This document shows, one piece after another, positions 1-64,000 of a DNA stretch of 64,000 bases (position 1 is its first letter; each line of letters opens with the position of its first letter). The DNA is from Puniceibacterium sp. IMCC21224. GTDB lineage: Bacteria; Pseudomonadota; Alphaproteobacteria; Rhodobacterales; Rhodobacteraceae. Under the pieces are notes generated by a model that saw nothing but the letters and a program-made list of their open reading frames with translations, ran no database searches and had not been told where the DNA came from. The translations under genes were made by a program, and so were the position numbers. The stretch is taken from assembly GCF_001038505.1 (NCBI RefSeq), contig NZ_LDPY01000001.1, forward strand, positions 3,844,001 through 3,908,000, read 5' to 3'.

Positions 1-1015
1 CGGGGGCGATCACCACCTCGGTAAAGATCCCGGCAATCGCCTCGGCGGTTTCACCGTCCAGCGGCTGGTTCAGCGCGATGATTCCCCCGAACGCCGAGGT
101 GCGGTCGCAGTCGAACGCGCGGCCATAGGCCTCTTTCAGCGTCGCGCCGGTGGCCACGCCACAAGGGTTGGCATGTTTGATGATGGCGCAGGCGGGGCCG
201 TCTGCCGCCGCAAATTCCGACACCAGCTCAAACGCGGCGTCGGTATCGTTGATGTTGTTGTAGGACAGTTCTTTGCCCTGCAACTGCTGTGCGGTGGCAA
301 CCCCGACGCGGGCTGAGCCATCGGTATAGAACGCCGCCGCCTGATGCGGATTTTCGCCGTAGCGCAGCGATTGTGCCAGTGTCCCGGCCAGCACGCGGCG
401 GCGCGGTGTCTGTTCGCCAATTGCGGCGGCCATCCAGGTGCTGACGGCAGCATCATAGGCCCCGGTGCGGGCATAGGCAATCTGCGCCTGCCGTTGTCGG
501 AACGCCAGACTGGTCTGACCGTCATGTACGTCAAGCTCTGCCAGCAGCGGCGCGTAATCCTCAACATCCACCACAACGCTGACAAAGCCGTGATTCTTGG
601 CCGCCGCGCGGATCATCGCCGGGCCACCAATGTCGATATTTTCGATGCAGGTGTCATAATCCGCGCCCTTGGCGACGGTTTCCTCGAACGGATACAAATT
701 CACCACCAGCAGGTCGATGGCGCCGATGCCATGTTCCTCCATCGCGGCGACATGATCGGAATTGTCGCGCAGCGCCAGCAACCCGCCATGCACCGCCGGA
801 TGCAGCGTCTTGACCCGACCATCCATCATCTCGGGAAAGCCGGTCACATCGGCCACATCGCGCACCGGTAGGCCCGCATCACGCAGCGCAGCCGCCGAAC
901 CGCCGGTGGACAGAAGTTCAACGCCGCGGGCGGACAGGGCGCGGGCCAGATCCACCAGTCCGCTCTTGTCAGAGACGGAAATCAGGGCGCGGCGCAGGGG
1001 GCTCAGATCGGTCAT
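1..1015 (-). CDS. purH: Bifunctional AICAR formyltransferase / IMP cyclohydrolase PurH (partial)
   Basis: PurH catalyses the last two steps of de novo IMP synthesis: formylation of AICAR and ring closure to IMP. The ATG at 1015 opens a protein beginning [17 protein letters not shown], with the MGS-like IMP cyclohydrolase domain motifs [16 protein letters not shown] and the NLYPFE segment in the first 130 residues. The start of the AICAR transformylase domain follows ([23 protein letters not shown]). About 338 of the roughly 530 residues expected are present; the C-terminus lies beyond base 1. It is the distal gene behind the heparinase-like gene, 24 bases away, so the two are probably cotranscribed. 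Identification is secure from family motifs. Confidence 0.96.
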
Positions 1016-1039
1016 AAGGTCAGGTCGCTTTCAGGTCAG

Positions 1040-2791
1040 TCAGTCGGTTTTCATCTCAGTCTCGTCGCGCGCAAGATCGCGGATCGCGATTGCAGTATCC
1101 TGCGCCTTGGCCAGGGACCAGCGGATGCGGGTCGCATACTCCATCGCGCGACCGGATAAAACGATCTGTTTTGCTGCGCGCGGTCGCAGGCGGCCTTTTT
1201 CCAGATAAACCGACGGATCGACCGCTAGGTCCATCACACCTTCGTGCCGGAACACCCAGATTTCGCCCGATCGCAGCGCCATCGACACCGCCGCGCCACC
1301 CAGATCCAGTTCAGCGTCCACGTCCGGGTGCAGATGAAACCGGATCTGATAGGGAATGCCCGCCAGTTTTACGTGGTCCATGCGTCGGTCGAACCGCTTC
1401 TTGTCTGCATTTTCGATCGCCACCAGCATATCTTCGCCGACGACCCCGCGCCCGTCAAAGGTCAGTGCCAGCGATCGCGCCTGCGTCAGCCCGTGCGTGC
1501 TGACATAGCCATCATGCCCGCCCTCAAAGGTGAGCCCGTCAGGGGCCCGGCTGATCTGGACCGGCACCTTTTCCGGCGCATCCTCCAACATCTCGCGCGT
1601 GGCGCGCTCAATTGTTCCCGGCTTGCCCAGCCGGGCGCTGGAATAGCCGTCAAGGCAAAGCGCCGAATGCGATGGCGTTGCCCGCCCGGCCCGGCGCCAG
1701 TCGACGCCAAACACCGCGCCCGAACCACAATTGACGATCAGCGGCCGCCGACCCGACGTCAGCTCGAACGCGAGGGTCGAGGCATGGGCGTTGTACGACG
1801 CCTTGCCCACCGGAGGAGGAGCCGCATCAACCAAGATGCTGGTACGTCCCGCCGACAGCCGCGCATAGCCCATCGCCAGCCCGTCGGCGTGAAACTTGCG
1901 GATACCCGATGCGGCCAGCGTTTGATCCAACTGTCCGTCCAGCCCGCGCCCACCGCCGTGGAATCGCGCCAGCCCGCCATCAGAATGGCGCAGCGTGCGC
2001 AGCGTCGGGGCAATCCGGGCTATGGCAGCCAGATGCGCCGGGTCGGGTTTCAAATCCGCCTCTTCCAGTGCGGTTCGCGCCCAGATCAATAGGGTAAAGA
2101 CCCGCAAAAGATCCTCGGGGTTGCGTGTCGGCAGGCCACCTTGCGCGTCGATTTGGCGCGCACATTCCGCGCCCAACGCGCGCCGCGCCGGCTCGGCATG
2201 TGTTTCCATTCCGCTAAGCGACAGGCCAGCATAGATCAGCCCGGTCAGCGCCTCGAATCGCGGCAGTCCGGGCGGTGAGGCGTGCCAGCGCCGTCCCAGA
2301 AAGACGGTCTGCTGCGCCAATGATCGGTAAAACGCTATCGACAAGGCAGACTCCTGCCCCCGCAACAAAAAGATCGCATGATGAATCCAGCGGATCAACC
2401 GCCGCCCGGTCAGTTCCGGCGTCCAGCCCGGCCCTTTGCCACCGCCATAGCGTGCGATCCAGCCCCACAGCCAGGCCTGCGCCACCTTGCGCGTTGCGGG
2501 TTCGCCGACAGCGGCCAGATCGTCGAGCCAGATAAAACCATGGAGTTCGTCCTCGTAGGCAGTGTCCGGCGGACTCAGATCCCAGGGCAGCGCATTGGGG
2601 GCCTCAATCAGATGGCCTGCAAACATCAGATTACCGGCACAAAGCTGCCGCCCACGCGCAAAACTGCCAATGGTTCGGGGCTCGGGTTGCGACACAAAAC
2701 CAGTCGCAGGACGCGCGCGCGCGGCAAGGCGCGCGTGAAAACGGTTCATCAGACGCGTCCGCGTCGCCTGCCAACTTTCCCGTTCGGCCAT
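1040..2791 (-). CDS. Heparinase II/III family protein
   Basis: A 583-residue protein of the heparinase II/III family, polysaccharide lyases that act on acidic glycans. The N-terminal 290 residues look like the alpha-helical toroid. The conserved C-terminal domain starts near residue 300 (HADGLAMGYARL) and carries the NAHASTLAFEL and LIVNCGSG segments around residues 334-358. There is no obvious signal peptide. From memory, Rhodobacteraceae often place such a gene between the rRNA methyltransferase rsmB and purH. Here purH follows, but rsmB does not precede, and the 174 bases upstream hold no recognisable gene. The real substrate is unknown and a role in cell-envelope glycan metabolism is only an inference. 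Confidence 0.85.
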   Translation of the reverse strand: MAERESWQATRTRLMNRFHARLAARARPATGFVSQPEPRTIGSFARGRQLCAGNLMFAGHLIEAPNALPWDLSPPDTAYEDELHGFIWLDDLAAVGEPATRKVAQAWLWGWIARYGGGKGPGWTPELTGRRLIRWIHHAIFLLRGQESALSIAFYRSLAQQTVFLGRRWHASPPGLPRFEALTGLIYAGLSLSGMETHAEPARRALGAECARQIDAQGGLPTRNPEDLLRVFTLLIWARTALEEADLKPDPAHLAAIARIAPTLRTLRHSDGGLARFHGGGRGLDGQLDQTLAASGIRKFHADGLAMGYARLSAGRTSILVDAAPPPVGKASYNAHASTLAFELTSGRRPLIVNCGSGAVFGVDWRRAGRATPSHSALCLDGYSSARLGKPGTIERATREMLEDAPEKVPVQISRAPDGLTFEGGHDGYVSTHGLTQARSLALTFDGRGVVGEDMLVAIENADKKRFDRRMDHVKLAGIPYQIRFHLHPDVDAELDLGGAAVSMALRSGEIWVFRHEGVMDLAVDPSVYLEKGRLRPRAAKQIVLSGRAMEYATRIRWSLAKAQDTAIAIRDLARDETEMKTD

Positions 2792-2965
2792 CTGCCCGCC
2801 TCTTGCCCGCCATTTCGGCGTGTCTTTGGCAAAAGATACCCCGCGTGTGCCACAAAGTCACCTTGGAAAAGCAGCGGAGCAGCCCGCATCGCCACACTGC
2901 GCGCCGCTTTCGGCGCCAGATGCCCGCAAATCCCACCGTCCGCAAACCGCATCCGGTGAACGTCG

Positions 2966-3481
2966 TTAACCCAAGGGCACCCCCAGCGCCGGTACGATCA
3001 GTCGGGACTGCGGCGTGATCATCCCGGCGATGCGCTGCAAATGGTCACGGCGGAATGCAACGCAGCCTTCGGTCGGATAGCCTTTGCGGCGCTGCTGATG
3101 CAGGAAGATTGCCGACCCGCGCTCCGGCACCACATCGGGCCAATTCCAATCGGTAAGCAACACCAGATCATAGAGCGGATCGGCCCGGCGCAGCATCTCG
3201 TGACTGTGTGGATACGGCGCGCGGACCATCTGGTTGTAGTCGGCATCACCGCAATCGTCTGACCACAGATCACCGGGTCGGATCGGGTCTGCCCAAGAGG
3301 TCGGCCGCGCGATCCGGTCCGGGCGGTAGAGCATGCCGATAATCCGGTGGCAGCCGATGGGCGTTGCGCCGTCGCCTTCACATTTGGTCGCCGACACGCC
3401 GCCGCGCCCAATGGTGCAGGGCCAATAGCGGCCGCGAAACCGCAGGCCCCGGCGTGTCAACACAAGATCGGCAGGTGTCAC
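2966..3481 (-). CDS. L,D-transpeptidase (YkuD-like) family protein
   Basis: A 171-residue protein with the L,D-transpeptidase catalytic signature: His128, then PTEGC with Cys140 ([16 protein letters not shown]). These enzymes form 3-3 cross-links in peptidoglycan or attach proteins to it. Many short alphaproteobacterial members such as this one lack a clear signal peptide, and none is visible here, so periplasmic location is inferred from the family. The start is a GTG at 3481 that overlaps the TGA stop of the upstream flavin monooxygenase-like gene as GTGA. This points to translational coupling. Confidence 0.85.
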
Positions 3482-4479
3482 GCAACCAGCCCGGTGTCCA
3501 GATTGCGCATCGCCCCGGCGGCAATCTCGAATGACCGCATGCGCGCAGCGTGGTCGTGGATCTGTCCGGTCAGAATCACCTCGTCTGGCTGATGCCGCGC
3601 GATCAGCTCGGTCAACTGACGGCGCACTGTTGCGGGGCTACCCACGGCAGTGATCCGCAGCGCCTCATTCACGGCGCCAAGGTTCGCGGCGGGGATCACA
3701 TCCTCGATCCGGTCCACAGGACGCGGCAGCTGACCCGGCTGGCCGGTGCGCAAGCGGTAGAAGGCCTGCTGCATTGAGGATCGCAGCCGCACGCCTTTGG
3801 CATCGGTGTCAGCGGCAAAGACGTTCACTGCCAACATGAAATGCGGCTTTTGCAGATGATCCGAGGGCTGGAATTTCTGGCGGTAAATCTCGGCAGCCTG
3901 TTCAAGCGCGGCAGGTGCAAAATGCGAGGCAAAAGCATAAGGCAGCCCAAAATGCGCCGCAACCTGCGCACCGTACAGCGATGAACCCAGCATCCACAGC
4001 GGCACGTTTGTGCCCTGCCCCGGATGCGCGGAAACTACGGCGCCCGGCATCTCTGGTCCGAAATATCCCATCAGCTCAGCGACATCGTCGGGAAAGCGGT
4101 CACCCGCGTCCTGGCGCAACCGCAGCGCCCGCATCACCGCCATGTCGCCGCCCGGCGCACGCCCCAGCCCCAGGTCAATGCGACCGGGATAGAGCGTGGC
4201 GAGCGTGCCGAACTGCTCAGCCACGGCCAGCGGCGCATGATTTGGCAACATGATCCCGCCAGCACCGACGCGAATGCGCTGCGTCAGGCCTGCGACATGG
4301 CCGATCAGCACGGCGGTCGCGGCACTGGCGATGCCTTTCATGTTGTGATGCTCAGCCAGCCAGTAGCGGTGATATCCCAACGCCTCAGCGTGGCGGGCCA
4401 GTTCACCGGTGTTGCGCAGCGCCGTGGCGGCATCAGCCCCTTCGGGCACCGGAGCGAGATCGAGAACAGAGTATTTCAT
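3478..4479 (-). CDS. LLM-class flavin-dependent oxidoreductase (luciferase-like)
   Basis: A bacterial-luciferase-like TIM-barrel monooxygenase of 333 residues that would use FMNH2 or F420. Family features are [20 protein letters not shown] near the N-terminus, the loop [31 protein letters not shown], and a C-terminal [20 protein letters not shown]. The ATG at 4479 is chosen over the upstream in-frame start at 4503 because it begins the conserved [14 protein letters not shown] and has AGGA 9 bases upstream. The gene overlaps the L,D-transpeptidase downstream by four bases. Substrate is not predictable. A second, only distantly similar LLM protein lies at 35437-36456. Confidence 0.9.
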
Positions 4480-4550
4480 CGGCAGGTATCCTTGCTGTTG
4501 CAAGGGAAGCTAAGCATCCCGAGCGCCGGTGCAAGGTCAGCGCCCTCGAG

Positions 4551-5642
4551 TCAGAGCAGATGCCCCGACTTGGCCGCCTTGGTCGCAAGATAGGCGCTGT
4601 TGAACGCCGTTTCCCCGACCTTAAGTGGCACGCGTTCCGCCACCTCGATCCCACTACGCTGCATCATCTCGATCTTGCGGGGGTTGTTGGTCAGCAACCG
4701 CACCCGCGAAAACCCCATCCGGTCCAGGATCAGCGCGCCTAGGCGAAAGTCGCGCTCGTCATCCTCGAACCCCAGCCGGTGATTGGCCTCGACGGTATCA
4801 AACCCCTGATCCTGAAGCGCATAGGCCCGCATTTTATTGGCCAGGCCGATGCCGCGCCCCTCTTGGTTGAGATAGAGCAAGACGCCCGCGCCTTCCTGCC
4901 CCATCTGCATCAGCGCGGCGTTCAGTTGCGGCCCGCAATCACATTTCAGACTGCCCAGAAGATCACCGGTAAAACAAGCTGAATGCAGACGGGTCAAAAC
5001 CGCGGCCTCGCGGTCGGGGCGGCCAATCTCGATTGCGTAATGCTCTTCTGATCCATCCTCTGGGCGGTAAATATGCAGCCGCGCCTGTTCGGCGGCGCGC
5101 AACGGAACGCGGGCGGAAATCACGTGATCCAGCGCCCCCAGCGCCAGCACATGGGGAGCAGCGGCCACGGCATCAACGCAGGTCAGCCCGTGTGTTCGGG
5201 CAAAATCAGCCCCCTGCTCCATCGGAACAATCAGTGCGGCAGGCAGCAGTCGCGCTGATTTCGCCAGCGTCAGCGCTAGCCGGTGCAACGCCGCGTCGCC
5301 GTCACGCCGGGACTGTAGCGGCCCCTTCATCGGCACAGCCAGATCATCGGCAGGGTCGGCCAAACTTTGAACCCACGCCAGATCCGCATCCGACGGCAGA
5401 ACCACCCGCGCCACATCCCCGTCATAGGCCCGCGCCTTGAGCGTTTCGGCCCGCCGTCCGGTCAGCGCCAGGTCCGCAGGCAGCGTCAGATCCTGCACAT
5501 CACGCAACCGCGCCGGGCTCAGCGTCTCGGTGGCAAGCACCAGCGCAGCGGTTGCACCAGCATCCAGCACGATCGGCACCCCCATGCGCAGATCAGCGCG
5601 CGCGCGGGCCAGAATTTCGGTCAGATCAGGGGCAAAGGACAT
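4551..5642 (-). CDS. ribA: GTP cyclohydrolase II with long N-terminal extension
   Basis: RibA converts GTP to 2,5-diamino-6-ribosylamino-pyrimidinone phosphate, the first step of riboflavin synthesis. The C-terminal 200 residues contain the zinc-binding cysteines in HSACFTGDLLGSLKCDCG, the catalytic LNQEGRGIGLANK block and the DTVEANHRLGF segment. The remaining 155 or so N-terminal residues are not needed for the E. coli enzyme (about 196 residues). They do not show the acidic active-site motif of DHBP synthase (RibB), so this is not a standard RibBA fusion. Divergent from the response regulator at 5796 across 153 bases. Confidence 0.93.
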   Translation of the reverse strand: MSFAPDLTEILARARADLRMGVPIVLDAGATAALVLATETLSPARLRDVQDLTLPADLALTGRRAETLKARAYDGDVARVVLPSDADLAWVQSLADPADDLAVPMKGPLQSRRDGDAALHRLALTLAKSARLLPAALIVPMEQGADFARTHGLTCVDAVAAAPHVLALGALDHVISARVPLRAAEQARLHIYRPEDGSEEHYAIEIGRPDREAAVLTRLHSACFTGDLLGSLKCDCGPQLNAALMQMGQEGAGVLLYLNQEGRGIGLANKMRAYALQDQGFDTVEANHRLGFEDDERDFRLGALILDRMGFSRVRLLTNNPRKIEMMQRSGIEVAERVPLKVGETAFNSAYLATKAAKSGHLL

Positions 5643-5795
5643 ATGCGGCCTGTTATCGGGGCCAGACGGTTACAGATCCGGCGGATTTTTGTAACAAATG
5701 CCCTGCTGGGACACGAGACCGTGAGCAGAGTGCAGCAAATCTTGCCACAGCGCCCCCGCACCTACATTTGCCATCAAAGACAAGGAGAAGGCAAC

Positions 5796-6482
5796 ATGGC
5801 GCAACTCAAGAATATCCTGCTGGTCGACGACGACGACGATCTGCGCGAGGCCCTGGCCGAGCAACTGATCATGACCGAGGATTTCGAGGTATTCGAAGCT
5901 GAGAATGGTGCCGCTGCCATGGCGCGCGCGCGTGAGCAGAATTATGATCTGATCATTCTGGACGTCGGCCTGCCGGACACCGATGGGCGCGAATTGTGCC
6001 GTCTGATGCGCAAACAGGGGGTCAAAGCGCCGGTCATCATGCTCACCGGGCATGATTCCGACGCAGATACCATTCTGGGTCTCGATGCTGGCGCCAATGA
6101 CTATGTGACCAAACCGTTCAAATTCCCCGTCCTTCTGGCCCGCATCCGCGCGCAACTGCGCCAGCACGAGCAATCCGAAGACGCGGTGTTCACGCTTGGG
6201 CCGTACACGTTCAAGCCGGCGATGAAGATGCTGATCACCGAGGACGACAAAAAGATCCGCCTGACCGAGAAAGAGACGAATATCCTCAAGTTCCTTTACA
6301 GGTCCACCGACGGCATCGTCGCCCGCGATATCCTGCTGCACGAGGTTTGGGGTTACAATGCAGGCGTGACCACCCACACGCTGGAAACCCACATATATCG
6401 GCTACGTCAAAAGATTGAGCCCGACCCCTCAAACGCCCGGTTGCTGGTCACGGAATCCGGCGGATATCGGCTGGTGTCCTAA
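5796..6482 (+). CDS. OmpR/PhoB-type response regulator
   Basis: A 228-residue two-component response regulator. The receiver domain occupies residues 1-120, with the acidic cluster VDDDDD near residue 10, phosphoacceptor Asp56 (LIILDVGLPDTDG), the conserved Thr in MLTGHD and the Lys in VTKPF. A winged-helix DNA-binding domain follows (LTEKETNILKFLY, HIYRLRQKIE, GGYRLVS). The start is the ATG at 5796 behind AAGGAGAAGGCAAC; the open frame extends further upstream without a better start. No histidine kinase lies beside it, so it is an orphan regulator in this window. A possible small RNA begins just after its stop codon. Confidence 0.93.
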   Translation: MAQLKNILLVDDDDDLREALAEQLIMTEDFEVFEAENGAAAMARAREQNYDLIILDVGLPDTDGRELCRLMRKQGVKAPVIMLTGHDSDADTILGLDAGANDYVTKPFKFPVLLARIRAQLRQHEQSEDAVFTLGPYTFKPAMKMLITEDDKKIRLTEKETNILKFLYRSTDGIVARDILLHEVWGYNAGVTTHTLETHIYRLRQKIEPDPSNARLLVTESGGYRLVS

Positions 6483-6500
6483 GGTCTCAGTTTAATTTGC

Positions 6501-6615
6501 ACGCCTTGGGAACTAGTTTGGATCCAAGGCGTTCGATACCGAACCCCGTTGCATGTGCGGGTTATCACATGCACCTCCCTGTTGGACTGGCCCGGGCTCT
6601 GCCCGGGCCTTTTTT
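6501..6615 (+). ncRNA. Candidate small RNA with three stem-loops
   Basis: Three consecutive perfect hairpins lie in the intergenic stretch. The first has arms 6501-6509 and 6524-6532 (9 bp, ACGCCTTGG), the second 6550-6557 and 6566-6573 (8 bp, TGCATGTG) and the third is the terminator at 6589-6609. A single-stranded pyrimidine stretch, CACCTCCCTG, lies between hairpins two and three. This layout resembles alphaproteobacterial trans-acting sRNAs that pair through a C/U-rich loop. It could equally be the 3' UTR of the response regulator. No convincing promoter is visible, so it is a candidate only. Confidence 0.4.
6589..6615 (+). terminator. Rho-independent terminator
   Basis: A perfect 9-bp GC stem (GGCCCGGGC at 6589-6597, GCCCGGGCC at 6601-6609) with a 3-base loop is followed by six T residues. 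It would end the response-regulator transcript or the candidate small RNA before the transglutaminase gene. Confidence 0.9.
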
Positions 6616-6750
6616 CAAGCATATCGCCCAGGCCAGGCGGCGCCTCTGCGATCCCGAACGCTTTCCGCCCGAACACCATGCGCGGCCTTGTCCAGACCCG
6701 GTCAACCGATTATTCAGACCGCAACCCAATACAACGCAAGGAAATGCCAG

Positions 6751-7839
6751 ATGGCCCTGAACAGACGAACTGCTATGAAACTTGGCGGTGCGGCGGCGCT
6801 ACTGACGGCTGTGCCCCGGCTGGCCGCGGCGGCTTTTGCACCCCGGCCCGACGGATGGCGCCAGTTCGAGATGCGCACTTCTGTGCAATTGCAGCGTGCA
6901 GGGGCCATGGCGCAAGCTTGGGTTCCGGTGCCTGCAGTCACCGAAAGCGACTGGTCGAAGGCCGGAGACACCCGCTGGACGTCGAACGCCGATCAGATCT
7001 CGCTTGAAACCGACGCACATGGTGCGCGCTTTGTCCATGCTATTTGGGAATCCGGTGACGACGACGCCCTGCTGGACGTCACATCCCTGGCCTCAACCCA
7101 GAACCGCCGGGTTGACCTGAGCAGCCCCGGAACGGCGCCTGCGCTCTCTGCAGAGGACAGAGCATTGCTTACGGCGCCGACCGACCTGATCCCGACCGAT
7201 GGCATCGTACGCGACACCGCAGAGCAGATCGTCGCCGGGGCCAAGAGCGATGTCGAAAAGGCTCGCCGCATCTATGACTGGGTGGTCGAAAGCACTGAAC
7301 GCAACCCCGAAACCCGTGGCTGCGGATTGGGGGACATCGCCTCGATGCTGACAATGGGCGATCTCACTGGCAAATGCGCCGATCTCAACACGCTTTATGT
7401 CGGCCTCGCCCGCGCCGCCGGGCTTCCGGCGCGCGACGTTTACGGGCTTCGCGTTGCGCCGTCGGCCTTTGGCTACAAGAGCCTTGGCGCGGGGTCGAGC
7501 GACATCACCAAGGCACAGCACTGCCGCGCGGACGTATTTCTGGAAGGCCACGGCTGGGTGCCGGTCGATCCGGCAGATGTGCGAAAGGTCGTGCTCGAAG
7601 AACCACCCAAGACGCTGTCGCTGGGCGATCCCGAAGTGCAGGATGTCCGCGACGAACTGTTCGGCGCCTGGGAAGGCAACTGGGTCGCCTTGAACTTTGC
7701 CCATGACGTCGACTTGCCCGGATCGGACGCGGACCGCCTACCATTCCTGATGTACCCGCAGGCCGAAATTGGCGGGATACGCCGAGACGAACTCGACCCG
7801 GCGAGCTTTGTCTATTCGATCGCCGCTCAGGAAGTCTAA
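6751..7839 (+). CDS. Tat-exported transglutaminase-like protease-fold protein
   Basis: A 362-residue protein. The N-terminus MALNRRTAMKLGGAAALLTA has a twin-arginine pattern followed by a hydrophobic stretch and AAA cleavage region, so export by Tat is likely. The transglutaminase-like (papain-fold) core has a visible triad: Cys209 in LTGKCADLN, His257 in AQHCRADVF and Asp273 in WVPVDPAD. Bacterial members are usually periplasmic peptidases or amide-processing enzymes of unknown substrate. The ATG at 6751 begins the signal sequence; the longer upstream frame runs through the terminator and is not coding. It is monocistronic, with terminators on both sides. Confidence 0.88.
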   Translation: MALNRRTAMKLGGAAALLTAVPRLAAAAFAPRPDGWRQFEMRTSVQLQRAGAMAQAWVPVPAVTESDWSKAGDTRWTSNADQISLETDAHGARFVHAIWESGDDDALLDVTSLASTQNRRVDLSSPGTAPALSAEDRALLTAPTDLIPTDGIVRDTAEQIVAGAKSDVEKARRIYDWVVESTERNPETRGCGLGDIASMLTMGDLTGKCADLNTLYVGLARAAGLPARDVYGLRVAPSAFGYKSLGAGSSDITKAQHCRADVFLEGHGWVPVDPADVRKVVLEEPPKTLSLGDPEVQDVRDELFGAWEGNWVALNFAHDVDLPGSDADRLPFLMYPQAEIGGIRRDELDPASFVYSIAAQEV

Positions 7840-7877
7840 CGCACCGCAAGTTCCTTGGGATGACCCTGAACAAAAAA

Positions 7878-7906
7878 GCCCCCGCGTAACGGCGGGGGCT
7901 TTTTCG
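7878..7906. terminator. Bidirectional Rho-independent terminator
   Basis: An 8-bp GC stem (GCCCCCGC at 7878-7885, GCGGGGGC at 7892-7899) is flanked by six A residues on the left and five T residues on the right. It can therefore stop both the transglutaminase transcript (+) and the convergent pnp transcript (-). Confidence 0.92.
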
Positions 7907-7926
7907 TTTTCATATGTTGAAGCCGA

Positions 7927-10071
7927 TCAGCTTTCGGCGGCTTCTTTCTGCTCTTCGGCGGTCATCTCGACGCCGGTCTCCTGGTTGACGACCTTCATCG
8001 ACAGGCGAACCTTGCCGCGATCATCAAAGCCCAGCAGCTTGACCTTTACGTCCTGACCTTCCTTGAGCACATCCGACGGATGGTTCAGGCGGCGGTTTTC
8101 GATCTGGGACACGTGCACCAGACCGTCACGTTTGCCAAAGAAGTTCACGAAGGCGCCAAAATCGACGATCTTCACGACCTTGCCGTCATAGACCTGACCC
8201 TCTTCGGGCTCGGCTACGATGGACCAGATCATGTCGTAGGCTTTCTTGATGGCTTCGCCGTTGGGCGAGGCGATCTTGATGATGCCTTCGTCATTGATAT
8301 CGACCTTGGCACCCGACACTTCGACGATCTCGCGGATGACCTTGCCGCCCGATCCGATGACTTCACGGATCTTGTCGGTGGGTATCTGCATCGTCTCGAT
8401 GCGCGGTGCGTGAACGCTGAATTCCTGCGCGCCGGTCAGAGCTTTGGACATTTCACCCAGGATGTGCAGACGACCGGCCTTGGCCTGCGCCAGTGCCTTT
8501 TCCATGATCTCGGGCGTGATGCCAGCGATCTTGATGTCCATCTGCAACGACGTGATACCGTTTTCGGTACCTGCAACCTTGAAGTCCATGTCGCCGAGGT
8601 GATCCTCGTCGCCCAGGATGTCGGACAGAACCGCGTAGGATCCGTCCTCTTCGAGGATCAGACCCATGGCCACACCAGCCACGGCGGATTTCAGCGGCAC
8701 ACCTGCATCCATCATCGACAGCGATCCACCGCAGACCGACGCCATCGAGCTGGAGCCGTTGGATTCGGTGATCTCGGACACCACGCGGATGGTGTAGGGG
8801 AAATCGGTGGCCGCAGGCAGAACCGCCTGAAGCGCGCGCCAGGCAAGTTTACCATGGCCGATTTCACGACGACCCGGAGGGCCCACGCGACCCGCTTCGC
8901 CAACCGAATAGGGGGGGAAGTTATAGTGCAGCAGAAAGTTCGACTTGTACATGCCCTGCAGGCTGTCGATCATCTGCTCATCGTCGCCGGTGCCCAGCGT
9001 GGTCACAACCAGACCCTGCGTTTCACCACGGGTGAACAGAGCCGAACCATGCGTACGCGGCAGCAGGCCGGTTTCACAAACGATGGGACGGATGGTATCG
9101 AGAGCGCGACCATCGATCCGCTTGCCGGATTTGACCACGTCACCGCGCAGAACCGACGCTTCGAGCTTCTTCATGGCGGTGCCGAGGTTCTCGTCCGCCT
9201 GCTGCTCTTCGGTCAGGGCGTCCTTGATGGCGGTCTTGGCGTTGGACAGGGCGGTTGTGCGCTCCTGCTTGTCCATGATCGCGTAAGCGGCGCGGATCTT
9301 GTCTTCGCCTGCGGCTTTGACAGCCGCGAACAGGTCGGAATAATCGGCAGGCTGGAAATCGAACGGCTCTTTCGCGCAGGCTTCGGCCAAGTCGATGATC
9401 AGGTCTACAACCGGCTGGATCTGCTCGTGGGCGAATTTCACCGCACCCAGCATTTCCTCTTCGGTAAGCTCGTACGCTTCGGATTCGACCATCATCACGG
9501 CGTCTTTGGTGCCGGCGACAACCAGATCAAGGCGCTGATCGGGGTTGTCCTTGAGCTTGTGCATGTCGTCGATTTCGGGGTTCAGGATGTAGTTGCCACC
9601 CTCATAACCCACGCGGCAGCCGGCGATTGGCCCCCGGAACGGTGCGCCCGAAATCGTCAGTGCGGCCGAGGCAGCGATCATCGCAACCATGTCCGGGTCA
9701 TTGACCAGATCGTGGGACAGTACGGTGCACATCACCAAAACTTCGTTCTTGAAGCCGGGTACGAACAGCGGGCGGATCGGACGGTCGATCAGACGCGCGG
9801 TCAGCGTCTCTTTCTCGGTCGGGCGCGCCTCGCGCTTGAAGAACCCACCCGGCACTTTACCGGCGGCATAGTATTTCTCTTGGTAGTGGACGGTCAGCGG
9901 GAAAAAGTCCTGACCTTCCTTTGCCTTTTTGGCAAAGGTCACGTTGGCCATGACAGAGGTTTCGCCCAGAGTGGCGATAACCGAACCGTCGGCCTGACGG
10001 GCAACCTTGCCCGTTTCCAGTGTCAGCGTCTCTTCGCCCCACTGCATGGATTTCGTCGTAACGTTGAACAT
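7927..10071 (-). CDS. pnp: Polyribonucleotide nucleotidyltransferase (PNPase)
   Basis: PNPase degrades RNA phosphorolytically 3' to 5' and is a degradosome component. The 714-residue protein has two RNase PH-like domains (first near residues 10-140, second about 320-540 with the conserved [10 protein letters not shown] and [14 protein letters not shown] segments). A KH domain ([20 protein letters not shown]) and a C-terminal S1 domain ([20 protein letters not shown]) follow. Length matches the family. In most bacteria rpsO directly precedes pnp; here rpsO is about 2.4 kb upstream with another gene between. A long antisense open frame across this gene is a GC-bias shadow. Confidence 0.98.
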
Positions 10072-10603
10072 CTAGCGTATCCTGTAAGGGAGCAAGCCCG
10101 GCCCTCCGGGTCTCCCGTTCCAAATGGCGGCCCCATTGCCGCCGACCCCATCATCATTTCTCTCACGGCGCGGGGACCCGCGCGCCACGTCTCAGATGGC
10201 TGGCCCTTACAGCAGATTGGGGGGATTTGAAACAGGTAAGGTGGCAGCGAAATCAGCACATCTGCCGCGTCCGGCCATTGGCAGCTGACAGCTTGATCAC
10301 CAAACCATTCGGCGAAAGCGCAACCCGAACGCAGCAACCGTCTGAAACAACCTCAGGAAAGGGCAGTCGCACCGCAGCCGTCAAGATGACACAATGTTTG
10401 CCCGACCTTACCTTTATTCCGCTGCGATTTTACGCGAGTTTGTCTAAATGTACGTAAGATCTCTGAACTCTCCTTCTGGATTGCGCGCTGTGGTGCCAGT
10501 GTTGCAAAAATATCAGGCCATTGCGTCAGATCTATCCGAAGGACCAAAAGAAGTGTATGCATTTAAATGGTCGCTCGTTGTCTGGGCGATTTAGGTAAAA
10601 ATT
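10072..10603. other. Intergenic region between divergent pnp and the VPLPA-CTERM gene
   Basis: No gene is visible. The part next to pnp contains two GC-rich hairpins on the pnp leader side: arms 10126-10131/10138-10143 and 10168-10174/10177-10183. Such leader stem-loops are typical of pnp mRNAs, where RNase III cleavage gives autoregulation. That role is inferred, not shown. The right half (10300-10600) is more AT-rich and probably holds the promoter of the plus-strand gene, but no clear -35/-10 pair stands out. Confidence 0.5.
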
Positions 10604-12001
10604 ATGCGAAACTTTCGCCGTGTGTCAGTATTGTTGGTTTTAGAGTTTGGGGCATGCTTCTATGCAGCCTCTGGGCAGGCTGCCGTTTACTCTGACGCCA
10701 TCGTTGCCCAGAAATCCGCAGGGGTTCCGGTCAATCAACGATTCCTCGACAGCGGCGCTTCGATCGTAGCGACGGCAGATGCAAAATCCTGTGTCGTCAG
10801 TCGGCGTGTCGAAATCGAAAACTCTTCTTATTTGACCTCTGGTGGCGATTCAGTGCCATTTGATGAAATCGTCCGCAGCCCGGCCACGTCGATTCAGGCC
10901 GTTGCCGGTGCGGATGGGGCAATCTCTTTTCGGATTCAGCTAAAATATAGCCTTGTGCCACAAACACCGGTGTCGCTGATGATCGGTGACACGATCGTTG
11001 ATGTGCGTGACGCGCTGGAGCGCAGCACCGACAGTCTTTGGCTTGTCGGACAAACCGCGACGGATCTCGAAACCGCGTTTCGTGACGGGGTCGACGTACG
11101 GCTGGCGGCGACATCAGTCGACACCAACCATCAGGTCCAGGACAGCATCCTCGCACCTGATTTCCCGGCGCTGACGGATTGTGTCGCCGATCTGGCAACC
11201 GATGAGCTGCCCGAAGGCCGGATCAGCAACGACGTCCGCCTGATGTTTCACGCCGATCCGGCAACTACGCCACTGGCGACGCTGCCCGAACTGCGCGCCT
11301 GCCGGATGAAGGACGAACCGGGTGAACTTTACCTCGCCAAGCTGGACGAGGTCGGCGGTTTCTTTTCCCAGACCAACGAAATCTTTGTGTCCTTTGGCGA
11401 AAATGGGACGCTGGCACGCGCCTACATTCCGGGAATTTTTGACGGCAATTTCAGCGGTTACAGCGAAACTGCCCGGCTGAGCCGCGCGGCGGACGCGAAC
11501 GTGCCCGACGCCCCGAATGACGTCAAAGGTTGCCTCGGCTCGGCCGAGATTTCGATCTGCACAATCAGTTCCGAAGACGGCAATCACGTTTTGGCACCAT
11601 GCAATTACATGCAGATGCTATCGCTCACCACAGGTGACACCGACGACGATCCCACGTCGCCTACTGTCTTTACACCGACATTTGTGGGCGGAACCCCCGG
11701 CCAGCCGCCAAGAGTGTTCGGCAATACGCCGGTTCAGACCGCGAGCAGCTCCCCCCCCGGGACGACGAACTTTAGCCCCGTTACCGGAGGTGGCTCGTCG
11801 AATAATGGCTCACCCCCCGATTCAGGCACGCCTTTCTTTTACCCGCCAACAGGCGGCGGAGGCGGCACCAGCGACCCTGGAGCTCCGATCGCGCCGGCTC
11901 CTCCAACTGTTCCACTGCCGGCATCGCTGTATTTTATCGGGGCGGCGTTGTTGTCGCTCTTTGGGGCCCGTCGGTTGCGACGCAACCGGGCAAACGCCTG
12001 A
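10604..12001 (+). CDS. Secreted VPLPA-CTERM sorting domain protein
   Basis: A 465-residue exported protein. A signal peptide covers about residues 1-27 (hydrophobic VSVLLVLEFGACFYAA, cleavage near GQAA). The central 300 residues resemble no family I recognise. A low-complexity Gly/Ser/Pro/Thr linker (about 350-430) follows. The C-terminus is a textbook protein-sorting tail: VPLPA at 436-440, a hydrophobic helix and the basic cluster RRLRRNR. VPLPA-CTERM tails are recognised by exosortase-type transpeptidases at the inner membrane; no exosortase is encoded here. Orphan gene placed between pnp and rpsO and transcribed against both, with lower GC than its neighbours near the 5' end, suggesting later insertion. 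Confidence 0.85.
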   Translation: MRNFRRVSVLLVLEFGACFYAASGQAAVYSDAIVAQKSAGVPVNQRFLDSGASIVATADAKSCVVSRRVEIENSSYLTSGGDSVPFDEIVRSPATSIQAVAGADGAISFRIQLKYSLVPQTPVSLMIGDTIVDVRDALERSTDSLWLVGQTATDLETAFRDGVDVRLAATSVDTNHQVQDSILAPDFPALTDCVADLATDELPEGRISNDVRLMFHADPATTPLATLPELRACRMKDEPGELYLAKLDEVGGFFSQTNEIFVSFGENGTLARAYIPGIFDGNFSGYSETARLSRAADANVPDAPNDVKGCLGSAEISICTISSEDGNHVLAPCNYMQMLSLTTGDTDDDPTSPTVFTPTFVGGTPGQPPRVFGNTPVQTASSSPPGTTNFSPVTGGGSSNNGSPPDSGTPFFYPPTGGGGGTSDPGAPIAPAPPTVPLPASLYFIGAALLSLFGARRLRRNRANA

Positions 12002-12502
12002 CACCAAGGTTGTTGGCGACGGCGTCATTTGATCAGCCCTCGCTCAGACGAAACGTATGTGATCACCTGATTTTGAGTTTCTCCATCAGGTCATCATGGA
12101 TTGTGGCTGCGCGGAGGGTTTTCATCACATCCCCAGCATTCTGTGTGCCGCTGGCACCGATACTACGTCACATCGCTTTCGGCGGCAAATTATCCAACGC
12201 TGCACGCTAGTCCCCGATATCTGCCTCAGTGCCGTGGCTCGATTCGGAATGCCCGGAGATCGCAAGTCGCTTAACGCCGCCCGACCGCGCAGCAGCACCA
12301 GCCAGATCTTGATCACTTTCTCGAAGACGACGAGCATCTCGATAGGAGCAGGTGAACCAACACCTGACATGCGCAACGCAGCAGGGATAACCGTCGCCAT
12401 AGCGCAAGCTGACCGACATGAAATTTCGGGCCCCAAACGGAAAACGCCCGCTTATGTCAAATGACAAGCGGGCGTTCTTTTCCGGTCAGCGCAGAGGTCG
12501 AC
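12002..12502. other. Intergenic region without a recognisable gene
   Basis: About 500 bases between the VPLPA-CTERM gene and the convergent rpsO. Short open frames exist on both strands, but none has a good ribosome binding site or recognisable protein. An inverted repeat with 7-bp arms (ACCTGAT/ATCAGGT, roughly 12065-12090) may act as a weak terminator for the plus-strand gene. The only strong signal is the rpsO terminator at the right end. Confidence 0.5.
12443..12476 (-). terminator. rpsO terminator hairpin
   Basis: An 11-bp perfect stem (AACGCCCGCTT at 12443-12453, AAGCGGGCGTT at 12466-12476) has an inner 4-bp extension (GTCA/TGAC). On the minus strand it is followed by TTTTCC. It lies 26 bases past the rpsO stop codon and should terminate that transcript. 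Confidence 0.85.
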
Positions 12503-12772
12503 TTAGCGACGGATGCCAAGACGCTTGATCAGGTCCTGATAGCGCGCGTCATCTTTGGCCTTGGTGTAGTCCAGCAGCTTGCGGCGCTGAGCGACCATCA
12601 TCAGAAGGCCACGACGCGAGTGGTTGTCCTTCTTATGGGTCTTGAAATGTTCGGTCAGGGTAGTGATCCGGCTGGTGAGGATAGCAACCTGAACTTCGGG
12701 CGAACCGGTATCGCCTTCTTTGGTTGCGAATTCTTTCATCAGGCGGTTTTTTTCTTCGGCAGTGATCGACAT
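12503..12772 (-). CDS. rpsO: 30S ribosomal protein S15
   Basis: An 89-residue protein identical in layout to bacterial S15, which binds 16S rRNA in the platform of the small subunit. Motifs visible are [36 protein letters not shown] and the C-terminal [12 protein letters not shown]. The start is the ATG at 12772 behind AAAGGAGATCCCG. It would normally sit between truB and pnp; here an RTX gene and a DUF1643 gene separate it from truB, and a VPLPA-CTERM gene separates it from pnp. Confidence 0.98.
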
Positions 12773-12951
12773 CGGGATCTCCTTTGACGGACTAAGGGTG
12801 ATGGCGCAGGCCGGGATGTCGTCCAGCACAGGCCCATGGAGGTATCCACCCCAGAGGTGGATGCGCGCATATAGGGTGATTCCGGCGGGATTGAAAGCGA
12901 AATTCACCGTGGCTGCCCCCGCGCCTCACCTCGGCGGCAAGGTCCGGTGAC

Positions 12952-14043
12952 TCAGAGCCCGAAAGAGTGCGCCATGCTGGATCCGACCATGACCACATTG
13001 CCAACCTGCGGTGCCGCGTCGGCGGGAAGCACGGCCAGTACCGTGCCATTGACCACGATCTGCATCATCTGCGGATTGTCCTGATCCGTCACAATGTCCA
13101 ATTCTGCATCCTCGGCGCCGTCGCTGTCATCATAAACCACCATCAGACGATCCTCGGCCTGATCAAAATCCGCCAGCGACGCAGACGCGTTTTCCATGAT
13201 CCAGTCGCCCAGCGCAAAGGTGTCATGCCCAGCGCCACCGGTGGCGACGTCATCCTGGCCGATGATCATCAGATCGTCGCCATCCCCGCCGTTCAGAAAG
13301 TCGCCAGCATCCGTATCCGCTCCACTGGCGTCCAACACGACGCCATTCAGCCGATCATTTCCGTCGCCGCCGAATAATGCGTCCGTGCCGGTTCCGCCAT
13401 CCAGCAAGTCAATGCCTTCGCGCCCGTGCAACGAATCCGCGCCCGCGCCGCCGTTCAGCGTATCGTCCCCCTGACCGCCGTTCAGGCTGTCGGCGCCTGC
13501 ATCCCCCCAAAGAGCGTCATCACCATCGTGGCCAAACAGAACATCTGCGCCGTCGCCACCAGCCATCGAATCGTCACCAGATTCGCCATGCACGGTGTCG
13601 TTGCCGCCGCCGCCGTCCAGCGTGTCCTGGCCATCACCGCCCATCAATTCGTCGTCACCGTCCAGCCCGTCGATCAGATCGTCACCGGCGGCACCGCCTA
13701 ACAGATCGGTGCCTGCCCCCCCAATCAGGCTGTCGCCCGCGGCGGCACCCTGGGCAATGGTGTTCTCTGGGAGAGTGTCTGCGAAGTCTTCCGACAGGTT
13801 TGTCATTTTGCCCGCCAGCGCTGCGATTTCTTCCGGCGGCACTTCGCCAGACGTCGCATCCCCAGCGTCGCCCGGCGCGAGTTTGGACAAAAGGCCGTCC
13901 ATCACCCCGGCTGCGGCGTCTAGCAGTCCCTGACCGTCCGCATCGCCATCGTCGTCATACTCGCCATCATCCTTGAGAGGTGTGGTCACGACCGCAACCG
14001 ATCCCAACACCATCATTCCCATCAAACCCGCTAACCAGAACAT
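12952..14043 (-). CDS. Membrane-anchored RTX (haemolysin-type calcium-binding repeat) protein
   Basis: A 363-residue acidic protein. Residues 2-20 form a hydrophobic segment (FWLAGLMGMMVLGSVAVV) that could be a signal anchor. An Asp-rich stretch follows (DDGEYDDDGDADG). From about residue 103 to 235 there are about 14 GGxGxDxLx-type nonapeptide repeats, which fold into a calcium-binding beta-roll. A further repeat-like patch is near 250-280. RTX proteins normally leave by type I secretion with a C-terminal signal. No ABC exporter is in the window, and the N-terminal hydrophobic segment is unusual for that route. ATG at 14043 is preferred over GTG at 14046. Function unknown. Confidence 0.85.
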   Translation of the reverse strand: MFWLAGLMGMMVLGSVAVVTTPLKDDGEYDDDGDADGQGLLDAAAGVMDGLLSKLAPGDAGDATSGEVPPEEIAALAGKMTNLSEDFADTLPENTIAQGAAAGDSLIGGAGTDLLGGAAGDDLIDGLDGDDELMGGDGQDTLDGGGGNDTVHGESGDDSMAGGDGADVLFGHDGDDALWGDAGADSLNGGQGDDTLNGGAGADSLHGREGIDLLDGGTGTDALFGGDGNDRLNGVVLDASGADTDAGDFLNGGDGDDLMIIGQDDVATGGAGHDTFALGDWIMENASASLADFDQAEDRLMVVYDDSDGAEDAELDIVTDQDNPQMMQIVVNGTVLAVLPADAAPQVGNVVMVGSSMAHSFGL

Positions 14044-14146
14044 CACACCAACCCTAACGCACCCCGACAGGGATGTTCAGCCAAAGCCGATCACCAATCA
14101 ACGTTATTCGCGATCAAAGGTTAACGCGGACGCCTGAGGCGGCAGA

Positions 14147-14677
14147 TCACCCGGCGTAGCGCTCGGCCTCTGGCCAGAGCTGCAACCTGGTCTGATATGA
14201 GACATAAAGCGGATGGCGAGGATGCCCGTCTTTGGTCAACCCCAGATGCCACAACCGCCCGAGTTGCTGCGCCAGCGCCGGGCCACGCTCTAACAGGGCA
14301 CCATGCGTGCCCCACGCCGCAATTACGCAGGCCGCGCGGGACGCCAGATTCCACAGCACCGCATCATTCTCGGGGCCAATGGGGTCCGGCGCCGCCTTTA
14401 GATCCGCAGGCTTTGTCGCGCGAAAGGCAAAGAGATTGGCGATCGACACGCCGCCATACCCCATTTGCCGCGCCCGCCGCTCGCATCGCTCAATTGTCGG
14501 ATCGTTGCGCAGTTCGGTCGCAGTTGACGGGTTGAGCATCACAAACGCGACCGTCTCTGCAGCGGGATCCCAAATCCGCGACAGGCTGTAGCGATAGCGT
14601 TCACAGGGGCTATACATCGCGTCCGAGCGGTGATCGTCACACAGATGTTCGCGCCGGATCACGCCGACTTCAGCCAA
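14147..14677 (-). CDS. DUF1643 family protein
   Basis: A protein of up to 176 residues matching the DUF1643 family by its core: [36 protein letters not shown] and [10 protein letters not shown]. These proteins are common beside phage-related or housekeeping genes and have no established activity. The frame starts with TTG at 14677, overlapping the truB stop region by eight bases. A GTG at 14662 is an alternative start. The overlap suggests translational coupling with truB. Confidence 0.8.
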
Positions 14678-15575
14678 CGAAGACGCGGATCGGGTGCAAC
14701 TCTCCGGCTTTGTAGATCCCTACCGCCACGGCGCGACCGTCATGGGCGGCCCAGCATTCGTCGCCGAATTCCACATCCGAAGCGATCACCATGGCGGGGT
14801 TGCCGTTGCGCAGCTTTGCCGCCGATTCGGCACTGCACGGCAGTTGCGGCAGATCGGACAATCCCTCTTCGAGGGGGCGGACAAAGCTGTCCAGCTCGGG
14901 GGTGCGGGCCATCCGGTTGATGTCGTCCAGGCTCAGGCCATCGTCCGACTCGAACGGGCCGGACCAGACCCGGCGCAATTCGCGCACATGCCCATGGCAG
15001 CCCAGAACAGCACCCAGATCACGCGCGATCGAGCGGACATACCCCCCCTTGCCGCAGATCATTTCCAGGACGACGTGATCGGCATCGGGGCGTTCAACCA
15101 TGCTCAGTTCTTCGACCCAGAGCGGGCGGGCCGCAATCTCCATCGCCTCTCCGTCGCGGGCACGTTTGTAGGCCCGTTCGCCATCGATCTTAACGGCGGA
15201 AAACTGCGGCGGCACCTGCATGATGTCACCGACGAAACGTGGCAGCGCCGCGCGGATCGCATCATCGTCAGGGCGCAGATCGCTGGTCGCGATCACTTCG
15301 CCTTCGGTGTCATCGGTATTGGTGCCCTGCCCCAGCCGCACCGTAAAGCGGTACGCCTTGAGCGCGTCGGTGATGTAGGGGACCGTCTTGGTCGCCTCAC
15401 CCAGCGCGATCGCCAGAACACCGGTCGCCTCTGGGTCCAGCGTGCCGGCATGGCCTGCCTTTTTCGCGTCCAGCGCCCAGCGCACCTTGTTCACCACAGC
15501 GGTTGAACTGATGCCTGCCGGTTTGTCCACCACCAGCCATCCCGAAATGTCCCGACCTTTGCGGCTGCGTCCCAT
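14670..15575 (-). CDS. truB: tRNA pseudouridine(55) synthase TruB
   Basis: TruB isomerises uridine 55 in the T-loop of tRNAs. The 301-residue protein has the family motifs [13 protein letters not shown], the catalytic-aspartate block [44 protein letters not shown] and [12 protein letters not shown]. The start is the ATG at 15575 behind GAGGGTGGGATC; the open frame continues upstream but loses family similarity. It precedes DUF1643 with an eight-base overlap. Confidence 0.96.
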
Positions 15576-15765
15576 GATCCCACCCTCTTTAACTGAGCGC
15601 GGGGACGTATCAGCGCGCCCGCAGGCTGTCAATTCGCCCCAACCAGATCGCGTGACCCTGGCGGTCTCGCATAAGCCCGGCGACGTTGGCGGATTGCCCG
15701 AACTATTCTTGCATATTCTTCTGCGCTGCGGCAGGTTTTCCATATATTTAAGAAGGAGCGCCATT

Positions 15766-16641
15766 TTGACTTCGCCCGCCGACCTGCGCCGCGCGCATTT
15801 TTTGTCGCAATTTGATCTTGCCACCCGCACCGGCCTTGAAATCGGGCCCTTTGACCGACCGATCTTTTCCCGCGCCGATTTCCCGAACATATTGTATGCC
15901 GACGTCAAGGACACCGCCGAACTGCGTCGGCTTGCCCGCGCCAGCCCGACACGGACCGAAGCCGACGTGGTGCCGGTCGATTTTGTACTGCTCGACAAAC
16001 AGCTGGACGAAGTGGTGCCGCAACAATCGCTCGACTTTGTGTTTTGCGCCCATGTTCTGGAACATGTGCCGGACCTTGTTGCTGTCCTGAACAGTGTTGA
16101 GGCGATTCTGCGCCCCGGCGGGCTGTTTCTGATCGTCTACCCGGACCGCCACTACACCTATGACATTGACCGTCCGGCGACCAGTTTGGCGCAGTTCCGT
16201 GACCGTCACACGCGCCGGATCTCTCGCCCTGACCCCGAAACAGTGGAGGAGCATTTTTTGAACCACCGCAAGGTGATGGTTGGGCGGCTCTGGCAGGGTC
16301 TGCCAGATTCCAAAGGTCCGCGGGTGTTTACCCCCGAACAGGCCCGCAATCGCGCCGACACCGCCCGCACCAGCTATATCGACGTGCATTGTAATGTGCT
16401 GAACGCGCGGGAATTCGGAAATGTCATCAAGGCGCTAAGGGACGACGGCCTGACCGGTTTCGAAATCGCCGATATCGACCCCACTCGCGCACCGTTGAAC
16501 GAATTTTATGTAGCCCTGAAAAAACCCGGCGCCAAAGCTGCGGTACGTCCGGTGAACCAACTGGCTGAACGCTCGCGGCGCATTCTTGAGCGGACACGGC
16601 GGGTTTTGGGCCGCGCAAGGCGGTCTCTGGGTCTGCTCTGA
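15766..16641 (+). CDS. Class I SAM-dependent methyltransferase
   Basis: A 291-residue protein with a Rossmann-type methyltransferase core: motif I variant [10 protein letters not shown] near residues 23-32, YADVKD as the motif II acidic strand, [13 protein letters not shown] as motif IV, and [19 protein letters not shown]. The C-terminus is strongly basic ([19 protein letters not shown]). The start is inferred as TTG at 15766 because AAGGAG lies 7 bases upstream. In-frame starts further up overlap the truB region and lack such a site. It is convergent with Trm112, with only three bases between stops. Trm112 proteins activate some methyltransferases, but partnership with this one is only a guess. 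Confidence 0.85.
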
Positions 16642-16644
16642 CAG

Positions 16645-16830
16645 TCAGTCGTCGATCCGGCGCGCCTCGTCGATCAGCATGACAGGGATGCCATCGCGGA
16701 TCGGAAAGGCAAGCTGCGCACGCTGACTGATCAGTTCCTGCGCAGAAGCATCATAGTCCAGCCGCCCATGGGTCTGCGGGCAAATCAGCGCTTCGAGCAT
16801 ATGCCGGTCGAAATCTGGTTTGTCGCTCAT
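16645..16830 (-). CDS. Trm112 family protein
   Basis: A 61-residue small protein with the Trm112/YcaR pattern [17 protein letters not shown] and [17 protein letters not shown]. Eukaryotic and some bacterial relatives stabilise methyltransferases. The second zinc-cysteine pair of classic members is absent. The ATG overlaps the TGA of the upstream LON-domain gene by four bases, so the two are coupled. Confidence 0.93.
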
Positions 16831-17474
16831 TGCATCAGTCCTTCGTCGTCCCCGCCGCGCAGGGCATATTCGATCAGCATCACCAGCGTTTCGCGCCGTG
16901 TGCTTAGCGATGGTGCCTCAAGCAGCGCCTGTTTGTCCTCGGGGTCGAAATCCAGAAGCATCGACAGGGAATTCACCAATAGCTCGTCTTCGGCCTCTTT
17001 CAGTGTATCCCAGTCTGCCGACAGGTCGCGCGCGGTAAAATAGCGGTCCAACAGAGCCAGAAACGCCCCGCGATTAAAGGTATCGTCGGCCTCGGCTGCG
17101 GGTCTGCGATCCGCCTCGAACCCGGCCCAACTGACATCGCACCGACGGTAGGGGCTAAATCCCTCGACCTCGGATTGCACACGAAACCGCGAAACCCCGG
17201 ACAGAGTGACCATATAGCGCCCGTCCTCGGTTTCCGAAAACTGCGTGATGCGACCAGCGCAGCCGATACGTTGCAGGCCGATCCCGTCGCGCCCCGGCAC
17301 AGCGTTGGGCTGGACCATCCCAATCAGCCGCGTGTCGGTTTTCAGCGCGTCGTCCAGCATCTGAAGATACCGCGGCTCAAACAGGTGCAACGGCAGGCGT
17401 GACCGGGGCAGCAGCAATGCGCCGGGCAAAGGAAAGACCGGGATCACATCCGGCAGATCGGGAAGGTGTTTCAT
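16827..17474 (-). CDS. LON peptidase substrate-binding domain protein
   Basis: A 215-residue protein consisting of the Lon N-terminal substrate-binding domain alone, with no AAA+ or protease domain. The motif [20 protein letters not shown] is followed by FEPRYLQML, then GCAGRITQF and [13 protein letters not shown]. Such stand-alone proteins are of unknown role; an adaptor function in proteolysis is an inference. ATG at 17474 begins the conserved part, and an in-frame ATG at 17498 is an alternative. It lies 27 bases after the thioredoxin-TPR gene and overlaps Trm112. Confidence 0.92.
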
Positions 17475-17501
17475 GTCATCCCATCTAGCCCGCGCCATGG
17501 G

Positions 17502-18416
17502 TCAGGCAAATATAAGCGAGCTAAGCTTGCGCCGTCCGTTCAAAACCACTGGGTCATTGGGCTTGAGCGCCTCGAAGATGGTGAAAAGCTGTGCCTTGGC
17601 AGCACCTTCGTTCCATTCGCGATCCCGGCGAAAGCTTTCGAGAAGTTGATCAACCGCGCCCTGCGCGTCACCATCAGCATAGAGCGCCTGCGCCAAATCC
17701 AGACGCGCCTGATGGTTGGCCGGATCGGACTCGACCGCCGCGGTCAATTCAGCCACCGGACCTGCGTTCTCAGCCTGACGCGCCAGCATAAGCTGGGCAT
17801 GCGCCGCCTCAAGTTCGGCACTGCTGGAAATCTCGGCCGGGGCGCCGTTCAGGATCGCCTCGGCCTGGTCCAGCTCGCCCATAGCCAGATGGGCGCGGAC
17901 CATGCCGCCATAGGCGCCGGCGTGGTTCGGCTCTTCCCCTAGGATCGCGCTGAAAATCTGCGCCGCGTCCGTGGCAGCCCCCTGTTCAAGCATCTCTTCG
18001 GCGGCGGCAATCGCCTCGTCCAGACCACCGCTGGCATCGCCACCCGACTGGGCGACCACGCGTTCAACGAACGCCTTGACCTCGGAATGTGGCACTGCGC
18101 CCTGAAACCCGTCGATCGGCTGGCCGTTGAAAAAGGCATACACCGTCGGGATCGACTGGATCTGCAACTGGCCGGCAATACCTTGCGCCTCGTCGACGTT
18201 GACCTTGGCCATCCGCACCGCGCCTTTGGCCGCGTTCACCGCCTCTTCGAGCTGTGGACCAAGCGTCTTGCACGGGCCGCACCAAGGCGCCCAGAAATCA
18301 ACGATGACCGGCACCTCGCGGCTGGCCTCGATCACCTCTTTCAAAAAGTCCTTCTCGGCCACGTCCTTGACATAGCTTTGTTGCGGCTTGGCAGCGCCCG
18401 TTCCCAGTTCGATCAT
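17502..18416 (-). CDS. Thioredoxin-domain/TPR protein (CnoX/YbbN-like)
   Basis: A 304-residue protein joining an N-terminal thioredoxin domain to C-terminal tetratricopeptide-like repeats, like the E. coli holdase CnoX (YbbN). The redox motif is intact: FWAPWCGPCKTLGP near residue 42. From about residue 130 helical repeats follow, including AQIFSAILGEEPNHAGAYGG and ESDPANHQARLDLAQALYADGD. The start is the ATG at 18416 behind AGAGGGGATATCCG. The upstream part of the open frame is non-coding and holds two GC hairpins (about 18480-18521) that may end the exonuclease III transcript. Confidence 0.94.
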   Translation of the reverse strand: MIELGTGAAKPQQSYVKDVAEKDFLKEVIEASREVPVIVDFWAPWCGPCKTLGPQLEEAVNAAKGAVRMAKVNVDEAQGIAGQLQIQSIPTVYAFFNGQPIDGFQGAVPHSEVKAFVERVVAQSGGDASGGLDEAIAAAEEMLEQGAATDAAQIFSAILGEEPNHAGAYGGMVRAHLAMGELDQAEAILNGAPAEISSSAELEAAHAQLMLARQAENAGPVAELTAAVESDPANHQARLDLAQALYADGDAQGAVDQLLESFRRDREWNEGAAKAQLFTIFEALKPNDPVVLNGRRKLSSLIFA

Positions 18417-18538
18417 CGGATATCCCCTCTTGCCCGGCCTTTGACCGGCATTGGCTGTTGTCCGTTTAGATGGCGCAAGGCCCCCGATGTTGCAAGGGGG
18501 CGCCCCGTGTGCAGAGCGGGGTTTGCCCCCGCGCCGCC

Positions 18539-19327
18539 TCACAAATCGAAGGTGGCCAGCACCGGCGCATGGTCGCTTGGCTGTTCCCATCCGCGCACAG
18601 CGCGCAGCACCCGGCTCGAATGCCCGGCATTCGAGATGTCTGGCGTGGCCCAAACGTGATCCAGCCTGCGCCCCTTGTCCGCCGCATCCCAATCCTTGCT
18701 GCGGTAGGACCACCATGAATACAGGTTTCCATCGGGAATGTCCTGACGGGTGATATCCACCCAGCCGCCGGCATCCTGGGTTTCGGCCAGCTGAGCGACC
18801 TCGACCGGGGTGTGGCTGACCACCTTGAGCAGCTGCTTGTGGTTCCAGACATCATCCTCGCGCGGCGCGATGTTGAGATCGCCGACAAGAATGGATTTCT
18901 CTGGGCGCTCGACATGAAACCAGTCGCGCATCTCGGTCAGGTAATCCAGTTTTTGACCAAACTTGATATTCTTTTCGCGGTCCGGGATATCGCCGCCTGC
19001 GGGCACATAGAAGTTGTGGATCGTCACACCATTTTCCAGCCGCGCCGCCACGTGGCGGGCGTGGCCCAGCGCAGCAAAATCGCGGTCGCCCACATCCTCG
19101 ATTGGCAGTTTGGACAGGATCGCAACCCCGTTATACCCCTTTTGCCCCCGCGCCACGACATGGCTGTAGCCAAGTGCCGCAAAATCAGCGAGCGGCATCT
19201 TGTCGACCGGGCTCTTGCATTCCTGCAGGCAGAGCACATCCGGTGCTTCGTCGTGTAGCAACTTTGCGACCAGAGCCGCGCGCAACCGTACCGAGTTGAT
19301 GTTCCAGGTGGCTAGGGTAAAGGGCAT
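18539..19327 (-). CDS. xthA: Exodeoxyribonuclease III
   Basis: A 262-residue AP endonuclease / 3'-5' exonuclease for base-excision repair. Family motifs are all present: ATWNINSVR, LCLQECKSP (metal-binding Glu), GYNGVAILSK, VGDLNIAPREDDVWN, and the C-terminal RLDHVWATPD and PSDHAPVLATFDL (catalytic Asp-His). The ATG at 19327 follows GCGGAGACCTGATC. The open frame upstream of it lacks similarity. Confidence 0.96.
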   Translation of the reverse strand: MPFTLATWNINSVRLRAALVAKLLHDEAPDVLCLQECKSPVDKMPLADFAALGYSHVVARGQKGYNGVAILSKLPIEDVGDRDFAALGHARHVAARLENGVTIHNFYVPAGGDIPDREKNIKFGQKLDYLTEMRDWFHVERPEKSILVGDLNIAPREDDVWNHKQLLKVVSHTPVEVAQLAETQDAGGWVDITRQDIPDGNLYSWWSYRSKDWDAADKGRRLDHVWATPDISNAGHSSRVLRAVRGWEQPSDHAPVLATFDL

Positions 19328-19441
19328 GATCAGGTCTCCGCGCCGGGGTTTCCCCCTCTTTGCCCGCAAAGCTGCGCCTGGCACAACCCCGCCTGTCGCC
19401 CGACCTATCGCCGGACGACATACCCAGAGCTGCGAATAGGT

Positions 19442-19927
19442 TTATTCGGCTTCGTTCGCTGGTTTCGCGTTGAGCAGGCCATAACGCTCTTCACCCAGAG
19501 AATCGTACAAACCGATCTGGGTTTCGAGGAAGTCGATATGACCTTCCTCGTCCGCGATCAGTTCCTCGAACAGGTTCTTGGTAACGAAATCGCCGACCTT
19601 GTCGCAATGATTGCGTGCCTCAATATACAGCGTCCGGGCGTCGTGTTCACCAGCAAGATCGCTGTCCAGCGTTTCGCGCAGGGTTTGACCGATCCGCAGC
19701 GGGTCCAGCTTTTGCAGATTTGGATGCCCCTCAAGAAAGATGATCCGCGTGATCAGTTTGTCCGCGTGGTTCATTTCCTCAATGCTTTCGGCGCGGGATT
19801 TGTCGGCGATGCGACCGTATCCCCAATCCTCTTGCAACCGGTAGTGCAGCCAGTACTGGCTGACCGCCGTGAGTTCACTCCGCAGCGCGCTGTTGAGATA
19901 TTCGATGACTTTGGCGTCGCCCTTCAT
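19442..19927 (-). CDS. bfr: Bacterioferritin
   Basis: A 161-residue iron-storage protein forming 24-mer cages. All ferroxidase ligands are in place: Glu18, Glu51, His54, Glu94, Glu127 and His130. Met52, the axial haem ligand, is also present, so this should be a haem-binding bacterioferritin. Its first 53 bases overlap the end of the upstream bacterioferritin-associated ferredoxin gene in another frame. Confidence 0.97.
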
Positions 19928-20168
19928 GTGTCTTTTCCTGTGTCATGGCCTGGCGCAATCCGCGCAGCTGTGGGGGAACACCAAGGCTATCGCAGCCTTG
20001 CATGGTGTCAAGGAAAAGCGGCAGGCAGCCACCGCAATCCGGGCGTTTACCAAGGGCGCGGTAAACTTTGCCCGGCGTGATCAGAGTGGTCGCATCCGAC
20101 GCCCGCATCCAGTCAACGGCAGCGCGGATTTCATGGTCGGAAATGGCGTTGCAATGGCAGACGATCAT
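19875..20168 (-). CDS. bfd: Bacterioferritin-associated ferredoxin with C-terminal extension
   Basis: A 97-residue [2Fe-2S] protein that reduces bacterioferritin to release iron. Cys4 and Cys6 (MIVCHCNAI) and the pair in PDCGGC form the cluster site. The start is the ATG at 20168 behind AAGGAGAAAT. Family members usually stop shortly after CGGC plus about 15 residues. Here the frame runs on for another 30 or so residues, overlapping bfr by 53 bases, and this tail has no similarity I recognise. Operon bfd-bfr is typical and is probably iron-regulated, though I could not confirm a binding box. Confidence 0.9.
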
Positions 20169-20252
20169 GATTTCTCCTTGCAGGAACAAAGACATGGTGG
20201 GGGATCTGGTGTGGCGGCGCCCGCCAGAACAATACGCATTACCGCCATCCCA

Positions 20253-20774
20253 TCAGTGCCGAAACTGCGACGGGGATGGTTGATCCATCGCCAGTCCGGC
20301 CGGCGCCACCGAGTTTGATATCCGCAAAAACATTGGCCCCAGCGCCCGCGCCATACGCACCACCTGGAACGCGGCATTGGCGTTCAAAAGATTGCAGGCG
20401 AACAGCATCGCCTCATCCGTATCCTGCACTGCGGCGGCCGCGACCATGTTGGCAAATGCACTTTCATCGCCGCCAAAGCACTTGCAGTTCACAGCATGGC
20501 GCATCAGCGGCCGCCGTGCTCCGCCCAAGGTGGTGCGCATCAGTTCGTCGAATTCAGTCACGGCCGTCCAGGCATCACCCTCGCCCAACATCTGCCGGAA
20601 ATCACTGGTGATCCGTTCTTTTGCCGCGCCGCCTTCGCACCAGGACCGCATATAGAGGATGGCGGCCAACTCTGGCCCCGCGAGCTCCTGAAGAAACCCG
20701 ACAGGTGCTGCGCCCCGTGGCGGGGCTGGCTTTGACGGCGCATCCACGTCCTGGAAATCGAACCGCATCCTCAT
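20253..20774 (-). CDS. Conserved hypothetical protein downstream of hemP
   Basis: A 173-residue protein I cannot assign to a function. It is cysteine-bearing (RSWCEGG near residue 45, NCKCFGGDESAFANM near 96), helical and without a signal peptide or membrane segment. The ATG at 20774 overlaps the hemP stop as ATGA, so it is translated with hemP. The context implies a role in haem or iron handling, but nothing in the sequence proves it. The open frame continues upstream in a different frame through hemP; that part is not coding. Confidence 0.75.
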   Translation of the reverse strand: MRMRFDFQDVDAPSKPAPPRGAAPVGFLQELAGPELAAILYMRSWCEGGAAKERITSDFRQMLGEGDAWTAVTEFDELMRTTLGGARRPLMRHAVNCKCFGGDESAFANMVAAAAVQDTDEAMLFACNLLNANAAFQVVRMARALGPMFLRISNSVAPAGLAMDQPSPSQFRH

Positions 20775-20941
20775 TTTGTCAGGATCAGCTTGCCTGCGCG
20801 GGTGATCCGCAATGTGTAGACTTGCCCGTCGAGCACAATGCGCGCCTGATCGCCGTTCTGGGTCAGCATCCGCGCGTCGTACGCCGGAAGCGAGAACGAT
20901 TCGGTCGCCAGCGGGTCGGCGATTATCCTGTCCATATTCAT
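20771..20941 (-). CDS. hemP: Hemin uptake protein HemP
   Basis: A 56-residue protein with the HemP signature YDARMLTQNGDQARIVLDGQ followed by VYTLRITRAGKLILTK. HemP proteins act in haem uptake and its regulation in several proteobacteria. The ATG at 20941 overlaps the TGA of the preceding small gene (ATGA), and its own stop overlaps the next start in the same way. It is the middle gene of a fully coupled trio. An alternative inner ATG lies at 20935. Confidence 0.92.
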   Translation of the reverse strand: MNMDRIIADPLATESFSLPAYDARMLTQNGDQARIVLDGQVYTLRITRAGKLILTK

Positions 20942-21123
20942 GATTTCCGCTCCACCCGGTCGAACAAGGCTTCGAGCCGCAGCTCGCCCGGTATTGCGCA
21001 TTCCAAGGCAAGCTCGGCGATTTCTCGGCGGCACAGCGGGGGAATCCTGTTGAAATCCTGCGGGGTGGCAAAGTCTGCTCCGTCGCTTGTCTCGCTTTGG
21101 CGCAGGGCTGTCGGATGTGTCAC
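20938..21123 (-). CDS. Small hypothetical protein, first gene of hemP operon
   Basis: A 61-residue protein of unknown function, beginning with GTG at 21123. The GTG is chosen because a consensus AAGGAGG lies 6 bases upstream; the frame also extends further up without a site. Visible features are a polar N-terminus and a helical C-terminal half (PPLCRREIAELALECAI). It ends in an ATGA overlap with hemP. A possible -35 element TTGACA is present about 100 bases upstream on this strand, but no clear -10 or iron box was identified. Confidence 0.7.
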   Translation of the reverse strand: MTHPTALRQSETSDGADFATPQDFNRIPPLCRREIAELALECAIPGELRLEALFDRVERKS

Positions 21124-21412
21124 GAACGACCTCCTTGGGTTGTCTGATCCGGAAGTGATGTGATCCGGGCTGCCTGCACAGGGTGGCTTGGACACTTTTC
21201 TCAAAACTGATCGAAAGAGTCGGATATGTCAATCTGAACTTGAGTAAATGAGTCGGATACCTCCGATCGCCAGATTTGCCGACCGATCACGCGCATTATT
21301 TACCAACCGAACACGCACTCCAAACCACGGTCTGCGTCATAAGCTGAGGCTATACCCTATGGCGCCACGCACACACTTCTGGCAAGTTCTGCACAAATTG
21401 AAGGAGGATAGA

Positions 21413-22300
21413 ATGACCGAACGTACCAACCGCCCGGACCGGGTCGCCTTCGTTGGCTTTGGTGAAGCCGGAACAGCCTTTGTATCCGGATGGGGCCAGG
21501 CGCGCCCGACCAGCCTACGCGCCTATGACGCAAAAACCGACATGCCGGAAACCCGCGCGGCGCTGGTCGAACGGTACGGCAAACATGGCGTCGACGGGCT
21601 GGACACACTGGCTGCGGCGCTTGATGGGACCGAGGCGGTATTCTGCGTTGTCACCGCCGATCAGGCCTTTTCCGCCGCCGCAGCCGCTGCCCCGCTGATT
21701 GCACCGGGCACCCTGTGGTTTGACTGCAATTCTTGTGCACCGGGCACAAAACGCCGCTCGGCTGCGGTGATTGACGCCGCAGGCGGGCGCTATGTCGATG
21801 TGGCTGTGATGTCACCAGTTTATCCCAAACGCCATCAGGTGCCGCTGTTGATCGCAGGTCCACACGCCGACGCAGGTGAGGCGGTTCTGAGCGCGCTCGA
21901 TATGAAACCCAAGCGGGCGGGGAACGAGGTCGGGCGCGCCTCGTCGATCAAGATGCTGCGGTCAGTGATGATCAAGGGGATGGAGGCGCTGACTGCCGAG
22001 TGTTTCCTTGCAGCCCGCCGCGCCGGAGTCGAGGAAGAGGTGATCGGATCGCTCGAAGCGTCGGACCCGGACATCAAATGGCGTGACCGCGGGGCCTATA
22101 ATCTGGAACGGATGATGGTACACGGCACCCGCCGCGCCGCCGAAATGCAAGAGGTGGCAATCACCGTAGACGAGCTGGGGTTGGGTGGCGGCATGTCCGC
22201 CGCCGCTGCAGCATGGCAGGCGCTGATTGCCGATCTCGGGGCTGAGCCGGGCGAGGCTGATTTATATGCCCGCACGGACACCATCCTAGCCCGCCTGTAA
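21413..22300 (+). CDS. NAD(P)-dependent oxidoreductase with DUF1932 domain
   Basis: A 295-residue member of the 6-phosphogluconate / beta-hydroxyacid dehydrogenase superfamily. The N-terminal Rossmann motif is VAFVGFGEAGTAFVSGW. The substrate-binding strand is WFDCNSCAPGTKRR, and the DUF1932 C-terminal domain covers about residues 195-265 (KMLRSVMIKGMEAL, with the usual Lys). The ATG at 21413 has an excellent AAGGAGGATAGA. It is convergent with the lyase-tcuBA operon, so it belongs to the catabolic island by position only. The substrate is probably a hydroxy-carboxylate. Confidence 0.85.
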   Translation: MTERTNRPDRVAFVGFGEAGTAFVSGWGQARPTSLRAYDAKTDMPETRAALVERYGKHGVDGLDTLAAALDGTEAVFCVVTADQAFSAAAAAAPLIAPGTLWFDCNSCAPGTKRRSAAVIDAAGGRYVDVAVMSPVYPKRHQVPLLIAGPHADAGEAVLSALDMKPKRAGNEVGRASSIKMLRSVMIKGMEALTAECFLAARRAGVEEEVIGSLEASDPDIKWRDRGAYNLERMMVHGTRRAAEMQEVAITVDELGLGGGMSAAAAAWQALIADLGAEPGEADLYARTDTILARL

Positions 22301-22315
22301 GGTGAACTGCGATCA

Positions 22316-22337
22316 GGCGGCGCGACGATGCGCCGCC
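22316..22337. terminator. Hairpin between convergent genes
   Basis: A perfect 8-bp stem (GGCGGCGC at 22316-22323, GCGCCGCC at 22330-22337) with a six-base loop lies between two convergent stop codons. There is no T tract, so termination efficiency is uncertain. Confidence 0.55.
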
Positions 22338-22361
22338 GACAAACAGGGGGCATACCGCGCG

Positions 22362-23216
22362 TCAGGTTTGCGATAGATAGCGCGCGATACGCGCATCATA
22401 GTCGGCGGATTCGCTCAGATCCGCCATCAGATTGTCGGGGCGCGCCACATTCTGTGCACCCGGCGTCGCCGCCAAACTGTCCCACGCTGCGCCCATCGCG
22501 GCAGGTAGCGTGCGATGCGGTGTCAGGCAGATTCGCACACCCAGAGCGGATAAATCCGCTTGCGCCAGTGCGCCTTTGGGTTCCGGCATCACCAGCGGCA
22601 GGCCCGCCGCCTGCTGCGCCTGCGTGACCACATCCGGGTCCTGCGCACCGGTGATGAATAGCGCATCCGCCCCCGCCGCGCCAACGGCACGGGCGCGTGA
22701 CACCAGAGAATCTGCATCCTGTAACCGCGCATCCGTACGCGCGACGATGACAAAGGCCGGATCGCTGCGGGCGGCAAGCGCCGCCTCCAGCTTGGCCACG
22801 GCTTCGCCTTGCGTCACAAGCGCCGCGCCGGTCGCGCCATAGGGACGCGGCAGGCAGGTATCTTCGAGCGTCATGCCCGCGACACCTGCCGCCTCAAGCT
22901 CTTCGACTGTGCGCATCGCATGCAGCGCCGCGCCAAACCCGTGGTCCGCGTCGACGATTAGCGGCAGCGCCCCCGTTCGGCAGATGCGGCGGCAGAGCCC
23001 GGCGAATTCGTCCAGCGACAGCAACGCATGATCCGGCGCACCCAGCACCGCCAGCGCCGCGACCGATCCGCCCAGCATCCCAAGCGGAAACCCCAGCCGC
23101 GCGGCAGCGCGGGCAGTCAGCGCGTCATAGACCGACGCCGGACGCACGCAAACGTCGCCCTGGAGGATGGCGCGCAACCGGGCGCGCGATATTTGAGGGC
23201 TGAGTGGCTTGGTCAT
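22362..23216 (-). CDS. Isocitrate lyase/PEP mutase family protein, oxaloacetate decarboxylase-like
   Basis: A 284-residue TIM-barrel lyase. The metal-binding core is VDADHGFGAALHAM (residues 88-101) and MTLEDTCLP (115-123). The N-terminal LGFPLGMLGGSVAALAVLG closely resembles what I recall of Pseudomonas PA4872, an oxaloacetate decarboxylase of this superfamily. The KKCGH loop of isocitrate and methylisocitrate lyases is absent, which favours decarboxylation over classic C-C lyase chemistry. Its ATG overlaps the TcuB stop by four bases, so it is the third gene of the tcuA-tcuB operon. The exact substrate is inferred. Confidence 0.85.
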   Translation of the reverse strand: MTKPLSPQISRARLRAILQGDVCVRPASVYDALTARAAARLGFPLGMLGGSVAALAVLGAPDHALLSLDEFAGLCRRICRTGALPLIVDADHGFGAALHAMRTVEELEAAGVAGMTLEDTCLPRPYGATGAALVTQGEAVAKLEAALAARSDPAFVIVARTDARLQDADSLVSRARAVGAAGADALFITGAQDPDVVTQAQQAAGLPLVMPEPKGALAQADLSALGVRICLTPHRTLPAAMGAAWDSLAATPGAQNVARPDNLMADLSESADYDARIARYLSQT

Positions 23217-24319
23217 GTCCGTGCCTTTTTGTCCTGCGCCTCGCGCACAAGCGCGGCAAAGCGATAGAACCCGTGCGCCATCTTGGAATAGGGCGTCACC
23301 AGAAAGAATGCCAGCACTGCCCCCAGATGCAGCGCCAGAAGCGGGCCGGTCAGCCCGGTGCCCCGCACCGCATACAGCGCAAGCCCGGACAACCCGGCAA
23401 AGCCAAGCAGCCAGATGAACCCACGCTCGCCTGAACTGCGCCCCGGCGCGCCCAGCGCTGGGTCCGCCTGACTGCGTAGCATCAGCATGCCGGCACAGCC
23501 CGCCACTAGAAGGATGCCGCCCGGCACCCCCAGCAGCTTGGGCAGCGACCAGAACCCGTAGGGCGCTTGCATGTCAAAGACATAGTGCAGGATCGTACCG
23601 GCTGATGTGGCCGCGAAACACAGCAGAAACCCATACATCACCGCATGATGCACATGGCGGCGGGCATCGGAAAACCGCGTGCCTTTTTCAAAGTTGCAGC
23701 CTTGACCCTGCCCGCCCGACAGGTTTTTCATCTGGCCGGCAGACTGCACGGCATCGCGCAGATCAGCCCAGGTGACGCGCGCCCCGCCGACCTCGTTCCA
23801 ATAGCGCCGCAATCCTACCGCGACCGCGACCAGAGGCAGCAGAAAGGCGGGCAGAAAGATTGCAACCATCGCGCCATGACTGAGCCAGGCATAGAACCCC
23901 GCGCCACCGCCCGGCAACGCGGCAATCGCGGCGAACATCAACGCGAATCCCGCGACCAAGGCAGCGGCCAGCGCCTCGCCTCGCGCCTGAAACAGCCGTG
24001 CGGGACCATCGGGCCAGGCGAACCGTTCCCAGCTATCGACCCGCGCCGCAGCCAACGCTCGCGGCAGGTTCAGGTCGAATTCATGCGGCGCAGTGTACTG
24101 GCAGGCATAATAGCAGCCGCGGCAGTTGTGGCACAGGTTGGCAAGCTGGGTGATGTCGCCATCAGCAAACACCTTGTCGCGCGTGATTGCGGGGAACACC
24201 GAACAGAACCCTTCGCAATAGCGGCAGGCATTGCAGACCTCGATCTGGCGGCGGGCCTCGGCCACGGGATCGTCCAGGATCAGGCCCGGATCGGTCTGAA
24301 GAGTTACATCAAGCGACAT
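23213..24319 (-). CDS. tcuB: Tricarballylate/citrate utilisation membrane protein TcuB
   Basis: A 368-residue integral membrane iron-sulfur protein. The N-terminus carries two cysteine clusters typical of 4Fe-4S ferredoxin folds (EVCNACRYCEGFC and NLCHNCRGCYYACQY). About six transmembrane segments follow, with a histidine-bearing HVHHAVMYG helix that may bind haem. In Salmonella TcuB reoxidises the flavin of TcuA and passes electrons to the quinone pool. The ATG at 24319 overlaps the TcuA stop by 11 bases, and the end overlaps the lyase gene. Confidence 0.92.
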   Translation of the reverse strand: MSLDVTLQTDPGLILDDPVAEARRQIEVCNACRYCEGFCSVFPAITRDKVFADGDITQLANLCHNCRGCYYACQYTAPHEFDLNLPRALAAARVDSWERFAWPDGPARLFQARGEALAAALVAGFALMFAAIAALPGGGAGFYAWLSHGAMVAIFLPAFLLPLVAVAVGLRRYWNEVGGARVTWADLRDAVQSAGQMKNLSGGQGQGCNFEKGTRFSDARRHVHHAVMYGFLLCFAATSAGTILHYVFDMQAPYGFWSLPKLLGVPGGILLVAGCAGMLMLRSQADPALGAPGRSSGERGFIWLLGFAGLSGLALYAVRGTGLTGPLLALHLGAVLAFFLVTPYSKMAHGFYRFAALVREAQDKKART

Positions 24320-25724
24320 ATGCGGCGGCCTCCTGCCCTGCGATACGGCCAAAAACGGTGCCGATGGTCATGCCGAATCCGGCAAGATAGCCCTGCCCAA
24401 GAATGGAACCGGCCATCATCTCACCAGCGCTCCAGATATTGTCATAGCGCCCACCGGGGCCGGTGGCGCGGGCGGATTGGTCCACCTTGAGCCCAAGATA
24501 GGTAAAGGTTACGCCCGGGCGCAGCGAATAGGCGTAGAACGGCGGCTCGGCGATCCGCCGGGCCCAGTTCGTCTTGGGCGGGGTCAGCCCCTCGGTGGCC
24601 ACGCCGTCCAGTTGTTGCGGCTGAAAGGTTCCCGGTCGACAGGCCGCATTGAATTGGGCCACGGTGTCGCATAGCGCCTCGGGTGGCAGACCAAGCTTGC
24701 GCGCAAGTTCCTCGATCGTGCCTGCAGAGATCGGCGGATAAACCGACGGCATAAACAGGTCAATCGCGCGGCTGTCGATGATCGAATACGCCACCTGATC
24801 GGGCTGTGCCGCAACGAGCCGCCCCCAGATCGCATAGCGTTTGGGCCAGACATCCTCGCCCTCATCATAAAACCGGTCGGCGTTCTTGTTGACCACCATC
24901 GAAAATGGCACACAATCTAGCCGCGTGACGATCCCGCCGTCGAATTTTGGCGCGCGTCCGTCGATTGCGACAGCATGGCACTGCGTCGGATCACCCACCG
25001 TGATCGCCCCCTGATCGACCATATCCTTTAGGACGACACCCCGGTTGTAGGGTGTGCCGCGAATGAGGAAATTGCGCGCCGCCGGCCCCCAGGCCCGCGC
25101 GAGCCAGTCAAGGTCGGCCTGAAACCCACCCGATGCCAGGACAAAGGCGCGCCCTTTGATGTCATGGAGTGTTTCGTCATCACCAAAGGTGGCTGTAAGA
25201 TGCGTGGCGCAGGCACCGTCGATCGCAACGTGGCGCACCTGCGCATCATAGGCGACGGTGACGCCCAAATCCTGCGCCGTCAGGTAGTAGGCGTTCACCA
25301 GCGCCTTCCCCCCGCCCAGAAAGAATGCGTTAGTCCGGTCGAGTGACAACGTCCCGGCCAGAGACGGCTGGAACCGCACACCATGCGCCTGCATCCACGG
25401 CAGACATTCTGCCGAGGTCCGGATGGCATGACGGGCAAGTGCCTCGTCGGTCTTGCCCGCAGTGACGCGCAGCAGATCCTGCCAGAACTCGTCCTCGTCA
25501 TAGGTTTCGATCAACGGACCAAGCGCGCCATGATGCATGCAGCGGAAATTACGGGTGTGGCGCGAATTGCCGCCGCGATAGGCCTCGGGTGCGCCTTCTA
25601 GGATCAGCACACGCGCGCCCGCCTCTGCCGCTTCGATTGCGGCGCACAGCGCCGCATTTCCGCCGCCGACGATCACCACATCCCATGTTTCGGCAGTCAG
25701 GTATTTCGGATCCGTCCGTGTCAT
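24309..25724 (-). CDS. tcuA: FAD-dependent tricarballylate dehydrogenase TcuA
   Basis: A 471-residue flavoprotein of the fumarate reductase/succinate dehydrogenase family. The N-terminal dinucleotide-binding motif is DVVIVGGGNAALCAAIEAA followed by VLILEGAP and the GGNSRHTRNFR loop. C-terminally YLGLKVDQSARATG and GYLAGFGMTIGTVFGRIAG complete the FAD site. In Salmonella TcuA oxidises tricarballylate to cis-aconitate. Whether the local substrate is tricarballylate or a related tricarboxylate is not certain. ATG at 25724 is preferred to TTG at 25748. A candidate operator sits about 170 bases upstream. Confidence 0.9.
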   Translation of the reverse strand: MTRTDPKYLTAETWDVVIVGGGNAALCAAIEAAEAGARVLILEGAPEAYRGGNSRHTRNFRCMHHGALGPLIETYDEDEFWQDLLRVTAGKTDEALARHAIRTSAECLPWMQAHGVRFQPSLAGTLSLDRTNAFFLGGGKALVNAYYLTAQDLGVTVAYDAQVRHVAIDGACATHLTATFGDDETLHDIKGRAFVLASGGFQADLDWLARAWGPAARNFLIRGTPYNRGVVLKDMVDQGAITVGDPTQCHAVAIDGRAPKFDGGIVTRLDCVPFSMVVNKNADRFYDEGEDVWPKRYAIWGRLVAAQPDQVAYSIIDSRAIDLFMPSVYPPISAGTIEELARKLGLPPEALCDTVAQFNAACRPGTFQPQQLDGVATEGLTPPKTNWARRIAEPPFYAYSLRPGVTFTYLGLKVDQSARATGPGGRYDNIWSAGEMMAGSILGQGYLAGFGMTIGTVFGRIAGQEAAAYVA

Positions 25725-26281
25725 CGCTGTCCCATGGTTTCTGACCAAAGCAGGAAAGTATTTTGATGCTTCAGCTCAGCGTTAAAAGGTTTTGAGTCCG
25801 CCGTCCCGACAGGCGCGCACCGCAACCGCAACCGGCAGGGCTGGGTCGCGAGGCTGACCACTGTTCGAATATTTTTGGTGCTCATGAATCTATATGTATA
25901 CAATTGCGTACAGAGACGTCAAGCCAAGTTTGCAATCCATCAAATATGCCTCAACCAAACTGAAATGCAGCGCCTGCATTGCTTACCTGCCCAAGCGGTC
26001 GCCACCGACCACACCCCGTAAAACGTGCAGGGCGGGCGAATGAATACCGCCAGAGTGGTCGCCAGCAGCCTCCTCCGCCATCAATCCTCACATGCCCTCA
26101 ACGAAGGCGTGTCGGAAACCCAACAGCAGGTGGCTATTGGGTGAATATTTTGCATGATATCTTTCCTTAAATGCATTTGATTTATGCCACCCGCGCTGAC
26201 ATTCTGCCGCCGAGGCCGAATTCTACGGCCCTGCCATAGACGGTCCACAGGACCGCGACGGCTATCCAAGGGAGGAACACC
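25725..26281. other. Divergent regulatory region between tcuA and the transporter operon
   Basis: About 550 bases with no credible gene. It contains the palindromic candidate operator at 25895-25912, and an AT-rich stretch near 26150-26185 next to the transporter gene that may hold its promoter. An antisense open frame that crosses the binding-protein gene also enters here and is rejected. Confidence 0.6.
25895..25912. promoter_or_regulatory. Candidate operator palindrome, copy 1
   Basis: TGTATACAATTGCGTACA is an inverted repeat centred on CAATTG with TGTA/TACA ends. It matches the site at 30578-30595 at 15 of 18 positions. The shape (about 18-20 bp with TGTA...TACA ends) is what FadR/FCD-type GntR regulators often bind. 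That family call is inference. It lies between divergent tcuA and tctC-like genes. Confidence 0.6.
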
Positions 26282-27364
26282 ATGAAACGCCAATCCATCA
26301 TCACCACCGTTGTTGCGGGCCTGATCGCCGCAACAGGACAGACCGCCATCGCGCAGTCCTTTGACGGTGCCACCATCGAATACACCATTCCGTTCTCGGA
26401 ATCCGGCGGCTCGGCCAAGTGGGCCAACTTCTACGTGCCCCGTCTGTCCGAAGCACTGCCCGGCAAGCCGACCATGGTGGTGCGCTACCGCCCCGGTGCC
26501 GGTTCGACCGAAGGCGCGAACTGGTTCCAGACACAGCAAGACAAGGGTGACGGCCTGACCATCTTTGGCGATTCTGGATCGACCAAATTTCCCTATCTGC
26601 TCGGTGATCCGCGCGTGCGTTACGAATACGCCGAATGGACCCCGATCCTGGCCTCGGGGACGGGCGGTGTGGTCTATCTGCCGCCAGAGCTGGGCGAAAA
26701 GTTTGACGGTGACATGGATGACCTGAAGGAAGAATTCTACCTTTATGGCAGCCAGGGCGCGACAACGCTCGACCTCGTGCCGCTGCTGGCGTTCAAAATG
26801 TTGGGCCTGCAGGTCGATCCGGTCTTTGGCGTCGAAGGGCGCGGCGATGGTCGCCTGATGTTTGAACGCGGCGAAGCCAATATCGACTACCAGACGTCGT
26901 CCGCCTACCTTGCCAATGTGCAGCCGCTGGTCGATGACGGGCTGGCCGTGCCGATCTTTTCCTGGGGATCGCTGGATGAAGACGGCGTGATAGTGCGCGA
27001 CCCGACCTTCCCGGACATGGCGTCGTTCAAGGAAGTCTGCGAAGCGACCGAGGGCTGCGAAACCGAAGGCGTCGCCTGGGATGCCTACAAGGCGTTCTTT
27101 GTCGCCGGGTTCGCCAACCAAAAGACCATCTTCCTGCCGTCCTCGGCATCGCAAGAGATTGTCGACACCTATACCGAGGCTCTGCGTACCGTGGTCAAGG
27201 CCGATGGGTTCATGGATGCGGCTGGCGAAGTTCTGGGCGTTTATCCGCAGCTTGTGGGTGCGTCGGCGATTGAGGCAACCAATCAGGCGACCTCGATCTC
27301 GCCCGAGGCCAAGCAGTACGTTCTCGACTGGCTCAAGGCGGACTACGGCATCACCATGGAGTGA
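26282..27364 (+). CDS. tctC: Tripartite tricarboxylate transporter, substrate-binding protein
   Basis: A 360-residue periplasmic binding protein of the Bug/TctC family, judged by the N-terminal layout: signal peptide MKRQSIITTVVAGLIAATG ending AIAQ, then EYTIPFSESGGSAKWANFY and the VVRYRPGAGSTEGAN binding loop. It is somewhat longer and more acidic than most Bug proteins (about 320 residues) and includes an extra cysteine pair (VCEATEGCE) that could form a disulfide. The strong site AGGGAGGAACACC precedes the ATG. It is the first gene of the transporter operon, followed by a stable hairpin and the fused permease. Confidence 0.85.
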   Translation: MKRQSIITTVVAGLIAATGQTAIAQSFDGATIEYTIPFSESGGSAKWANFYVPRLSEALPGKPTMVVRYRPGAGSTEGANWFQTQQDKGDGLTIFGDSGSTKFPYLLGDPRVRYEYAEWTPILASGTGGVVYLPPELGEKFDGDMDDLKEEFYLYGSQGATTLDLVPLLAFKMLGLQVDPVFGVEGRGDGRLMFERGEANIDYQTSSAYLANVQPLVDDGLAVPIFSWGSLDEDGVIVRDPTFPDMASFKEVCEATEGCETEGVAWDAYKAFFVAGFANQKTIFLPSSASQEIVDTYTEALRTVVKADGFMDAAGEVLGVYPQLVGASAIEATNQATSISPEAKQYVLDWLKADYGITME

Positions 27365-27383
27365 TCTGAGAAAGCTTATCAAA

Positions 27384-27414
27384 GCCCGCTGCCCGGACAC
27401 ACCGGGCGGCGGGC
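27384..27414 (+). terminator. Intercistronic stem-loop between binding protein and permease
   Basis: A 13-bp stem (27384-27396 with 27402-27414, one G-T pair) encloses a five-base loop and is followed by GCTTTC. In binding-protein transporter operons such structures usually let most transcripts stop or be protected after the binding-protein gene, so that it is made in excess. Partial terminator or mRNA stabiliser is the inferred role. Confidence 0.75.
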
Positions 27415-27443
27415 GCTTTCACCTCTAGCCGTCGGAGATTGAT

Positions 27444-29456
27444 TTGGACCTGTTCATGCAAGCCATGCCGGAACTCGGCAAGGCGCTTTACCTCATATTC
27501 CAGCCGATCCAGTTGCTTTATCTCATGGGCGGTGTGCTGCTTGGTCTGTCTATCGGCGTGCTGCCGGGGCTGGGCGGTATTGCCGGGCTCGCGCTGGTTC
27601 TGCCGTTCTTGTACGGCATCGAACCCGTTGCCGGGCTGGCTCTGATGGTTGGCTTGATTGCAGTGATCCCGACTTCGGACACGTTTTCGTCGGTGCTGAT
27701 GGGCATCCCCGGATCTTCGGCCAGTCAGGCCACCGTTCTGGACGGGTTTCCCCTGTCCAAACAGGGGCACGCGGCGCGGGCGCTGGCGGCGGCCTTTGCC
27801 TCATCCCTGTTCGGCGGCTTGTTTGGTGCGGTAATCCTGACATTCTTTATCCTGATCGCGCGGCCCCTGATCCTCGCCTTTGGTCTGCCCGAGATGCTGA
27901 TGATCACTATCTTGGGCCTGTCGATGGTTGCCATCCTTGCTGGGCGCATACCGCTCAAAGGGGTGGTCGCGGCCGGGTTGGGTGTGATGTTCGCAACCAT
28001 CGGCGCAGCACCTGCGGGTGGCAGCCTGCGCATGTCGACTTATGACCTGCCCTACCTTGTTGACGGCTTTCAACTGGTGATCGTTGGGCTTGGCATTTAC
28101 GCGGTGCCCGAAATCGTTTCGCTGCTACGGCAGGACCGGGCGATTGCCGACGGAGGGTCGTTGGGCGATGGCTGGACACAGGGCCTGCGTGACTGGTGGC
28201 AACATAGGTGGCTGTCGATGCGCTGTGCCACCATCGGCGTGCTGGTCGGGGTGATCCCCGGCCTTGGCGGATCGGTGGTCGATTGGCTGGCCTATGGATC
28301 GGCGGTCCAGACGGCCAAGGATAAGTCGATGTTCGGTCAGGGTGACATTCGCGGCGTGATCGCCCCCGAGAGTTCGAACAACGCCAAAGAGGGCGGTGGC
28401 CTGGTCCCAACGCTGATCTTTGGTATCCCCGGCTCCGGGTCGATGGCGATCTTTTTGGGCGGGCTGGCCCTGCTGAATATGACGCCAGGGCCGCAGATGG
28501 TGCGCAACAACCTCGACGTCACTTATACCATCGTGTGGTCGCTGGCGCTGGCCAACGTCTTTGGGGCGGGGCTGTGCATCATTCTGTCGAAATATATCGC
28601 CAAGATGACCGCGATCCGCTTTACCGTGATCGCGCCCTATCTTTTCATGATCATCGCCTTTGCCGCGTTCCAGTCACGCCAGTCGGCGCTGGATCTGGCG
28701 GCGCTGGTCGGCATCGGGATTTTGGGCATCATGCTGCGACGGTTCGATTTCTCGCGACCCGCGTTTCTGATCGGCTTTGTCCTGAGCACCCAAACCGAGA
28801 TTTTTGTCAATCAGGCCTATCAGATCGCCGGATCACGTTTCCGCCGCTCTACCGAGGCAGGTTTTGATTATATCCTGTCACCGATCACCATCGGCCTGCT
28901 GATACTGACCATCGTGTCGATCATCGTTGGCATCAAGGCGTCCAAGAACATCCGCGAGAACATCGACGCGCCCACTGCAACCAAGGCCGCGCCGGCACTG
29001 TTTCTGGGTCTTGCAGTGGTTTACCTCGTTGCCTCGAACCTAGACTCGCTGGGTGTCGGCCGGTTGCAGGACAAGATCTTTCCGCTGGCGATTGGCACGG
29101 TGACGCTGATGGGCGGGATCGCGCTGCTGGTGCGGATGGTACTGAGACCGGCCTCGGATGACGTGTTCATCGACCTCGAAGCGGGTGACGAAGGCAAGGC
29201 GCCTCACGGCTTGTGGTCGACGCTGAGCTGGTTCGTTGCTCTGGTCATAATGACGTTCGTTGTTGGCCTGATCCTTGCACTGGCGGTATTCCTGATCGCG
29301 TTTTTCCGTGTGCGGGGCCGGTTCGGATGGGGCCGCACGATGCTGGCGTCCGCCATTGGGCTCGGCTTCATCATGTTCCTCGCCTACATCCTTGGGCGCG
29401 ATTTCCCACCGGGTCTGTTGCAGGCACAATTCGACCTTCCCTGGCCATTCACCTGA
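27444..29456 (+). CDS. tctA: Tripartite tricarboxylate transporter permease, TctA-TctB fusion
   Basis: A 670-residue membrane protein. Residues 1 to about 505 are a TctA-type large permease: IGVLPGLGGIAGLALVLPF, ADSTFSS-like region TSDTFSSVLMGIPGSSASQA, and the second repeat GVIPGLGGSVVDWLAYG with GIPGSGSMAIFLGGL. Residues about 525-665 are a TctB-like small subunit with its own KIFPLAIG start and four hydrophobic helices. These parts are normally two genes (about 500 and 150 residues). The start is TTG at 27444 with GGAG seven bases before. It follows tctC and precedes a PrpF-family gene by 10 bases. Confidence 0.87.
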   Translation: MDLFMQAMPELGKALYLIFQPIQLLYLMGGVLLGLSIGVLPGLGGIAGLALVLPFLYGIEPVAGLALMVGLIAVIPTSDTFSSVLMGIPGSSASQATVLDGFPLSKQGHAARALAAAFASSLFGGLFGAVILTFFILIARPLILAFGLPEMLMITILGLSMVAILAGRIPLKGVVAAGLGVMFATIGAAPAGGSLRMSTYDLPYLVDGFQLVIVGLGIYAVPEIVSLLRQDRAIADGGSLGDGWTQGLRDWWQHRWLSMRCATIGVLVGVIPGLGGSVVDWLAYGSAVQTAKDKSMFGQGDIRGVIAPESSNNAKEGGGLVPTLIFGIPGSGSMAIFLGGLALLNMTPGPQMVRNNLDVTYTIVWSLALANVFGAGLCIILSKYIAKMTAIRFTVIAPYLFMIIAFAAFQSRQSALDLAALVGIGILGIMLRRFDFSRPAFLIGFVLSTQTEIFVNQAYQIAGSRFRRSTEAGFDYILSPITIGLLILTIVSIIVGIKASKNIRENIDAPTATKAAPALFLGLAVVYLVASNLDSLGVGRLQDKIFPLAIGTVTLMGGIALLVRMVLRPASDDVFIDLEAGDEGKAPHGLWSTLSWFVALVIMTFVVGLILALAVFLIAFFRVRGRFGWGRTMLASAIGLGFIMFLAYILGRDFPPGLLQAQFDLPWPFT

Positions 29457-29466
29457 GGGCGCTGAC

Positions 29467-30567
29467 ATGACACAAACAGCCATTCCCTATCTCTTCCTTC
29501 GCGGCGGCACGTCGCGGGGGCCCTATTTTCTGCGCGCGGATCTGCCAGAAGACCTCGACACCTTGTCCGAGGTGCTGATAGCTGCCGTCGGTGCCGGTCA
29601 TCCGCTCAACATCGACGGGATCGGCGGCGGTAACGCGGTGACAACCAAGGTCGCCATGCTGAGCGCGTCCGAGCGTGACGATTGCGATGTCGACTATTTC
29701 TTTGCCCAGGTCACGGTTGAAAAGCGCGAGGTCGATTATCGGCCCACCTGCGGCAACATCATGGTTGGCGTCGGCCCTGCCGCGATCGAATTGGGGCTGG
29801 TCGCGGCGCAGGACGGTGAAACCCCCGTGCGCATCCATGCCGTAAACACCGGCGCCGTGGTCGAAGCCGTGGTGCAGACCCCTGGCGGGCATGTGCTCTA
29901 TGACGGGGATTTCGCGATTGCCGGCGTGCCGGGGACTGCTGCGCCGATCCGCCTTGGCTTTATGGAGACAGTCGGCTCGGTCACCGGGGCGCTGTTGCCG
30001 ACGGGCAATATCCGCGACGTGATCGACGGGGTCGAAGTGACTTGTATGGATGTCGCCATGCCCGTGATGATGGCGCGCGCCAGCGACTTTGGCCTGACGG
30101 GATATGAGACGCAGAAAGAATTGGACGAGAACCGCGCCTTTTATGACCGCGCCGAGCCGATCCGCCTGAAAGCCGGCGAATTGATGGGGCTTGGCGATGT
30201 GTCAAAATCGGTGACGCCCAAGATCACGTTGTTGGCAGAACCACGCAATGGTGGATCGGTAACAGCACGGTATTTCATGCCCTGGACCTGCCATCCGTCA
30301 ATGGCCGTCACTGGCGCGCAATGCATCGCCGCCTGCGCGATTCTGCCCGGCACGGTGGCGGATGGCCTGTCCGAGGGGCTAGCCGGGCAATTCGCGCCAC
30401 TGACCGTCGGGGTCGAACATCCAATGGGCACCTTCGAGGTGGTCGTTGATTTCGAACATCAGGGTGACGGCGTTGCGATCCGTTCGGCCGGAGTCGTGCG
30501 CACTGCGCGGCTTTTGGCGCGAGGCGAGGTGATGGTGCCGTCACGTGTCTGGAAAGGCTTTTCCTGA
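29467..30567 (+). CDS. PrpF-family isomerase (4-oxalomesaconate tautomerase / aconitate isomerase-like)
   Basis: A 366-residue protein of the diaminopimelate-epimerase fold PrpF family. Motifs are FLRGGTSRGPYF, the cysteine-containing PTCGNIMVGVGPAAIE and a second TGAQCIAACAILPG. Family members move double bonds in unsaturated tricarboxylates such as methylaconitate, aconitate or 4-oxalomesaconate. Its place in an operon with a tricarboxylate transporter and near TcuAB fits an aconitate-type substrate. The gallate-pathway partners that would suggest a 4-oxalomesaconate role (GalA, GalB, GalC) are absent. Confidence 0.87.
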   Translation: MTQTAIPYLFLRGGTSRGPYFLRADLPEDLDTLSEVLIAAVGAGHPLNIDGIGGGNAVTTKVAMLSASERDDCDVDYFFAQVTVEKREVDYRPTCGNIMVGVGPAAIELGLVAAQDGETPVRIHAVNTGAVVEAVVQTPGGHVLYDGDFAIAGVPGTAAPIRLGFMETVGSVTGALLPTGNIRDVIDGVEVTCMDVAMPVMMARASDFGLTGYETQKELDENRAFYDRAEPIRLKAGELMGLGDVSKSVTPKITLLAEPRNGGSVTARYFMPWTCHPSMAVTGAQCIAACAILPGTVADGLSEGLAGQFAPLTVGVEHPMGTFEVVVDFEHQGDGVAIRSAGVVRTARLLARGEVMVPSRVWKGFS

Positions 30568-30577
30568 CACGATTTAA

Positions 30578-30595
30578 CGTATACTATTGCATACA
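30578..30595. promoter_or_regulatory. Candidate operator palindrome, copy 2
   Basis: CGTATACTATTGCATACA lies 11 bases after the PrpF-family stop and 25 bases before the next start. It matches the site at 25895-25912 at 15 of 18 positions and keeps the GTATAC, ATTGC and TACA blocks. It probably controls the thiamine diphosphate enzyme operon together with tcuA/tctC. Confidence 0.6.
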
Positions 30596-30619
30596 TTGAT
30601 CCGAGTCATGTGAGGTCCC

Positions 30620-30886
30620 ATGTCTGCACAGACCATTCCCCCTGCAAACCCGATCGGGGCAAACACAGATTCGACCCAGCCAACCCTTTCGCCAATTTCC
30701 CAGGCCGAGGCCGCGATCACTGCTGCGTTGCGCCAAATTCACACCAAGATCGCAGAATACCCCGGCCCGATTGCCGGCTGTGACGCTCAGTTCAACCACT
30801 TGCTGGAATCTCGGCGGCGTCTGGAACGCGCCCGGACCGAACTCGGTTGCTCCGGGTTTGTTCCACCGTCGCGACACCACGCCTGA
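30620..30886 (+). CDS. Small hypothetical protein
   Basis: An 88-residue protein of unknown function, starting at the ATG at 30620 with GAGG 6 bases upstream. The N-terminal third is Pro/Thr-rich, and the rest is helical and charged (EAAITAALRQIHTKIAEY and CDAQFNHLLESRRRLERAR). No signal peptide. It lies between the candidate operator and the thiamine diphosphate enzyme gene, 19 bases before the latter, so it is probably the first gene of that operon. It could be a subunit or a spurious frame; position and ribosome site favour a real gene. Confidence 0.55.
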   Translation: MSAQTIPPANPIGANTDSTQPTLSPISQAEAAITAALRQIHTKIAEYPGPIAGCDAQFNHLLESRRRLERARTELGCSGFVPPSRHHA

Positions 30887-30905
30887 CCAAAAGGATTTGC
30901 CGCCG

Positions 30906-32582
30906 ATGGCCCTTCATATGTTCGAAACCCTCGCTGACAGCTTTGTTGCCGAAGGGATCGAGACCTGTTTTGCCCTGCTTGGCGACGCCAACATGAACTG
31001 GGCCACAGCGCTGTCCGAACGCGGTGTGCGGATGATCTATGTGCGGCACGAACACTGCGCCGTCGCCGCGGCCACCGCCTATGCCCGCAAGACTGGCAAA
31101 GTGGGCATCGCAACCGTCACCTGCGGGCCGGGGGTCACGCAGATACTGACCGCCCTGCCCGCCGCCGTGCGGGCACGAATACCCTTGGTGATCTTTGCCG
31201 GGGAATCGCCACTGGGGGCAGCGTGGTACAATCAGGAACTGGATCAGGCCCCGCTGATCACAGCCACGGGTGCGATCTATCGTCAATTGCACCACATCCC
31301 GCGCATGACCACCGAAATCCGCGACGCGTTTGCTACCGCGCAAGAACAGCGCTGCCCGGTGGTGATCGGTGTGCCCTTGGATTTGCAGTCGAAACCCGCG
31401 CCAGACGCCGCCGCCCCGCCTGCATCGTCAGACGCGATCCTGCCCCGAACCACTGCGCTGCGGCCCAATCCGGCGGATGTCACGGACCTCACCGATCACA
31501 TCGCGCAGGTCCGGCGGATCGTGGTGATGGCGGGACTGGGGGCGGCTGGTGCGGTCGATGCCTGCCGGGCGCTGGCGGACAAGACTGGCGCGTTGCTGGC
31601 CACAACTCTGCCCGCGCGCGGGTTGTTTCACGGCGATCCGTTTTCGGTCGGGATCGCTGGCGGCTATTCCTCTACGTTGGCGCGGGCGCTGTTCGCCGAG
31701 GCCGATCTGGTGATTGCTGTCGGTTGCCGCCTGTCGCAGCACACCCTGGACAAGGGCAAGCTGTTCCCCGGTGCGGAAATCCTCCAGATCGACACCGATC
31801 CGCGCGCACTAAGCCAGGGCATGGCGGCGGCCAATCGTCACCTGTGCGGCGACGCAAAACTGGCCGTCGAGGCGCTGACACAGGCGATGCCGCAGCAGCC
31901 GGGCTGGCGCAACGATCGACTGGCGGCAGCTATTACCGATGCCCCGTCCGACACCGCCGAATTTCCTCCGGAACCAAATGTGCTCGACCCGCGCGACGTC
32001 GTTGCCGCGCTGGATGCGGCGCTGCCGCAAGACTGGCAGATGGTCAATTCCTCGGGGCATTGTGCATTCTTCAGCGCGCATATGAACCGCCCCTTTGCGA
32101 CATTCCTGACGATCCGCGAATTCGGCGCCATCGGCAACGGCATCTCTTATGCCATGGGCGTTGCTGCGGCCCGTCCCGACGATACGGTGGTGCTGTTCGA
32201 CGGCGACGGATCTCTGCTCATGCACGTGCAGGAACTTGAGACGATCCGCCGCCACGGGCTGAACATTCTGATCTGTGCGCTCAACGATCGTGCGTATGGG
32301 TCCGAAATCCACAAGCTGCGCGACGAAGGGCTGTCGGATGCCGGTGCCGTCTTTGGTGCCACCGATCTGGCGTCAATCGCACGCGGGTTTGGTATCGCGG
32401 GGCACCGTGTGGATGACCTGACGCAACTTCCGGCACTTGTGGCAGAGTTTGCTCGCAGTGGCGGCGCGGCGGTCTGGGATTTTCCGATTTCCGACCATGT
32501 CGCATCGCCAGTCATCCGGCGGGCCCACCCCACCGGGCATTCGGGCACCGAACGCCCCATCGACATAAAGGCACTGCTATGA
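30906..32582 (+). CDS. Thiamine diphosphate-dependent enzyme (acetolactate synthase/decarboxylase superfamily)
   Basis: A 558-residue enzyme with the three-domain layout of this superfamily. The N-terminal Pyr domain has the cofactor-activating Glu49 (VRHEHCAVAAATAYARKTG), the middle FAD/NAD-like domain is at about 190-330, and the C-terminal PP domain has the cofactor motif DGDGSLLMH with the downstream asparagine in ICALND. It is a 2-oxoacid decarboxylase or carboligase; the substrate cannot be read from sequence. The stop overlaps the ATG of the D-2-hydroxyacid dehydrogenase by four bases, so the products probably act in one pathway. Confidence 0.9.
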   Translation: MALHMFETLADSFVAEGIETCFALLGDANMNWATALSERGVRMIYVRHEHCAVAAATAYARKTGKVGIATVTCGPGVTQILTALPAAVRARIPLVIFAGESPLGAAWYNQELDQAPLITATGAIYRQLHHIPRMTTEIRDAFATAQEQRCPVVIGVPLDLQSKPAPDAAAPPASSDAILPRTTALRPNPADVTDLTDHIAQVRRIVVMAGLGAAGAVDACRALADKTGALLATTLPARGLFHGDPFSVGIAGGYSSTLARALFAEADLVIAVGCRLSQHTLDKGKLFPGAEILQIDTDPRALSQGMAAANRHLCGDAKLAVEALTQAMPQQPGWRNDRLAAAITDAPSDTAEFPPEPNVLDPRDVVAALDAALPQDWQMVNSSGHCAFFSAHMNRPFATFLTIREFGAIGNGISYAMGVAAARPDDTVVLFDGDGSLLMHVQELETIRRHGLNILICALNDRAYGSEIHKLRDEGLSDAGAVFGATDLASIARGFGIAGHRVDDLTQLPALVAEFARSGGAAVWDFPISDHVASPVIRRAHPTGHSGTERPIDIKALL

Positions 32583-33568
32583 AGGTTCACCTGCTTGACG
32601 ACTGGTACGATACCCTGCGCGGCCTGCCCTGTTTCAAACTGCTCGATGGTCACGACGTAACCGTGTGGACAGATCGCGCACCGGACGAGGCGACACTGGC
32701 GCAGCGCATTGCCACCGCAGACGCCGTGGTGCTGTACCGTGACCGAACCGCGATCACTGACACCCTCGCCGCTCGTCTGACCGGTCCGCAGCTGATCGCG
32801 ATGCGCGGTCAGCACAACCACGTCGACGCCGAGGCGCTGACCCGCGCCGGCATCCTGTTCTGCTCGCATATGGCCAAAGACGGTCCCTCGACCTCGACCG
32901 CCGAGCTGACCTTTGGCCTGATCCTGTCGGCCCTGCGCTATCTGCCGGAACAGATCGCCTCGGCCCGCGCGGGTCAGTGGCAGGGCGGCGCGCCTCTGGG
33001 GCGCAATGTGGCAGGCAAGCGGCTGGGCCTCTATGGCTATGGCGCGATCTCGAGCGTTGTCGCAGATTTTGCCCGTGCCTTTGGGATGGAGGTGCAGTTC
33101 TGGGCCTCGGACTCAGGTGTGTCGCGGGCCCGTGCCGATGGTGCCCCGGTCGCACAAAGCCGCACCGATTTCTTTGCCACCTCGGATGTGGTGAGCATTC
33201 ACAAACGCCTGACACCGGCGACAAAGTCCGAGATCACGCTGACCGATCTGATGGCGATGGGCCCGGGTTCGATCCTTGTCAACACTTCGCGCGCGGGGCT
33301 GATCGAGGCGGATGCCGTGCTCGCCGCACTCAATGCCGACCGGATCGGGCGTGCGGCGATTGACGTGTTCTCGGCTGAGCCGATGCTCGACCCGGGGGAT
33401 GCGCTGCTGTCGCATCCACATGTGATCCCGACGCCGCATATCGGCTTTGTCACCGCCGAAGAGTTGAACCGCCAGTTCACTGACATCTTCACCGTCGTCA
33501 ATGCCTATGCGGCGGGTGCGCCGGTACAGATGATCAACCCCGCGGTCTGGACAGACGGTCAGAGCTGA
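32579..33568 (+). CDS. D-2-hydroxyacid dehydrogenase, NAD-dependent
   Basis: A 329-residue member of the phosphoglycerate dehydrogenase-like family. The nucleotide-binding loop is LGLYGYGAIS (Ser in place of the third glycine). The catalytic trio is visible: Arg in VNTSRAGLIEADA, Glu in AIDVFSAEP, His in TPHIGFVT. It would reduce a 2-oxoacid or oxidise a D-2-hydroxyacid. It is coupled to the thiamine diphosphate enzyme. Its last 35 bases overlap the convergent LysR gene. Confidence 0.9.
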   Translation: MKVHLLDDWYDTLRGLPCFKLLDGHDVTVWTDRAPDEATLAQRIATADAVVLYRDRTAITDTLAARLTGPQLIAMRGQHNHVDAEALTRAGILFCSHMAKDGPSTSTAELTFGLILSALRYLPEQIASARAGQWQGGAPLGRNVAGKRLGLYGYGAISSVVADFARAFGMEVQFWASDSGVSRARADGAPVAQSRTDFFATSDVVSIHKRLTPATKSEITLTDLMAMGPGSILVNTSRAGLIEADAVLAALNADRIGRAAIDVFSAEPMLDPGDALLSHPHVIPTPHIGFVTAEELNRQFTDIFTVVNAYAAGAPVQMINPAVWTDGQS

Positions 33569-34475
33569 GAGCAATATGGGTACGAAAGTTTTCGAACAGT
33601 TCGGTTTCGATACGGGCCAAAAGATCGGCGGCGGTGTCCGACATCGGCACGCCGCGCCGCGACACAACGCCGAGTGTGCGTTGCAATCGCACCCCGTCGA
33701 ATGGCACCGAAACCAAAGACGAGGGCGCCATAGCAATGGCGGATTCCGGCAGGATCGTCATCGCCGCCCCGCGTGCAGCCAACCGCATTGCCATGGTCGC
33801 ATTCTGCACCTCAAACTGCCAGCGGATGCGATCACGCATGTCGCCAAACGCCACGTCAAGCAATTCGCGGTTCTTGGATTGCGACCGAATCCGCGCCAGT
33901 TTGACCCCTTCGATATCCGCCAGTGTCACAGAGTCACGAGTGGAATAGGGATGATCGTTGCGCATGAACAGACGGTAATCCTCGTCCACCAAGGGGCGCA
34001 GACGCAGGTCGGACAGTTCGGCAGACACGATGGTCAGACCGAATTCCGCCGAACCGCTGCGTACCGCTTCGGAAATACGATCCACCGGAATATCGAGCAG
34101 CTCAAACGCGATTTGCGGGTGCTCTTCCGACATTTTCATCAGGACCGGGGGCAGCACCGAATTGGCAATCGACGGCAGGCACGCAAAAGCCAGCCGCCGT
34201 GCCTGCCGTTGGGCCCCGGCGCGCACGGATTCGTAGATGTCCTGCAAAGCCTTGAGTTGCTTGCGTGCCTCGGGCAACAGACCCTGACCGATCTGGGTCA
34301 GCGACACCTCGCGGCTGGACCGGGTCAGCAGCGCCGATCCCAGATCCTGCTCGATCTTGCGCAGCCGGTGGCTGAGCGCAGCCTGCGACAGGTGCAGCGA
34401 CTCAGCGGCGCGCTGAAACGATCCGTAATCGGCAATCGCGACAAAGGCTTCGAGGCCAAGGTAGTCCACGCGCAT
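33534..34475 (-). CDS. LysR-family transcriptional regulator
   Basis: A 313-residue regulator. The winged helix-turn-helix is at residues 5-65 (LEAFVAIADYGSFQRAAES, LHLSQAALSHRLRKIEQDLG, LLTRSSREVSLTQIG), followed by a type 2 periplasmic-binding-like effector domain. It is convergent with the dehydrogenase, overlapping 35 bases, and divergent from the TauE/SafE permease across 65 bases. It therefore probably controls the permease and perhaps the catabolic genes, with a carboxylate as coinducer. No clear T-N11-A box was identified. Confidence 0.93.
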   Translation of the reverse strand: MRVDYLGLEAFVAIADYGSFQRAAESLHLSQAALSHRLRKIEQDLGSALLTRSSREVSLTQIGQGLLPEARKQLKALQDIYESVRAGAQRQARRLAFACLPSIANSVLPPVLMKMSEEHPQIAFELLDIPVDRISEAVRSGSAEFGLTIVSAELSDLRLRPLVDEDYRLFMRNDHPYSTRDSVTLADIEGVKLARIRSQSKNRELLDVAFGDMRDRIRWQFEVQNATMAMRLAARGAAMTILPESAIAMAPSSLVSVPFDGVRLQRTLGVVSRRGVPMSDTAADLLARIETELFENFRTHIALSSDRLSRPRG

Positions 34476-34540
34476 CGGATCGACTCCTGTCCATTGGGTT
34501 GCGCCACGCTAGCGGGCACACCCGCCGGAGCAAGCCCAAG

Positions 34541-35305
34541 ATGATCCTACCGCAGATCCTGTTGCCTGATGGCATGACCGAGATGGTGTTTGCCATATTG
34601 GTCACCACCAGTTTTGTGGCGTCCCTGATTACCGTGGCCTTTGGGATCGGGGGCGGCGGCGTGATGCTGGCGGTGATGGCTACTCTGGTGCCGCCGGCTG
34701 CGCTGATCCCAACGCATGGGGTCATCCAGGTCGGGTCGAACCTGGGGCGGGCGCTGGTGACTTTGCGGCATATCTTTTGGCCCGCGGTTCCCGCCTTTGC
34801 GCTTGGCTCACTGATCGGGGCCGCAATGGGCGGCGCGTTGGTGATCAATCTGCCGCCTGAATGGGTGCAGATCGGCGTCGGCGCGTTTGTGATCTGGTCC
34901 GTGCTGGGGCGTCCGCCACGGGGCGTACGTGACTGGCCCGTCGTTGTCGGCGCTGTGTCGAGCTTTCTGACGATGTTCTTTGGTGCAACCGGGCTGTTCG
35001 TGGCAACGTTTACCAAATCGCAGAACCTGCCGCGCCATGCCCATGTCGCCACACACGCGACGCTGATGACGGTACAGCACGGGGTTAAATCCCTGACCTT
35101 TGGTCTGCTTGGCTTTGCTTTTGCCGATTGGTGGCCCTTTATCATCGTGATGATTGCAGCCGGTTTCTGTGGCACGCTTGTCGGCAAGACGCTGCTGAAT
35201 CGTATTGACGATCGCCGCTTCAAGATCGCGCTTGATGTGATCCTGATCCTGCTGTCGCTTCGTCTGATCTACAGCGGACTGCGCCAGCTGTTCACCGGCG
35301 CCTGA
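34541..35305 (+). CDS. TauE/SafE family sulfite exporter-like permease
   Basis: A 254-residue membrane protein with about eight hydrophobic segments and the family patterns FGIGGGGVMLAV near residue 35 and FGATGLFVATF in the second half. TauE/SafE proteins export sulfite, sulfoacetate or other organic anions. Divergent from LysR, so it is likely LysR-controlled. It may export or import an organic acid of the adjacent pathway; that is inference. Confidence 0.88.
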   Translation: MILPQILLPDGMTEMVFAILVTTSFVASLITVAFGIGGGGVMLAVMATLVPPAALIPTHGVIQVGSNLGRALVTLRHIFWPAVPAFALGSLIGAAMGGALVINLPPEWVQIGVGAFVIWSVLGRPPRGVRDWPVVVGAVSSFLTMFFGATGLFVATFTKSQNLPRHAHVATHATLMTVQHGVKSLTFGLLGFAFADWWPFIIVMIAAGFCGTLVGKTLLNRIDDRRFKIALDVILILLSLRLIYSGLRQLFTGA

Positions 35306-35367
35306 CATGCGGCCCGGACCGCCGAAATGCGCGACGCCTCGCCAACGGCGCATAACCTCGGATTTCT

Positions 35368-35397
35368 GATGTCCGCGCTTGGCTGAACGCGGACATC
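35368..35397. terminator. Hairpin between convergent genes
   Basis: Perfect 10-bp arms (GATGTCCGCG at 35368-35377, CGCGGACATC at 35388-35397) around a ten-base loop lie between the TauE/SafE gene and the convergent flavin monooxygenase gene. There is no T run. Confidence 0.55.
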
Positions 35398-35436
35398 TCT
35401 GCGGATGCCCGAAACCGGGTCAGCTCGCGCCTGATA

Positions 35437-36456
35437 CTACCTCCACCCCAGAGCTGGGGCGACATGGGTCAGGATACTTTCGATCACATGGGTGTTGTAG
35501 TCGACCCCTAGCATATTGGGCACCGTCAACAGCAAGGTGTCGGCCTCGGCAATACCCTCGTCCTGACGCAGCTGCGCAATCAGCTTGTCCGGCTCTTCGG
35601 CATAGCCGCGCCCAAAGACGGCGCGCGTCTGGTCAAGGATGCCAAACTGATCACCCTCTTTGCCGCCGCGCCCGAAATACAGCCGATCGCGGTCGTCCAT
35701 CAGCGCAAAGATCGACCGGCTGACCGACACGCGCGGGGTCCGCTTGTGGCCCGCCGCCGCCCAGGCCGCACGATAGGCGCGGATCTGTTTGGCCTGCTGA
35801 ACGTGAAACGGCTCGCCGGTTTCATCGTCCTTCAGCGTTGAGCTTTGCAGGTTCATCCCCATCTGCGCCGCCCATTCCGCAGTGGCGTCGGACCCGGCCC
35901 CCCACCAGATACGCTCTCGCAACCCTTCTGAATGCGGTTCAAGCCGCAACAGACCCGGGGGATTGGGGAACATCGGCCGCGGGTTCGGCTGAGCAAAGCC
36001 TTTGCCCTCGAGCTGGTCCAGAAACACCGCCGTATGCCGCCGGGCCATGTCAGCCGGGCTTTCGCCATCGTCCGGCCCATAGCCAAAGTGGCGCCAGCCA
36101 TCAATCACCTGTTCTGGTGAACCCCGGCTGATGCCCAGTTGCAGGCGGCCCCCTGCGATCAGATCGGCGGACCCAGCATCTTCGACCATATAGAGCGGGT
36201 TTTCGTACCGCATGTCGATGACACCGGTGCCGATCTCGATCTTCGACGTGCGCGCACCCACGGCTGCCAACAGCGGAAATGGCGACGCCAACTGGCGTGC
36301 GTAGTGATGGACACGGTAATAGGCACCGTCCAGCCCAAGCTGTTCGGCGGCGACCGCCAACTCGATAGATTGCAGCAGGACGTCGGAAGCGGAGCGAACC
36401 TGCGAGCCGGACTCAGCACTCCAATGTCCGAAGCTGAGAAAACCGATATGTTTCAT
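35437..36456 (-). CDS. LLM-class flavin-dependent oxidoreductase (second copy)
   Basis: A 339-residue luciferase-like monooxygenase. It begins MKHIGFLSFGHW, with VHHYARQLASPFPLLAAVGA, the barrel strand KIEIGTGVIDMRYENPLYM and RLQLGISRGSPEQVI. It resembles the putative FMN-dependent luciferase-like subfamily and is not a close paralogue of the gene at 3478-4479. The ATG at 36456 follows AGAGGTTTGCC. The longer open frame upstream is non-coding. It is a single gene; its substrate is unknown. Confidence 0.9.
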   Translation of the reverse strand: MKHIGFLSFGHWSAESGSQVRSASDVLLQSIELAVAAEQLGLDGAYYRVHHYARQLASPFPLLAAVGARTSKIEIGTGVIDMRYENPLYMVEDAGSADLIAGGRLQLGISRGSPEQVIDGWRHFGYGPDDGESPADMARRHTAVFLDQLEGKGFAQPNPRPMFPNPPGLLRLEPHSEGLRERIWWGAGSDATAEWAAQMGMNLQSSTLKDDETGEPFHVQQAKQIRAYRAAWAAAGHKRTPRVSVSRSIFALMDDRDRLYFGRGGKEGDQFGILDQTRAVFGRGYAEEPDKLIAQLRQDEGIAEADTLLLTVPNMLGVDYNTHVIESILTHVAPALGWR

Positions 36457-36759
36457 GGCAAACCTCTTAGGAAATGGCAGGCAAGTAGCTGGCCTGGATA
36501 CTCCAAAGCTAGGAGCGCCGACAGACCGGAACAAGGACAAGCGCATGTCAGCCAAAGCACAGGGTCTGTGCACAGAGCGATGCAGTCTCCAAAGGCGCAA
36601 ACCGATAGGATACGCCTTTGGCCAAGGTCAGGGCGATACGGCCCCGCAGCGTGCAGCATCGATCCGATTCCAAAGAACGGCGAGACGTGGTTCTCCGCCT
36701 TGAGTAGACCTGTATTCACTACCTCCGCGCAGCCCTCTTGCCACCAAGCGGACACCGGA
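36457..36759. other. Intergenic region, nothing recognised
   Basis: About 300 bases between the flavin monooxygenase gene and the end of the GAK-type operon. No gene, RNA or terminator with a T tract stands out. It should contain the promoter of the monooxygenase gene on the minus strand. Confidence 0.5.
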
Positions 36760-37032
36760 TCAGCTCTCGATCCGAGGTGTTCCCTTGCGCTCAGATGGCT
36801 CGGAAGGGTCGGACCAGTAAACTCTGAGGCTGATTTCGCATCGCCCATCTTCGCGTTCCGCCTTGATCCTGACGTTCATCAGACCGGCGGTTTCGAGGAT
36901 CAGTTCACCGTCATCATCGCCAAGCGTCATCTTGCCTTTTGCGAACCCCTTGGCCAGCGAGGACAGCAAGCTCTTGATTGTTTTTGCGTCTTGCAAGGAC
37001 TCGTGCGTGAAACGTTTGTTCTGTTCACCCAT
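36760..37032 (-). CDS. Amphi-Trp domain protein
   Basis: A 90-residue protein matching the amphi-Trp domain family: FTHESLQDAKTIKSLLSSLA, KGKMTLGDDDGELIL, VRIKAEREDGRCEISLRVYW. This domain is named for amphipathic strands ending in tryptophan and is found with GAK-type cassettes; it has no known activity. It has a strong site (AGGAGCTGGCAC) and is the last gene of the six-gene operon, 15 bases after the phosphoesterase gene. Probably a small scaffold or carrier protein; that is inference. Confidence 0.85.
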   Translation of the reverse strand: MGEQNKRFTHESLQDAKTIKSLLSSLAKGFAKGKMTLGDDDGELILETAGLMNVRIKAEREDGRCEISLRVYWSDPSEPSERKGTPRIES

Positions 37033-37047
37033 GTGCCAGCTCCTGTT

Positions 37048-38352
37048 TCAGATCATGCGATCCGGCGCAAAATGCTTTGCCCACGGAAAGTCCCTGCTCA
37101 GACCGATCACATCTCCGGTCGGAAAGATCAAGGTTGCGCCAGCGCCGATCCCATCCAGCCCTTCGAGCTGCCGGGACGCGCGGTCCAGCGTCACATCACC
37201 TTCGAGATGCAGCAGCCCGCGTTTGGCCAGCAGACGCTGGCCCTGATGATTGTTGACATGCCCCTGTACCACCATGTGGAATCCGGCCTCATGCAATGCG
37301 GTGACACCGCGTTCGGTCAGCTTGCAATCCGAGTTGCGGTATTTGGTACGGACGAGGTTGGCCAGCGGCCCAAAATAAAACCCGAGCGCGGCGCACTCCG
37401 CCTCGGCGCGATAGCGGGCGTTGACCGCGTCGGGACCGCCCGTCACCAGCAGATCGCACATGCTGTCACACAGACCCGCATGGACAAACAGAACCGATCC
37501 GCTGTGCGCCACGACATCCATCGCCTCAAAGAACCACGCATAGGTGCCACCCGGTTCAAAGAACACGTCCTGACACTTCAGGGCGGCGGCCAGAATCTCG
37601 CGGTTGGTCATGCCGACCCGGTCGCATTGGCGGTCGAATTTTCCCAGCTTCTCGACCAGTTTGGCGATTTCCTTTTTGATGACCTTAGGACGCAACTCGG
37701 CCTGCGCGGCGGCGGCGAAACGCGTGGGCCAGTCAGGGCCAGGCAAAAGCCGCGCCTTACAAGTCAGCTCGTCCGGCAGGGCATCCAGATCGGCGGGGGT
37801 GACAAAACGGTCGAACACTTCGCGCAGCGCCGGAAGGATCTTGCGCCCCATTCGCACGAACAGATGTTCCTTGAGCGCGGTGCGCGGCCCGCGCAGCGCC
37901 GCGACGGCCATGCGCATCCGCAGATCGTGGTTCCCCGCCAGAATGTGCATGTCTGCCCCCGTAGCACGCAGCGCGGCGATCGCATCCAGCAGGGCGAGGT
38001 TGCTCGGCCCCTTGTCGAAACTGTCGCCGCCCAGCACGATCCGCGCCTGTCGGCCAAATGCTGTCAGGGCGATCTGTGCATCATCGCGCCGGATCACGCC
38101 CGCCGCACTGAGCGAGCGCAAAAAACCTTCGGCATCGGCGTGCGGGTCAGAAACAAAGATGATCGGGCGATCCGGCCAGCGCCAGCCACCATGACGGCGT
38201 GCCCGTTCGAGGCAGGCGGAAATCTGCGGCTGCGTCCCCGCCCCTGGCCACGGTTTGATCACACGCGGCAGATCGGCCAGCCGGGCATCTGCATCAAACA
38301 CCGGTGGCAAGAGGTGCCAGTCCGCGCCGGGGTCGTGTGGGATGTAATCCAA
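37048..38352 (-). CDS. Calcineurin-like metallophosphoesterase
   Basis: A 434-residue phosphoesterase with the complete dinuclear-metal motif set: FVSDPHAD (Asp and His, about residues 67-72), LGGDSFDKGP (about 107-116), LAGNHDLR (about 138-145) and the distal VVQGHVNNHQG. It should hydrolyse a phosphomonoester, phosphodiester or phosphoprotein. No signal peptide, so it is cytoplasmic. TTG at 38352 is preferred because AAAGG lies 7 bases upstream; another TTG at 38358 is possible. It sits between the histidine phosphatase and amphi-Trp genes of the cassette. Confidence 0.85.
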   Translation of the reverse strand: MDYIPHDPGADWHLLPPVFDADARLADLPRVIKPWPGAGTQPQISACLERARRHGGWRWPDRPIIFVSDPHADAEGFLRSLSAAGVIRRDDAQIALTAFGRQARIVLGGDSFDKGPSNLALLDAIAALRATGADMHILAGNHDLRMRMAVAALRGPRTALKEHLFVRMGRKILPALREVFDRFVTPADLDALPDELTCKARLLPGPDWPTRFAAAAQAELRPKVIKKEIAKLVEKLGKFDRQCDRVGMTNREILAAALKCQDVFFEPGGTYAWFFEAMDVVAHSGSVLFVHAGLCDSMCDLLVTGGPDAVNARYRAEAECAALGFYFGPLANLVRTKYRNSDCKLTERGVTALHEAGFHMVVQGHVNNHQGQRLLAKRGLLHLEGDVTLDRASRQLEGLDGIGAGATLIFPTGDVIGLSRDFPWAKHFAPDRMI

Positions 38353-38379
38353 GATCAAGCCTTTCGATACGGGCAGGCC

Positions 38380-39066
38380 TCAGTCGATCGGGTCCTCTTT
38401 AGGTGACCTGACCTTCCACTTCCCAGCCAAATGACGCCAACTACCATGACCATTGTGACAGAGTAGTAACGGTCGGGCATGAAACATCGAGAGTTTGGCA
38501 ATCTCGGCCCGATGCAGCAGTCCAAGGTGATGACAGGCATGACGAAACGACGCCCCGTGACCGACATGGATCGTCAGCAAACCCGGCTGAACCGTCTCTT
38601 GCAGGTGACGGGCGACGCGTAGGCCGGCGTCCATCAGACTCTCGGCATCCTCAAGCGGCAGGCGATAGTCGCTGTCGGATTTCCAGCCCTTTGGTGGCGG
38701 GCCGTGGCGTGGATCGTCGCGCAACACGGTCTCGATTTCCTCTGTCGTCAGGTTCGCCGCGCTGCCCATCCCGCGTTCCGCCAGCGCCGAGGTCTGTTCG
38801 ATCCTGTCCAGCGTGTAGCCGTGTTCGCGCAAACCCGACAAGATCTGTTCAGCCGTCTGCCAGGCACGCAGTTGCCGCGAGCAGTGAAGGACAGGCGCCA
38901 ACCGCAGATCATGGTCCCGGATCATCTGCGCCACGTCCCCGGCACCAGCGCGGGCCTGCACCTGACCTTGTTCGGTCAGGGGAAATGGCTGGCGGGCCGA
39001 AGGGGTGCCGCTGCGTTGGTGATAGGCGCCGTGACGCAGAAAGGCGACGTAGCCCGGTTCAGTCAT
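38380..39066 (-). CDS. Histidine phosphatase family protein
   Basis: A 228-residue member of the phosphoglycerate mutase/SixA-like family. The phosphohistidine motif LRHG is at residues 10-13. A second catalytic histidine is in TIHVGHGASFRH, and conserved arginine and glutamate lie in CSRQLRAWQTAEQI and ALAERGMG. It should remove phosphate from a protein histidine or a small phosphoester. The ATG at 39066 overlaps the end of the HPr-kinase-related gene by eight bases. Being coupled to a kinase gene, it is a plausible antagonist of that kinase. Confidence 0.88.
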   Translation of the reverse strand: MTEPGYVAFLRHGAYHQRSGTPSARQPFPLTEQGQVQARAGAGDVAQMIRDHDLRLAPVLHCSRQLRAWQTAEQILSGLREHGYTLDRIEQTSALAERGMGSAANLTTEEIETVLRDDPRHGPPPKGWKSDSDYRLPLEDAESLMDAGLRVARHLQETVQPGLLTIHVGHGASFRHACHHLGLLHRAEIAKLSMFHARPLLLCHNGHGSWRHLAGKWKVRSPKEDPID

Positions 39067-40135
39067 CCAGCAATTGCCGCCCGTGTTCAGCCAGAACGTC
39101 GAAATCGACACGGCCCGAGACCTCGGACACCCGCACATCGCCCAGTGCGGTGAGGTAGGCGGCGGGATCAGGGGTGGCACCGTTCGGTTCAAAACGCCCG
39201 TCGCGATGCTGATAGAATGGGCCCGGACTTTTCATGATTGCGCTCAGCAGATCCGCGCGCTCAGTCAATGTGACCTCGGACACAGCGGTTGGTGCATTGG
39301 TCGTGTGGCTCCAGTTCAGCACCCAGAAATCCGTCAGCGCCGCGCCATAGCAGATCCGGTCCGGCCCATAAATCTGGGGGATGAACAAATCGTGCTTGTC
39401 CTCAAGCGACCATAGATCGGCGAGCGGCATCGCCTCCAGTTCGGCCCGCCTGGCGGGCGACAGCATTCCGCGCAAGCGTGGATTGCCAATGATCGTACCC
39501 GGATTGATGCGCGGATGTTTTGGGATGCCGAGCGCCTGCGCCGGGGTGCCAGCGCGTATCAAAACCCGGTCATTGCTCATGAACTGCGCGCCGGAGATAT
39601 CCATCATCCGCAGGATCGAGGTAGATTTCCCCCCCCCCGACAGACCCGAAATCGCCAGCGTGCGCCCTTGGCGCGTCACCGCTGCCGCATGGGCCAACTG
39701 CCAGCCGTCGCGCAGACAGGCTGACAGGATCTGCGTGTTCACAAAGTTGATCACCGTGCTGACGTTCTGCCCAAGCGCCCCAAAGGCGACGGCCACGCCC
39801 GGTGCCTGAAGGAAGGTCACGCCGCTGCGGACCTTACGAACGAGTCGGGCGTCGTCAAGATCGCAGGTTGCATCCTTGCGGCCAGCCTTGCCCGGATCGC
39901 GCTGCCAGTCGGCCCATGTCGGCTCTGGCGTCAGCGTCTGATCCGGCAGCAGGTGAACGACAATGTCGCCGGGCGCCTCTGCCAGAGCGTCGGCGAAATA
40001 CGCCATCAGTTCGGCGCGAAGGGGTCCGGGGCACAACACAGTGACCGCGATTGGCCCGACGGCGATGTGAAACGGGTCGGACCCCTGCGCGGGCGCAAGA
40101 TCCAGTCGGGCCAGAACATCGGCGGCTGTCTTCAT
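39059..40135 (-). CDS. HPr kinase-related kinase (HprK-related kinase B type)
   Basis: A 358-residue protein whose second half resembles the catalytic domain of HPr kinase/phosphorylase. A conserved histidine is in LAHAAAV (residue 149), and the P-loop GLSGGGKST is at 164-172, followed by FMSNDRVLI near 185-193. The N-terminal 140 residues do not match the classic HprK N-domain. No HPr or PTS gene is near, so the target is probably not HPr. It overlaps the ATP-grasp gene by four bases and the histidine phosphatase gene by eight. The family assignment to 'HprK-related kinase B' is from memory of family names. Confidence 0.87.
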   Translation of the reverse strand: MKTAADVLARLDLAPAQGSDPFHIAVGPIAVTVLCPGPLRAELMAYFADALAEAPGDIVVHLLPDQTLTPEPTWADWQRDPGKAGRKDATCDLDDARLVRKVRSGVTFLQAPGVAVAFGALGQNVSTVINFVNTQILSACLRDGWQLAHAAAVTRQGRTLAISGLSGGGKSTSILRMMDISGAQFMSNDRVLIRAGTPAQALGIPKHPRINPGTIIGNPRLRGMLSPARRAELEAMPLADLWSLEDKHDLFIPQIYGPDRICYGAALTDFWVLNWSHTTNAPTAVSEVTLTERADLLSAIMKSPGPFYQHRDGRFEPNGATPDPAAYLTALGDVRVSEVSGRVDFDVLAEHGRQLLDD

Positions 40136-41013
40136 TGCGACACCTCTTTGACGACATGATCGGCCACCAGAGCGGCAGCATCAATCCCACATCCCTTTTG
40201 CGCGCCGCTGTAGCCGCCAAAGGCCGAGACCTCGAACACGATCGGCCCGTTGGGCGTCAGCGCGATATCGACCGTGGTAAAGGTCAGGCCAAACGGCGCC
40301 TGTGCTTTGCGACCCAGCTCGATCAGCTCTGGCGATGGCGTAAAGGGCGCGTATTTCCCGCCGGAATGGATCGTCGTGTTCCAGCTGCCGGACTGGCTGA
40401 CGCGCGCATAGGTGCAAAGGTAGGCGCCGTTCAGAAACACCATACCAAGGTCTTCGCCCGACAGTTCGGCCTTTTGCTGGATATACATCACCGGGTTGGC
40501 CACCTTGAACGCCGATATTTGCGCCGCGGCGTCCGGGGCGTCGTGATCCAGCAGGACCATCCCGCGCGCTTTGGTCGAAAACAACGGCTTGAGGACGGCC
40601 GAGCCATAGCGGTTCAACGCCGTGCGCGCGGCGGTCACATCTTCGGTGATCGTGGTGGCGGGCATCGGGATATCCGCAATGCGCAGGGTCATGGTGCAGG
40701 CCAGCCGATCCATCAGCCGCAGAACATTGACCGCGGGGCTGAAAATCCGCGCGCCTGCCGCTTCGGCCATGCGCAACATTTCCAGCCGGTCGAGCGCATC
40801 GGGGCTGTAATCCTCGGCGATTTTCTTTAGCACCAGCCCGTCCATCTGGCACAGATCCACCCCGTCGCAGATCAGCGTTCCCGCCTCAAAGTCCAGTACC
40901 GTGTTCGCCATGTCGATCACCTGGCGATAGCCCGTGCGGGACTCAATCGCATCGGCCAGCGCCTCGGTCGACCACTTGCCTGGGGTTCCGATGACCCCGA
41001 TCCTTTTAGTCAC
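40132..41013 (-). CDS. GAK system-type ATP-grasp enzyme
   Basis: A 293-residue ATP-grasp ligase related to RimK and glutathione synthetase. The central part has the nucleotide-binding segments GSAVLKPLFSTKARGMVLLD and VMYIQQKAELSGEDLGMVF, and the metal-binding strand GPIVFEVSAFGGYSG near the C-terminus. Such enzymes join a carboxylate to an amine through an acyl phosphate. The start is GTG at 41013 with AAGGATG upstream, overlapping the kinase-fusion stop by eight bases. Relatives occur with HprK-related kinase B and CofD-like genes, as here. The substrate is unknown. Confidence 0.87.
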   Translation of the reverse strand: MTKRIGVIGTPGKWSTEALADAIESRTGYRQVIDMANTVLDFEAGTLICDGVDLCQMDGLVLKKIAEDYSPDALDRLEMLRMAEAAGARIFSPAVNVLRLMDRLACTMTLRIADIPMPATTITEDVTAARTALNRYGSAVLKPLFSTKARGMVLLDHDAPDAAAQISAFKVANPVMYIQQKAELSGEDLGMVFLNGAYLCTYARVSQSGSWNTTIHSGGKYAPFTPSPELIELGRKAQAPFGLTFTTVDIALTPNGPIVFEVSAFGGYSGAQKGCGIDAAALVADHVVKEVSQ

Positions 41014-42607
41014 TGAACAGCATCCTTATGGGCAGTTTGAACCGCGCTTCGCGGCCTTCGGGCACGGCCAGCGCGGATTCGAGGACATAGCGGGCCCGCA
41101 GGATCATCCGGCGCGCGTGGTCCTGATCGACAACAAAGCGGGTCGAACTGGCGAATGATCGCGCCAGCCCCAGCGCCAGCCGGTATTCAAAGGTCTGGTC
41201 CTTGTTGCGGCGGGCGAACTTTGCCGACATGCCGTGCATTTCGGTCGCCACAGTCGCGATCCGCGCGCGGGTTGCGCTGTCCAGCACCTGAAGCCGGTAA
41301 TTCGACACCATAAACACCGACACATCCTGCACGTAATCCATATAGCGCGAGCGGTGCAGGTCGATGAACCGGATTTTCCGGGCGACGGAATCATAGATCA
41401 CGTTATCAAGATTGAAATCGCCGTGAATATAGACCGAAAACGGCGCGATGATCCGCGCTTCACGCTGCGCGGCGGCGATGATCAGTTGATCCAGACTATC
41501 GATCGTCACACCGTTCACAGTCTGTGTGCTACGGGCATACCGGCGGTGCAGCCGATAGACATCCTTTATGCGTTTGGACAATTGCTCCATCGCCTTCATC
41601 TCGGCAGGCTCATCGGTGCGGGTCTGACACCAGATATCGGCAACGGTCTTGTGCAGGGCCTTCTGCGCCTCGGCCATCGCATCGTCACTGCCGCCAAGCA
41701 CGATATCCTCAAAGGTTTCGCCCTCCAGATGCTCGATCAGCAGGGCGGCGGATTTTCCGCGCCGTTCATAGGACAGGATTTCGGGCGCGAGACCGGGATA
41801 GACAGAATTCCAGCTTTTGACGCCAACCCGCTCTTCCTTGACCTTGCGCCGCTCTCCGTCCTTGAAAACGGCTGCGACGGTTTCGCCCTTGGCATTGCGC
41901 AGGTTCACGCTCGAAATGGCACTGCCCGAACGGGTTTCAGCCAGCGGTTGCAGCTTGACCTCTTCGTCGCGTTTGACGCCGTCAAGCACACTGCGCAGCG
42001 TAAAATACCGCTCGAACTGCACCGGCTGGCCGATATTGATCGACAGCAGCGCCTCGCTGATTGCCAGCAGTGCCTCGCCCATGCGGTGGATTTCATTCAG
42101 GGTCAACAGACCATGCGCCAGATCTTCGGTATGTTTTGTACCGTGCATGTCCCGCGTGTAGGTCCGGAACAACCGGTCATGGAATTCCCCCAGTTCCGCG
42201 CGGGATTGGCCTATCTCAACCGCCAGCTTGCTATTGCGGGCCTCCATCGCCTCGGAAATGCAGGCCACCCGCTTGCGAACTCGTTTGACCGGGGCGACAT
42301 AGGCGTCTGTTCGCAGCAGCTTAGGCCGTTCGGTGCGTTCGGCATGTTCGACAGCGCGCCGCCCCAGACGTGATAACAGGTCAAGATTGCGGGCAATCGT
42401 GTCGATGCCCTGCAGCCTTAGTTTCAGCGCCTCTCCGGGTTTGCCACGCATCATTCCGGCAAGGCAGGCCTTGCGCACCCGCGCAGACAGGTTGGTGGAA
42501 TAGCCCGCCCGCTGGACCAGACTTAGCGCCGTATCCGTGTCGGGGGCCTCAAAATAGTCAGTCAGGCGCGACAATTGCCCGTCAAGTTCAGCAAGCAGGA
42601 AAGACAT
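41006..42607 (-). CDS. PhoU-like / aminoglycoside phosphotransferase-like kinase fusion
   Basis: A 533-residue protein. The N-terminal 200 residues are long charged helices with a PhoU-like heptad feel (LDGQLSRLTDYFEAPDTDTA, IDTIARNLDLLSRLGRRAVEH). The C-terminal part, from about 230, is a protein-kinase/APH fold: Lys-containing ETVAAVFKDGERRKV, catalytic loop HGDFNLDNV at 395-403 and metal-binding FIDLHRSRYMDYVQD with Asp416. It is the first gene of the operon; ATG at 42607 is chosen over GTG at 42637. A phosphate-sensing or docking domain attached to a kinase is suggested, but the PhoU relationship is judged only by eye. Confidence 0.8.
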   Translation of the reverse strand: MSFLLAELDGQLSRLTDYFEAPDTDTALSLVQRAGYSTNLSARVRKACLAGMMRGKPGEALKLRLQGIDTIARNLDLLSRLGRRAVEHAERTERPKLLRTDAYVAPVKRVRKRVACISEAMEARNSKLAVEIGQSRAELGEFHDRLFRTYTRDMHGTKHTEDLAHGLLTLNEIHRMGEALLAISEALLSINIGQPVQFERYFTLRSVLDGVKRDEEVKLQPLAETRSGSAISSVNLRNAKGETVAAVFKDGERRKVKEERVGVKSWNSVYPGLAPEILSYERRGKSAALLIEHLEGETFEDIVLGGSDDAMAEAQKALHKTVADIWCQTRTDEPAEMKAMEQLSKRIKDVYRLHRRYARSTQTVNGVTIDSLDQLIIAAAQREARIIAPFSVYIHGDFNLDNVIYDSVARKIRFIDLHRSRYMDYVQDVSVFMVSNYRLQVLDSATRARIATVATEMHGMSAKFARRNKDQTFEYRLALGLARSFASSTRFVVDQDHARRMILRARYVLESALAVPEGREARFKLPIRMLFSD

Positions 42608-42868
42608 GTTCTCTTCGACAGCGTCAGGAAGTGCCACGGTTCAGCCCATCCGTTGCGCCTGACGCGACGCCGTTCCCGCCCGGTCGGTCCCGCGTGCGGT
42701 GTTCCAGCGACCACGGTTTCAGCAGCACAGGCCGCAGACCCTTGCGGATGACAGCGCGCACCGTCGTACGTATGTTGTGTTCGGGCACCATGGTGGCATA
42801 TGCGCCCCATGCGCTTGGAATTCCAAGGTGGAATCGGGACAGTTTGGCCAGCCGGAGATGAAATTTCT

Positions 42869-44050
42869 ATGACATCCATGCATGTAGAGCGCGAACTGCG
42901 CCTTCCGGACGACCTGCGGGTTGCGCGCTCGCAGAGTGCCCCGCACCTTGGACCGCGCATCCTGTTCTTCAGCGGCGGAAGCGCCCTGAACGGCATTTCC
43001 CGCCAGCTCAAGCACTACACCTTCAACTCCATGCACCTGATCACACCCTTCGACAGCGGTGGCAGTTCGCAGGTGTTGCGCCGTGCTTTTGACATGCCCG
43101 CTGTGGGGGATCTGCGTTCGCGGCTCATGGCGCTGGCGGATGAATCCGTGTTGGGCCAGCCCGATGTCTATGCGCTGTTCAGCTACCGCCTGTCAAAGGA
43201 GGCGCCCCAAGACAAGCTGCGCGCTGAGGTCGCGCGCATCATCACGGGTAATCATCCGCTGATATCCGCCATCGCCAAGCCGATGCGCCAGTTGATCCAG
43301 TCACTCTTAAAAAGTTTTGCGGATGAGGTGCCCGACGCGTTCGATTATCGCAATGCCAGCATCGGCAACCTGATCCTTGCCGGTGGATATCTCAGCAACG
43401 GGCACGCGCTAGAGCCGGTGCTGTTCCTGATGTCAAAAATGGTGGACGTGCGTGGCACGGTACGCGCCATCGTTGACGAAAACCTTCAGCTTGGCGTCGA
43501 CCTTGCTGATGGACGCCGCATCATCAGTCAGCGTCTGATCAGCGGCAAAGAAGCCCCGCCGATCGACAGCCCGATTGTGCGATGTTTTCTGAGCGACGGC
43601 GAAAGCGCGATGCCGTCAGATCTGGTTCCGTTGCCAAAGCGGAATAGGAAGCTGATCGAACAGGCGGATGTGATCTGCTACCCACCCGGAAGCCTGTATT
43701 CCAGCGTCGTCGCCAATCTGCTGCCTGCGGGGGTCGGCAAATCCATCACCGGGCGCCGCCTTCCCAAGGTGTATCTACCCAGCCTCGGACAGGATCCCGA
43801 GGCACTCGGGCATGACCTTGCCGATCAGGTGTCAGCCATCATTACCCCGCTGCGCGCCGATGCCGGTCCTGACGTGGCGCCACGCCAGTTGATGACGCAT
43901 GTGTTATGCGACACCACATGGTCACAGTCGCAATGCGCAAATGTCACGAAACAGCACGGCATTCCCTGCCTTCGCCTTCCTCTCGGCCTTGCCGATGAGC
44001 CAAAGTACGACCCGCAAAAGGTCGCGCGGATACTCGTTTCTCTTGATTGA
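42869..44050 (+). CDS. GAK system-type CofD-like protein
   Basis: A 393-residue relative of CofD/YvcK proteins. The Rossmann-like N-terminus has the GG motif ILFFSGGSALNGIS and LITPFDSGGSS. Then come NASIGNLILAGGY, characteristic of the superfamily, and ICYPPGSLYSSVVANLLP. CofD transfers phospholactate in F420 synthesis; YvcK-like proteins bind UDP-sugars and control wall metabolism. Neither F420 genes nor wall genes are near. The ATG at 42869 has GGAG 11 bases upstream, and an ATG at 42878 is an alternative. Divergent from the six-gene operon across about 260 bases. Confidence 0.87.
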   Translation: MTSMHVERELRLPDDLRVARSQSAPHLGPRILFFSGGSALNGISRQLKHYTFNSMHLITPFDSGGSSQVLRRAFDMPAVGDLRSRLMALADESVLGQPDVYALFSYRLSKEAPQDKLRAEVARIITGNHPLISAIAKPMRQLIQSLLKSFADEVPDAFDYRNASIGNLILAGGYLSNGHALEPVLFLMSKMVDVRGTVRAIVDENLQLGVDLADGRRIISQRLISGKEAPPIDSPIVRCFLSDGESAMPSDLVPLPKRNRKLIEQADVICYPPGSLYSSVVANLLPAGVGKSITGRRLPKVYLPSLGQDPEALGHDLADQVSAIITPLRADAGPDVAPRQLMTHVLCDTTWSQSQCANVTKQHGIPCLRLPLGLADEPKYDPQKVARILVSLD

Positions 44051-44672
44051 GGGGAATGCCCGGAAGCCGAAGTCGCCGCGAGAAGCCCGCTCACGGCTTG
44101 CCACGCTCCGGTCGACCGCGCAGGCGCCCCCCTGCCCGGACATCTAAAAGGACGCTGAATTCGTCCGATTTGATCGATGATTTAGGAACATGAGTCCCGC
44201 TTGGAAGGAGATCGGCGGGAGGCAATGCGCTTGCCAATCCACCTGATGATCAGCCGACCCGAACCGAGCCCCACGCCAGTCACCGCAATCGCAACACCAC
44301 TGTCGGCTTCAAGGACGCAAAGCGTTTGAACGCGCCCCATGCCTTGGCCACCGATCCGAAGGCTCGGATTTGCAAAACATCTTCCGGCACCGGCGCGGTG
44401 CTGTCTTTCATGGGGCATACTTTGATGGAAAATTGGCACGGGCTGGTTGTTTAGGGCGACGTGACGCAGACCTTTATCGCCGGATTGCTGTGCAAGCGCA
44501 TGTCCCGTTGCACGGCAGGGCATTGAAAATGCCCGAGAGGAGGCGGTGGGCGGCCACCGTGCCATCCATTGGTGCTGCAAACTGTTGGGGTGTGGAACCA
44601 CAGGGACTCGAGCCTTTTGCCGAGTTCAGGTATGTGTCCCGAATGGGGCATGATACGAGGTTCCAGCAGGCA

Positions 44673-44694
44673 AAAATCTTTCGAGAAAGATTTT
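44673..44694. repeat. Inverted repeat, 10-bp arms
   Basis: AAAATCTTTC (44673-44682) and GAAAGATTTT (44685-44694) are exact complements around GA. It touches the larger palindrome at 44694-44729, giving two hairpins in tandem before the aminotransferase gene. Confidence 0.8.
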
Positions 44695-44729
44695 GGCGCA
44701 AGAGTTTTCGTACGAAAACTCTTGCGCCA
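44694..44729. repeat. Perfect 36-bp palindrome
   Basis: Bases 44694-44711 are the exact reverse complement of 44712-44729, with TTTTCGTACGAAAA at the centre and GGCGCAAGAG/CTCTTGCGCC outer arms. It ends 33 bases before the aminotransferase ATG and so would be in its leader. It may be an operator, a transcription-linked hairpin or a mobile palindromic repeat. Confidence 0.9.
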
Positions 44730-44762
44730 GCCCCAACTGGATTCTGAAGAAAGGAAATGACT

Positions 44763-46133
44763 ATGCTGAAAAATGACATGTTGGAGCAGTGGGATCGGGA
44801 AAACTTTTTCCACCCGTCAACGCATCTTGCCGAATTTGCACGTGGCAACGTTCCACAGCGGGTAATCACTGGCGGACAGGGTTGCCATATCGAGGATCGC
44901 GAGGGCAACCGGCTGCTCGACGCCTTTGCCGGCCTCTATTGTGTCAACGTCGGTTACGGACGGCAAGAAATCGCGGAAGCCATCGCAACGCAGGCCCGCG
45001 AGCTGGCCTATTACCACGCGTACGTTGGCCACGGCACCGAAGCCTCGATCACCCTGGCCAAAATGATCCTTGACCGGGCACCCGATCACATGTCCAAAGT
45101 CTATTTTGGCATGTCTGGATCAGATGCCAACGAAACGAACATCAAACTGGTTTGGTATTACAACAACATCCTGGGACGCCCAGAGAAGAAAAAGATCATT
45201 TCGCGCTGGCGTGGATACCATGGTTCGGGACTGGTCACCGGATCGCTGACCGGGCTGGAACTTTTTCACAAAAAGTTCGACCTGCCGCTGAGTCAGGTGG
45301 TTCACACCGAGGCACCTTATTACTTCCGTCGTCCGGATCTCGGCATGAGCGAAGCGCAGTTTTCTGCGCATTGTGCTGCTGAACTGGAGGCCCTGATCGT
45401 CGCACAGGGGCCTGACACCATCGCCGCCTTCATCGGCGAGCCGGTCCTGGGAACCGGGGGAATCGTGCCGCCACCTGAAGGATACTGGGCCGCGATTCAG
45501 GCTGTGCTGGACAAGTATGACATCCTGCTGATCGCGGATGAAGTTGTCACAGGTTTTGGTCGGCTTGGCACGATGTTCGGATCCGAACATTACGGGCTAA
45601 AGCCGGACTTGATCACAATCGCCAAAGGCCTGACCAGCGCCTATGCGCCACTGTCGGGGTCCATCGTGAGCGAGAAGATGTGGAGCGTGCTGGAACAGGG
45701 CACGGACGAGAATGGTCCGATCGGCCATGGCTGGACCTATTCGGCCCATCCCATTGGTGCGGCTGCGGGTGTGGCTAACCTCAGGCTGCTCGACGATCTA
45801 GATTTGGTGCGCAAAGCGGGCGAGAATGGGGCCTACCTCAACAAGGTCATGTCCCAGGCACTGGGCGATCATGCCCATGTCGGCGAAATCCGGGGCGCGG
45901 GCATGATGTGTGCCATCGAATTCGTCAAGGATCGGGATAGCCGGACCTTCTTTGACGCGTCCGAAAAGGTGGGGCCGCGCATCGCTGCCGCCCTGATGGA
46001 AGAAAACGTAATCGGACGCGCCATGCCTCAGGGGGATATTTTGGGTTTTGCGCCGCCATTCTGCCTGTCAACAGAAGAGGCCGATGAAGTTGCAGACAAG
46101 ACCGCGCGCGCGGTGCGCAAGGTTCTGGGCTGA
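44763..46133 (+). CDS. Class III PLP-dependent aminotransferase (omega-transaminase type)
   Basis: A 456-residue aminotransferase. The cofactor signature is LLIADEVVTGFGRLG followed by the PLP-binding lysine in LITIAKGLTSAYAPLSG. Other family marks are DAFAGLYCVNVGYG, YFGMSGSDANETNIK and HGWTYSAHPIGAAAG. It matches the roseobacter omega-amino acid/amine:pyruvate transaminase subgroup that acts on diamines, beta-alanine or taurine; substrate uncertain. ATG at 44763 is preferred over 44757, since AAGGA is then 7 bases upstream. Preceded by tandem palindromes; convergent with the Fe-alcohol dehydrogenase gene. Confidence 0.92.
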   Translation: MLKNDMLEQWDRENFFHPSTHLAEFARGNVPQRVITGGQGCHIEDREGNRLLDAFAGLYCVNVGYGRQEIAEAIATQARELAYYHAYVGHGTEASITLAKMILDRAPDHMSKVYFGMSGSDANETNIKLVWYYNNILGRPEKKKIISRWRGYHGSGLVTGSLTGLELFHKKFDLPLSQVVHTEAPYYFRRPDLGMSEAQFSAHCAAELEALIVAQGPDTIAAFIGEPVLGTGGIVPPPEGYWAAIQAVLDKYDILLIADEVVTGFGRLGTMFGSEHYGLKPDLITIAKGLTSAYAPLSGSIVSEKMWSVLEQGTDENGPIGHGWTYSAHPIGAAAGVANLRLLDDLDLVRKAGENGAYLNKVMSQALGDHAHVGEIRGAGMMCAIEFVKDRDSRTFFDASEKVGPRIAAALMEENVIGRAMPQGDILGFAPPFCLSTEEADEVADKTARAVRKVLG

Positions 46134-46143
46134 TCCAGCAACG

Positions 46144-46172
46144 ACCTGTGCCCTCGCATTCGGGGCACAGGT
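46144..46172. terminator. Hairpin between convergent genes
   Basis: Perfect 10-bp arms (ACCTGTGCCC at 46144-46153, GGGCACAGGT at 46163-46172) lie between the aminotransferase and alcohol dehydrogenase stops. No T tract, so probably a moderate bidirectional terminator or end-protecting structure. Confidence 0.65.
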
Positions 46173-46176
46173 CAGG

Positions 46177-47328
46177 TCATCCAGATAACTCGGTTGCCAG
46201 CAATTGCTCCAGTCGATCTTTGGCCAGCGGCACCGGATTAGCCCGCATGGACGACGCAGCGGTCGACTCTTCAGCGATCTGGCCCACGTCAGCCTCTGAC
46301 GCCATCAGAGCCCGCAGCGTGGGCAAACCGTGCAATGTGGCCCAACATTCCAACGTATCAAAAGCGTCGGCAGGGTTTCCGCCCAGCTCAGTCGCAATCC
46401 AGACACGAACCTCAGCAAAGCGCATGGTGTCCAGGCCCGCCTCTGCAACCTTGACCTCGTTCAAGCGCAAAACTGGGGCAAGAAGCCGACCACAGATCGC
46501 GCCATGCGGAGTTGCAAACCGACCACCGATCACTCCGGCCAGTCCATGCACCGCACCAAGCCCGGCATTGGCCAGCGCGATCCCGCCGAACAGGCTCGTC
46601 AACGCCATATCATCGCGCGCATCGGCGTCTTCGTCCGACATCAGTCGTGCCAATGCCCGCAGCCCTCGGGGGATCGCGTCGCGGCAAAGCGCGTCGGTCA
46701 GCGCATTGGCACGGCAGGACAGATACGGCTCGATCACTTGCGTGATGGCATCGAGGCCAGAAGCCAGCGTGACGGCACGCGGGCAATTGTCCGTCAGTGC
46801 CGGGTCGACCAGCGCCAGTACGGCGAGCATCCTGTCGTCGCGCAGGCTGACCTTGCGCCCGTGTGACGGCACGCCGATTACGGCATTTTTCGTCGCCTCG
46901 GCACCAGTGCCCGAAGTGGTCGGGCAGGCAACAAACGGCAGCGGTTCGGCATCCAGGGGCTGACCACCTCCGACCCCTTCGAGATAGATCAGCGGTGGAC
47001 GCGAGGCAGGCAACAGAGCCGCCAGCGCTTTGGCCAGATCGAGCGTCGCGCCGCCACCAATGGCCAGAACACAGTCCGGACGATCATCTCTGTACCGCGC
47101 CAGCGCCGCTTCGATCTGCGGCAGGTCCGGCTCACCCGCGGAGTGCAGAACCGACACGGTACAGCCGAGATCGCGCAATAACGCGGTGCAGGTATCCGCC
47201 CATGCAACGGATCGGCCGCGCACCAAAAGCACGCGCCTTCCGCGCGCGGCAACCTCTTCGGGCAGCCCAGCGGCACGACCCCGGCCAAAGATAATCCGCG
47301 TGGGAGTGTTCAGCGCAAACGGCACCAT
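46177..47328 (-). CDS. Iron-containing alcohol dehydrogenase family protein
   Basis: A 383-residue group III dehydrogenase. The NAD site is CVLAIGGGATLDLAKALA (residues 87-103), with CPTTSGTGAEATKNAV. Of the four usual metal ligands, Asp193, His261 (AVHGLAG) and His275 (TPHGAICG) are present. The second position reads Gln197 (GLDAITQVIEPY) where FucO-type enzymes have His. The same subgroup pattern is, I believe, found in other family members. It is the last gene of glpK-fbp-adh, five bases after fbp, which hints at oxidation of a C3 alcohol. Confidence 0.88.
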   Translation of the reverse strand: MVPFALNTPTRIIFGRGRAAGLPEEVAARGRRVLLVRGRSVAWADTCTALLRDLGCTVSVLHSAGEPDLPQIEAALARYRDDRPDCVLAIGGGATLDLAKALAALLPASRPPLIYLEGVGGGQPLDAEPLPFVACPTTSGTGAEATKNAVIGVPSHGRKVSLRDDRMLAVLALVDPALTDNCPRAVTLASGLDAITQVIEPYLSCRANALTDALCRDAIPRGLRALARLMSDEDADARDDMALTSLFGGIALANAGLGAVHGLAGVIGGRFATPHGAICGRLLAPVLRLNEVKVAEAGLDTMRFAEVRVWIATELGGNPADAFDTLECWATLHGLPTLRALMASEADVGQIAEESTAASSMRANPVPLAKDRLEQLLATELSG

Positions 47329-47333
47329 ATCCG

Positions 47334-48311
47334 TCAGGGCGTTGCGGCGTGTTTAGCCTCGACCCGCCAAACCTCGTCACTGGCACCAAGGATCGCCGGG
47401 ACACGTTGATGCGGCTCGGTCGGCACCAGATCCATGATCCGCTCGCGTCCGGTCGAGGCAGCGCCGCCTGCGGCCTCGATAATTTTGGCCATCGGCGCCA
47501 CTTCGTACAGCAGCCGCAAACGTCCCCCCATATCCCGGTTCTTTTCGTCCAGCGGATAGAGGAACACGCCGCCGCGCATCAGAATGCGATGAACTTCGGC
47601 CACCATCGACGCGACCCAACGCATGTTGAAATCCACGCCACGCGGCCCATCCTTGCCCGCCAGGCAGTCATCGACATAGGCCCGCATCGGCGGCTCCCAG
47701 AAGCGCTGGCGCGAGGCATTGATCGAAAATTCAGCCGTCCCCTCGGGGATCTTCATATCGGCATGCGTCAAACGGAAGATACCAGAGCCCTGATGCAGCG
47801 TAAAACTCTGCACACCCTTCCCTGCGGCCAGCACCATCATCGTGGCGGGGCCATACAGCGCATAGCCCGCCACCAATTGATCAGAGCCGGGGCGCAACAC
47901 GTTGCGGTCGCCATCCTCGGCGACTTGCATGATCGAAAAGATCGTGCCGACGGACAAATTTGTATCCAGGTTCGATGATCCATCGAGCGGATCGAAAAAC
48001 AGCAGATAATCGCCTTTTTTCGGCTCTTTCAGCCAGACCACCTCTTCGATCTCTTCCGACACCAGCGCGGCAAGACGGGGAGAATTGGCACAAGTTGCCA
48101 GAAAAATGTCGTTGGCGATGATATCGAGCGGCTTCTGATCCTCGCCTTGCACATTGGTGCTGCCCGCGACGCCCAGATTGCCCTTGAGCGGGCCGTTGCG
48201 GACCTCGTAGGCGGTGGCGCGGCAGGCCGACGCGATGTCTTCGAGCAGAAAGATCAGGTCGGAATCGTGCCCGGCATCGGTCAGATGGCGGCGAAGAGTG
48301 ATGGAGGTCAT
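47334..48311 (-). CDS. fbp: Class I fructose-1,6-bisphosphatase
   Basis: A 325-residue gluconeogenic enzyme that releases phosphate from fructose 1,6-bisphosphate. The metal-binding motif DPLDGSSNLD is at residues 107-116, preceded by LVSEEIEEVVWL. Family marks YPLDEKNRDMGGRLRLLYEVAPMA-like C-terminal segment and GGAASTG are also present. It lies 15 bases after glpK, so glycerol entry and gluconeogenesis are cotranscribed. Confidence 0.96.
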   Translation of the reverse strand: MTSITLRRHLTDAGHDSDLIFLLEDIASACRATAYEVRNGPLKGNLGVAGSTNVQGEDQKPLDIIANDIFLATCANSPRLAALVSEEIEEVVWLKEPKKGDYLLFFDPLDGSSNLDTNLSVGTIFSIMQVAEDGDRNVLRPGSDQLVAGYALYGPATMMVLAAGKGVQSFTLHQGSGIFRLTHADMKIPEGTAEFSINASRQRFWEPPMRAYVDDCLAGKDGPRGVDFNMRWVASMVAEVHRILMRGGVFLYPLDEKNRDMGGRLRLLYEVAPMAKIIEAAGGAASTGRERIMDLVPTEPHQRVPAILGASDEVWRVEAKHAATP

Positions 48312-48326
48312 TTTTGGCCTTTCAAA

Positions 48327-49814
48327 TCAAAAACTCATCGCGGCGGAAACCGCGCGTTTCCACGCGCCGTATTTCGACGCGCGATCTTCGTCGGACATAC
48401 CGGGGTCAAAGCTGCGGTCGAGCCGCCATTTTTCGGCAAATCCAGCCATATCCGGGTACACGCCGACGCGCTGACCGGCAAGCCATGCCGCCCCCAGCGC
48501 CGTCGTTTCCAGCACCTGTGGCCGATCAACCGGCGCTCCGATGATATCCGACAGGAATTGCATTGCGTAATCGGAGGCAGACATGCCGCCATCGACCCGC
48601 AGCGTCTGATCACCGCCCTGCGGGGTCCAGTCAGCGTGCATCGCCTCAAGCAGATCGCGGGTCTGATACCCAACGGATTCGAGCGCGGCGCGTGCAAACT
48701 CCTCGGGACCGGAATTGCGCGTGAGGCCAAATATTGCGCCACGGCATTCAGCGTTCCAATATGGCGCACCCAGACCGGTGAACGCCGGGACAAGGACAAC
48801 ATTCTGCCCAGCATCGGCATTTTCAGCGAGCGGCTGCGTTTCCTTGGCATCCCGGATGATCTTCAACCCGTCGCGCAGCCATTGCACCACTGCCCCTGCG
48901 ATAAAAATCGACCCTTCGAGAGCATAGGTCGGTTTCCCGTCAAGCTGATAGGCGATGGTGGTCAAAAGTCGGTTCTTGGACGCAACGGGCGTGTCGCCGG
49001 TGTTGAGCAACGCAAAACAGCCGGTGCCATAGGTGGATTTCAACATTCCGGGCTGAAAACAGGCCTGCCCCAGCGTCGCCGCCTGCTGGTCACCCGCAAC
49101 GCCCAGAATGGGTATTTCGCGACCAAAGAGGTCGGGCCGCGTCATGCCAAAATCGGCGGCGCAATCCTTGACCTCGGGGAGCATCGTGATCGGGATATCC
49201 AGCAGGTCACAAATGGTCTGCGACCAGCGTCCCTTGCGGATATCATACAGGAGGGTCCGCGCGGCATTGGTGGCGTCGGTGACATGCGCCGCCCCGCCGG
49301 TCAGTTTCCAGATCAGGTAGCTGTCGACGGTGCCGAACAGCAGCTTGCCCTCGCGCGCCTTGTCCCGCGCCCCGTCTACGTTATCGAGAATCCATTTCAG
49401 CTTGGTTCCCGAAAAATACGGATCCAGCAGCAGGCCGGTCCGGTCGGTGAACATCGCCTCGTGACCTTCTTCACGCAACGCGGCGCAGATGTCCGAGGTA
49501 CGCCGATCCTGCCAGACGATGGCCTTGTGAATGGCCTGCCCGGTGTCGCGGTCCCAGACGATCGTGGTTTCGCGCTGATTGGTGATGCCGATCGCGGCGA
49601 TGTCCCCGGCCGAGATCGCCGCGCGCTCAATAACCTGGCGACAGGTGCCCGCTGTGGTCGACCACAAATCCGACACGTCATGTTCGACCCATCCTGAGGC
49701 TGGATAATGCTGTTCGAACTCTTCCTGTGCGACGGCAGTGATTTTCATGTCTGCGTCGAACAGGATCGCGCGGCTGGATGTGGTGCCTTGGTCGATGGCC
49801 AGGATATAGCGCAC
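48327..49814 (-). CDS. glpK: Glycerol kinase
   Basis: GlpK phosphorylates glycerol to glycerol 3-phosphate. The 495-residue protein starts [18 protein letters not shown], has [14 protein letters not shown], the catalytic-loop region and the C-terminal ATP-binding [19 protein letters not shown] at 49814 is the likely start, since GAGAGGAG lies a few bases upstream and this gives the family length. A terminator-like hairpin separates it from glpV upstream, so it may be transcribed partly by read-through. Confidence 0.97.
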
Positions 49815-49920
49815 GGCCTCTCCTCTCATGCTGTAAAGTTCTTGGACGAAACGGGAGGCGATGTAAAACCCGCCGCCCGTTTGGTGCAAGACTTCGGACG
49901 TCTGTCCGAGAGATAAGCAC

Positions 49921-49952
49921 AAAAAAGCCGGAGCCCCAAGCAGGGCCCCGGC
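49921..49952 (-). terminator. Terminator between glpV and glpK
   Basis: A 10-bp stem with one mismatch (49927-49936 with 49943-49952) is followed on the minus strand by six T residues. It lies just after glpV and should reduce transcription into glpK-fbp-adh. Confidence 0.85.
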
Positions 49953-49961
49953 GGTCGTGTC

Positions 49962-51683
49962 TTACTTCCAGGACGCGATCAGCTCGTCATAGCTGACGGT
50001 CTTGGGCTCTTCGTCCTCGTTCGCAAGCTTGGGCTTGGGTGCACCCGGCTGCTCGAGCCAGTACTCGGCGGTCTCTTCGGGGTTCATCTTGGGGCCGATG
50101 TCGCCCTGGATGCCTGCCCGCTCAAGACGCTCCATCACCGATTCCATGTCACCGCAGAGGCTGTCGAGTGCTTCCTGCGAGGACTTGGCGCCGGACATGG
50201 CGTCACCGATGTTCTGCCACCACAGCTGTGCCAGCTTGGGATAATCCGGCACGTTCGTACCGGTCGGCGACCACTGAACGCGGGCCGGCGAGCGGTAGAA
50301 TTCCACCAGGCCGCCCAGTTTCGGCGCGCGGTCGGTGAAGGACTGGTGCTGAACGGTGGATTCACGGATGAAGGTCAGACCTTCGTGCGCTTTCTTCACA
50401 TCCACCGTCTTGGAGGTCACGAACTGGGCATAGAGCCAGGCCGCCTTGGCACGATCCACAGGTGTGGATTTCATCAGCGTCCAGGAACCCACGTCCTGAT
50501 AGCCGACTTTCATGCCCTCTTCCCAGTATGCGCCGTGCGGCGAGGGGGCCATGCGCCATTTCGGCGTGCCGTCCTCATTCATCACGGGCAGGTCAGGCAG
50601 CACGGTCGCCGCAGTGAATGCGGTGTACCAGAACATCTGCTGTGCGACATTGCCCTGCGCCGGGATCGGGCCGGCTTCGGAAAAGGTCATGCCCTGCGCG
50701 GCGGGCGGCGAGTAATCGTTGAGCCACTTGATCGCTTTGTCCACGGCATAGACTGCGGCGGGCGAATTGGTGGCACCGCCACGGGTCATGCAGGCGCCGA
50801 CGGGCTGCGAATTTTCGTTGACGCGAATGCCCCATTCGTCGACCGGCAGGCCGTTGGGTTCACCCTTGTCGCCCATTCCGGCCATGGACATCCACGCGTC
50901 GGTGTAGCGCCAGCCCAAGCTCGGGTCTTTCTTACCGTAGTCCATGTTGCCAAAGACGTCACCTTCTACACCCAGACGCGACAGGTCGCGGCCGGTAAAG
51001 AATTCGGCGATGTCCTCATACGCGGACCAGTTGACCGGAACGCCCAGATCGTAGCCATATTTCGCTTTGAAATCGGCCTTGTTCTGTTCATCGTTGAACC
51101 AGTCGTAGCGGAACCAGTAGAGGTTCGCGAACTGCTGATCGGGCAGCTGGTACAGCTCACCATCGGGGCCGGTGGTGAACGATGTGCCGATGAAATCGTC
51201 GAGATCGAGACCGGGGTTGGTCACGTCCGAGCCTTCGTTCGCCATCCAGTCGGTCAGGCTGCGCGCCTGCTGATAGCGCCAGTGGGTGCCGATCAGATCC
51301 GAGTCGTTGATATAGGCGTCATAGATGTTTTCGCCCGACTGCATCTGTGTCTGCAGCTTTTCGACAACGTCACCTTCGCCGATCAGGTCGTGGGTCAGAT
51401 TGATCCCGGTGATCTTGCTAAACGCCGCGGCCAGGACCTTGGATTCATAGCTGTGTGTGTCGATAGTTTCCGACACGACCTTGATGTCCATGCCCGCGAA
51501 CGGGGCAGCGGCATCAATGAACCACTGCATTTCGGATTCCTGCTCTTCGCGGGTCAGGCTAGAGAGATCGCCGATTTCGCTGTCGAGGAATGCCGTAGCG
51601 GCATCCATGTCGGCGAACGACGGGCTGGCGAAACACGCCAGTGCCGCAGCCACCGCTGTGGTGGATTTAAGATTCAGGTTCAT
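49962..51683 (-). CDS. glpV: Glycerol ABC transporter substrate-binding protein
   Basis: A 573-residue periplasmic binding protein with a signal peptide (MNLNLKSTTAVAAALACFA, cleavage after SFA). The length and order are those of the rhizobial glycerol transporter protein GlpV. The ATG at 51683 has GGGAGGAACCAC upstream. It is the last gene of glpSTPQ-DUF2160-glpV and is followed by a terminator. Glycerol specificity is deduced from the glpD, glpK and glpR context. Confidence 0.92.
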   Translation of the reverse strand: MNLNLKSTTAVAAALACFASPSFADMDAATAFLDSEIGDLSSLTREEQESEMQWFIDAAAPFAGMDIKVVSETIDTHSYESKVLAAAFSKITGINLTHDLIGEGDVVEKLQTQMQSGENIYDAYINDSDLIGTHWRYQQARSLTDWMANEGSDVTNPGLDLDDFIGTSFTTGPDGELYQLPDQQFANLYWFRYDWFNDEQNKADFKAKYGYDLGVPVNWSAYEDIAEFFTGRDLSRLGVEGDVFGNMDYGKKDPSLGWRYTDAWMSMAGMGDKGEPNGLPVDEWGIRVNENSQPVGACMTRGGATNSPAAVYAVDKAIKWLNDYSPPAAQGMTFSEAGPIPAQGNVAQQMFWYTAFTAATVLPDLPVMNEDGTPKWRMAPSPHGAYWEEGMKVGYQDVGSWTLMKSTPVDRAKAAWLYAQFVTSKTVDVKKAHEGLTFIRESTVQHQSFTDRAPKLGGLVEFYRSPARVQWSPTGTNVPDYPKLAQLWWQNIGDAMSGAKSSQEALDSLCGDMESVMERLERAGIQGDIGPKMNPEETAEYWLEQPGAPKPKLANEDEEPKTVSYDELIASWK

Positions 51684-51753
51684 GTGGTTCCTCCCATTAT
51701 TGAACCGTTCTTGTCGTATCCGAGATCTCCTCGCGCCCCGGATGCGCTGTGAT

Positions 51754-52026
51754 CTAGACGAAGCGGAACACCGCGACGGCATAGATCAGGCAGGCGATCA
51801 GCGCGTAAGGTTGGTTCGCGCCGACGATCCCGAGCCAGGCCAGATTGATAAAGGCCGAGCCCAGAAGAGTGATGAAGAGGCGGTCGCCCCGTGTCGTTTC
51901 GATCCTGAGCACGCCAACACGCGGCGTCTCAGGAAATTTGATTGCGAGCACCGTGAAGGTGATCAGTAGCAGAGCGATCACCCCGAAAAAGGTGGCGGTC
52001 GGCCAGGTCCATGCCATCCATGCCAT
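51754..52026 (-). CDS. DUF2160 small membrane protein of glycerol transporter
   Basis: A 90-residue protein with two to three hydrophobic segments (TATFFGVIALLLITFTVLAI; FINLAWLGIVGA; LIACLIYAVAVFRFV). This DUF2160 family is found in glycerol ABC transporter operons between the permease and binding-protein genes, as here. It is probably an accessory subunit. The ATG at 52026 is preceded by AGGAG at 8 bases. Confidence 0.9.
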   Translation of the reverse strand: MAWMAWTWPTATFFGVIALLLITFTVLAIKFPETPRVGVLRIETTRGDRLFITLLGSAFINLAWLGIVGANQPYALIACLIYAVAVFRFV

Positions 52027-52047
52027 TGTGTTCACTCCTTTTTCATA

Positions 52048-52914
52048 TCAAACGCGGCCCAGGGCAAAGCCCTTGGCGATGTAGTTGCGCACAAAATAGA
52101 TCACCAGCGCGCCGGGCACGATTGTCAGGATGCCAGCGGCCGCCAGCACTCCCCAGTCGAGGCCGGAGGCCGACACTGTGCGGGTCATGGTAGCGGCGAT
52201 GGGCTTGGCATTCACCGAGGTCAAAGTCCGCGACAGCAGCAGTTCCACCCACGAGAACATGAAGCAGAAGAACGCCGCCACACCAATGCCGGACGCAACC
52301 AGCGGCATGAAGATTTTCACAAAGAACCGCCCGAACGAATAACCGTCGATATAGGCCGTTTCGTCGATCTCCTTGGGGACGCCGCGCATGAAGCCTTCCA
52401 AAATCCAGACCGCAAGCGGAACGTTAAACAGGCAATGCGCCAGCGCGACCGCGATATGCGTGTCGAACAGCCCGACTGACGAATAGAGCTGAAAGAACGG
52501 CAGCGCAAACACGGCCGGCGGGGCCATCCGGTTGGTCAGCAGCCAAAAGAACAGATGCTTGTCGCCCATAAAGCTGTAGCGCGAAAACGCATAGGCCGCA
52601 GGCAGCGCCACGGTGATCGAAATGACAGTGTTGATCACCACGTAGATCAGCGAATTGACGTAGCCCATGTACCAGCTCGGGTCCGTCAGGATGGTCGTAT
52701 AGTTCGCGAAGGTCAGATTGCGTGGCCAGAGCGAGAACGCTCCGAGGATCTCGGTATTGGTCTTGAGGCTCATGTTCAGCAGCCAGTAGATCGGCAGCAA
52801 CAGGAACAGCAGATACAGGCCCATTACGATGGCTGACCCTTTGATCAGGGTCCGCTTTTTCCCGCGCCCAGAGGTCAGGTTGCCGGGGATGCTGGTTGTG
52901 GTTGCGTCAGTCAT
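52048..52914 (-). CDS. glpQ: Glycerol ABC transporter permease GlpQ
   Basis: A 288-residue MalG-type inner-membrane permease with six hydrophobic segments. The EAA loop is readable as EIDETAYIDGYSFGRFFVKI. It pairs with GlpP. Its ATG directly follows the TAA of glpP. Confidence 0.93.
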   Translation of the reverse strand: MTDATTTSIPGNLTSGRGKKRTLIKGSAIVMGLYLLFLLLPIYWLLNMSLKTNTEILGAFSLWPRNLTFANYTTILTDPSWYMGYVNSLIYVVINTVISITVALPAAYAFSRYSFMGDKHLFFWLLTNRMAPPAVFALPFFQLYSSVGLFDTHIAVALAHCLFNVPLAVWILEGFMRGVPKEIDETAYIDGYSFGRFFVKIFMPLVASGIGVAAFFCFMFSWVELLLSRTLTSVNAKPIAATMTRTVSASGLDWGVLAAAGILTIVPGALVIYFVRNYIAKGFALGRV

Positions 52915-53787
52915 TTACACACCGTCCCTTTTGTCGAGGTTGACCATGACCGTGTAGAACACCCATGAAATCAGCAGGATGACGAGGAAATACATCAGGC
53001 TGAACGCCGCTGCCGGCCCCAGATCAAACTGGCCCAGCGCCATCTTGACCAAATCAATCGACAGAAATGTCGTGGCGTTCCCGGGTCCGCCACCAGTGAC
53101 GACAAACGGTTCGGTGTAGATCATGAAACTGTCCATGAACCGCAACAGGATCGCAATCATCAGCACGCCCGTCATCTTGGGCAGCTCGATGTAGCGGAAC
53201 ACCGCCCAGCGCGACGCCTGGTCGATCTTGGCCGCCTGGTAATAGGCGTCGGGGATGGATTGCAAGCCGGCGTAAGCCAGAAGCGCCACCAGTGAGGTCC
53301 AGTGCCACACATCCATGACAATCAGCGTGCTCCACGCAGCAAAGAAACCTTGGGTATAGTTGTAGTCGATACCAAGAGACGCCAGCGTATAGCCCAGCAG
53401 ACCGATATCGACCCGGCCAAAGATCTGCCAGATTGTGCCAACCACGTTCCACGGAATCAGCAGTGGCAACGACATCAGCACTAGACAGAACGATGCCCAA
53501 AAGCCCTTTTTCGGCATGTTCAGCGCGACAAAGATGCCCAGAGGCACCTCAATGGCGAGGATGATCGCGGAAAATGCCATCTGGCGACCCAGCGCGTTCC
53601 ACATCCGGTCAGAATGCAGCAGATCGTCGAACCACGAAATGCCGGCCCAGAAGAACTGATTCTGACCAAAGCTGTCCTGCACCGAATAATTAACCACGGT
53701 CATCAGCGGGATGACGGCGGAAAATGCCACAAGGATCAGCACCGGCAGGACCAGGAACCATGCCTTTTGATTGACGGTCTTTTCCAT
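52915..53787 (-). CDS. glpP: Glycerol ABC transporter permease GlpP
   Basis: A 290-residue MalF-type permease with six membrane segments and an EAA-type loop, IPDAYYQAAKIDQASRWAVF. Its ATG overlaps the glpT stop by one base. Confidence 0.93.
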   Translation of the reverse strand: MEKTVNQKAWFLVLPVLILVAFSAVIPLMTVVNYSVQDSFGQNQFFWAGISWFDDLLHSDRMWNALGRQMAFSAIILAIEVPLGIFVALNMPKKGFWASFCLVLMSLPLLIPWNVVGTIWQIFGRVDIGLLGYTLASLGIDYNYTQGFFAAWSTLIVMDVWHWTSLVALLAYAGLQSIPDAYYQAAKIDQASRWAVFRYIELPKMTGVLMIAILLRFMDSFMIYTEPFVVTGGGPGNATTFLSIDLVKMALGQFDLGPAAAFSLMYFLVILLISWVFYTVMVNLDKRDGV

Positions 53788-54881
53788 CAGGCGGCCTCTC
53801 CCATTTTTGTGCTTTGCGGCGTCACCAGCCAGTCATCGGCGTAAACATTCACATGCGCCGGATCAAAGATGACACGGGTCATTTCAGGGCCGATGTTGTC
53901 CCCCTCATCCGCGATGATATTGATATCGTGACCAAAAAGGCTGGCGCGTACGATCTTGTGGCGGCCCACATCCTCGACCCGGCGGATCTGAACCGGCAGG
54001 CCTTCGGTCGCGGACAGGGTGGCATATTCCGGACGCACGCCAATCTCGACCTTGCCACCCAGCGCGCCATACCCCTGCGTCAGAGCCAGTTCCGAGCCGT
54101 CAATATAGGCGACCGCACCGTCGATCCGGGCCGGAATCACGTTCATGCCGGGTGATCCGATGAAATAGCCAACAAAGGTATGCGCCGGTTTTTCGAACAG
54201 TTCTTCGGGTGTGCCAATCTGAACGACGCGGCCATCATACATCACCACCACCTTGTCGGCGAAAGTCAGCGCCTCGGTCTGGTCGTGCGTGACATAGATC
54301 ATCGTGTGGCCAAATTCATGGTGCAGCGATTTCAACTGCGTGCGCAACTCCCACTTCATATGAGGGTCGATCACGGTCAGTGGCTCGTCGAACAGCAGGG
54401 CGTTCACATCCTCTCGGACCATGCCGCGCCCCAGGCTGATCTTTTGCTTGGCGTCAGCCGTCAGACCGCGCGCCTTGCGATCCAGCGTTGCCTCCATCCC
54501 GATCATCGCGGCGATCTGCTGCACGCGCTGCGCCACATAGGCCGGGTCCGCCCCACGATTGCGCAGCGGAAAGGCCAGATTGTCGCGCACGGTCATCGTG
54601 TCGTAGACCACCGGAAACTGGAACACCTGCGCAATGTTGCGTTCGGCCGTCGGCGCGTGGGTCACATCCTTGTCGTCGAACAGGATACGCCCCTGCGACG
54701 GCTGCAGCAGCCCCGAGATGATGTTGAGCAGCGTAGACTTGCCGCAGCCCGAAGATCCGAGCAGCGCATAAGCTTCGCCATCGACCCAGTCGTGGTTCAG
54801 CTCCTTGAGCGCAAAATCCTCTTCGGATTTCGGGTTCTTGAGGTAGGAATGGGCGAGGTTATCGAGAGTGATTTTGGCCAT
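53787..54881 (-). CDS. glpT: Glycerol ABC transporter ATP-binding subunit GlpT
   Basis: A 364-residue ATPase with a C-terminal TOBE-like domain. Walker A is GSSGCGKST (42-50), Walker B with catalytic Glu166 is ALLFDEP, and the H-loop His199 is YVTHDQ. The ABC signature is degenerate: LTADAKQ at 140-146 in place of LSGGQ. It complements GlpS, whose signature is intact. The ATG at 54881 is chosen because similarity starts there. Ten bases separate it from glpS. Confidence 0.93.
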   Translation of the reverse strand: MAKITLDNLAHSYLKNPKSEEDFALKELNHDWVDGEAYALLGSSGCGKSTLLNIISGLLQPSQGRILFDDKDVTHAPTAERNIAQVFQFPVVYDTMTVRDNLAFPLRNRGADPAYVAQRVQQIAAMIGMEATLDRKARGLTADAKQKISLGRGMVREDVNALLFDEPLTVIDPHMKWELRTQLKSLHHEFGHTMIYVTHDQTEALTFADKVVVMYDGRVVQIGTPEELFEKPAHTFVGYFIGSPGMNVIPARIDGAVAYIDGSELALTQGYGALGGKVEIGVRPEYATLSATEGLPVQIRRVEDVGRHKIVRASLFGHDINIIADEGDNIGPEMTRVIFDPAHVNVYADDWLVTPQSTKMGEAA

Positions 54882-54891
54882 GGACCCCTCC

Positions 54892-55980
54892 TCAGGCGGC
54901 TTGCGCGTAGGCGGCGGGGGCAACAAGACTGCCATTCTCGCCAAAGATGTAGATGTGCCGAGGGTCGAGATAGACTGGCAGCTCTGCGCCCAAATTCAAC
55001 TTGTGAACCCCGTGGATCAGGCCGACCCAGCGTTCGCCGTGATGCTGCAAATGAACAAAGGTTTCCGAGCCAGTCAATTCGGTCACAACCAACCGGGTGT
55101 TGAACGTAAGCGCATCGTCGGCAAGTCTGTGAATTTCGACATGGTTCGGGCGAAAACCGGCGGTGTAAGTTCCATCCGCCAATTCGGCCAACTTACCGGT
55201 GGCGACTGCACTCTGACCGTCGCCAAATTGCAGGATGTTGCCCGCCTTTGACATCGTCAGGAAATTCATCGGCGGATCGCTGAACACCCGCGCCGTGGTC
55301 GCATCGACAGGTTGGCGGTAGACGCGCGGCGTCGGACCGAACTGGGTCACACGCCCTTCCCACAGGGTCGCGGTGTTCCCACCCAGCAACAACGCCTCTT
55401 CGGGTTCGGTGGTGGCATAGACGAATATGCTGCCCGCCTCTTCAAAGATCTTGGGAATCTCGATCCGTAATTCTTCGCGCAGCTTGTAATCAAGGTTGGC
55501 CAGAGGTTCGTCCAACAGCACAAGCCCGGCATCCTTGACCAGCGCCCGCGCCAATGCGCAGCGCTGCTGCTGCCCGCCAGAAAGTTCAAGCGGTTTGCGT
55601 TGCAGCATCGGACCCAGCTTCATCAGGTCAGCAGCCTTGAGCACCGCGGCGTCGATCTCTGCCGATGTTTTGCCAAGCAACCGCATCGGCGACGCGATGT
55701 TGTCATACACGGTCATCGACGGATAGTTGATGAATTGCTGGTAGACCATCGCCACCTTGCGATCCTGCACCCGCATCCCGGTCACGTCCTTACCCTGCCA
55801 GTGAATCGTGCCGCTGTTGGGCACATCCAAGCCGGCCATCAGCCGCATCAACGACGTCTTGCCCGACAACGTCGGCCCCAAAAGCACGTTCATCGTCCCC
55901 TTCTCGAGGGTCAGATCCGTCGGGTATATATGTGTCTGGCCGTTGACGACCTTCGAGACCCCTTGCAAAGCAAGCGTCAT
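54892..55980 (-). CDS. glpS: Glycerol ABC transporter ATP-binding subunit GlpS
   Basis: A 362-residue ATPase partner of GlpT. Walker A is GPTLSGKTS (35-43), the signature LSGGQ is at 133-137 and Walker B with Glu158 is LVLLDEP. The H-loop reads VYATTEPEEA, with Thr191 where His is expected. It probably forms a heterodimer with GlpT having one canonical and one degenerate ATP site. It follows glpD by 25 bases. Confidence 0.93.
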   Translation of the reverse strand: MTLALQGVSKVVNGQTHIYPTDLTLEKGTMNVLLGPTLSGKTSLMRLMAGLDVPNSGTIHWQGKDVTGMRVQDRKVAMVYQQFINYPSMTVYDNIASPMRLLGKTSAEIDAAVLKAADLMKLGPMLQRKPLELSGGQQQRCALARALVKDAGLVLLDEPLANLDYKLREELRIEIPKIFEEAGSIFVYATTEPEEALLLGGNTATLWEGRVTQFGPTPRVYRQPVDATTARVFSDPPMNFLTMSKAGNILQFGDGQSAVATGKLAELADGTYTAGFRPNHVEIHRLADDALTFNTRLVVTELTGSETFVHLQHHGERWVGLIHGVHKLNLGAELPVYLDPRHIYIFGENGSLVAPAAYAQAA

Positions 55981-56005
55981 CGCGTTCCCCCCAGTTTGGT
56001 CCGGA

Positions 56006-57610
56006 CTATTCTGCGGCGTCTGCGGCCGCTTTTGCCCGAACGTCCTTCATCCATGTTTCAAGTGCCGAGATCTGATCGCCTGTCATGCGCAACCCAAGCT
56101 TCGAACGACGCCAGACCACATCCTCGGCGGTGCGCGCGTACTCGTTCCGCATCAACCACTGCACTTCATTCTCCGTCAAACTTCCGCCAAAGTCCCGACC
56201 CAAATCGACAGCCGCACTGGCAGAGCCCAGAATTTTCCGCGCCTCGGTGCCATAAGCGCGGATCAACCGCTGCGCCCAAGGACCGGTCAGAAACGGAAAA
56301 TCATCTTGTAGCGCCTGCATCTGAACCGGCGCGTCACCGACCGGAAAATCTCCGCCCGGCAACGTCACACCCGCCGTCCATTTGCCCGGCAAATCCGGAA
56401 AATACGGCGCAATCCGATCCAGCGCGCTTTCCGCCAACCGTCGGTAAGTGGTGATCTTGCCGCCAAAGATGTTCAGCACCGGCGCACCGCCCGCATCGTC
56501 AACCTTGAGCGTATAATCCCGGGTCGCTGCTGTGGCGCTGCTGGCACCGTCATCGTACAGCGGACGCACACCCGAATAGGTCCAGACCACATCGGCACGC
56601 GTCACTGGCGTCGCAAAATACTTGGACGCAAAGGCGCAAAGATATGCCTGCTCTTCATCTGTGCAGATTGGTTTGACAGCTGGGTCGTGATGTTCGGCAT
56701 CCGTCGTGCCGATCAGGGTAAAGTCCTGCTCATACGGGATCGAAAAGATAATCCGCCCATCTTCACCCTGGAAAAAATAGCACTTGTCGTGATCATACAG
56801 CTGTTTCGTCACGATATGGCTACCCCGGACCAGTCGCACACCTTCCTTTGAGTTGCTGCGGATCTTGGTACGGATGATGTCGCCGACCCAGGGGCCACCG
56901 GCGTTGACCAGCATCTTCGCACGGACGGTGCGTTGCGCACCCGTCCCGGTATCCTCCAGCGTGATGTGCCACAGATCATCGACCCGCTCAGCCGCCAGAA
57001 CTTTGGTTCGCGTCATCACCTTTGCGCCGCGTGCTTCTGCGTCGCGGGCATTCAGCACGACCAGCCGCGAATCTTGCACCCAGCAATCGGAATATTCATA
57101 CGCCTGCCGGAATTTGTCGTTCAGCGGCACACCTTCCGGCGCATCTGACAGGTCCAGCGTACGTGTTCCAGGAAGTATCTTTCGCCCGCCGAGGGTGTCA
57201 TACATAAACAGACCCAGGCGGATCAGCCATGCCGGACGGCGTCCCTTCATCCACGGCATCACCGTATTGAGTAGCCGCGATGTCGGCGTTTCGCTCTCGA
57301 ACCGCATATCCTTGTGGTAAGGCAGGACAAATCGCATCGGCCAGCTGATGTGGGGCATCGCACGCAACAGGGTTTCCCGCTCGATCAGCGATTCCCGCAC
57401 GAGGCGAATCTCGAAATACTCCAGATACCGCAACCCGCCGTGAAACAGTTTGGTCGAAGCCGATGAGGTGGCCGAAGCCAGATCGTTCATTTCGGCCAAT
57501 GCGACAGACAGCCCCCGACCAGCCGCGTCACGCGCGATTCCGCAGCCGTTGATGCCGCCGCCGATGATGAAGAGGTCCAGCGCTGATTGGGTCTGATCGT
57601 CAGCAGACAT
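56006..57610 (-). CDS. glpD: Glycerol-3-phosphate dehydrogenase (quinone-linked)
   Basis: GlpD oxidises glycerol 3-phosphate to dihydroxyacetone phosphate at the inner membrane. The 534-residue flavoprotein begins with the FAD motif FIIGGGINGCGIARDAAGRG, then SSASTKLFHGGLRYLE and IRLVRESLIERETLL. The ATG at 57610 has GGGGGGAG upstream. It is the first gene of the glp operon, divergent from glpR. Confidence 0.97.
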   Translation of the reverse strand: MSADDQTQSALDLFIIGGGINGCGIARDAAGRGLSVALAEMNDLASATSSASTKLFHGGLRYLEYFEIRLVRESLIERETLLRAMPHISWPMRFVLPYHKDMRFESETPTSRLLNTVMPWMKGRRPAWLIRLGLFMYDTLGGRKILPGTRTLDLSDAPEGVPLNDKFRQAYEYSDCWVQDSRLVVLNARDAEARGAKVMTRTKVLAAERVDDLWHITLEDTGTGAQRTVRAKMLVNAGGPWVGDIIRTKIRSNSKEGVRLVRGSHIVTKQLYDHDKCYFFQGEDGRIIFSIPYEQDFTLIGTTDAEHHDPAVKPICTDEEQAYLCAFASKYFATPVTRADVVWTYSGVRPLYDDGASSATAATRDYTLKVDDAGGAPVLNIFGGKITTYRRLAESALDRIAPYFPDLPGKWTAGVTLPGGDFPVGDAPVQMQALQDDFPFLTGPWAQRLIRAYGTEARKILGSASAAVDLGRDFGGSLTENEVQWLMRNEYARTAEDVVWRRSKLGLRMTGDQISALETWMKDVRAKAAADAAE

Positions 57611-57877
57611 AGGCTCCCCCCAGATAAATGTTCGCTTTTCGGAATTATGGCATCACTTCGCGCCTTTAGAAAGGTTTTTGTGTTCGATTTTTTTCGCTTT
57701 CCGAGGGCTGGCCCTATCATACTGAAAGAAATAAGTAAAATTCTTAGCTCATCGCATCGATCTGACTAAAAATCCAAAAAACTTGCTGCACCTTATGATC
57801 ATTTTCACGCGTTCCTGTGCGATACTGAGCGCGAATCACGTACCGGGTGAGCCGCAGCACAGGCCTAAAGGAAACCT
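57611..57877. promoter_or_regulatory. Divergent glpD-glpR control region with repeated TTCGCTTT motif
   Basis: Two similar motifs lie here: TTCGCTTTTCGG at 57631-57642 and TTCGCTTTCCGA at 57693-57704. They match at 10 of 12 positions, and a related TTCGATTTTTTTCG overlaps the second. DeoR-type GlpR proteins are known to bind such TTTCG-type direct or inverted repeats. These are therefore candidate GlpR operators controlling glpD, and possibly glpR itself. Confidence 0.5.
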
Positions 57878-58663
57878 ATGTCGCAAACTTTCCGACAGCC
57901 TGAAATCCTCGACATGGCGCGCCGCGAGGGCAAAGTATCCGTCGAACGGCTCGCCGAATATTTTGGCGTCACCCATCAGACGATCCGCCGCGACCTGACC
58001 GATCTTGCCGATGCCGGGCGTCTTGAGCGTGTCCACGGCGGCGCGGTTCTGCCCTCTGGCACTTCGAACATCGAATACGAGGACCGGCGCGCGCTAAATG
58101 ACGCCGCCAAGGCCGCGATTGCTCGCAATTGCGCCGCGCATATCCCAGCTGACAGTTCGGTATTCCTGAACATCGGAACGAGCACGGAAGCCGTCGCGCG
58201 CCAGTTGCTGGCACACAAAAACCTGCTGGTCGTGACCAACAACATGAATGTCGCCAATATCCTCATGGCGAATCCTGATTGTCAGATTATCCTTGCGGGT
58301 GGATCTCTGCGTCGCTCCGACGGTGGTTTGATGGGCAATCTGACCACGCAAACGATCCGCCAGTTCAAATTCGACCTCGCTGTTATCGGCTGTTCGGCCC
58401 TCGACCTGGACGGCGACATGCTCGATTTCGATTTTCAGGAAGTCGGGGTGAGTCAGACCATCCTGCAACAATCCCGCAAGACCTTTCTGGTGGCAGATGC
58501 TTCCAAGTTTAAGCGCAGCGCACCAGCGCGGATCGCGTCCATTGCGGAAATTGATACCTTCTTTACCGATGCGACACCGCATCGGCGCCTTGGTGCCCTT
58601 TGCCGCGAATGGGGCACTGACGTAAAAGTAAGCCCACCATCCCCGGAGCCGTTTCAGAAATAG
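57878..58663 (+). CDS. glpR: DeoR-family glycerol regulon repressor GlpR
   Basis: A 261-residue repressor. The DeoR helix-turn-helix is at residues 5-60 (ILDMARREGKVSVERLAEYF, VTHQTIRRDLTDLADAGRL, ERVHGGAV). It is followed by a sugar-phosphate isomerase-like effector domain (FLNIGTSTEAVARQL, TNNMNVANIL, LAGGSLRRSDGGLMG). Glycerol 3-phosphate is the likely ligand. The ATG has AAAGGAAACCT upstream. Its last ten bases overlap the convergent fliP. Confidence 0.93.
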   Translation: MSQTFRQPEILDMARREGKVSVERLAEYFGVTHQTIRRDLTDLADAGRLERVHGGAVLPSGTSNIEYEDRRALNDAAKAAIARNCAAHIPADSSVFLNIGTSTEAVARQLLAHKNLLVVTNNMNVANILMANPDCQIILAGGSLRRSDGGLMGNLTTQTIRQFKFDLAVIGCSALDLDGDMLDFDFQEVGVSQTILQQSRKTFLVADASKFKRSAPARIASIAEIDTFFTDATPHRRLGALCREWGTDVKVSPPSPEPFQK

Positions 58664-59385
58664 CTGCGGACCAGCGCGCCGGCCAGCAGCGACCAGCCAT
58701 CCGCAACAACAAAAAACGCGAGCTTGAACGGCAATGACACTATCGACGGGGGCACCATCATCATCCCCATCGACATAAGGACCGCAGCGACAACGAGGTC
58801 GATGATCAGAAACGGCAGGAAGATCAGAAACCCGATCTGAAATGCGCGCGAAATTTCGGACAAGATAAAACTCGGGATCAGAACCGACAGCGGTGCATCC
58901 CGAGAAAGCTCGGTTCCCGTTGCGTCGGGTCTTAGGTCCGCCATGGCAGCGAAGGTATTGCCGTCGGTCCGCGCCGCCATAAAGTCCTGAAACGGCGCGA
59001 TCCCACGATCGAAAGCTGTTTCCACGTCAATTTCCTCATTGATCAAGGGTTGCAGTCCCAGTTCCCAAGATGTCGTGAACACTGGCTCCATTACGTAGTA
59101 GGTCAGGAACAATGCGAGGCTGACAATCAGCATGTTCGGCGGCGATTGCTGCAACCCGATGGCCTGGCGAAGAATGGAAAGCACCGTCACGATGAACGGA
59201 AAGCAGGTCACGGTGATCACGATGCCCGGCGCGAGGCTGAGTACCGTGATCAATGCGATCAGTTGCATACTGGTGGCTGTGACCGACCCGCCCTCACCCA
59301 AATCGAGTGAGAGCGCTTGCGCAGCTGCCGCACCCGGCAGCAACAGCAAAGCCAACCCCGTGAGAGTTCCCGTGAACAAACGCAT
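58654..59385 (-). CDS. fliP: Flagellar biosynthesis protein FliP
   Basis: A 243-residue core protein of the flagellar type III export gate. It has a cleavable-looking N-terminal signal (LTGLALLLLPGAAAAQA). The family segments LITVLSLAPGIVITVTCFPF, RQAIGLQQSPPNMLIVSLAL, ILSEISRAFQIGFLIFLPFL and IDLVVAAVLMSMGMMMVPP are all visible. It is the distal gene of fliF-fliH-fliN-fliP on the minus strand. Confidence 0.97.
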   Translation of the reverse strand: MRLFTGTLTGLALLLLPGAAAAQALSLDLGEGGSVTATSMQLIALITVLSLAPGIVITVTCFPFIVTVLSILRQAIGLQQSPPNMLIVSLALFLTYYVMEPVFTTSWELGLQPLINEEIDVETAFDRGIAPFQDFMAARTDGNTFAAMADLRPDATGTELSRDAPLSVLIPSFILSEISRAFQIGFLIFLPFLIIDLVVAAVLMSMGMMMVPPSIVSLPFKLAFFVVADGWSLLAGALVRSYF

Positions 59386-59387
59386 CC

Positions 59388-59681
59388 TCAGGTCGGGGCC
59401 TGAAAATCAACAACTTCGGTCAGGCGCACGGCCAGCATACCCTTGCCATCCCCATCGACCACTTCGAGGGCGCCAATCCCAATCAGGCGGTCACCTACAT
59501 AAAGCTCGACAGGATCCTCAATCCGCTTGTCCAAAATCAGAACCGATCCCTGATCGAGTTTGAGAAGGTCGCGAACCAGTGGTCGTGCACGCCCCACCGA
59601 CACGGTGATTTCGATTGGCACTGATGTCAGGGGCGTTGCGCCTTCGGCGCGGGATGCCGCTTCGCGGGCAAGATTATCCAT
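59388..59681 (-). CDS. fliN: Flagellar motor switch protein FliN
   Basis: A 97-residue C-ring protein of the SpoA/YscQ fold: PIEITVSVGRARPLVRDLLK, LDQGSVLILDKRIEDPVEL, GDRLIGIGALEVVDGDGK. The ATG at 59681 overlaps the end of the FliH-like gene by eight bases. Two bases separate it from fliP. Confidence 0.94.
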   Translation of the reverse strand: MDNLAREAASRAEGATPLTSVPIEITVSVGRARPLVRDLLKLDQGSVLILDKRIEDPVELYVGDRLIGIGALEVVDGDGKGMLAVRLTEVVDFQAPT

Positions 59682-60279
59682 TGGCGATTTTCCTCTGATT
59701 TTCATGCACAAAGCCTTGCAAGGCCTGATCAACGCCGACGAGAACTTCGCTCAAGTCGATACGTTGCTCCATGTTCCCGAACCTTATGTCGGCTTGCCCG
59801 TCGGCCATGCTGTCGTCTTCGACCAGTTGCAGCGGAAAGCCAAAGTCCTGTGTCAGACTGACCTTCACGGCCTCGATACATTGCGGCGAAACGACAATTT
59901 CGACGTCTAGCGCACCAATATCGCGGCTCTTGGCCCGCAATTGTTCGAGAATGTGGAGGCCAAGCGAATTCTGCGCGAATTTCGGCAGAACCGAATTGAC
60001 CATCTCCTCTAGCAGCGGAGTCATCGCGCTCAGGACTTGGCTATAGGCCTCGTGATAGGTGAACGACAGATCCTGAAGATTCTGCGCGAAATCGCTCGAA
60101 ATGCGAGTGCGGTCGTCGGATTGGGCCTTGATTGCATCGTCCCATCCGGCCCGATACCCTTCTTCGAAAGACTCGAGCTTTTCGCCCTCAAGATCGATTG
60201 CTGGACCGACCGGAGTTGCCAAGCCAGAGAGAGGCGCCCGGAATCCCTCGAAATCCTCAAGGAAATCGACAAGTTGCAT
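59674..60279 (-). CDS. FliH-like flagellar assembly protein
   Basis: A 201-residue, largely helical acidic protein in the position of FliH, the regulator of the export ATPase FliI. Visible are an N-terminal variable region, FEEGYRAGWDDAIKA in place of the usual AYxxGxxxG segment, and a C-terminal half with two strand-helix units. Sequence similarity to FliH is weak, so the call depends on its place between fliF and fliN. It overlaps fliF by one base. Confidence 0.8.
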   Translation of the reverse strand: MQLVDFLEDFEGFRAPLSGLATPVGPAIDLEGEKLESFEEGYRAGWDDAIKAQSDDRTRISSDFAQNLQDLSFTYHEAYSQVLSAMTPLLEEMVNSVLPKFAQNSLGLHILEQLRAKSRDIGALDVEIVVSPQCIEAVKVSLTQDFGFPLQLVEDDSMADGQADIRFGNMEQRIDLSEVLVGVDQALQGFVHENQRKIANG

Positions 60280-61913
60280 CAGTTTACCTCCTGTGAATCA
60301 TCGAGCCAGCTGCGCAGGATCTCTACCGTTTCGTCCCGTCTCTGGTCGATCAAACCACGCAATCGCTCGACTGGGTCCTTCTCGGTCGACCCATCAAAAT
60401 CGACCATTCCCATACCAGGAAAATCACTGCTCCCGAATTCGCCGTTACTCGCCAGGACTGGCAGGTTATCGAATTTGTCGTCCGGATCGATCTCCCCGGT
60501 CAGAGCGTCGGACACCCTGTTGTCTCCCAACGCCAAAGCACTTCCTCCGGACGTCGCAGGCAACGCCTCGACTGGCCGCCCAGCGAAGATTGGGCGCACA
60601 ACAAACAGTCCCAGAATCAGTGCCACCAGCGCGAGAACGCCCATCTGAATCATCGAAAGCGGGTCAAGATTTGACGCAAACCAGCTCTCCGTCACCGCTT
60701 CGGTTCCCAGTCCGCCCGGTTTTTCGAACGCGAGTGACCGAATGGTAATCGCGTCACCCCGTGATTCCTCGTACCCGACTGCCGAAGCGACGAGATCTCG
60801 AAGTGCCGTCAATTCCGTCTCGGGGAGTGGCACAAAAACCTGCGCACCCTCTGCATTTGGAGCAAAGCTGCCATTGACCAGCACCGCAACGGTCAGGCGC
60901 TTGATCGCTCCGGCTGCGCGTGTGATTTCACGCGTGGTTTCGGACACTTCATAGTTCATACGTTCTCGGGTTTCGCTGTTCTGGCTAGTGGAGCTGTCAC
61001 CGCCACCCCCAGCGCCGTCAGGCAAATTCGATGCAACGGTCACATCACCGCCGCCAGCATCCTGTGACTGATTGCTTCGCTCTTCGGTGTCAGAACTGAT
61101 CACAACCCGGTTTTCGGGATCAAACCGACGCTCAAGAATTGATTCGGTCTCCGTGACCGTATCCACGCTCACCTCGACCACCGCGTTGCCCGATCCAACA
61201 CGCGCCTCGACCAAACGTTGGACTCGGTCACGTAGTTGATCAGCCTTGTCGTCCGCAATGCTCCCACTGGCTGATTCATCGTCGAGCCCGATCAAGCCCC
61301 CCTTGCCGTCAATAACGGCAACGCCCTCGGGCACGAGCCCGGGAACCGCGGACGCCACCAGATATTTCAGCGCCCGCGCCTGTGTGGCCGAAATCACCGC
61401 CCCAGTGGTACCAACCGAGATCGAGGCCGAGGGTGTCACATCCCGCTGAAACGGATTGGCCGAGCTGTTCGCGATATGCACCCGCGCCGACGCAATCAGC
61501 GGGTTCGAAACAATCGTACGGGCAAGCTCCCCTTCCTTAGCACGCCAGTACGCAGCGTCGAACATCTGTGATGTGGTACCGAACCCGGACAGAGAATCCA
61601 GCAATTCGTATCCCTGATTGCTGTTTTCCGGCAGACCTTCGGCGGCCAATGTCATACGCAATTCGTCGCGCGAAGCAGCAGGCACAAAGATCCCCCCACC
61701 CCGCACTTCGTAAACGCTCCCTCGTTGTTCAAGCGCCCTGACCACATCGCCCGCTGCGCCCGATTCGAGACCCGCATACAACAGCGCCATATTGGGCTGA
61801 GACGCCATTCGCGACATCGCGAGAATCGCGGCAAACATCGCCAGGGTGGCCCCGACCACAAGAACGCGACGCCCCGCGCTAAGTGCTTTCCACACTGAGA
61901 GAATCTGCTGCAA
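60279..61913 (-). CDS. fliF: Flagellar MS-ring protein FliF
   Basis: A 544-residue membrane ring protein. There is one transmembrane segment near the N-terminus (VLVVGATLAMFAAILAM), then the YscJ-type domain with NMALLYAGLESGAAGDVV and ASARVHIANSSANPFQRD, a Gly/Ser-rich linker, and a second membrane helix near 440-460 (IQMGVLALVALILGLFVV). The TTG at 61913 is the likely start because GGAGG lies eight bases upstream; the frame extends to 61982 without similarity. First gene of the minus-strand flagellar operon, divergent from fliL. Confidence 0.95.
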   Translation of the reverse strand: MQQILSVWKALSAGRRVLVVGATLAMFAAILAMSRMASQPNMALLYAGLESGAAGDVVRALEQRGSVYEVRGGGIFVPAASRDELRMTLAAEGLPENSNQGYELLDSLSGFGTTSQMFDAAYWRAKEGELARTIVSNPLIASARVHIANSSANPFQRDVTPSASISVGTTGAVISATQARALKYLVASAVPGLVPEGVAVIDGKGGLIGLDDESASGSIADDKADQLRDRVQRLVEARVGSGNAVVEVSVDTVTETESILERRFDPENRVVISSDTEERSNQSQDAGGGDVTVASNLPDGAGGGGDSSTSQNSETRERMNYEVSETTREITRAAGAIKRLTVAVLVNGSFAPNAEGAQVFVPLPETELTALRDLVASAVGYEESRGDAITIRSLAFEKPGGLGTEAVTESWFASNLDPLSMIQMGVLALVALILGLFVVRPIFAGRPVEALPATSGGSALALGDNRVSDALTGEIDPDDKFDNLPVLASNGEFGSSDFPGMGMVDFDGSTEKDPVERLRGLIDQRRDETVEILRSWLDDSQEVN

Positions 61914-62035
61914 AAAACCAACCTCCGTCTGTCGGAACCCACCGTTCCGCTCGAGGTATGTTTGGCCGATCAGCCTTAACAATCAGTTAGTTCATGTCGA
62001 CTATAAATGAGTGCAAGACAGCGAAAGGATAACGA

Positions 62036-62533
62036 ATGACTGACGCGACCGTACAAAGGGCAGAACCTCCACAAACGTCTCGGAAACTGCCGATGATTAT
62101 TGGATTGGCCCTGGCCTTGGCCGGGGGGGGCGGCGGATTTTATGCCGTATCGTCCGGACTAATTTTTGGTAGCGGCAACAGCCATGCCCTTTCGACCAGC
62201 GCGGATCACGCAGAAGAGAGCGCGCCGGTGGATGACGTGACTTTTGTATCGCTACCGCAGCTCATCGTGTCACTCGGACCCGGCGCACATAGCGAACATC
62301 TGATATTTCGCGCGGACCTTGAGGTGCCCAGTCGGCATGCCAGTGAGGTTGAAGGAATTCTGCCACGAGTGGTGGATGTTCTTAACAGCTATCTCCGCGC
62401 GCTCGAGAATCGCGATATCGAAGCTCCGGGGGCACTGATCAAACTGCGATCGCAGATGCTCCGAAGGGTGCAGCTTGTCACAGGACCGGAACGTGTCGAG
62501 GATCTACTCGTCATGGAATTCGTTCTAAACTGA
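62036..62533 (+). CDS. fliL: Flagellar basal body-associated protein FliL
   Basis: A 165-residue single-pass membrane protein that modulates the stator. The hydrophobic helix is at about residues 19-37, and the periplasmic domain contains FVSLPQLIVSLG, VVDVLNSYLRAL and a C-terminal VEDLLVMEFVLN. Site AAAGGATAACG precedes the ATG. First of three plus-strand genes. Confidence 0.92.
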   Translation: MTDATVQRAEPPQTSRKLPMIIGLALALAGGGGGFYAVSSGLIFGSGNSHALSTSADHAEESAPVDDVTFVSLPQLIVSLGPGAHSEHLIFRADLEVPSRHASEVEGILPRVVDVLNSYLRALENRDIEAPGALIKLRSQMLRRVQLVTGPERVEDLLVMEFVLN

Positions 62534-62547
62534 GAAAGGGAATTCTG

Positions 62548-62913
62548 ATGGATCTCATTGCGGATATCCTACTTGTTGCCGGAGCCCTCGGGGCTGGACT
62601 TTACTGTTTCATTCTTGCCCGTCGCCTGACCCGTTTCAACGATCTGGAAAGCGGTGTGGGAGGTGCGGTTGCGGTGTTGTCCGCCCAGGTTGATGACCTG
62701 ACGCGTACGCTTGCGGCAGCGCAAAAAACGGCCGGGGCGTCAGCCACGTCGCTGACCCAATTAACCGCTCGGGCCGAGGAGGTCGCAAAGCGGCTCGAAC
62801 TCATGGTGGCATCCATGCACGATCTGCCCCCAAATCAGGCCACGTCAGAAACTTCGGAACCATCGGCCGGACCCGTTTTTTCACGACGCTCACAAAATGG
62901 ATTTGGCCGATGA
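62548..62913 (+). CDS. DUF6468-like flagellar-cluster protein
   Basis: A 121-residue protein with an N-terminal membrane helix (LIADILLVAGALGAGLYCFI) and a coiled-coil-like region (LSAQVDDLTRTLAAAQKTAG). It resembles the alphaproteobacterial family found between fliL and the motE-like gene. I recall it as DUF6468, with moderate confidence. Its stop overlaps the next ATG by four bases. Role unknown; probably part of the motor. Confidence 0.72.
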   Translation: MDLIADILLVAGALGAGLYCFILARRLTRFNDLESGVGGAVAVLSAQVDDLTRTLAAAQKTAGASATSLTQLTARAEEVAKRLELMVASMHDLPPNQATSETSEPSAGPVFSRRSQNGFGR

Positions 62914-63560
62914 AGCTACCCACATTCTGCAAGACAAAGCCATCCCACAACGAAAATGCTGCAAAGCCAGTAAGTAAATGGCGGCGCAATCGCGGTGCGC
63001 TGGCGCTAATCGGGGGGTTACTTCTGACGTCGGCCTTTGTACGCGTTGGCTCGGGGACCGGACAGGCGATGGCCAAAGAGTTGAGCGGCAATGTCGCCTA
63101 TGCTGAATCTGGTGCAGGTCACGACCGACCTACGGTCAGCTGCACTGCAGAAGAGGATATTGCACCCGTTCTGGCCGCGCTTACTTTACGGGAAGGCCGC
63201 ATTCGCAAGAGCGAGACGGACATCCGGACACGCATGCAGGCCCTTTCGGTTGCCGAAATCGAGATCGACCGAAAGATGACAGCTTTGGAAGAAGCGGAAA
63301 CCAAATTGAGGGGAACCCTCGCCCTCGCGTCAACCGCAGCCGAAGACGATCTGACGCGACTGACCGATGTCTATGCAAACATGAAACCCAAGCAAGCCTC
63401 CGCCCTTTTCGAGGAGATGACCCCCGAATTTGCCGCTGGGTTTCTCGGAAGGATGCGGCCGGACGCCGCTGCCACTATCATGGCCGGGCTAAGTCCAAAA
63501 TCGGCTTATACCATCAGTGTCGTCCTGGCGGGCCGCAATGCGGAGGTGCCGAAAGAATAG
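62910..63560 (+). CDS. MotE-like / MgtE-N-type flagellar protein
   Basis: A 216-residue protein with an N-terminal membrane helix (LALIGGLLLTSAFVRV), a long coiled coil (SETDIRTRMQALSVAEIEID region) and a C-terminal MgtE-N-like helical repeat (YANMKPKQASALFEEMTPEF, GFLGRMRPDAAATIMAGL). This is the layout of MotE, a chaperone of the stator-associated protein MotC in Sinorhizobium. ATGA overlap with the previous gene. The insertion-sequence remnant follows after about 35 bases. Confidence 0.82.
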   Translation: MKLPTFCKTKPSHNENAAKPVSKWRRNRGALALIGGLLLTSAFVRVGSGTGQAMAKELSGNVAYAESGAGHDRPTVSCTAEEDIAPVLAALTLREGRIRKSETDIRTRMQALSVAEIEIDRKMTALEEAETKLRGTLALASTAAEDDLTRLTDVYANMKPKQASALFEEMTPEFAAGFLGRMRPDAAATIMAGLSPKSAYTISVVLAGRNAEVPKE

Positions 63561-63595
63561 AGGATACTTGCTAGCAACTGTGTCTATCGGTTGGG

Positions 63596-63934
63596 CTAAA
63601 GCTGCCAAGGTATGCCGGTTTTGACGATCGCGTTGGCGATTGTGACCAGCCTTCGTGCGATTGCGATAATGACGAGTTTATGTGGTTTTCCGCGCTCTTT
63701 GAGACGTTTTGCGACCGGTTTGAGAACTGGATTATGACAAGCTGCGGCGAGCGCAGCTTGGAACAGCACATGTCGCAGCGATCGTCGCCCGCCAGAAATC
63801 GTTCTGCTGCCTCGCATTGCCCCGCTGTCATGTGGGACCGGCGCCAGGCCAGTCACGGCAGCGGCTTCGCCTGACGTCATCCGACCGAGTTCAGGCAATT
63901 CGGCGATCAACATCGCCGCAGAGACGGGACCAAT
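63596..63934 (-). pseudogene. IS110-family transposase, C-terminal remnant
   Basis: The frame encodes the C-terminal part of an IS110/IS116/IS902 transposase: ELGRMTSGEAAAVTGLAPVP, SGAMRGSRTISGGRRSLRHV and NPVLKPVAKRLKERGKPHKL. Similarity continues upstream of the ATG at 63913 as IGPVSAAML to about 63934. It then meets unrelated sequence and an in-frame stop at 63968-63970. The N-terminal DEDD catalytic domain is missing, so the copy is truncated. Confidence 0.85.
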
Positions 63935-63967
63935 CTCCCCATTTTTAACGGGGTTCTGTCGTAGAAT

Positions 63968-64000
63968 TTACGCGGCCATTTTCAGTTTCTGTGCGGGTGT
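63968..64000 (-). CDS. C-terminal end of an unidentified ORF, possibly a second transposase (partial)
   Basis: The last ten codons on the minus strand read TPAQKLKMAA followed by TAA at 63970-63968. The tail looks like the end of an insertion-sequence transposase, which would fit an element inserted in the IS110 copy. With only ten residues visible the call is tentative. Confidence 0.35.
   Translation of the reverse strand, partial: TPAQKLKMAA

Follow-up and report, generated by a model that had tools for sequence, protein, structure and literature searches.

A GAK gene cassette of Puniceibacterium sp. IMCC21224 as a candidate phosphate-responsive module with a possible reversible phosphorylation cycle

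The GAK system is represented in NCBIfam by models TIGR04354–TIGR04357, which name protein families without assigning a function. We searched the open literature (subscription literature lay outside the search) for the family names and model numbers and found no paper. Several better-described systems share parts with it. In the LysW/LysX carrier-protein pathway, a small protein is combined with a LysX-type ATP-grasp enzyme and a kinase. RimK/MptN glutamate ligases use D/E/N metal ligands, and PPN1 and PPN2 are metallophosphatases. PhoU is a phosphate signalling protein, although how it relays the phosphate signal is, to our knowledge, an open question. PMC6537752 describes PPN1, PPN2 and Ddp1-type Nudix enzymes as polyphosphatases in eukaryotes, PMC8003754 places the Streptomyces ppk-pptA(CHAD)-Nudix operon in the Pho regulon, and PMC11784022 presents mycobacterial MutT1 as a Nudix domain joined to an RHG histidine phosphatase domain.

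All seven genes of a GAK cassette are present at positions 36760–44050 of the window (the whole stretch of 64,000 nucleotides analysed here), together with a Nudix gene relic and a weak PHO-box-like site:

36760–37032, minus strand: amphi-Trp protein, 90 aa (TIGR04354)
37048–38358, minus strand: metallophosphatase, ApaH/PPP-like, 436 aa, TTG start (PF00149)
38380–39066, minus strand: histidine phosphatase, branch 1, 228 aa (PF00300)
39059–40135, minus strand: HprK-related kinase B (HprK-B), a P-loop kinase, 358 aa (TIGR04355)
40132–41013, minus strand: GAK ATP-grasp enzyme, RimK/MptN/LysX-like, 293 aa, GTG start (TIGR04356)
41006–42637, minus strand: PhoU-kinase fusion, 543 aa, GTG start (residues 1–204 modelled as PhoU, residues 207–543 APH/MTR-kinase fold)
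42697–42832, minus strand: relic of a Nudix gene, 5' part (blastn to Nudix genes of relatives)
42858–42875, minus strand: PHO-box-like site, weak, 11/14 (consensus comparison, up to three mismatches)
42869–44050, plus strand: CofD/YvcK-like protein, 393 aa, an optional partner (TIGR04357)

The sequence-only reading had described six genes of cotranscribed type, with overlaps of 4 to 8 bases at three junctions and gaps elsewhere, and a divergent CofD-like gene. This arrangement is borne out: the six minus-strand genes overlap by 8, 4 and 8 bases and are otherwise separated by 21 and 15 bases. The gene names and the PhoU/APH kinase fusion likewise hold. All four GAK models score above their curated cut-offs (TIGR04354, 65.3 bits against 31; TIGR04355, 284.4 against 200; TIGR04356, 430.7 against 300; TIGR04357, 477.2 against 340); hence the family names stand and a refutation of GAK identity on HMM scores fails. 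Gene order is that of relatives. The cassette holds all seven genes, but its description as "complete" needs qualifying on two counts: the CofD-like gene, present in the window, is an optional member, and of the Nudix gene at the head of many relatives' operons the window retains only a relic.

We compared neighbourhoods across 93 loci, including the window. Selection went by the ATP-grasp gene and took in the best 80, by score, of at least 494 relatives, so the set is not a random sample; the loci are also kin to one another, and counts and p-values are guides only. The GAK genes co-occur across the set. In 80 loci the sequence extends far enough downstream; all 80 have the genes for HprK-B and amphi-Trp, 76 the metallophosphatase and 73 the histidine phosphatase. 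The PhoU-kinase was present in 87 of 88 loci and the CofD-like gene in 48 of 88. These counts take in gene fragments in L066, L069 and L077. HprK-B is missing from three loci cut by contig ends (L076, L094 and L103). The system is sparse, occurring in 13 of 299 genomes of a phylum sample (12 above cut-off) and 2 of 385 genomes of a class sample, with the window's genome included in both. Judged by record titles among the matches listed, relatives are spread across alpha- and gammaproteobacteria. Presence and absence are cassette-like, and GAK is rather likely to be a horizontally mobile module.

Residues 1–204 of the fusion are predicted by structure modelling to adopt the full PhoU fold of two three-helix bundles, as in PhoU itself. 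Sequence models detect PhoU weakly here: the PhoU equivalog model TIGR02135 gives 21 bits against a cut-off of 130.25, indicating a PhoU-fold fusion rather than a PhoU orthologue. Unlike PhoU, the GAK copy is fused to a kinase, and the adjoining genes are not pst. The kinase domain is nearest to the small-molecule kinases MTR kinase and PsiK.

Active-site motifs of the kinases, phosphatases and hydrolases of the cassette are conserved. In HprK-B, H149, GGGKST and ND189R are invariant in 23 sequences, and the His/P-loop/Asp-Arg catalytic segment aligns with eight true HprK sequences (hhalign probability 97.4, E 1.2e-11, 55 columns), compared with a probability of 41.9 for the control, one unrelated P-loop protein. 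GAK HprK-B thus has the catalytic segment of HPr kinase/phosphorylase but misses Pfam Hpr_kinase_C, and a Pfam search with it matched no family; the only protein that the Hpr_kinase_C model finds in the window's genome is a separate HprK at C1:966224. The histidine phosphatase matches PF00300 (53.6 bits), with RHG, R67, E97 and H170 invariant in 21 sequences. The metallophosphatase matches PF00149 (24.7 bits against 21.5), conserves the motifs DxH, GGD..DKGP, GNHD, HAG and GHxN, and weakly matches diadenosine tetraphosphatase 2dfj (E 0.0021). These motifs fit the reversible phosphorylation circuit that had been suggested from the letters; the phosphorylated small molecule suggested alongside it becomes a rival, weighed below.

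The ATP-grasp enzyme matches RimK structure 5zct (E 8e-19), and its second-best model after its own is that of the metabolite ligase MptN (126.5 bits). RimK/MptN family cut-offs are not reached (NF040720, 126.5 against 350; TIGR00768, 89.9 against 143.4). The metal-ligand motif EVN of RimK is replaced by EVS, within an EVSAFGG segment invariant in 12 of 12 sequences, so that in all 12 an S takes the place of the N of the D/E/N ligand set. Like the LysW/LysX pathway, GAK pairs a small protein with a RimK/LysX-type ATP-grasp enzyme and a kinase, a likeness in the types of component; its ATP-grasp carries EVS, not EVN. Structure prediction gives the amphi-Trp protein a helix and four strands, with a pLDDT of 85.4 for the best model and 66–80 for the others. 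Its N-terminal motif F-x-H-x-S-L-x-D was found beside GAK and seen nowhere else. The motif varies, however: Ala replaces Ser12 in L016 and L017, and L016 also has Tyr for His10, which means that not every locus keeps a strict Ser/His phosphorylation site. We tentatively propose that amphi-Trp could be a carrier or substrate (a phosphorylation target) of the GAK enzymes.

The main clue to function, which the sequence-only reading left unseen while naming the genes and the fusion correctly, is a phosphate connection made up of the PhoU fold, PHO boxes, and Nudix, CHAD and Na/Pi genes. By profile search, 57 of the 93 loci have a Nudix gene as the first gene of the operon. This recount lifted Nudix from 21 to 57 loci and SixA-Nudix from 32 to 38, and added Nudix and CHAD genes in loci that include alphaproteobacterial ones; a recurrent cluster of neighbouring ORFs proved to be an antisense frame of the Nudix gene, which it had masked in clustering. 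SixA-Nudix proteins of relatives have the two domain types described for MutT1 (PMC11784022), in reversed order; the window has no such fusion. Its 231-base gap ahead of the PhoU-kinase gene is too short for a whole Nudix gene. By blastn, DNA in this gap aligns with the Nudix gene in each of three relatives, at 90.9% over 44 bases in L032 (E 8e-13), 75.8% over 95 in L038 and 71.9% over 114 in L028, and 0 of 100 shuffles reach the real score (best 32.8 bits against 62.6). Protein-level comparison did not outdo shuffled sequence, its best E being 0.0009 and that among 20 shuffles 0.001; hence the case for the relic is made by the DNA alignment.

We searched for PHO boxes (CTGTCAT-N4-CTGTCAT, threshold 11/14) ahead of the true first gene. 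Boxes face the operon in 14 of 79 loci, compared with 8 of 622 controls (p 2.7e-9, the loci not being independent); 64 of the 79 have no box of at least 11/14 on either strand, and in 48 a Nudix gene lies ahead of the PhoU-kinase gene. Good boxes are carried by L074 and L046 (12/14). Once counted from the true first gene, boxes of L059, L061, L065 and L105 fell inside coding sequence and were dropped. This test supersedes one made ahead of the PhoU-kinase gene, in which 4 of 300 permutations reached the summed score. The window's site matches at 11/14 and sits upstream of the relic, 84 bases from its ATG; box and Nudix gene have the same spacing in L036. It is weak and overlaps the ribosome site and start of the CofD-like gene; sites with up to three mismatches number six in the 64 kb, with 4.1 expected. 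CHAD, ParA-like, Nudix and Na/Pi genes neighbour GAK in part of the relatives, CHAD being absent within reach in 84 of 93 loci and Na/Pi in 85. CHAD genes are lacking from the window's genome altogether, and the nearest Na/Pi gene, at C1:1653070, is not near the cassette. Most of the support for the phosphate link comes from relatives; in the window itself it is thin.

We put the probability that GAK is a phosphate/polyphosphate module at roughly 0.88, up from 0.85 in view of the additional Nudix and CHAD genes brought out by the recount. The fuller version, a mobile, PhoB-regulated phosphate-homeostasis module with a reversible phosphorylation cycle, we consider favoured by a modest margin. 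Its core would be the PhoU-kinase fusion, the RimK-like ATP-grasp enzyme and amphi-Trp, nearly always with the HprK-like kinase. At low phosphate, PhoB would turn the operon on, possibly in this strain too, and the PhoU domain, as a putative sensor, would tie the kinase to phosphate status via the machinery of Pst/PhoR or of Na/Pi transport. A carrier may then be charged with phosphate, and possibly also an amino acid, by the kinases and the ATP-grasp enzyme; the favoured candidate for this carrier is amphi-Trp, through its His-x-Ser segment, or a small molecule that it binds. Unloading would fall to the histidine phosphatase, the metallophosphatase and, in relatives, Nudix enzymes.

GAK might instead make a phosphorylated small molecule (a cofactor, osmolyte or storage compound) required only while phosphate runs short, with PhoU doing no more than regulate the kinase and amphi-Trp as scaffold. 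The kinship of the kinase domain to MTR kinase and PsiK, and of the ATP-grasp enzyme to MptN at 126.5 bits, points this way. We think it unlikely, since clustering across loci, which may miss genes, finds no recurrent enzyme family besides phosphate-linked genes, and the several phosphate-removing genes exceed the needs of a simple pathway.

Slightly less probable is direct remodelling or mobilisation of inorganic polyphosphate, with the metallophosphatase and Nudix enzymes as endopolyphosphatases. It would account for the CHAD, ParA-like, Nudix and Na/Pi neighbours and parallels the eukaryotic polyphosphatases PPN1, PPN2 and Ddp1-type Nudix (PMC6537752), but leaves the ATP-grasp and HprK-like proteins with no obvious role, and the window's genome lacks CHAD. 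Where relatives of the Nudix and SixA proteins stand alone, in three genomes, the 18 neighbours scanned include no ppk. With the Streptomyces operon (PMC8003754), GAK relatives share putative Pho control and Nudix and CHAD companions; histidine phosphatase genes come after ppk elsewhere. The Streptomyces operon has ppk, whereas GAK operons showed no polyphosphate kinase and hold kinases, ATP-grasp and amphi-Trp.

More doubtful still is that GAK is a bacterial counterpart of eukaryotic phosphate signalling, writing and erasing a phosphate-rich signal on or by amphi-Trp that is read by the PhoU domain of its own kinase. The comparison is drawn from an ATP-grasp kinase, a histidine phosphatase, Nudix and metallophosphatase erasers and a helical signal reader; the parallel with inositol-pyrophosphate/SPX signalling is in enzyme folds only.

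The CofD-like protein probably starts at ATG 42869, preceded by GGAG, giving 393 aa; the open reading frame itself begins at 42800. A role in making or tailoring an F420-like cofactor, in which CofD moves a phospholactyl group and ATP-grasp adds glutamate, is highly improbable despite the pairing of CofD-like and ATP-grasp proteins and a PF01933 match: the five relatives of solved structure at E 0.01 are all of UPF0052/YvcK-like type (best E 6.5e-32), the gene was found in 5 of 13 GAK genomes and not in the other 8 (some incomplete), and the CofF model gives 25.5 bits against a cut-off of 300. The F420 lead thus lacks support, the window's cassette showing neither 2-phospho-L-lactate transferase kinship nor a CofF-type ligase.

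To gene families and a cassette already known from NCBIfam, our analysis adds the phosphate connection. A link to phosphate starvation makes an anonymous operon testable by growth condition, and PhoU joined to a kinase would give a handle on how PhoU transmits the phosphate signal.

By name, the cassette in the window is an ordinary GAK cassette. All four curated GAK models score above their cut-offs there, as the sequence-only reading had anticipated, and the tight packing it described for the minus-strand operon holds, neighbouring genes overlapping by 8, 4 and 8 bases at three junctions and lying 21 and 15 bases apart at the other two. The genes are arranged as follows.

42637-41006, minus strand, PhoU-kinase (PhoU domain fused to an APH/MTR-kinase fold)
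41013-40132, minus strand, ATP-grasp
40135-39059, minus strand, HprK-B (HprK-related kinase B)
39066-38380, minus strand, histidine phosphatase
38358-37048, minus strand, metallophosphatase
37032-36760, minus strand, amphi-Trp
best start ATG 42869, plus strand, CofD-like

A terminator-like inverted repeat of 16 pairs lies at window 44694-44729, in the interval separating the CofD-like gene from that of a class-III aminotransferase. The sole Rfam match within the window at gathering scores is the SorX sRNA (6544-6615, plus strand; RF02784, 77.2 bits versus a gathering score of 46.6).

Genome contigs were searched with a profile built from 12 aligned ATP-grasp sequences, which yielded at least 494 relatives, of which we kept the best 80; together with 12 from other genomes and the window, these make up a set of 93 loci (L-numbers), selected throughout by the ATP-grasp gene. 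It had been proposed that the GAK genes occur together, and across these loci picked by ATP-grasp they do, with the CofD-like gene in only 48 of the 88 that have 4 kb of upstream sequence. PhoU-kinase was found in 87 of the same 88, the sole miss (L027) being a locus cut by a contig end. Where at least 5.6 kb of downstream sequence was available, HprK-B and amphi-Trp were each present in 80/80 loci, the metallophosphatase in 76/80 and the histidine phosphatase in 73/80; among the 13 loci with shorter downstream sequence, L076, L094 and L103 are without HprK-B, and the histidine phosphatase directly follows ATP-grasp. GAK is sparse in the sampled genomes (G-numbers): the phylum sample has it in 13 of 299 and the class sample in 2 of 385. 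The CofD-like family occurs in 6 of the 299, and 5 of these 6 belong to the 13 genomes that carry the ATP-grasp enzyme. Based on these per-gene presence counts across loci and genomes, we conclude that the GAK core is PhoU-kinase, ATP-grasp and amphi-Trp, that HprK-B is nearly always present and the two phosphatases usual, and that the CofD-like gene is facultative.

The two phosphatase genes seem to be lost mostly as a pair, since one or both are reduced to fragments in L066, L069 and L077 and both are absent from L049, L058, L060 and L063; in L016 only the histidine phosphatase is missing. The PhoU-kinase gene is in two reading frames in L087 (8363-10002) and L096 (8327-9996). L030, whose assembly is named Enemella evansiae, carries a GAK operon with an ATP-grasp 83% identical to that of the window; E. 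evansiae is an actinobacterium, and the assembly is probably mislabelled or contaminated.

We recounted Nudix genes by profile search over all open frames of the 93 loci. A Nudix gene heads the operon in 57, running up to or into the start of PhoU-kinase (Pfam-confirmed in L019, L029, L053 and L101). In 38 of the 93, a single protein joins a histidine phosphatase of the SixA type to a Nudix domain; its gene either separates HprK-B from the histidine phosphatase or lies divergently upstream, adjoining the CofD-like gene if present. Pfam confirms both domains in L071 and L104, and in 6 of 16 aligned fusions (L020, L021, L022, L050, L057, L066) the RHG motif is gone and the Nudix part retained; the fusion gene of L087 is, like its PhoU-kinase gene, in two pieces. 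The window's operon has lost the Nudix gene retained by most relatives, because the minus-strand segment 42697-42832 matches the 5′ start of their Nudix genes and the window contains no intact copy. This relic is 90.9% identical to L032 over 44 bases and 75.8% identical to L038 over 95 (shuffles as good: 0/100). The window's genome (G000; 5.56 Mb, 9 contigs) has free-standing relatives of both halves, Nudix and SixA, at G000:C1:1680155-1680553 and 3261407-3261910, the SixA-like match containing one stop.

PMC3131613 describes the PHO box as a pair of CTGTCAT repeats separated by 4 nt. We searched for it in the 300 bases 5′ of the first gene (Nudix, or else PhoU-kinase) of 79 non-redundant loci, taking as controls 622 de-duplicated regions 5′ of other genes (200 codons or longer) from these loci. 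Matches at 11 or more of 14 positions faced the operon in 14/79 loci and lay on the opposite strand in 1, versus 8/622 forward and 12/622 reverse in the controls; 12/14 was reached in 6/79 loci, versus 5 and 6 controls. Repeat spacings of 0 to 11 other than 4 nt gave 1-6 and 0-1, and none of 300 permuted heptamers equalled the PHO-box result. Fisher tests of loci against controls gave p values of 2.7e-9 at 11 and 0.0005 at 12, and of 3e-7 for either strand (15/79 versus 18/622), all of which, the loci being related, are guides and not clean probabilities. The best box (13/14) lies 86 bases ahead of the first gene of L017. These 14 loci include the window, whose box-like site scores 11/14, a level at which 4.1 sites per 64 kb are expected by chance; the site lies 84 bases 5′ of the Nudix relic's ATG, just as the L036 box lies 84 bases 5′ of its Nudix gene, but overlaps the CofD-like start as well.

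CHAD genes, every one Pfam-confirmed, are within reach in 9 of the 93 loci (L020, L022, L030, L042, L045, L047, L072, L089, L091), at least four of them alphaproteobacterial (L042, L045, L047, L072). By profile, a ParA-like gene lies near CHAD in 8 of the 9 (Pfam-confirmed in L020, L022, L042 and L091), and in L022 both genes sit between the metallophosphatase and amphi-Trp. CHAD domains are polyphosphate binders according to PMC6537752; PMC8003754 reports that ppk is most often followed by genes for PPX, Nudix, MutT and histidine phosphatases, usually not by CHAD genes, and that a Streptomyces ppk-CHAD-Nudix operon belongs to the Pho regulon. Na+/Pi cotransporter genes were found in 8/93 loci (Pfam-confirmed in L019 and L103) and account for 4/104 flank proteins by Pfam. 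In G006, a genome without GAK, the CofD-like and Na+/Pi genes adjoin, with just the small lysine-rich gene described below for L019 and L133 between them. The unlinked CofD-like gene of G158 is near a transporter operon (glycerophosphodiester phosphodiesterase, solute-binding protein, permease, ATPase), and that of G142 is similar in gene layout. Counting against a phosphate link, CHAD and Na+/Pi genes are both out of reach in most of the 93 loci; the window's genome lacks CHAD genes altogether and carries its Na+/Pi gene away from GAK.

The ATP-grasp gene is on five plasmid records. Within one genus, L019 and L133 match on both flanks at 70-75% identity, GAK being present in L019 and absent from L133: 7.8 kb in L019 (amphi-Trp to Nudix), bounded on one side by the CofD-like gene and on the other by a small lysine-rich gene adjoining the Na+/phosphate cotransporter gene, stand against 365 bases in L133. 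The contrast shows presence and absence and would fit either gain or loss. The lysine-rich gene (88 codons in L019) lies between the CofD-like and cotransporter genes in both loci.

Alignment of HprK-B with eight true HprK proteins matches the His, P-loop and Asp-Arg segment (hhalign 97.4, versus 41.9 for one unrelated P-loop protein); the HprK Pfam model misses HprK-B. The ATP-grasp enzyme is RimK/LysX-like, with EVN changed to EVS and the loop STKARG throughout 12 aligned sequences. The metallophosphatase retains its metal motifs and leans to Ap4A hydrolase, and the CofD-like protein is YvcK-like.

An H-x-S-L motif ahead of the helix is present in 80/87 GAK-linked amphi-Trp proteins; the remaining seven keep the His except in L016, and His-x-Ser except in L016 and L017. 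Of 12 readable amphi-Trp proteins whose genomes lack the ATP-grasp gene, none has the motif (7 from the phylum sample, 2 of these from genomes just 71 and 80% complete, and 5 from the class sample, with two more weak matches outside the count). In an eighth phylum-sample genome, G184, the ATP-grasp gene is absent solely through a contig cut, and the amphi-Trp gene is inside a GAK operon. H-x-S-L is thus tied to GAK, and because of this tie it is our best guess for a modified or docking site. As a lead only, K-S/T-I-x-x-L-L presumably resembles the regulated serine region of HPr.

In our reading, GAK is a PhoB-controlled module of phosphate homeostasis that runs a reversible phosphorylation cycle and in which amphi-Trp probably serves as carrier or target; the phosphate link is where this reading is strong, and the chemistry is what we infer. 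Eukaryotic PPIP5K has kinase and phosphatase halves that set a phosphate messenger (compare PMC11836120), and one idea is that GAK may parallel it. GAK is already known by name, and we found no described system matching it in the form proposed here, a PhoU-kinase-based, Pho-controlled module.
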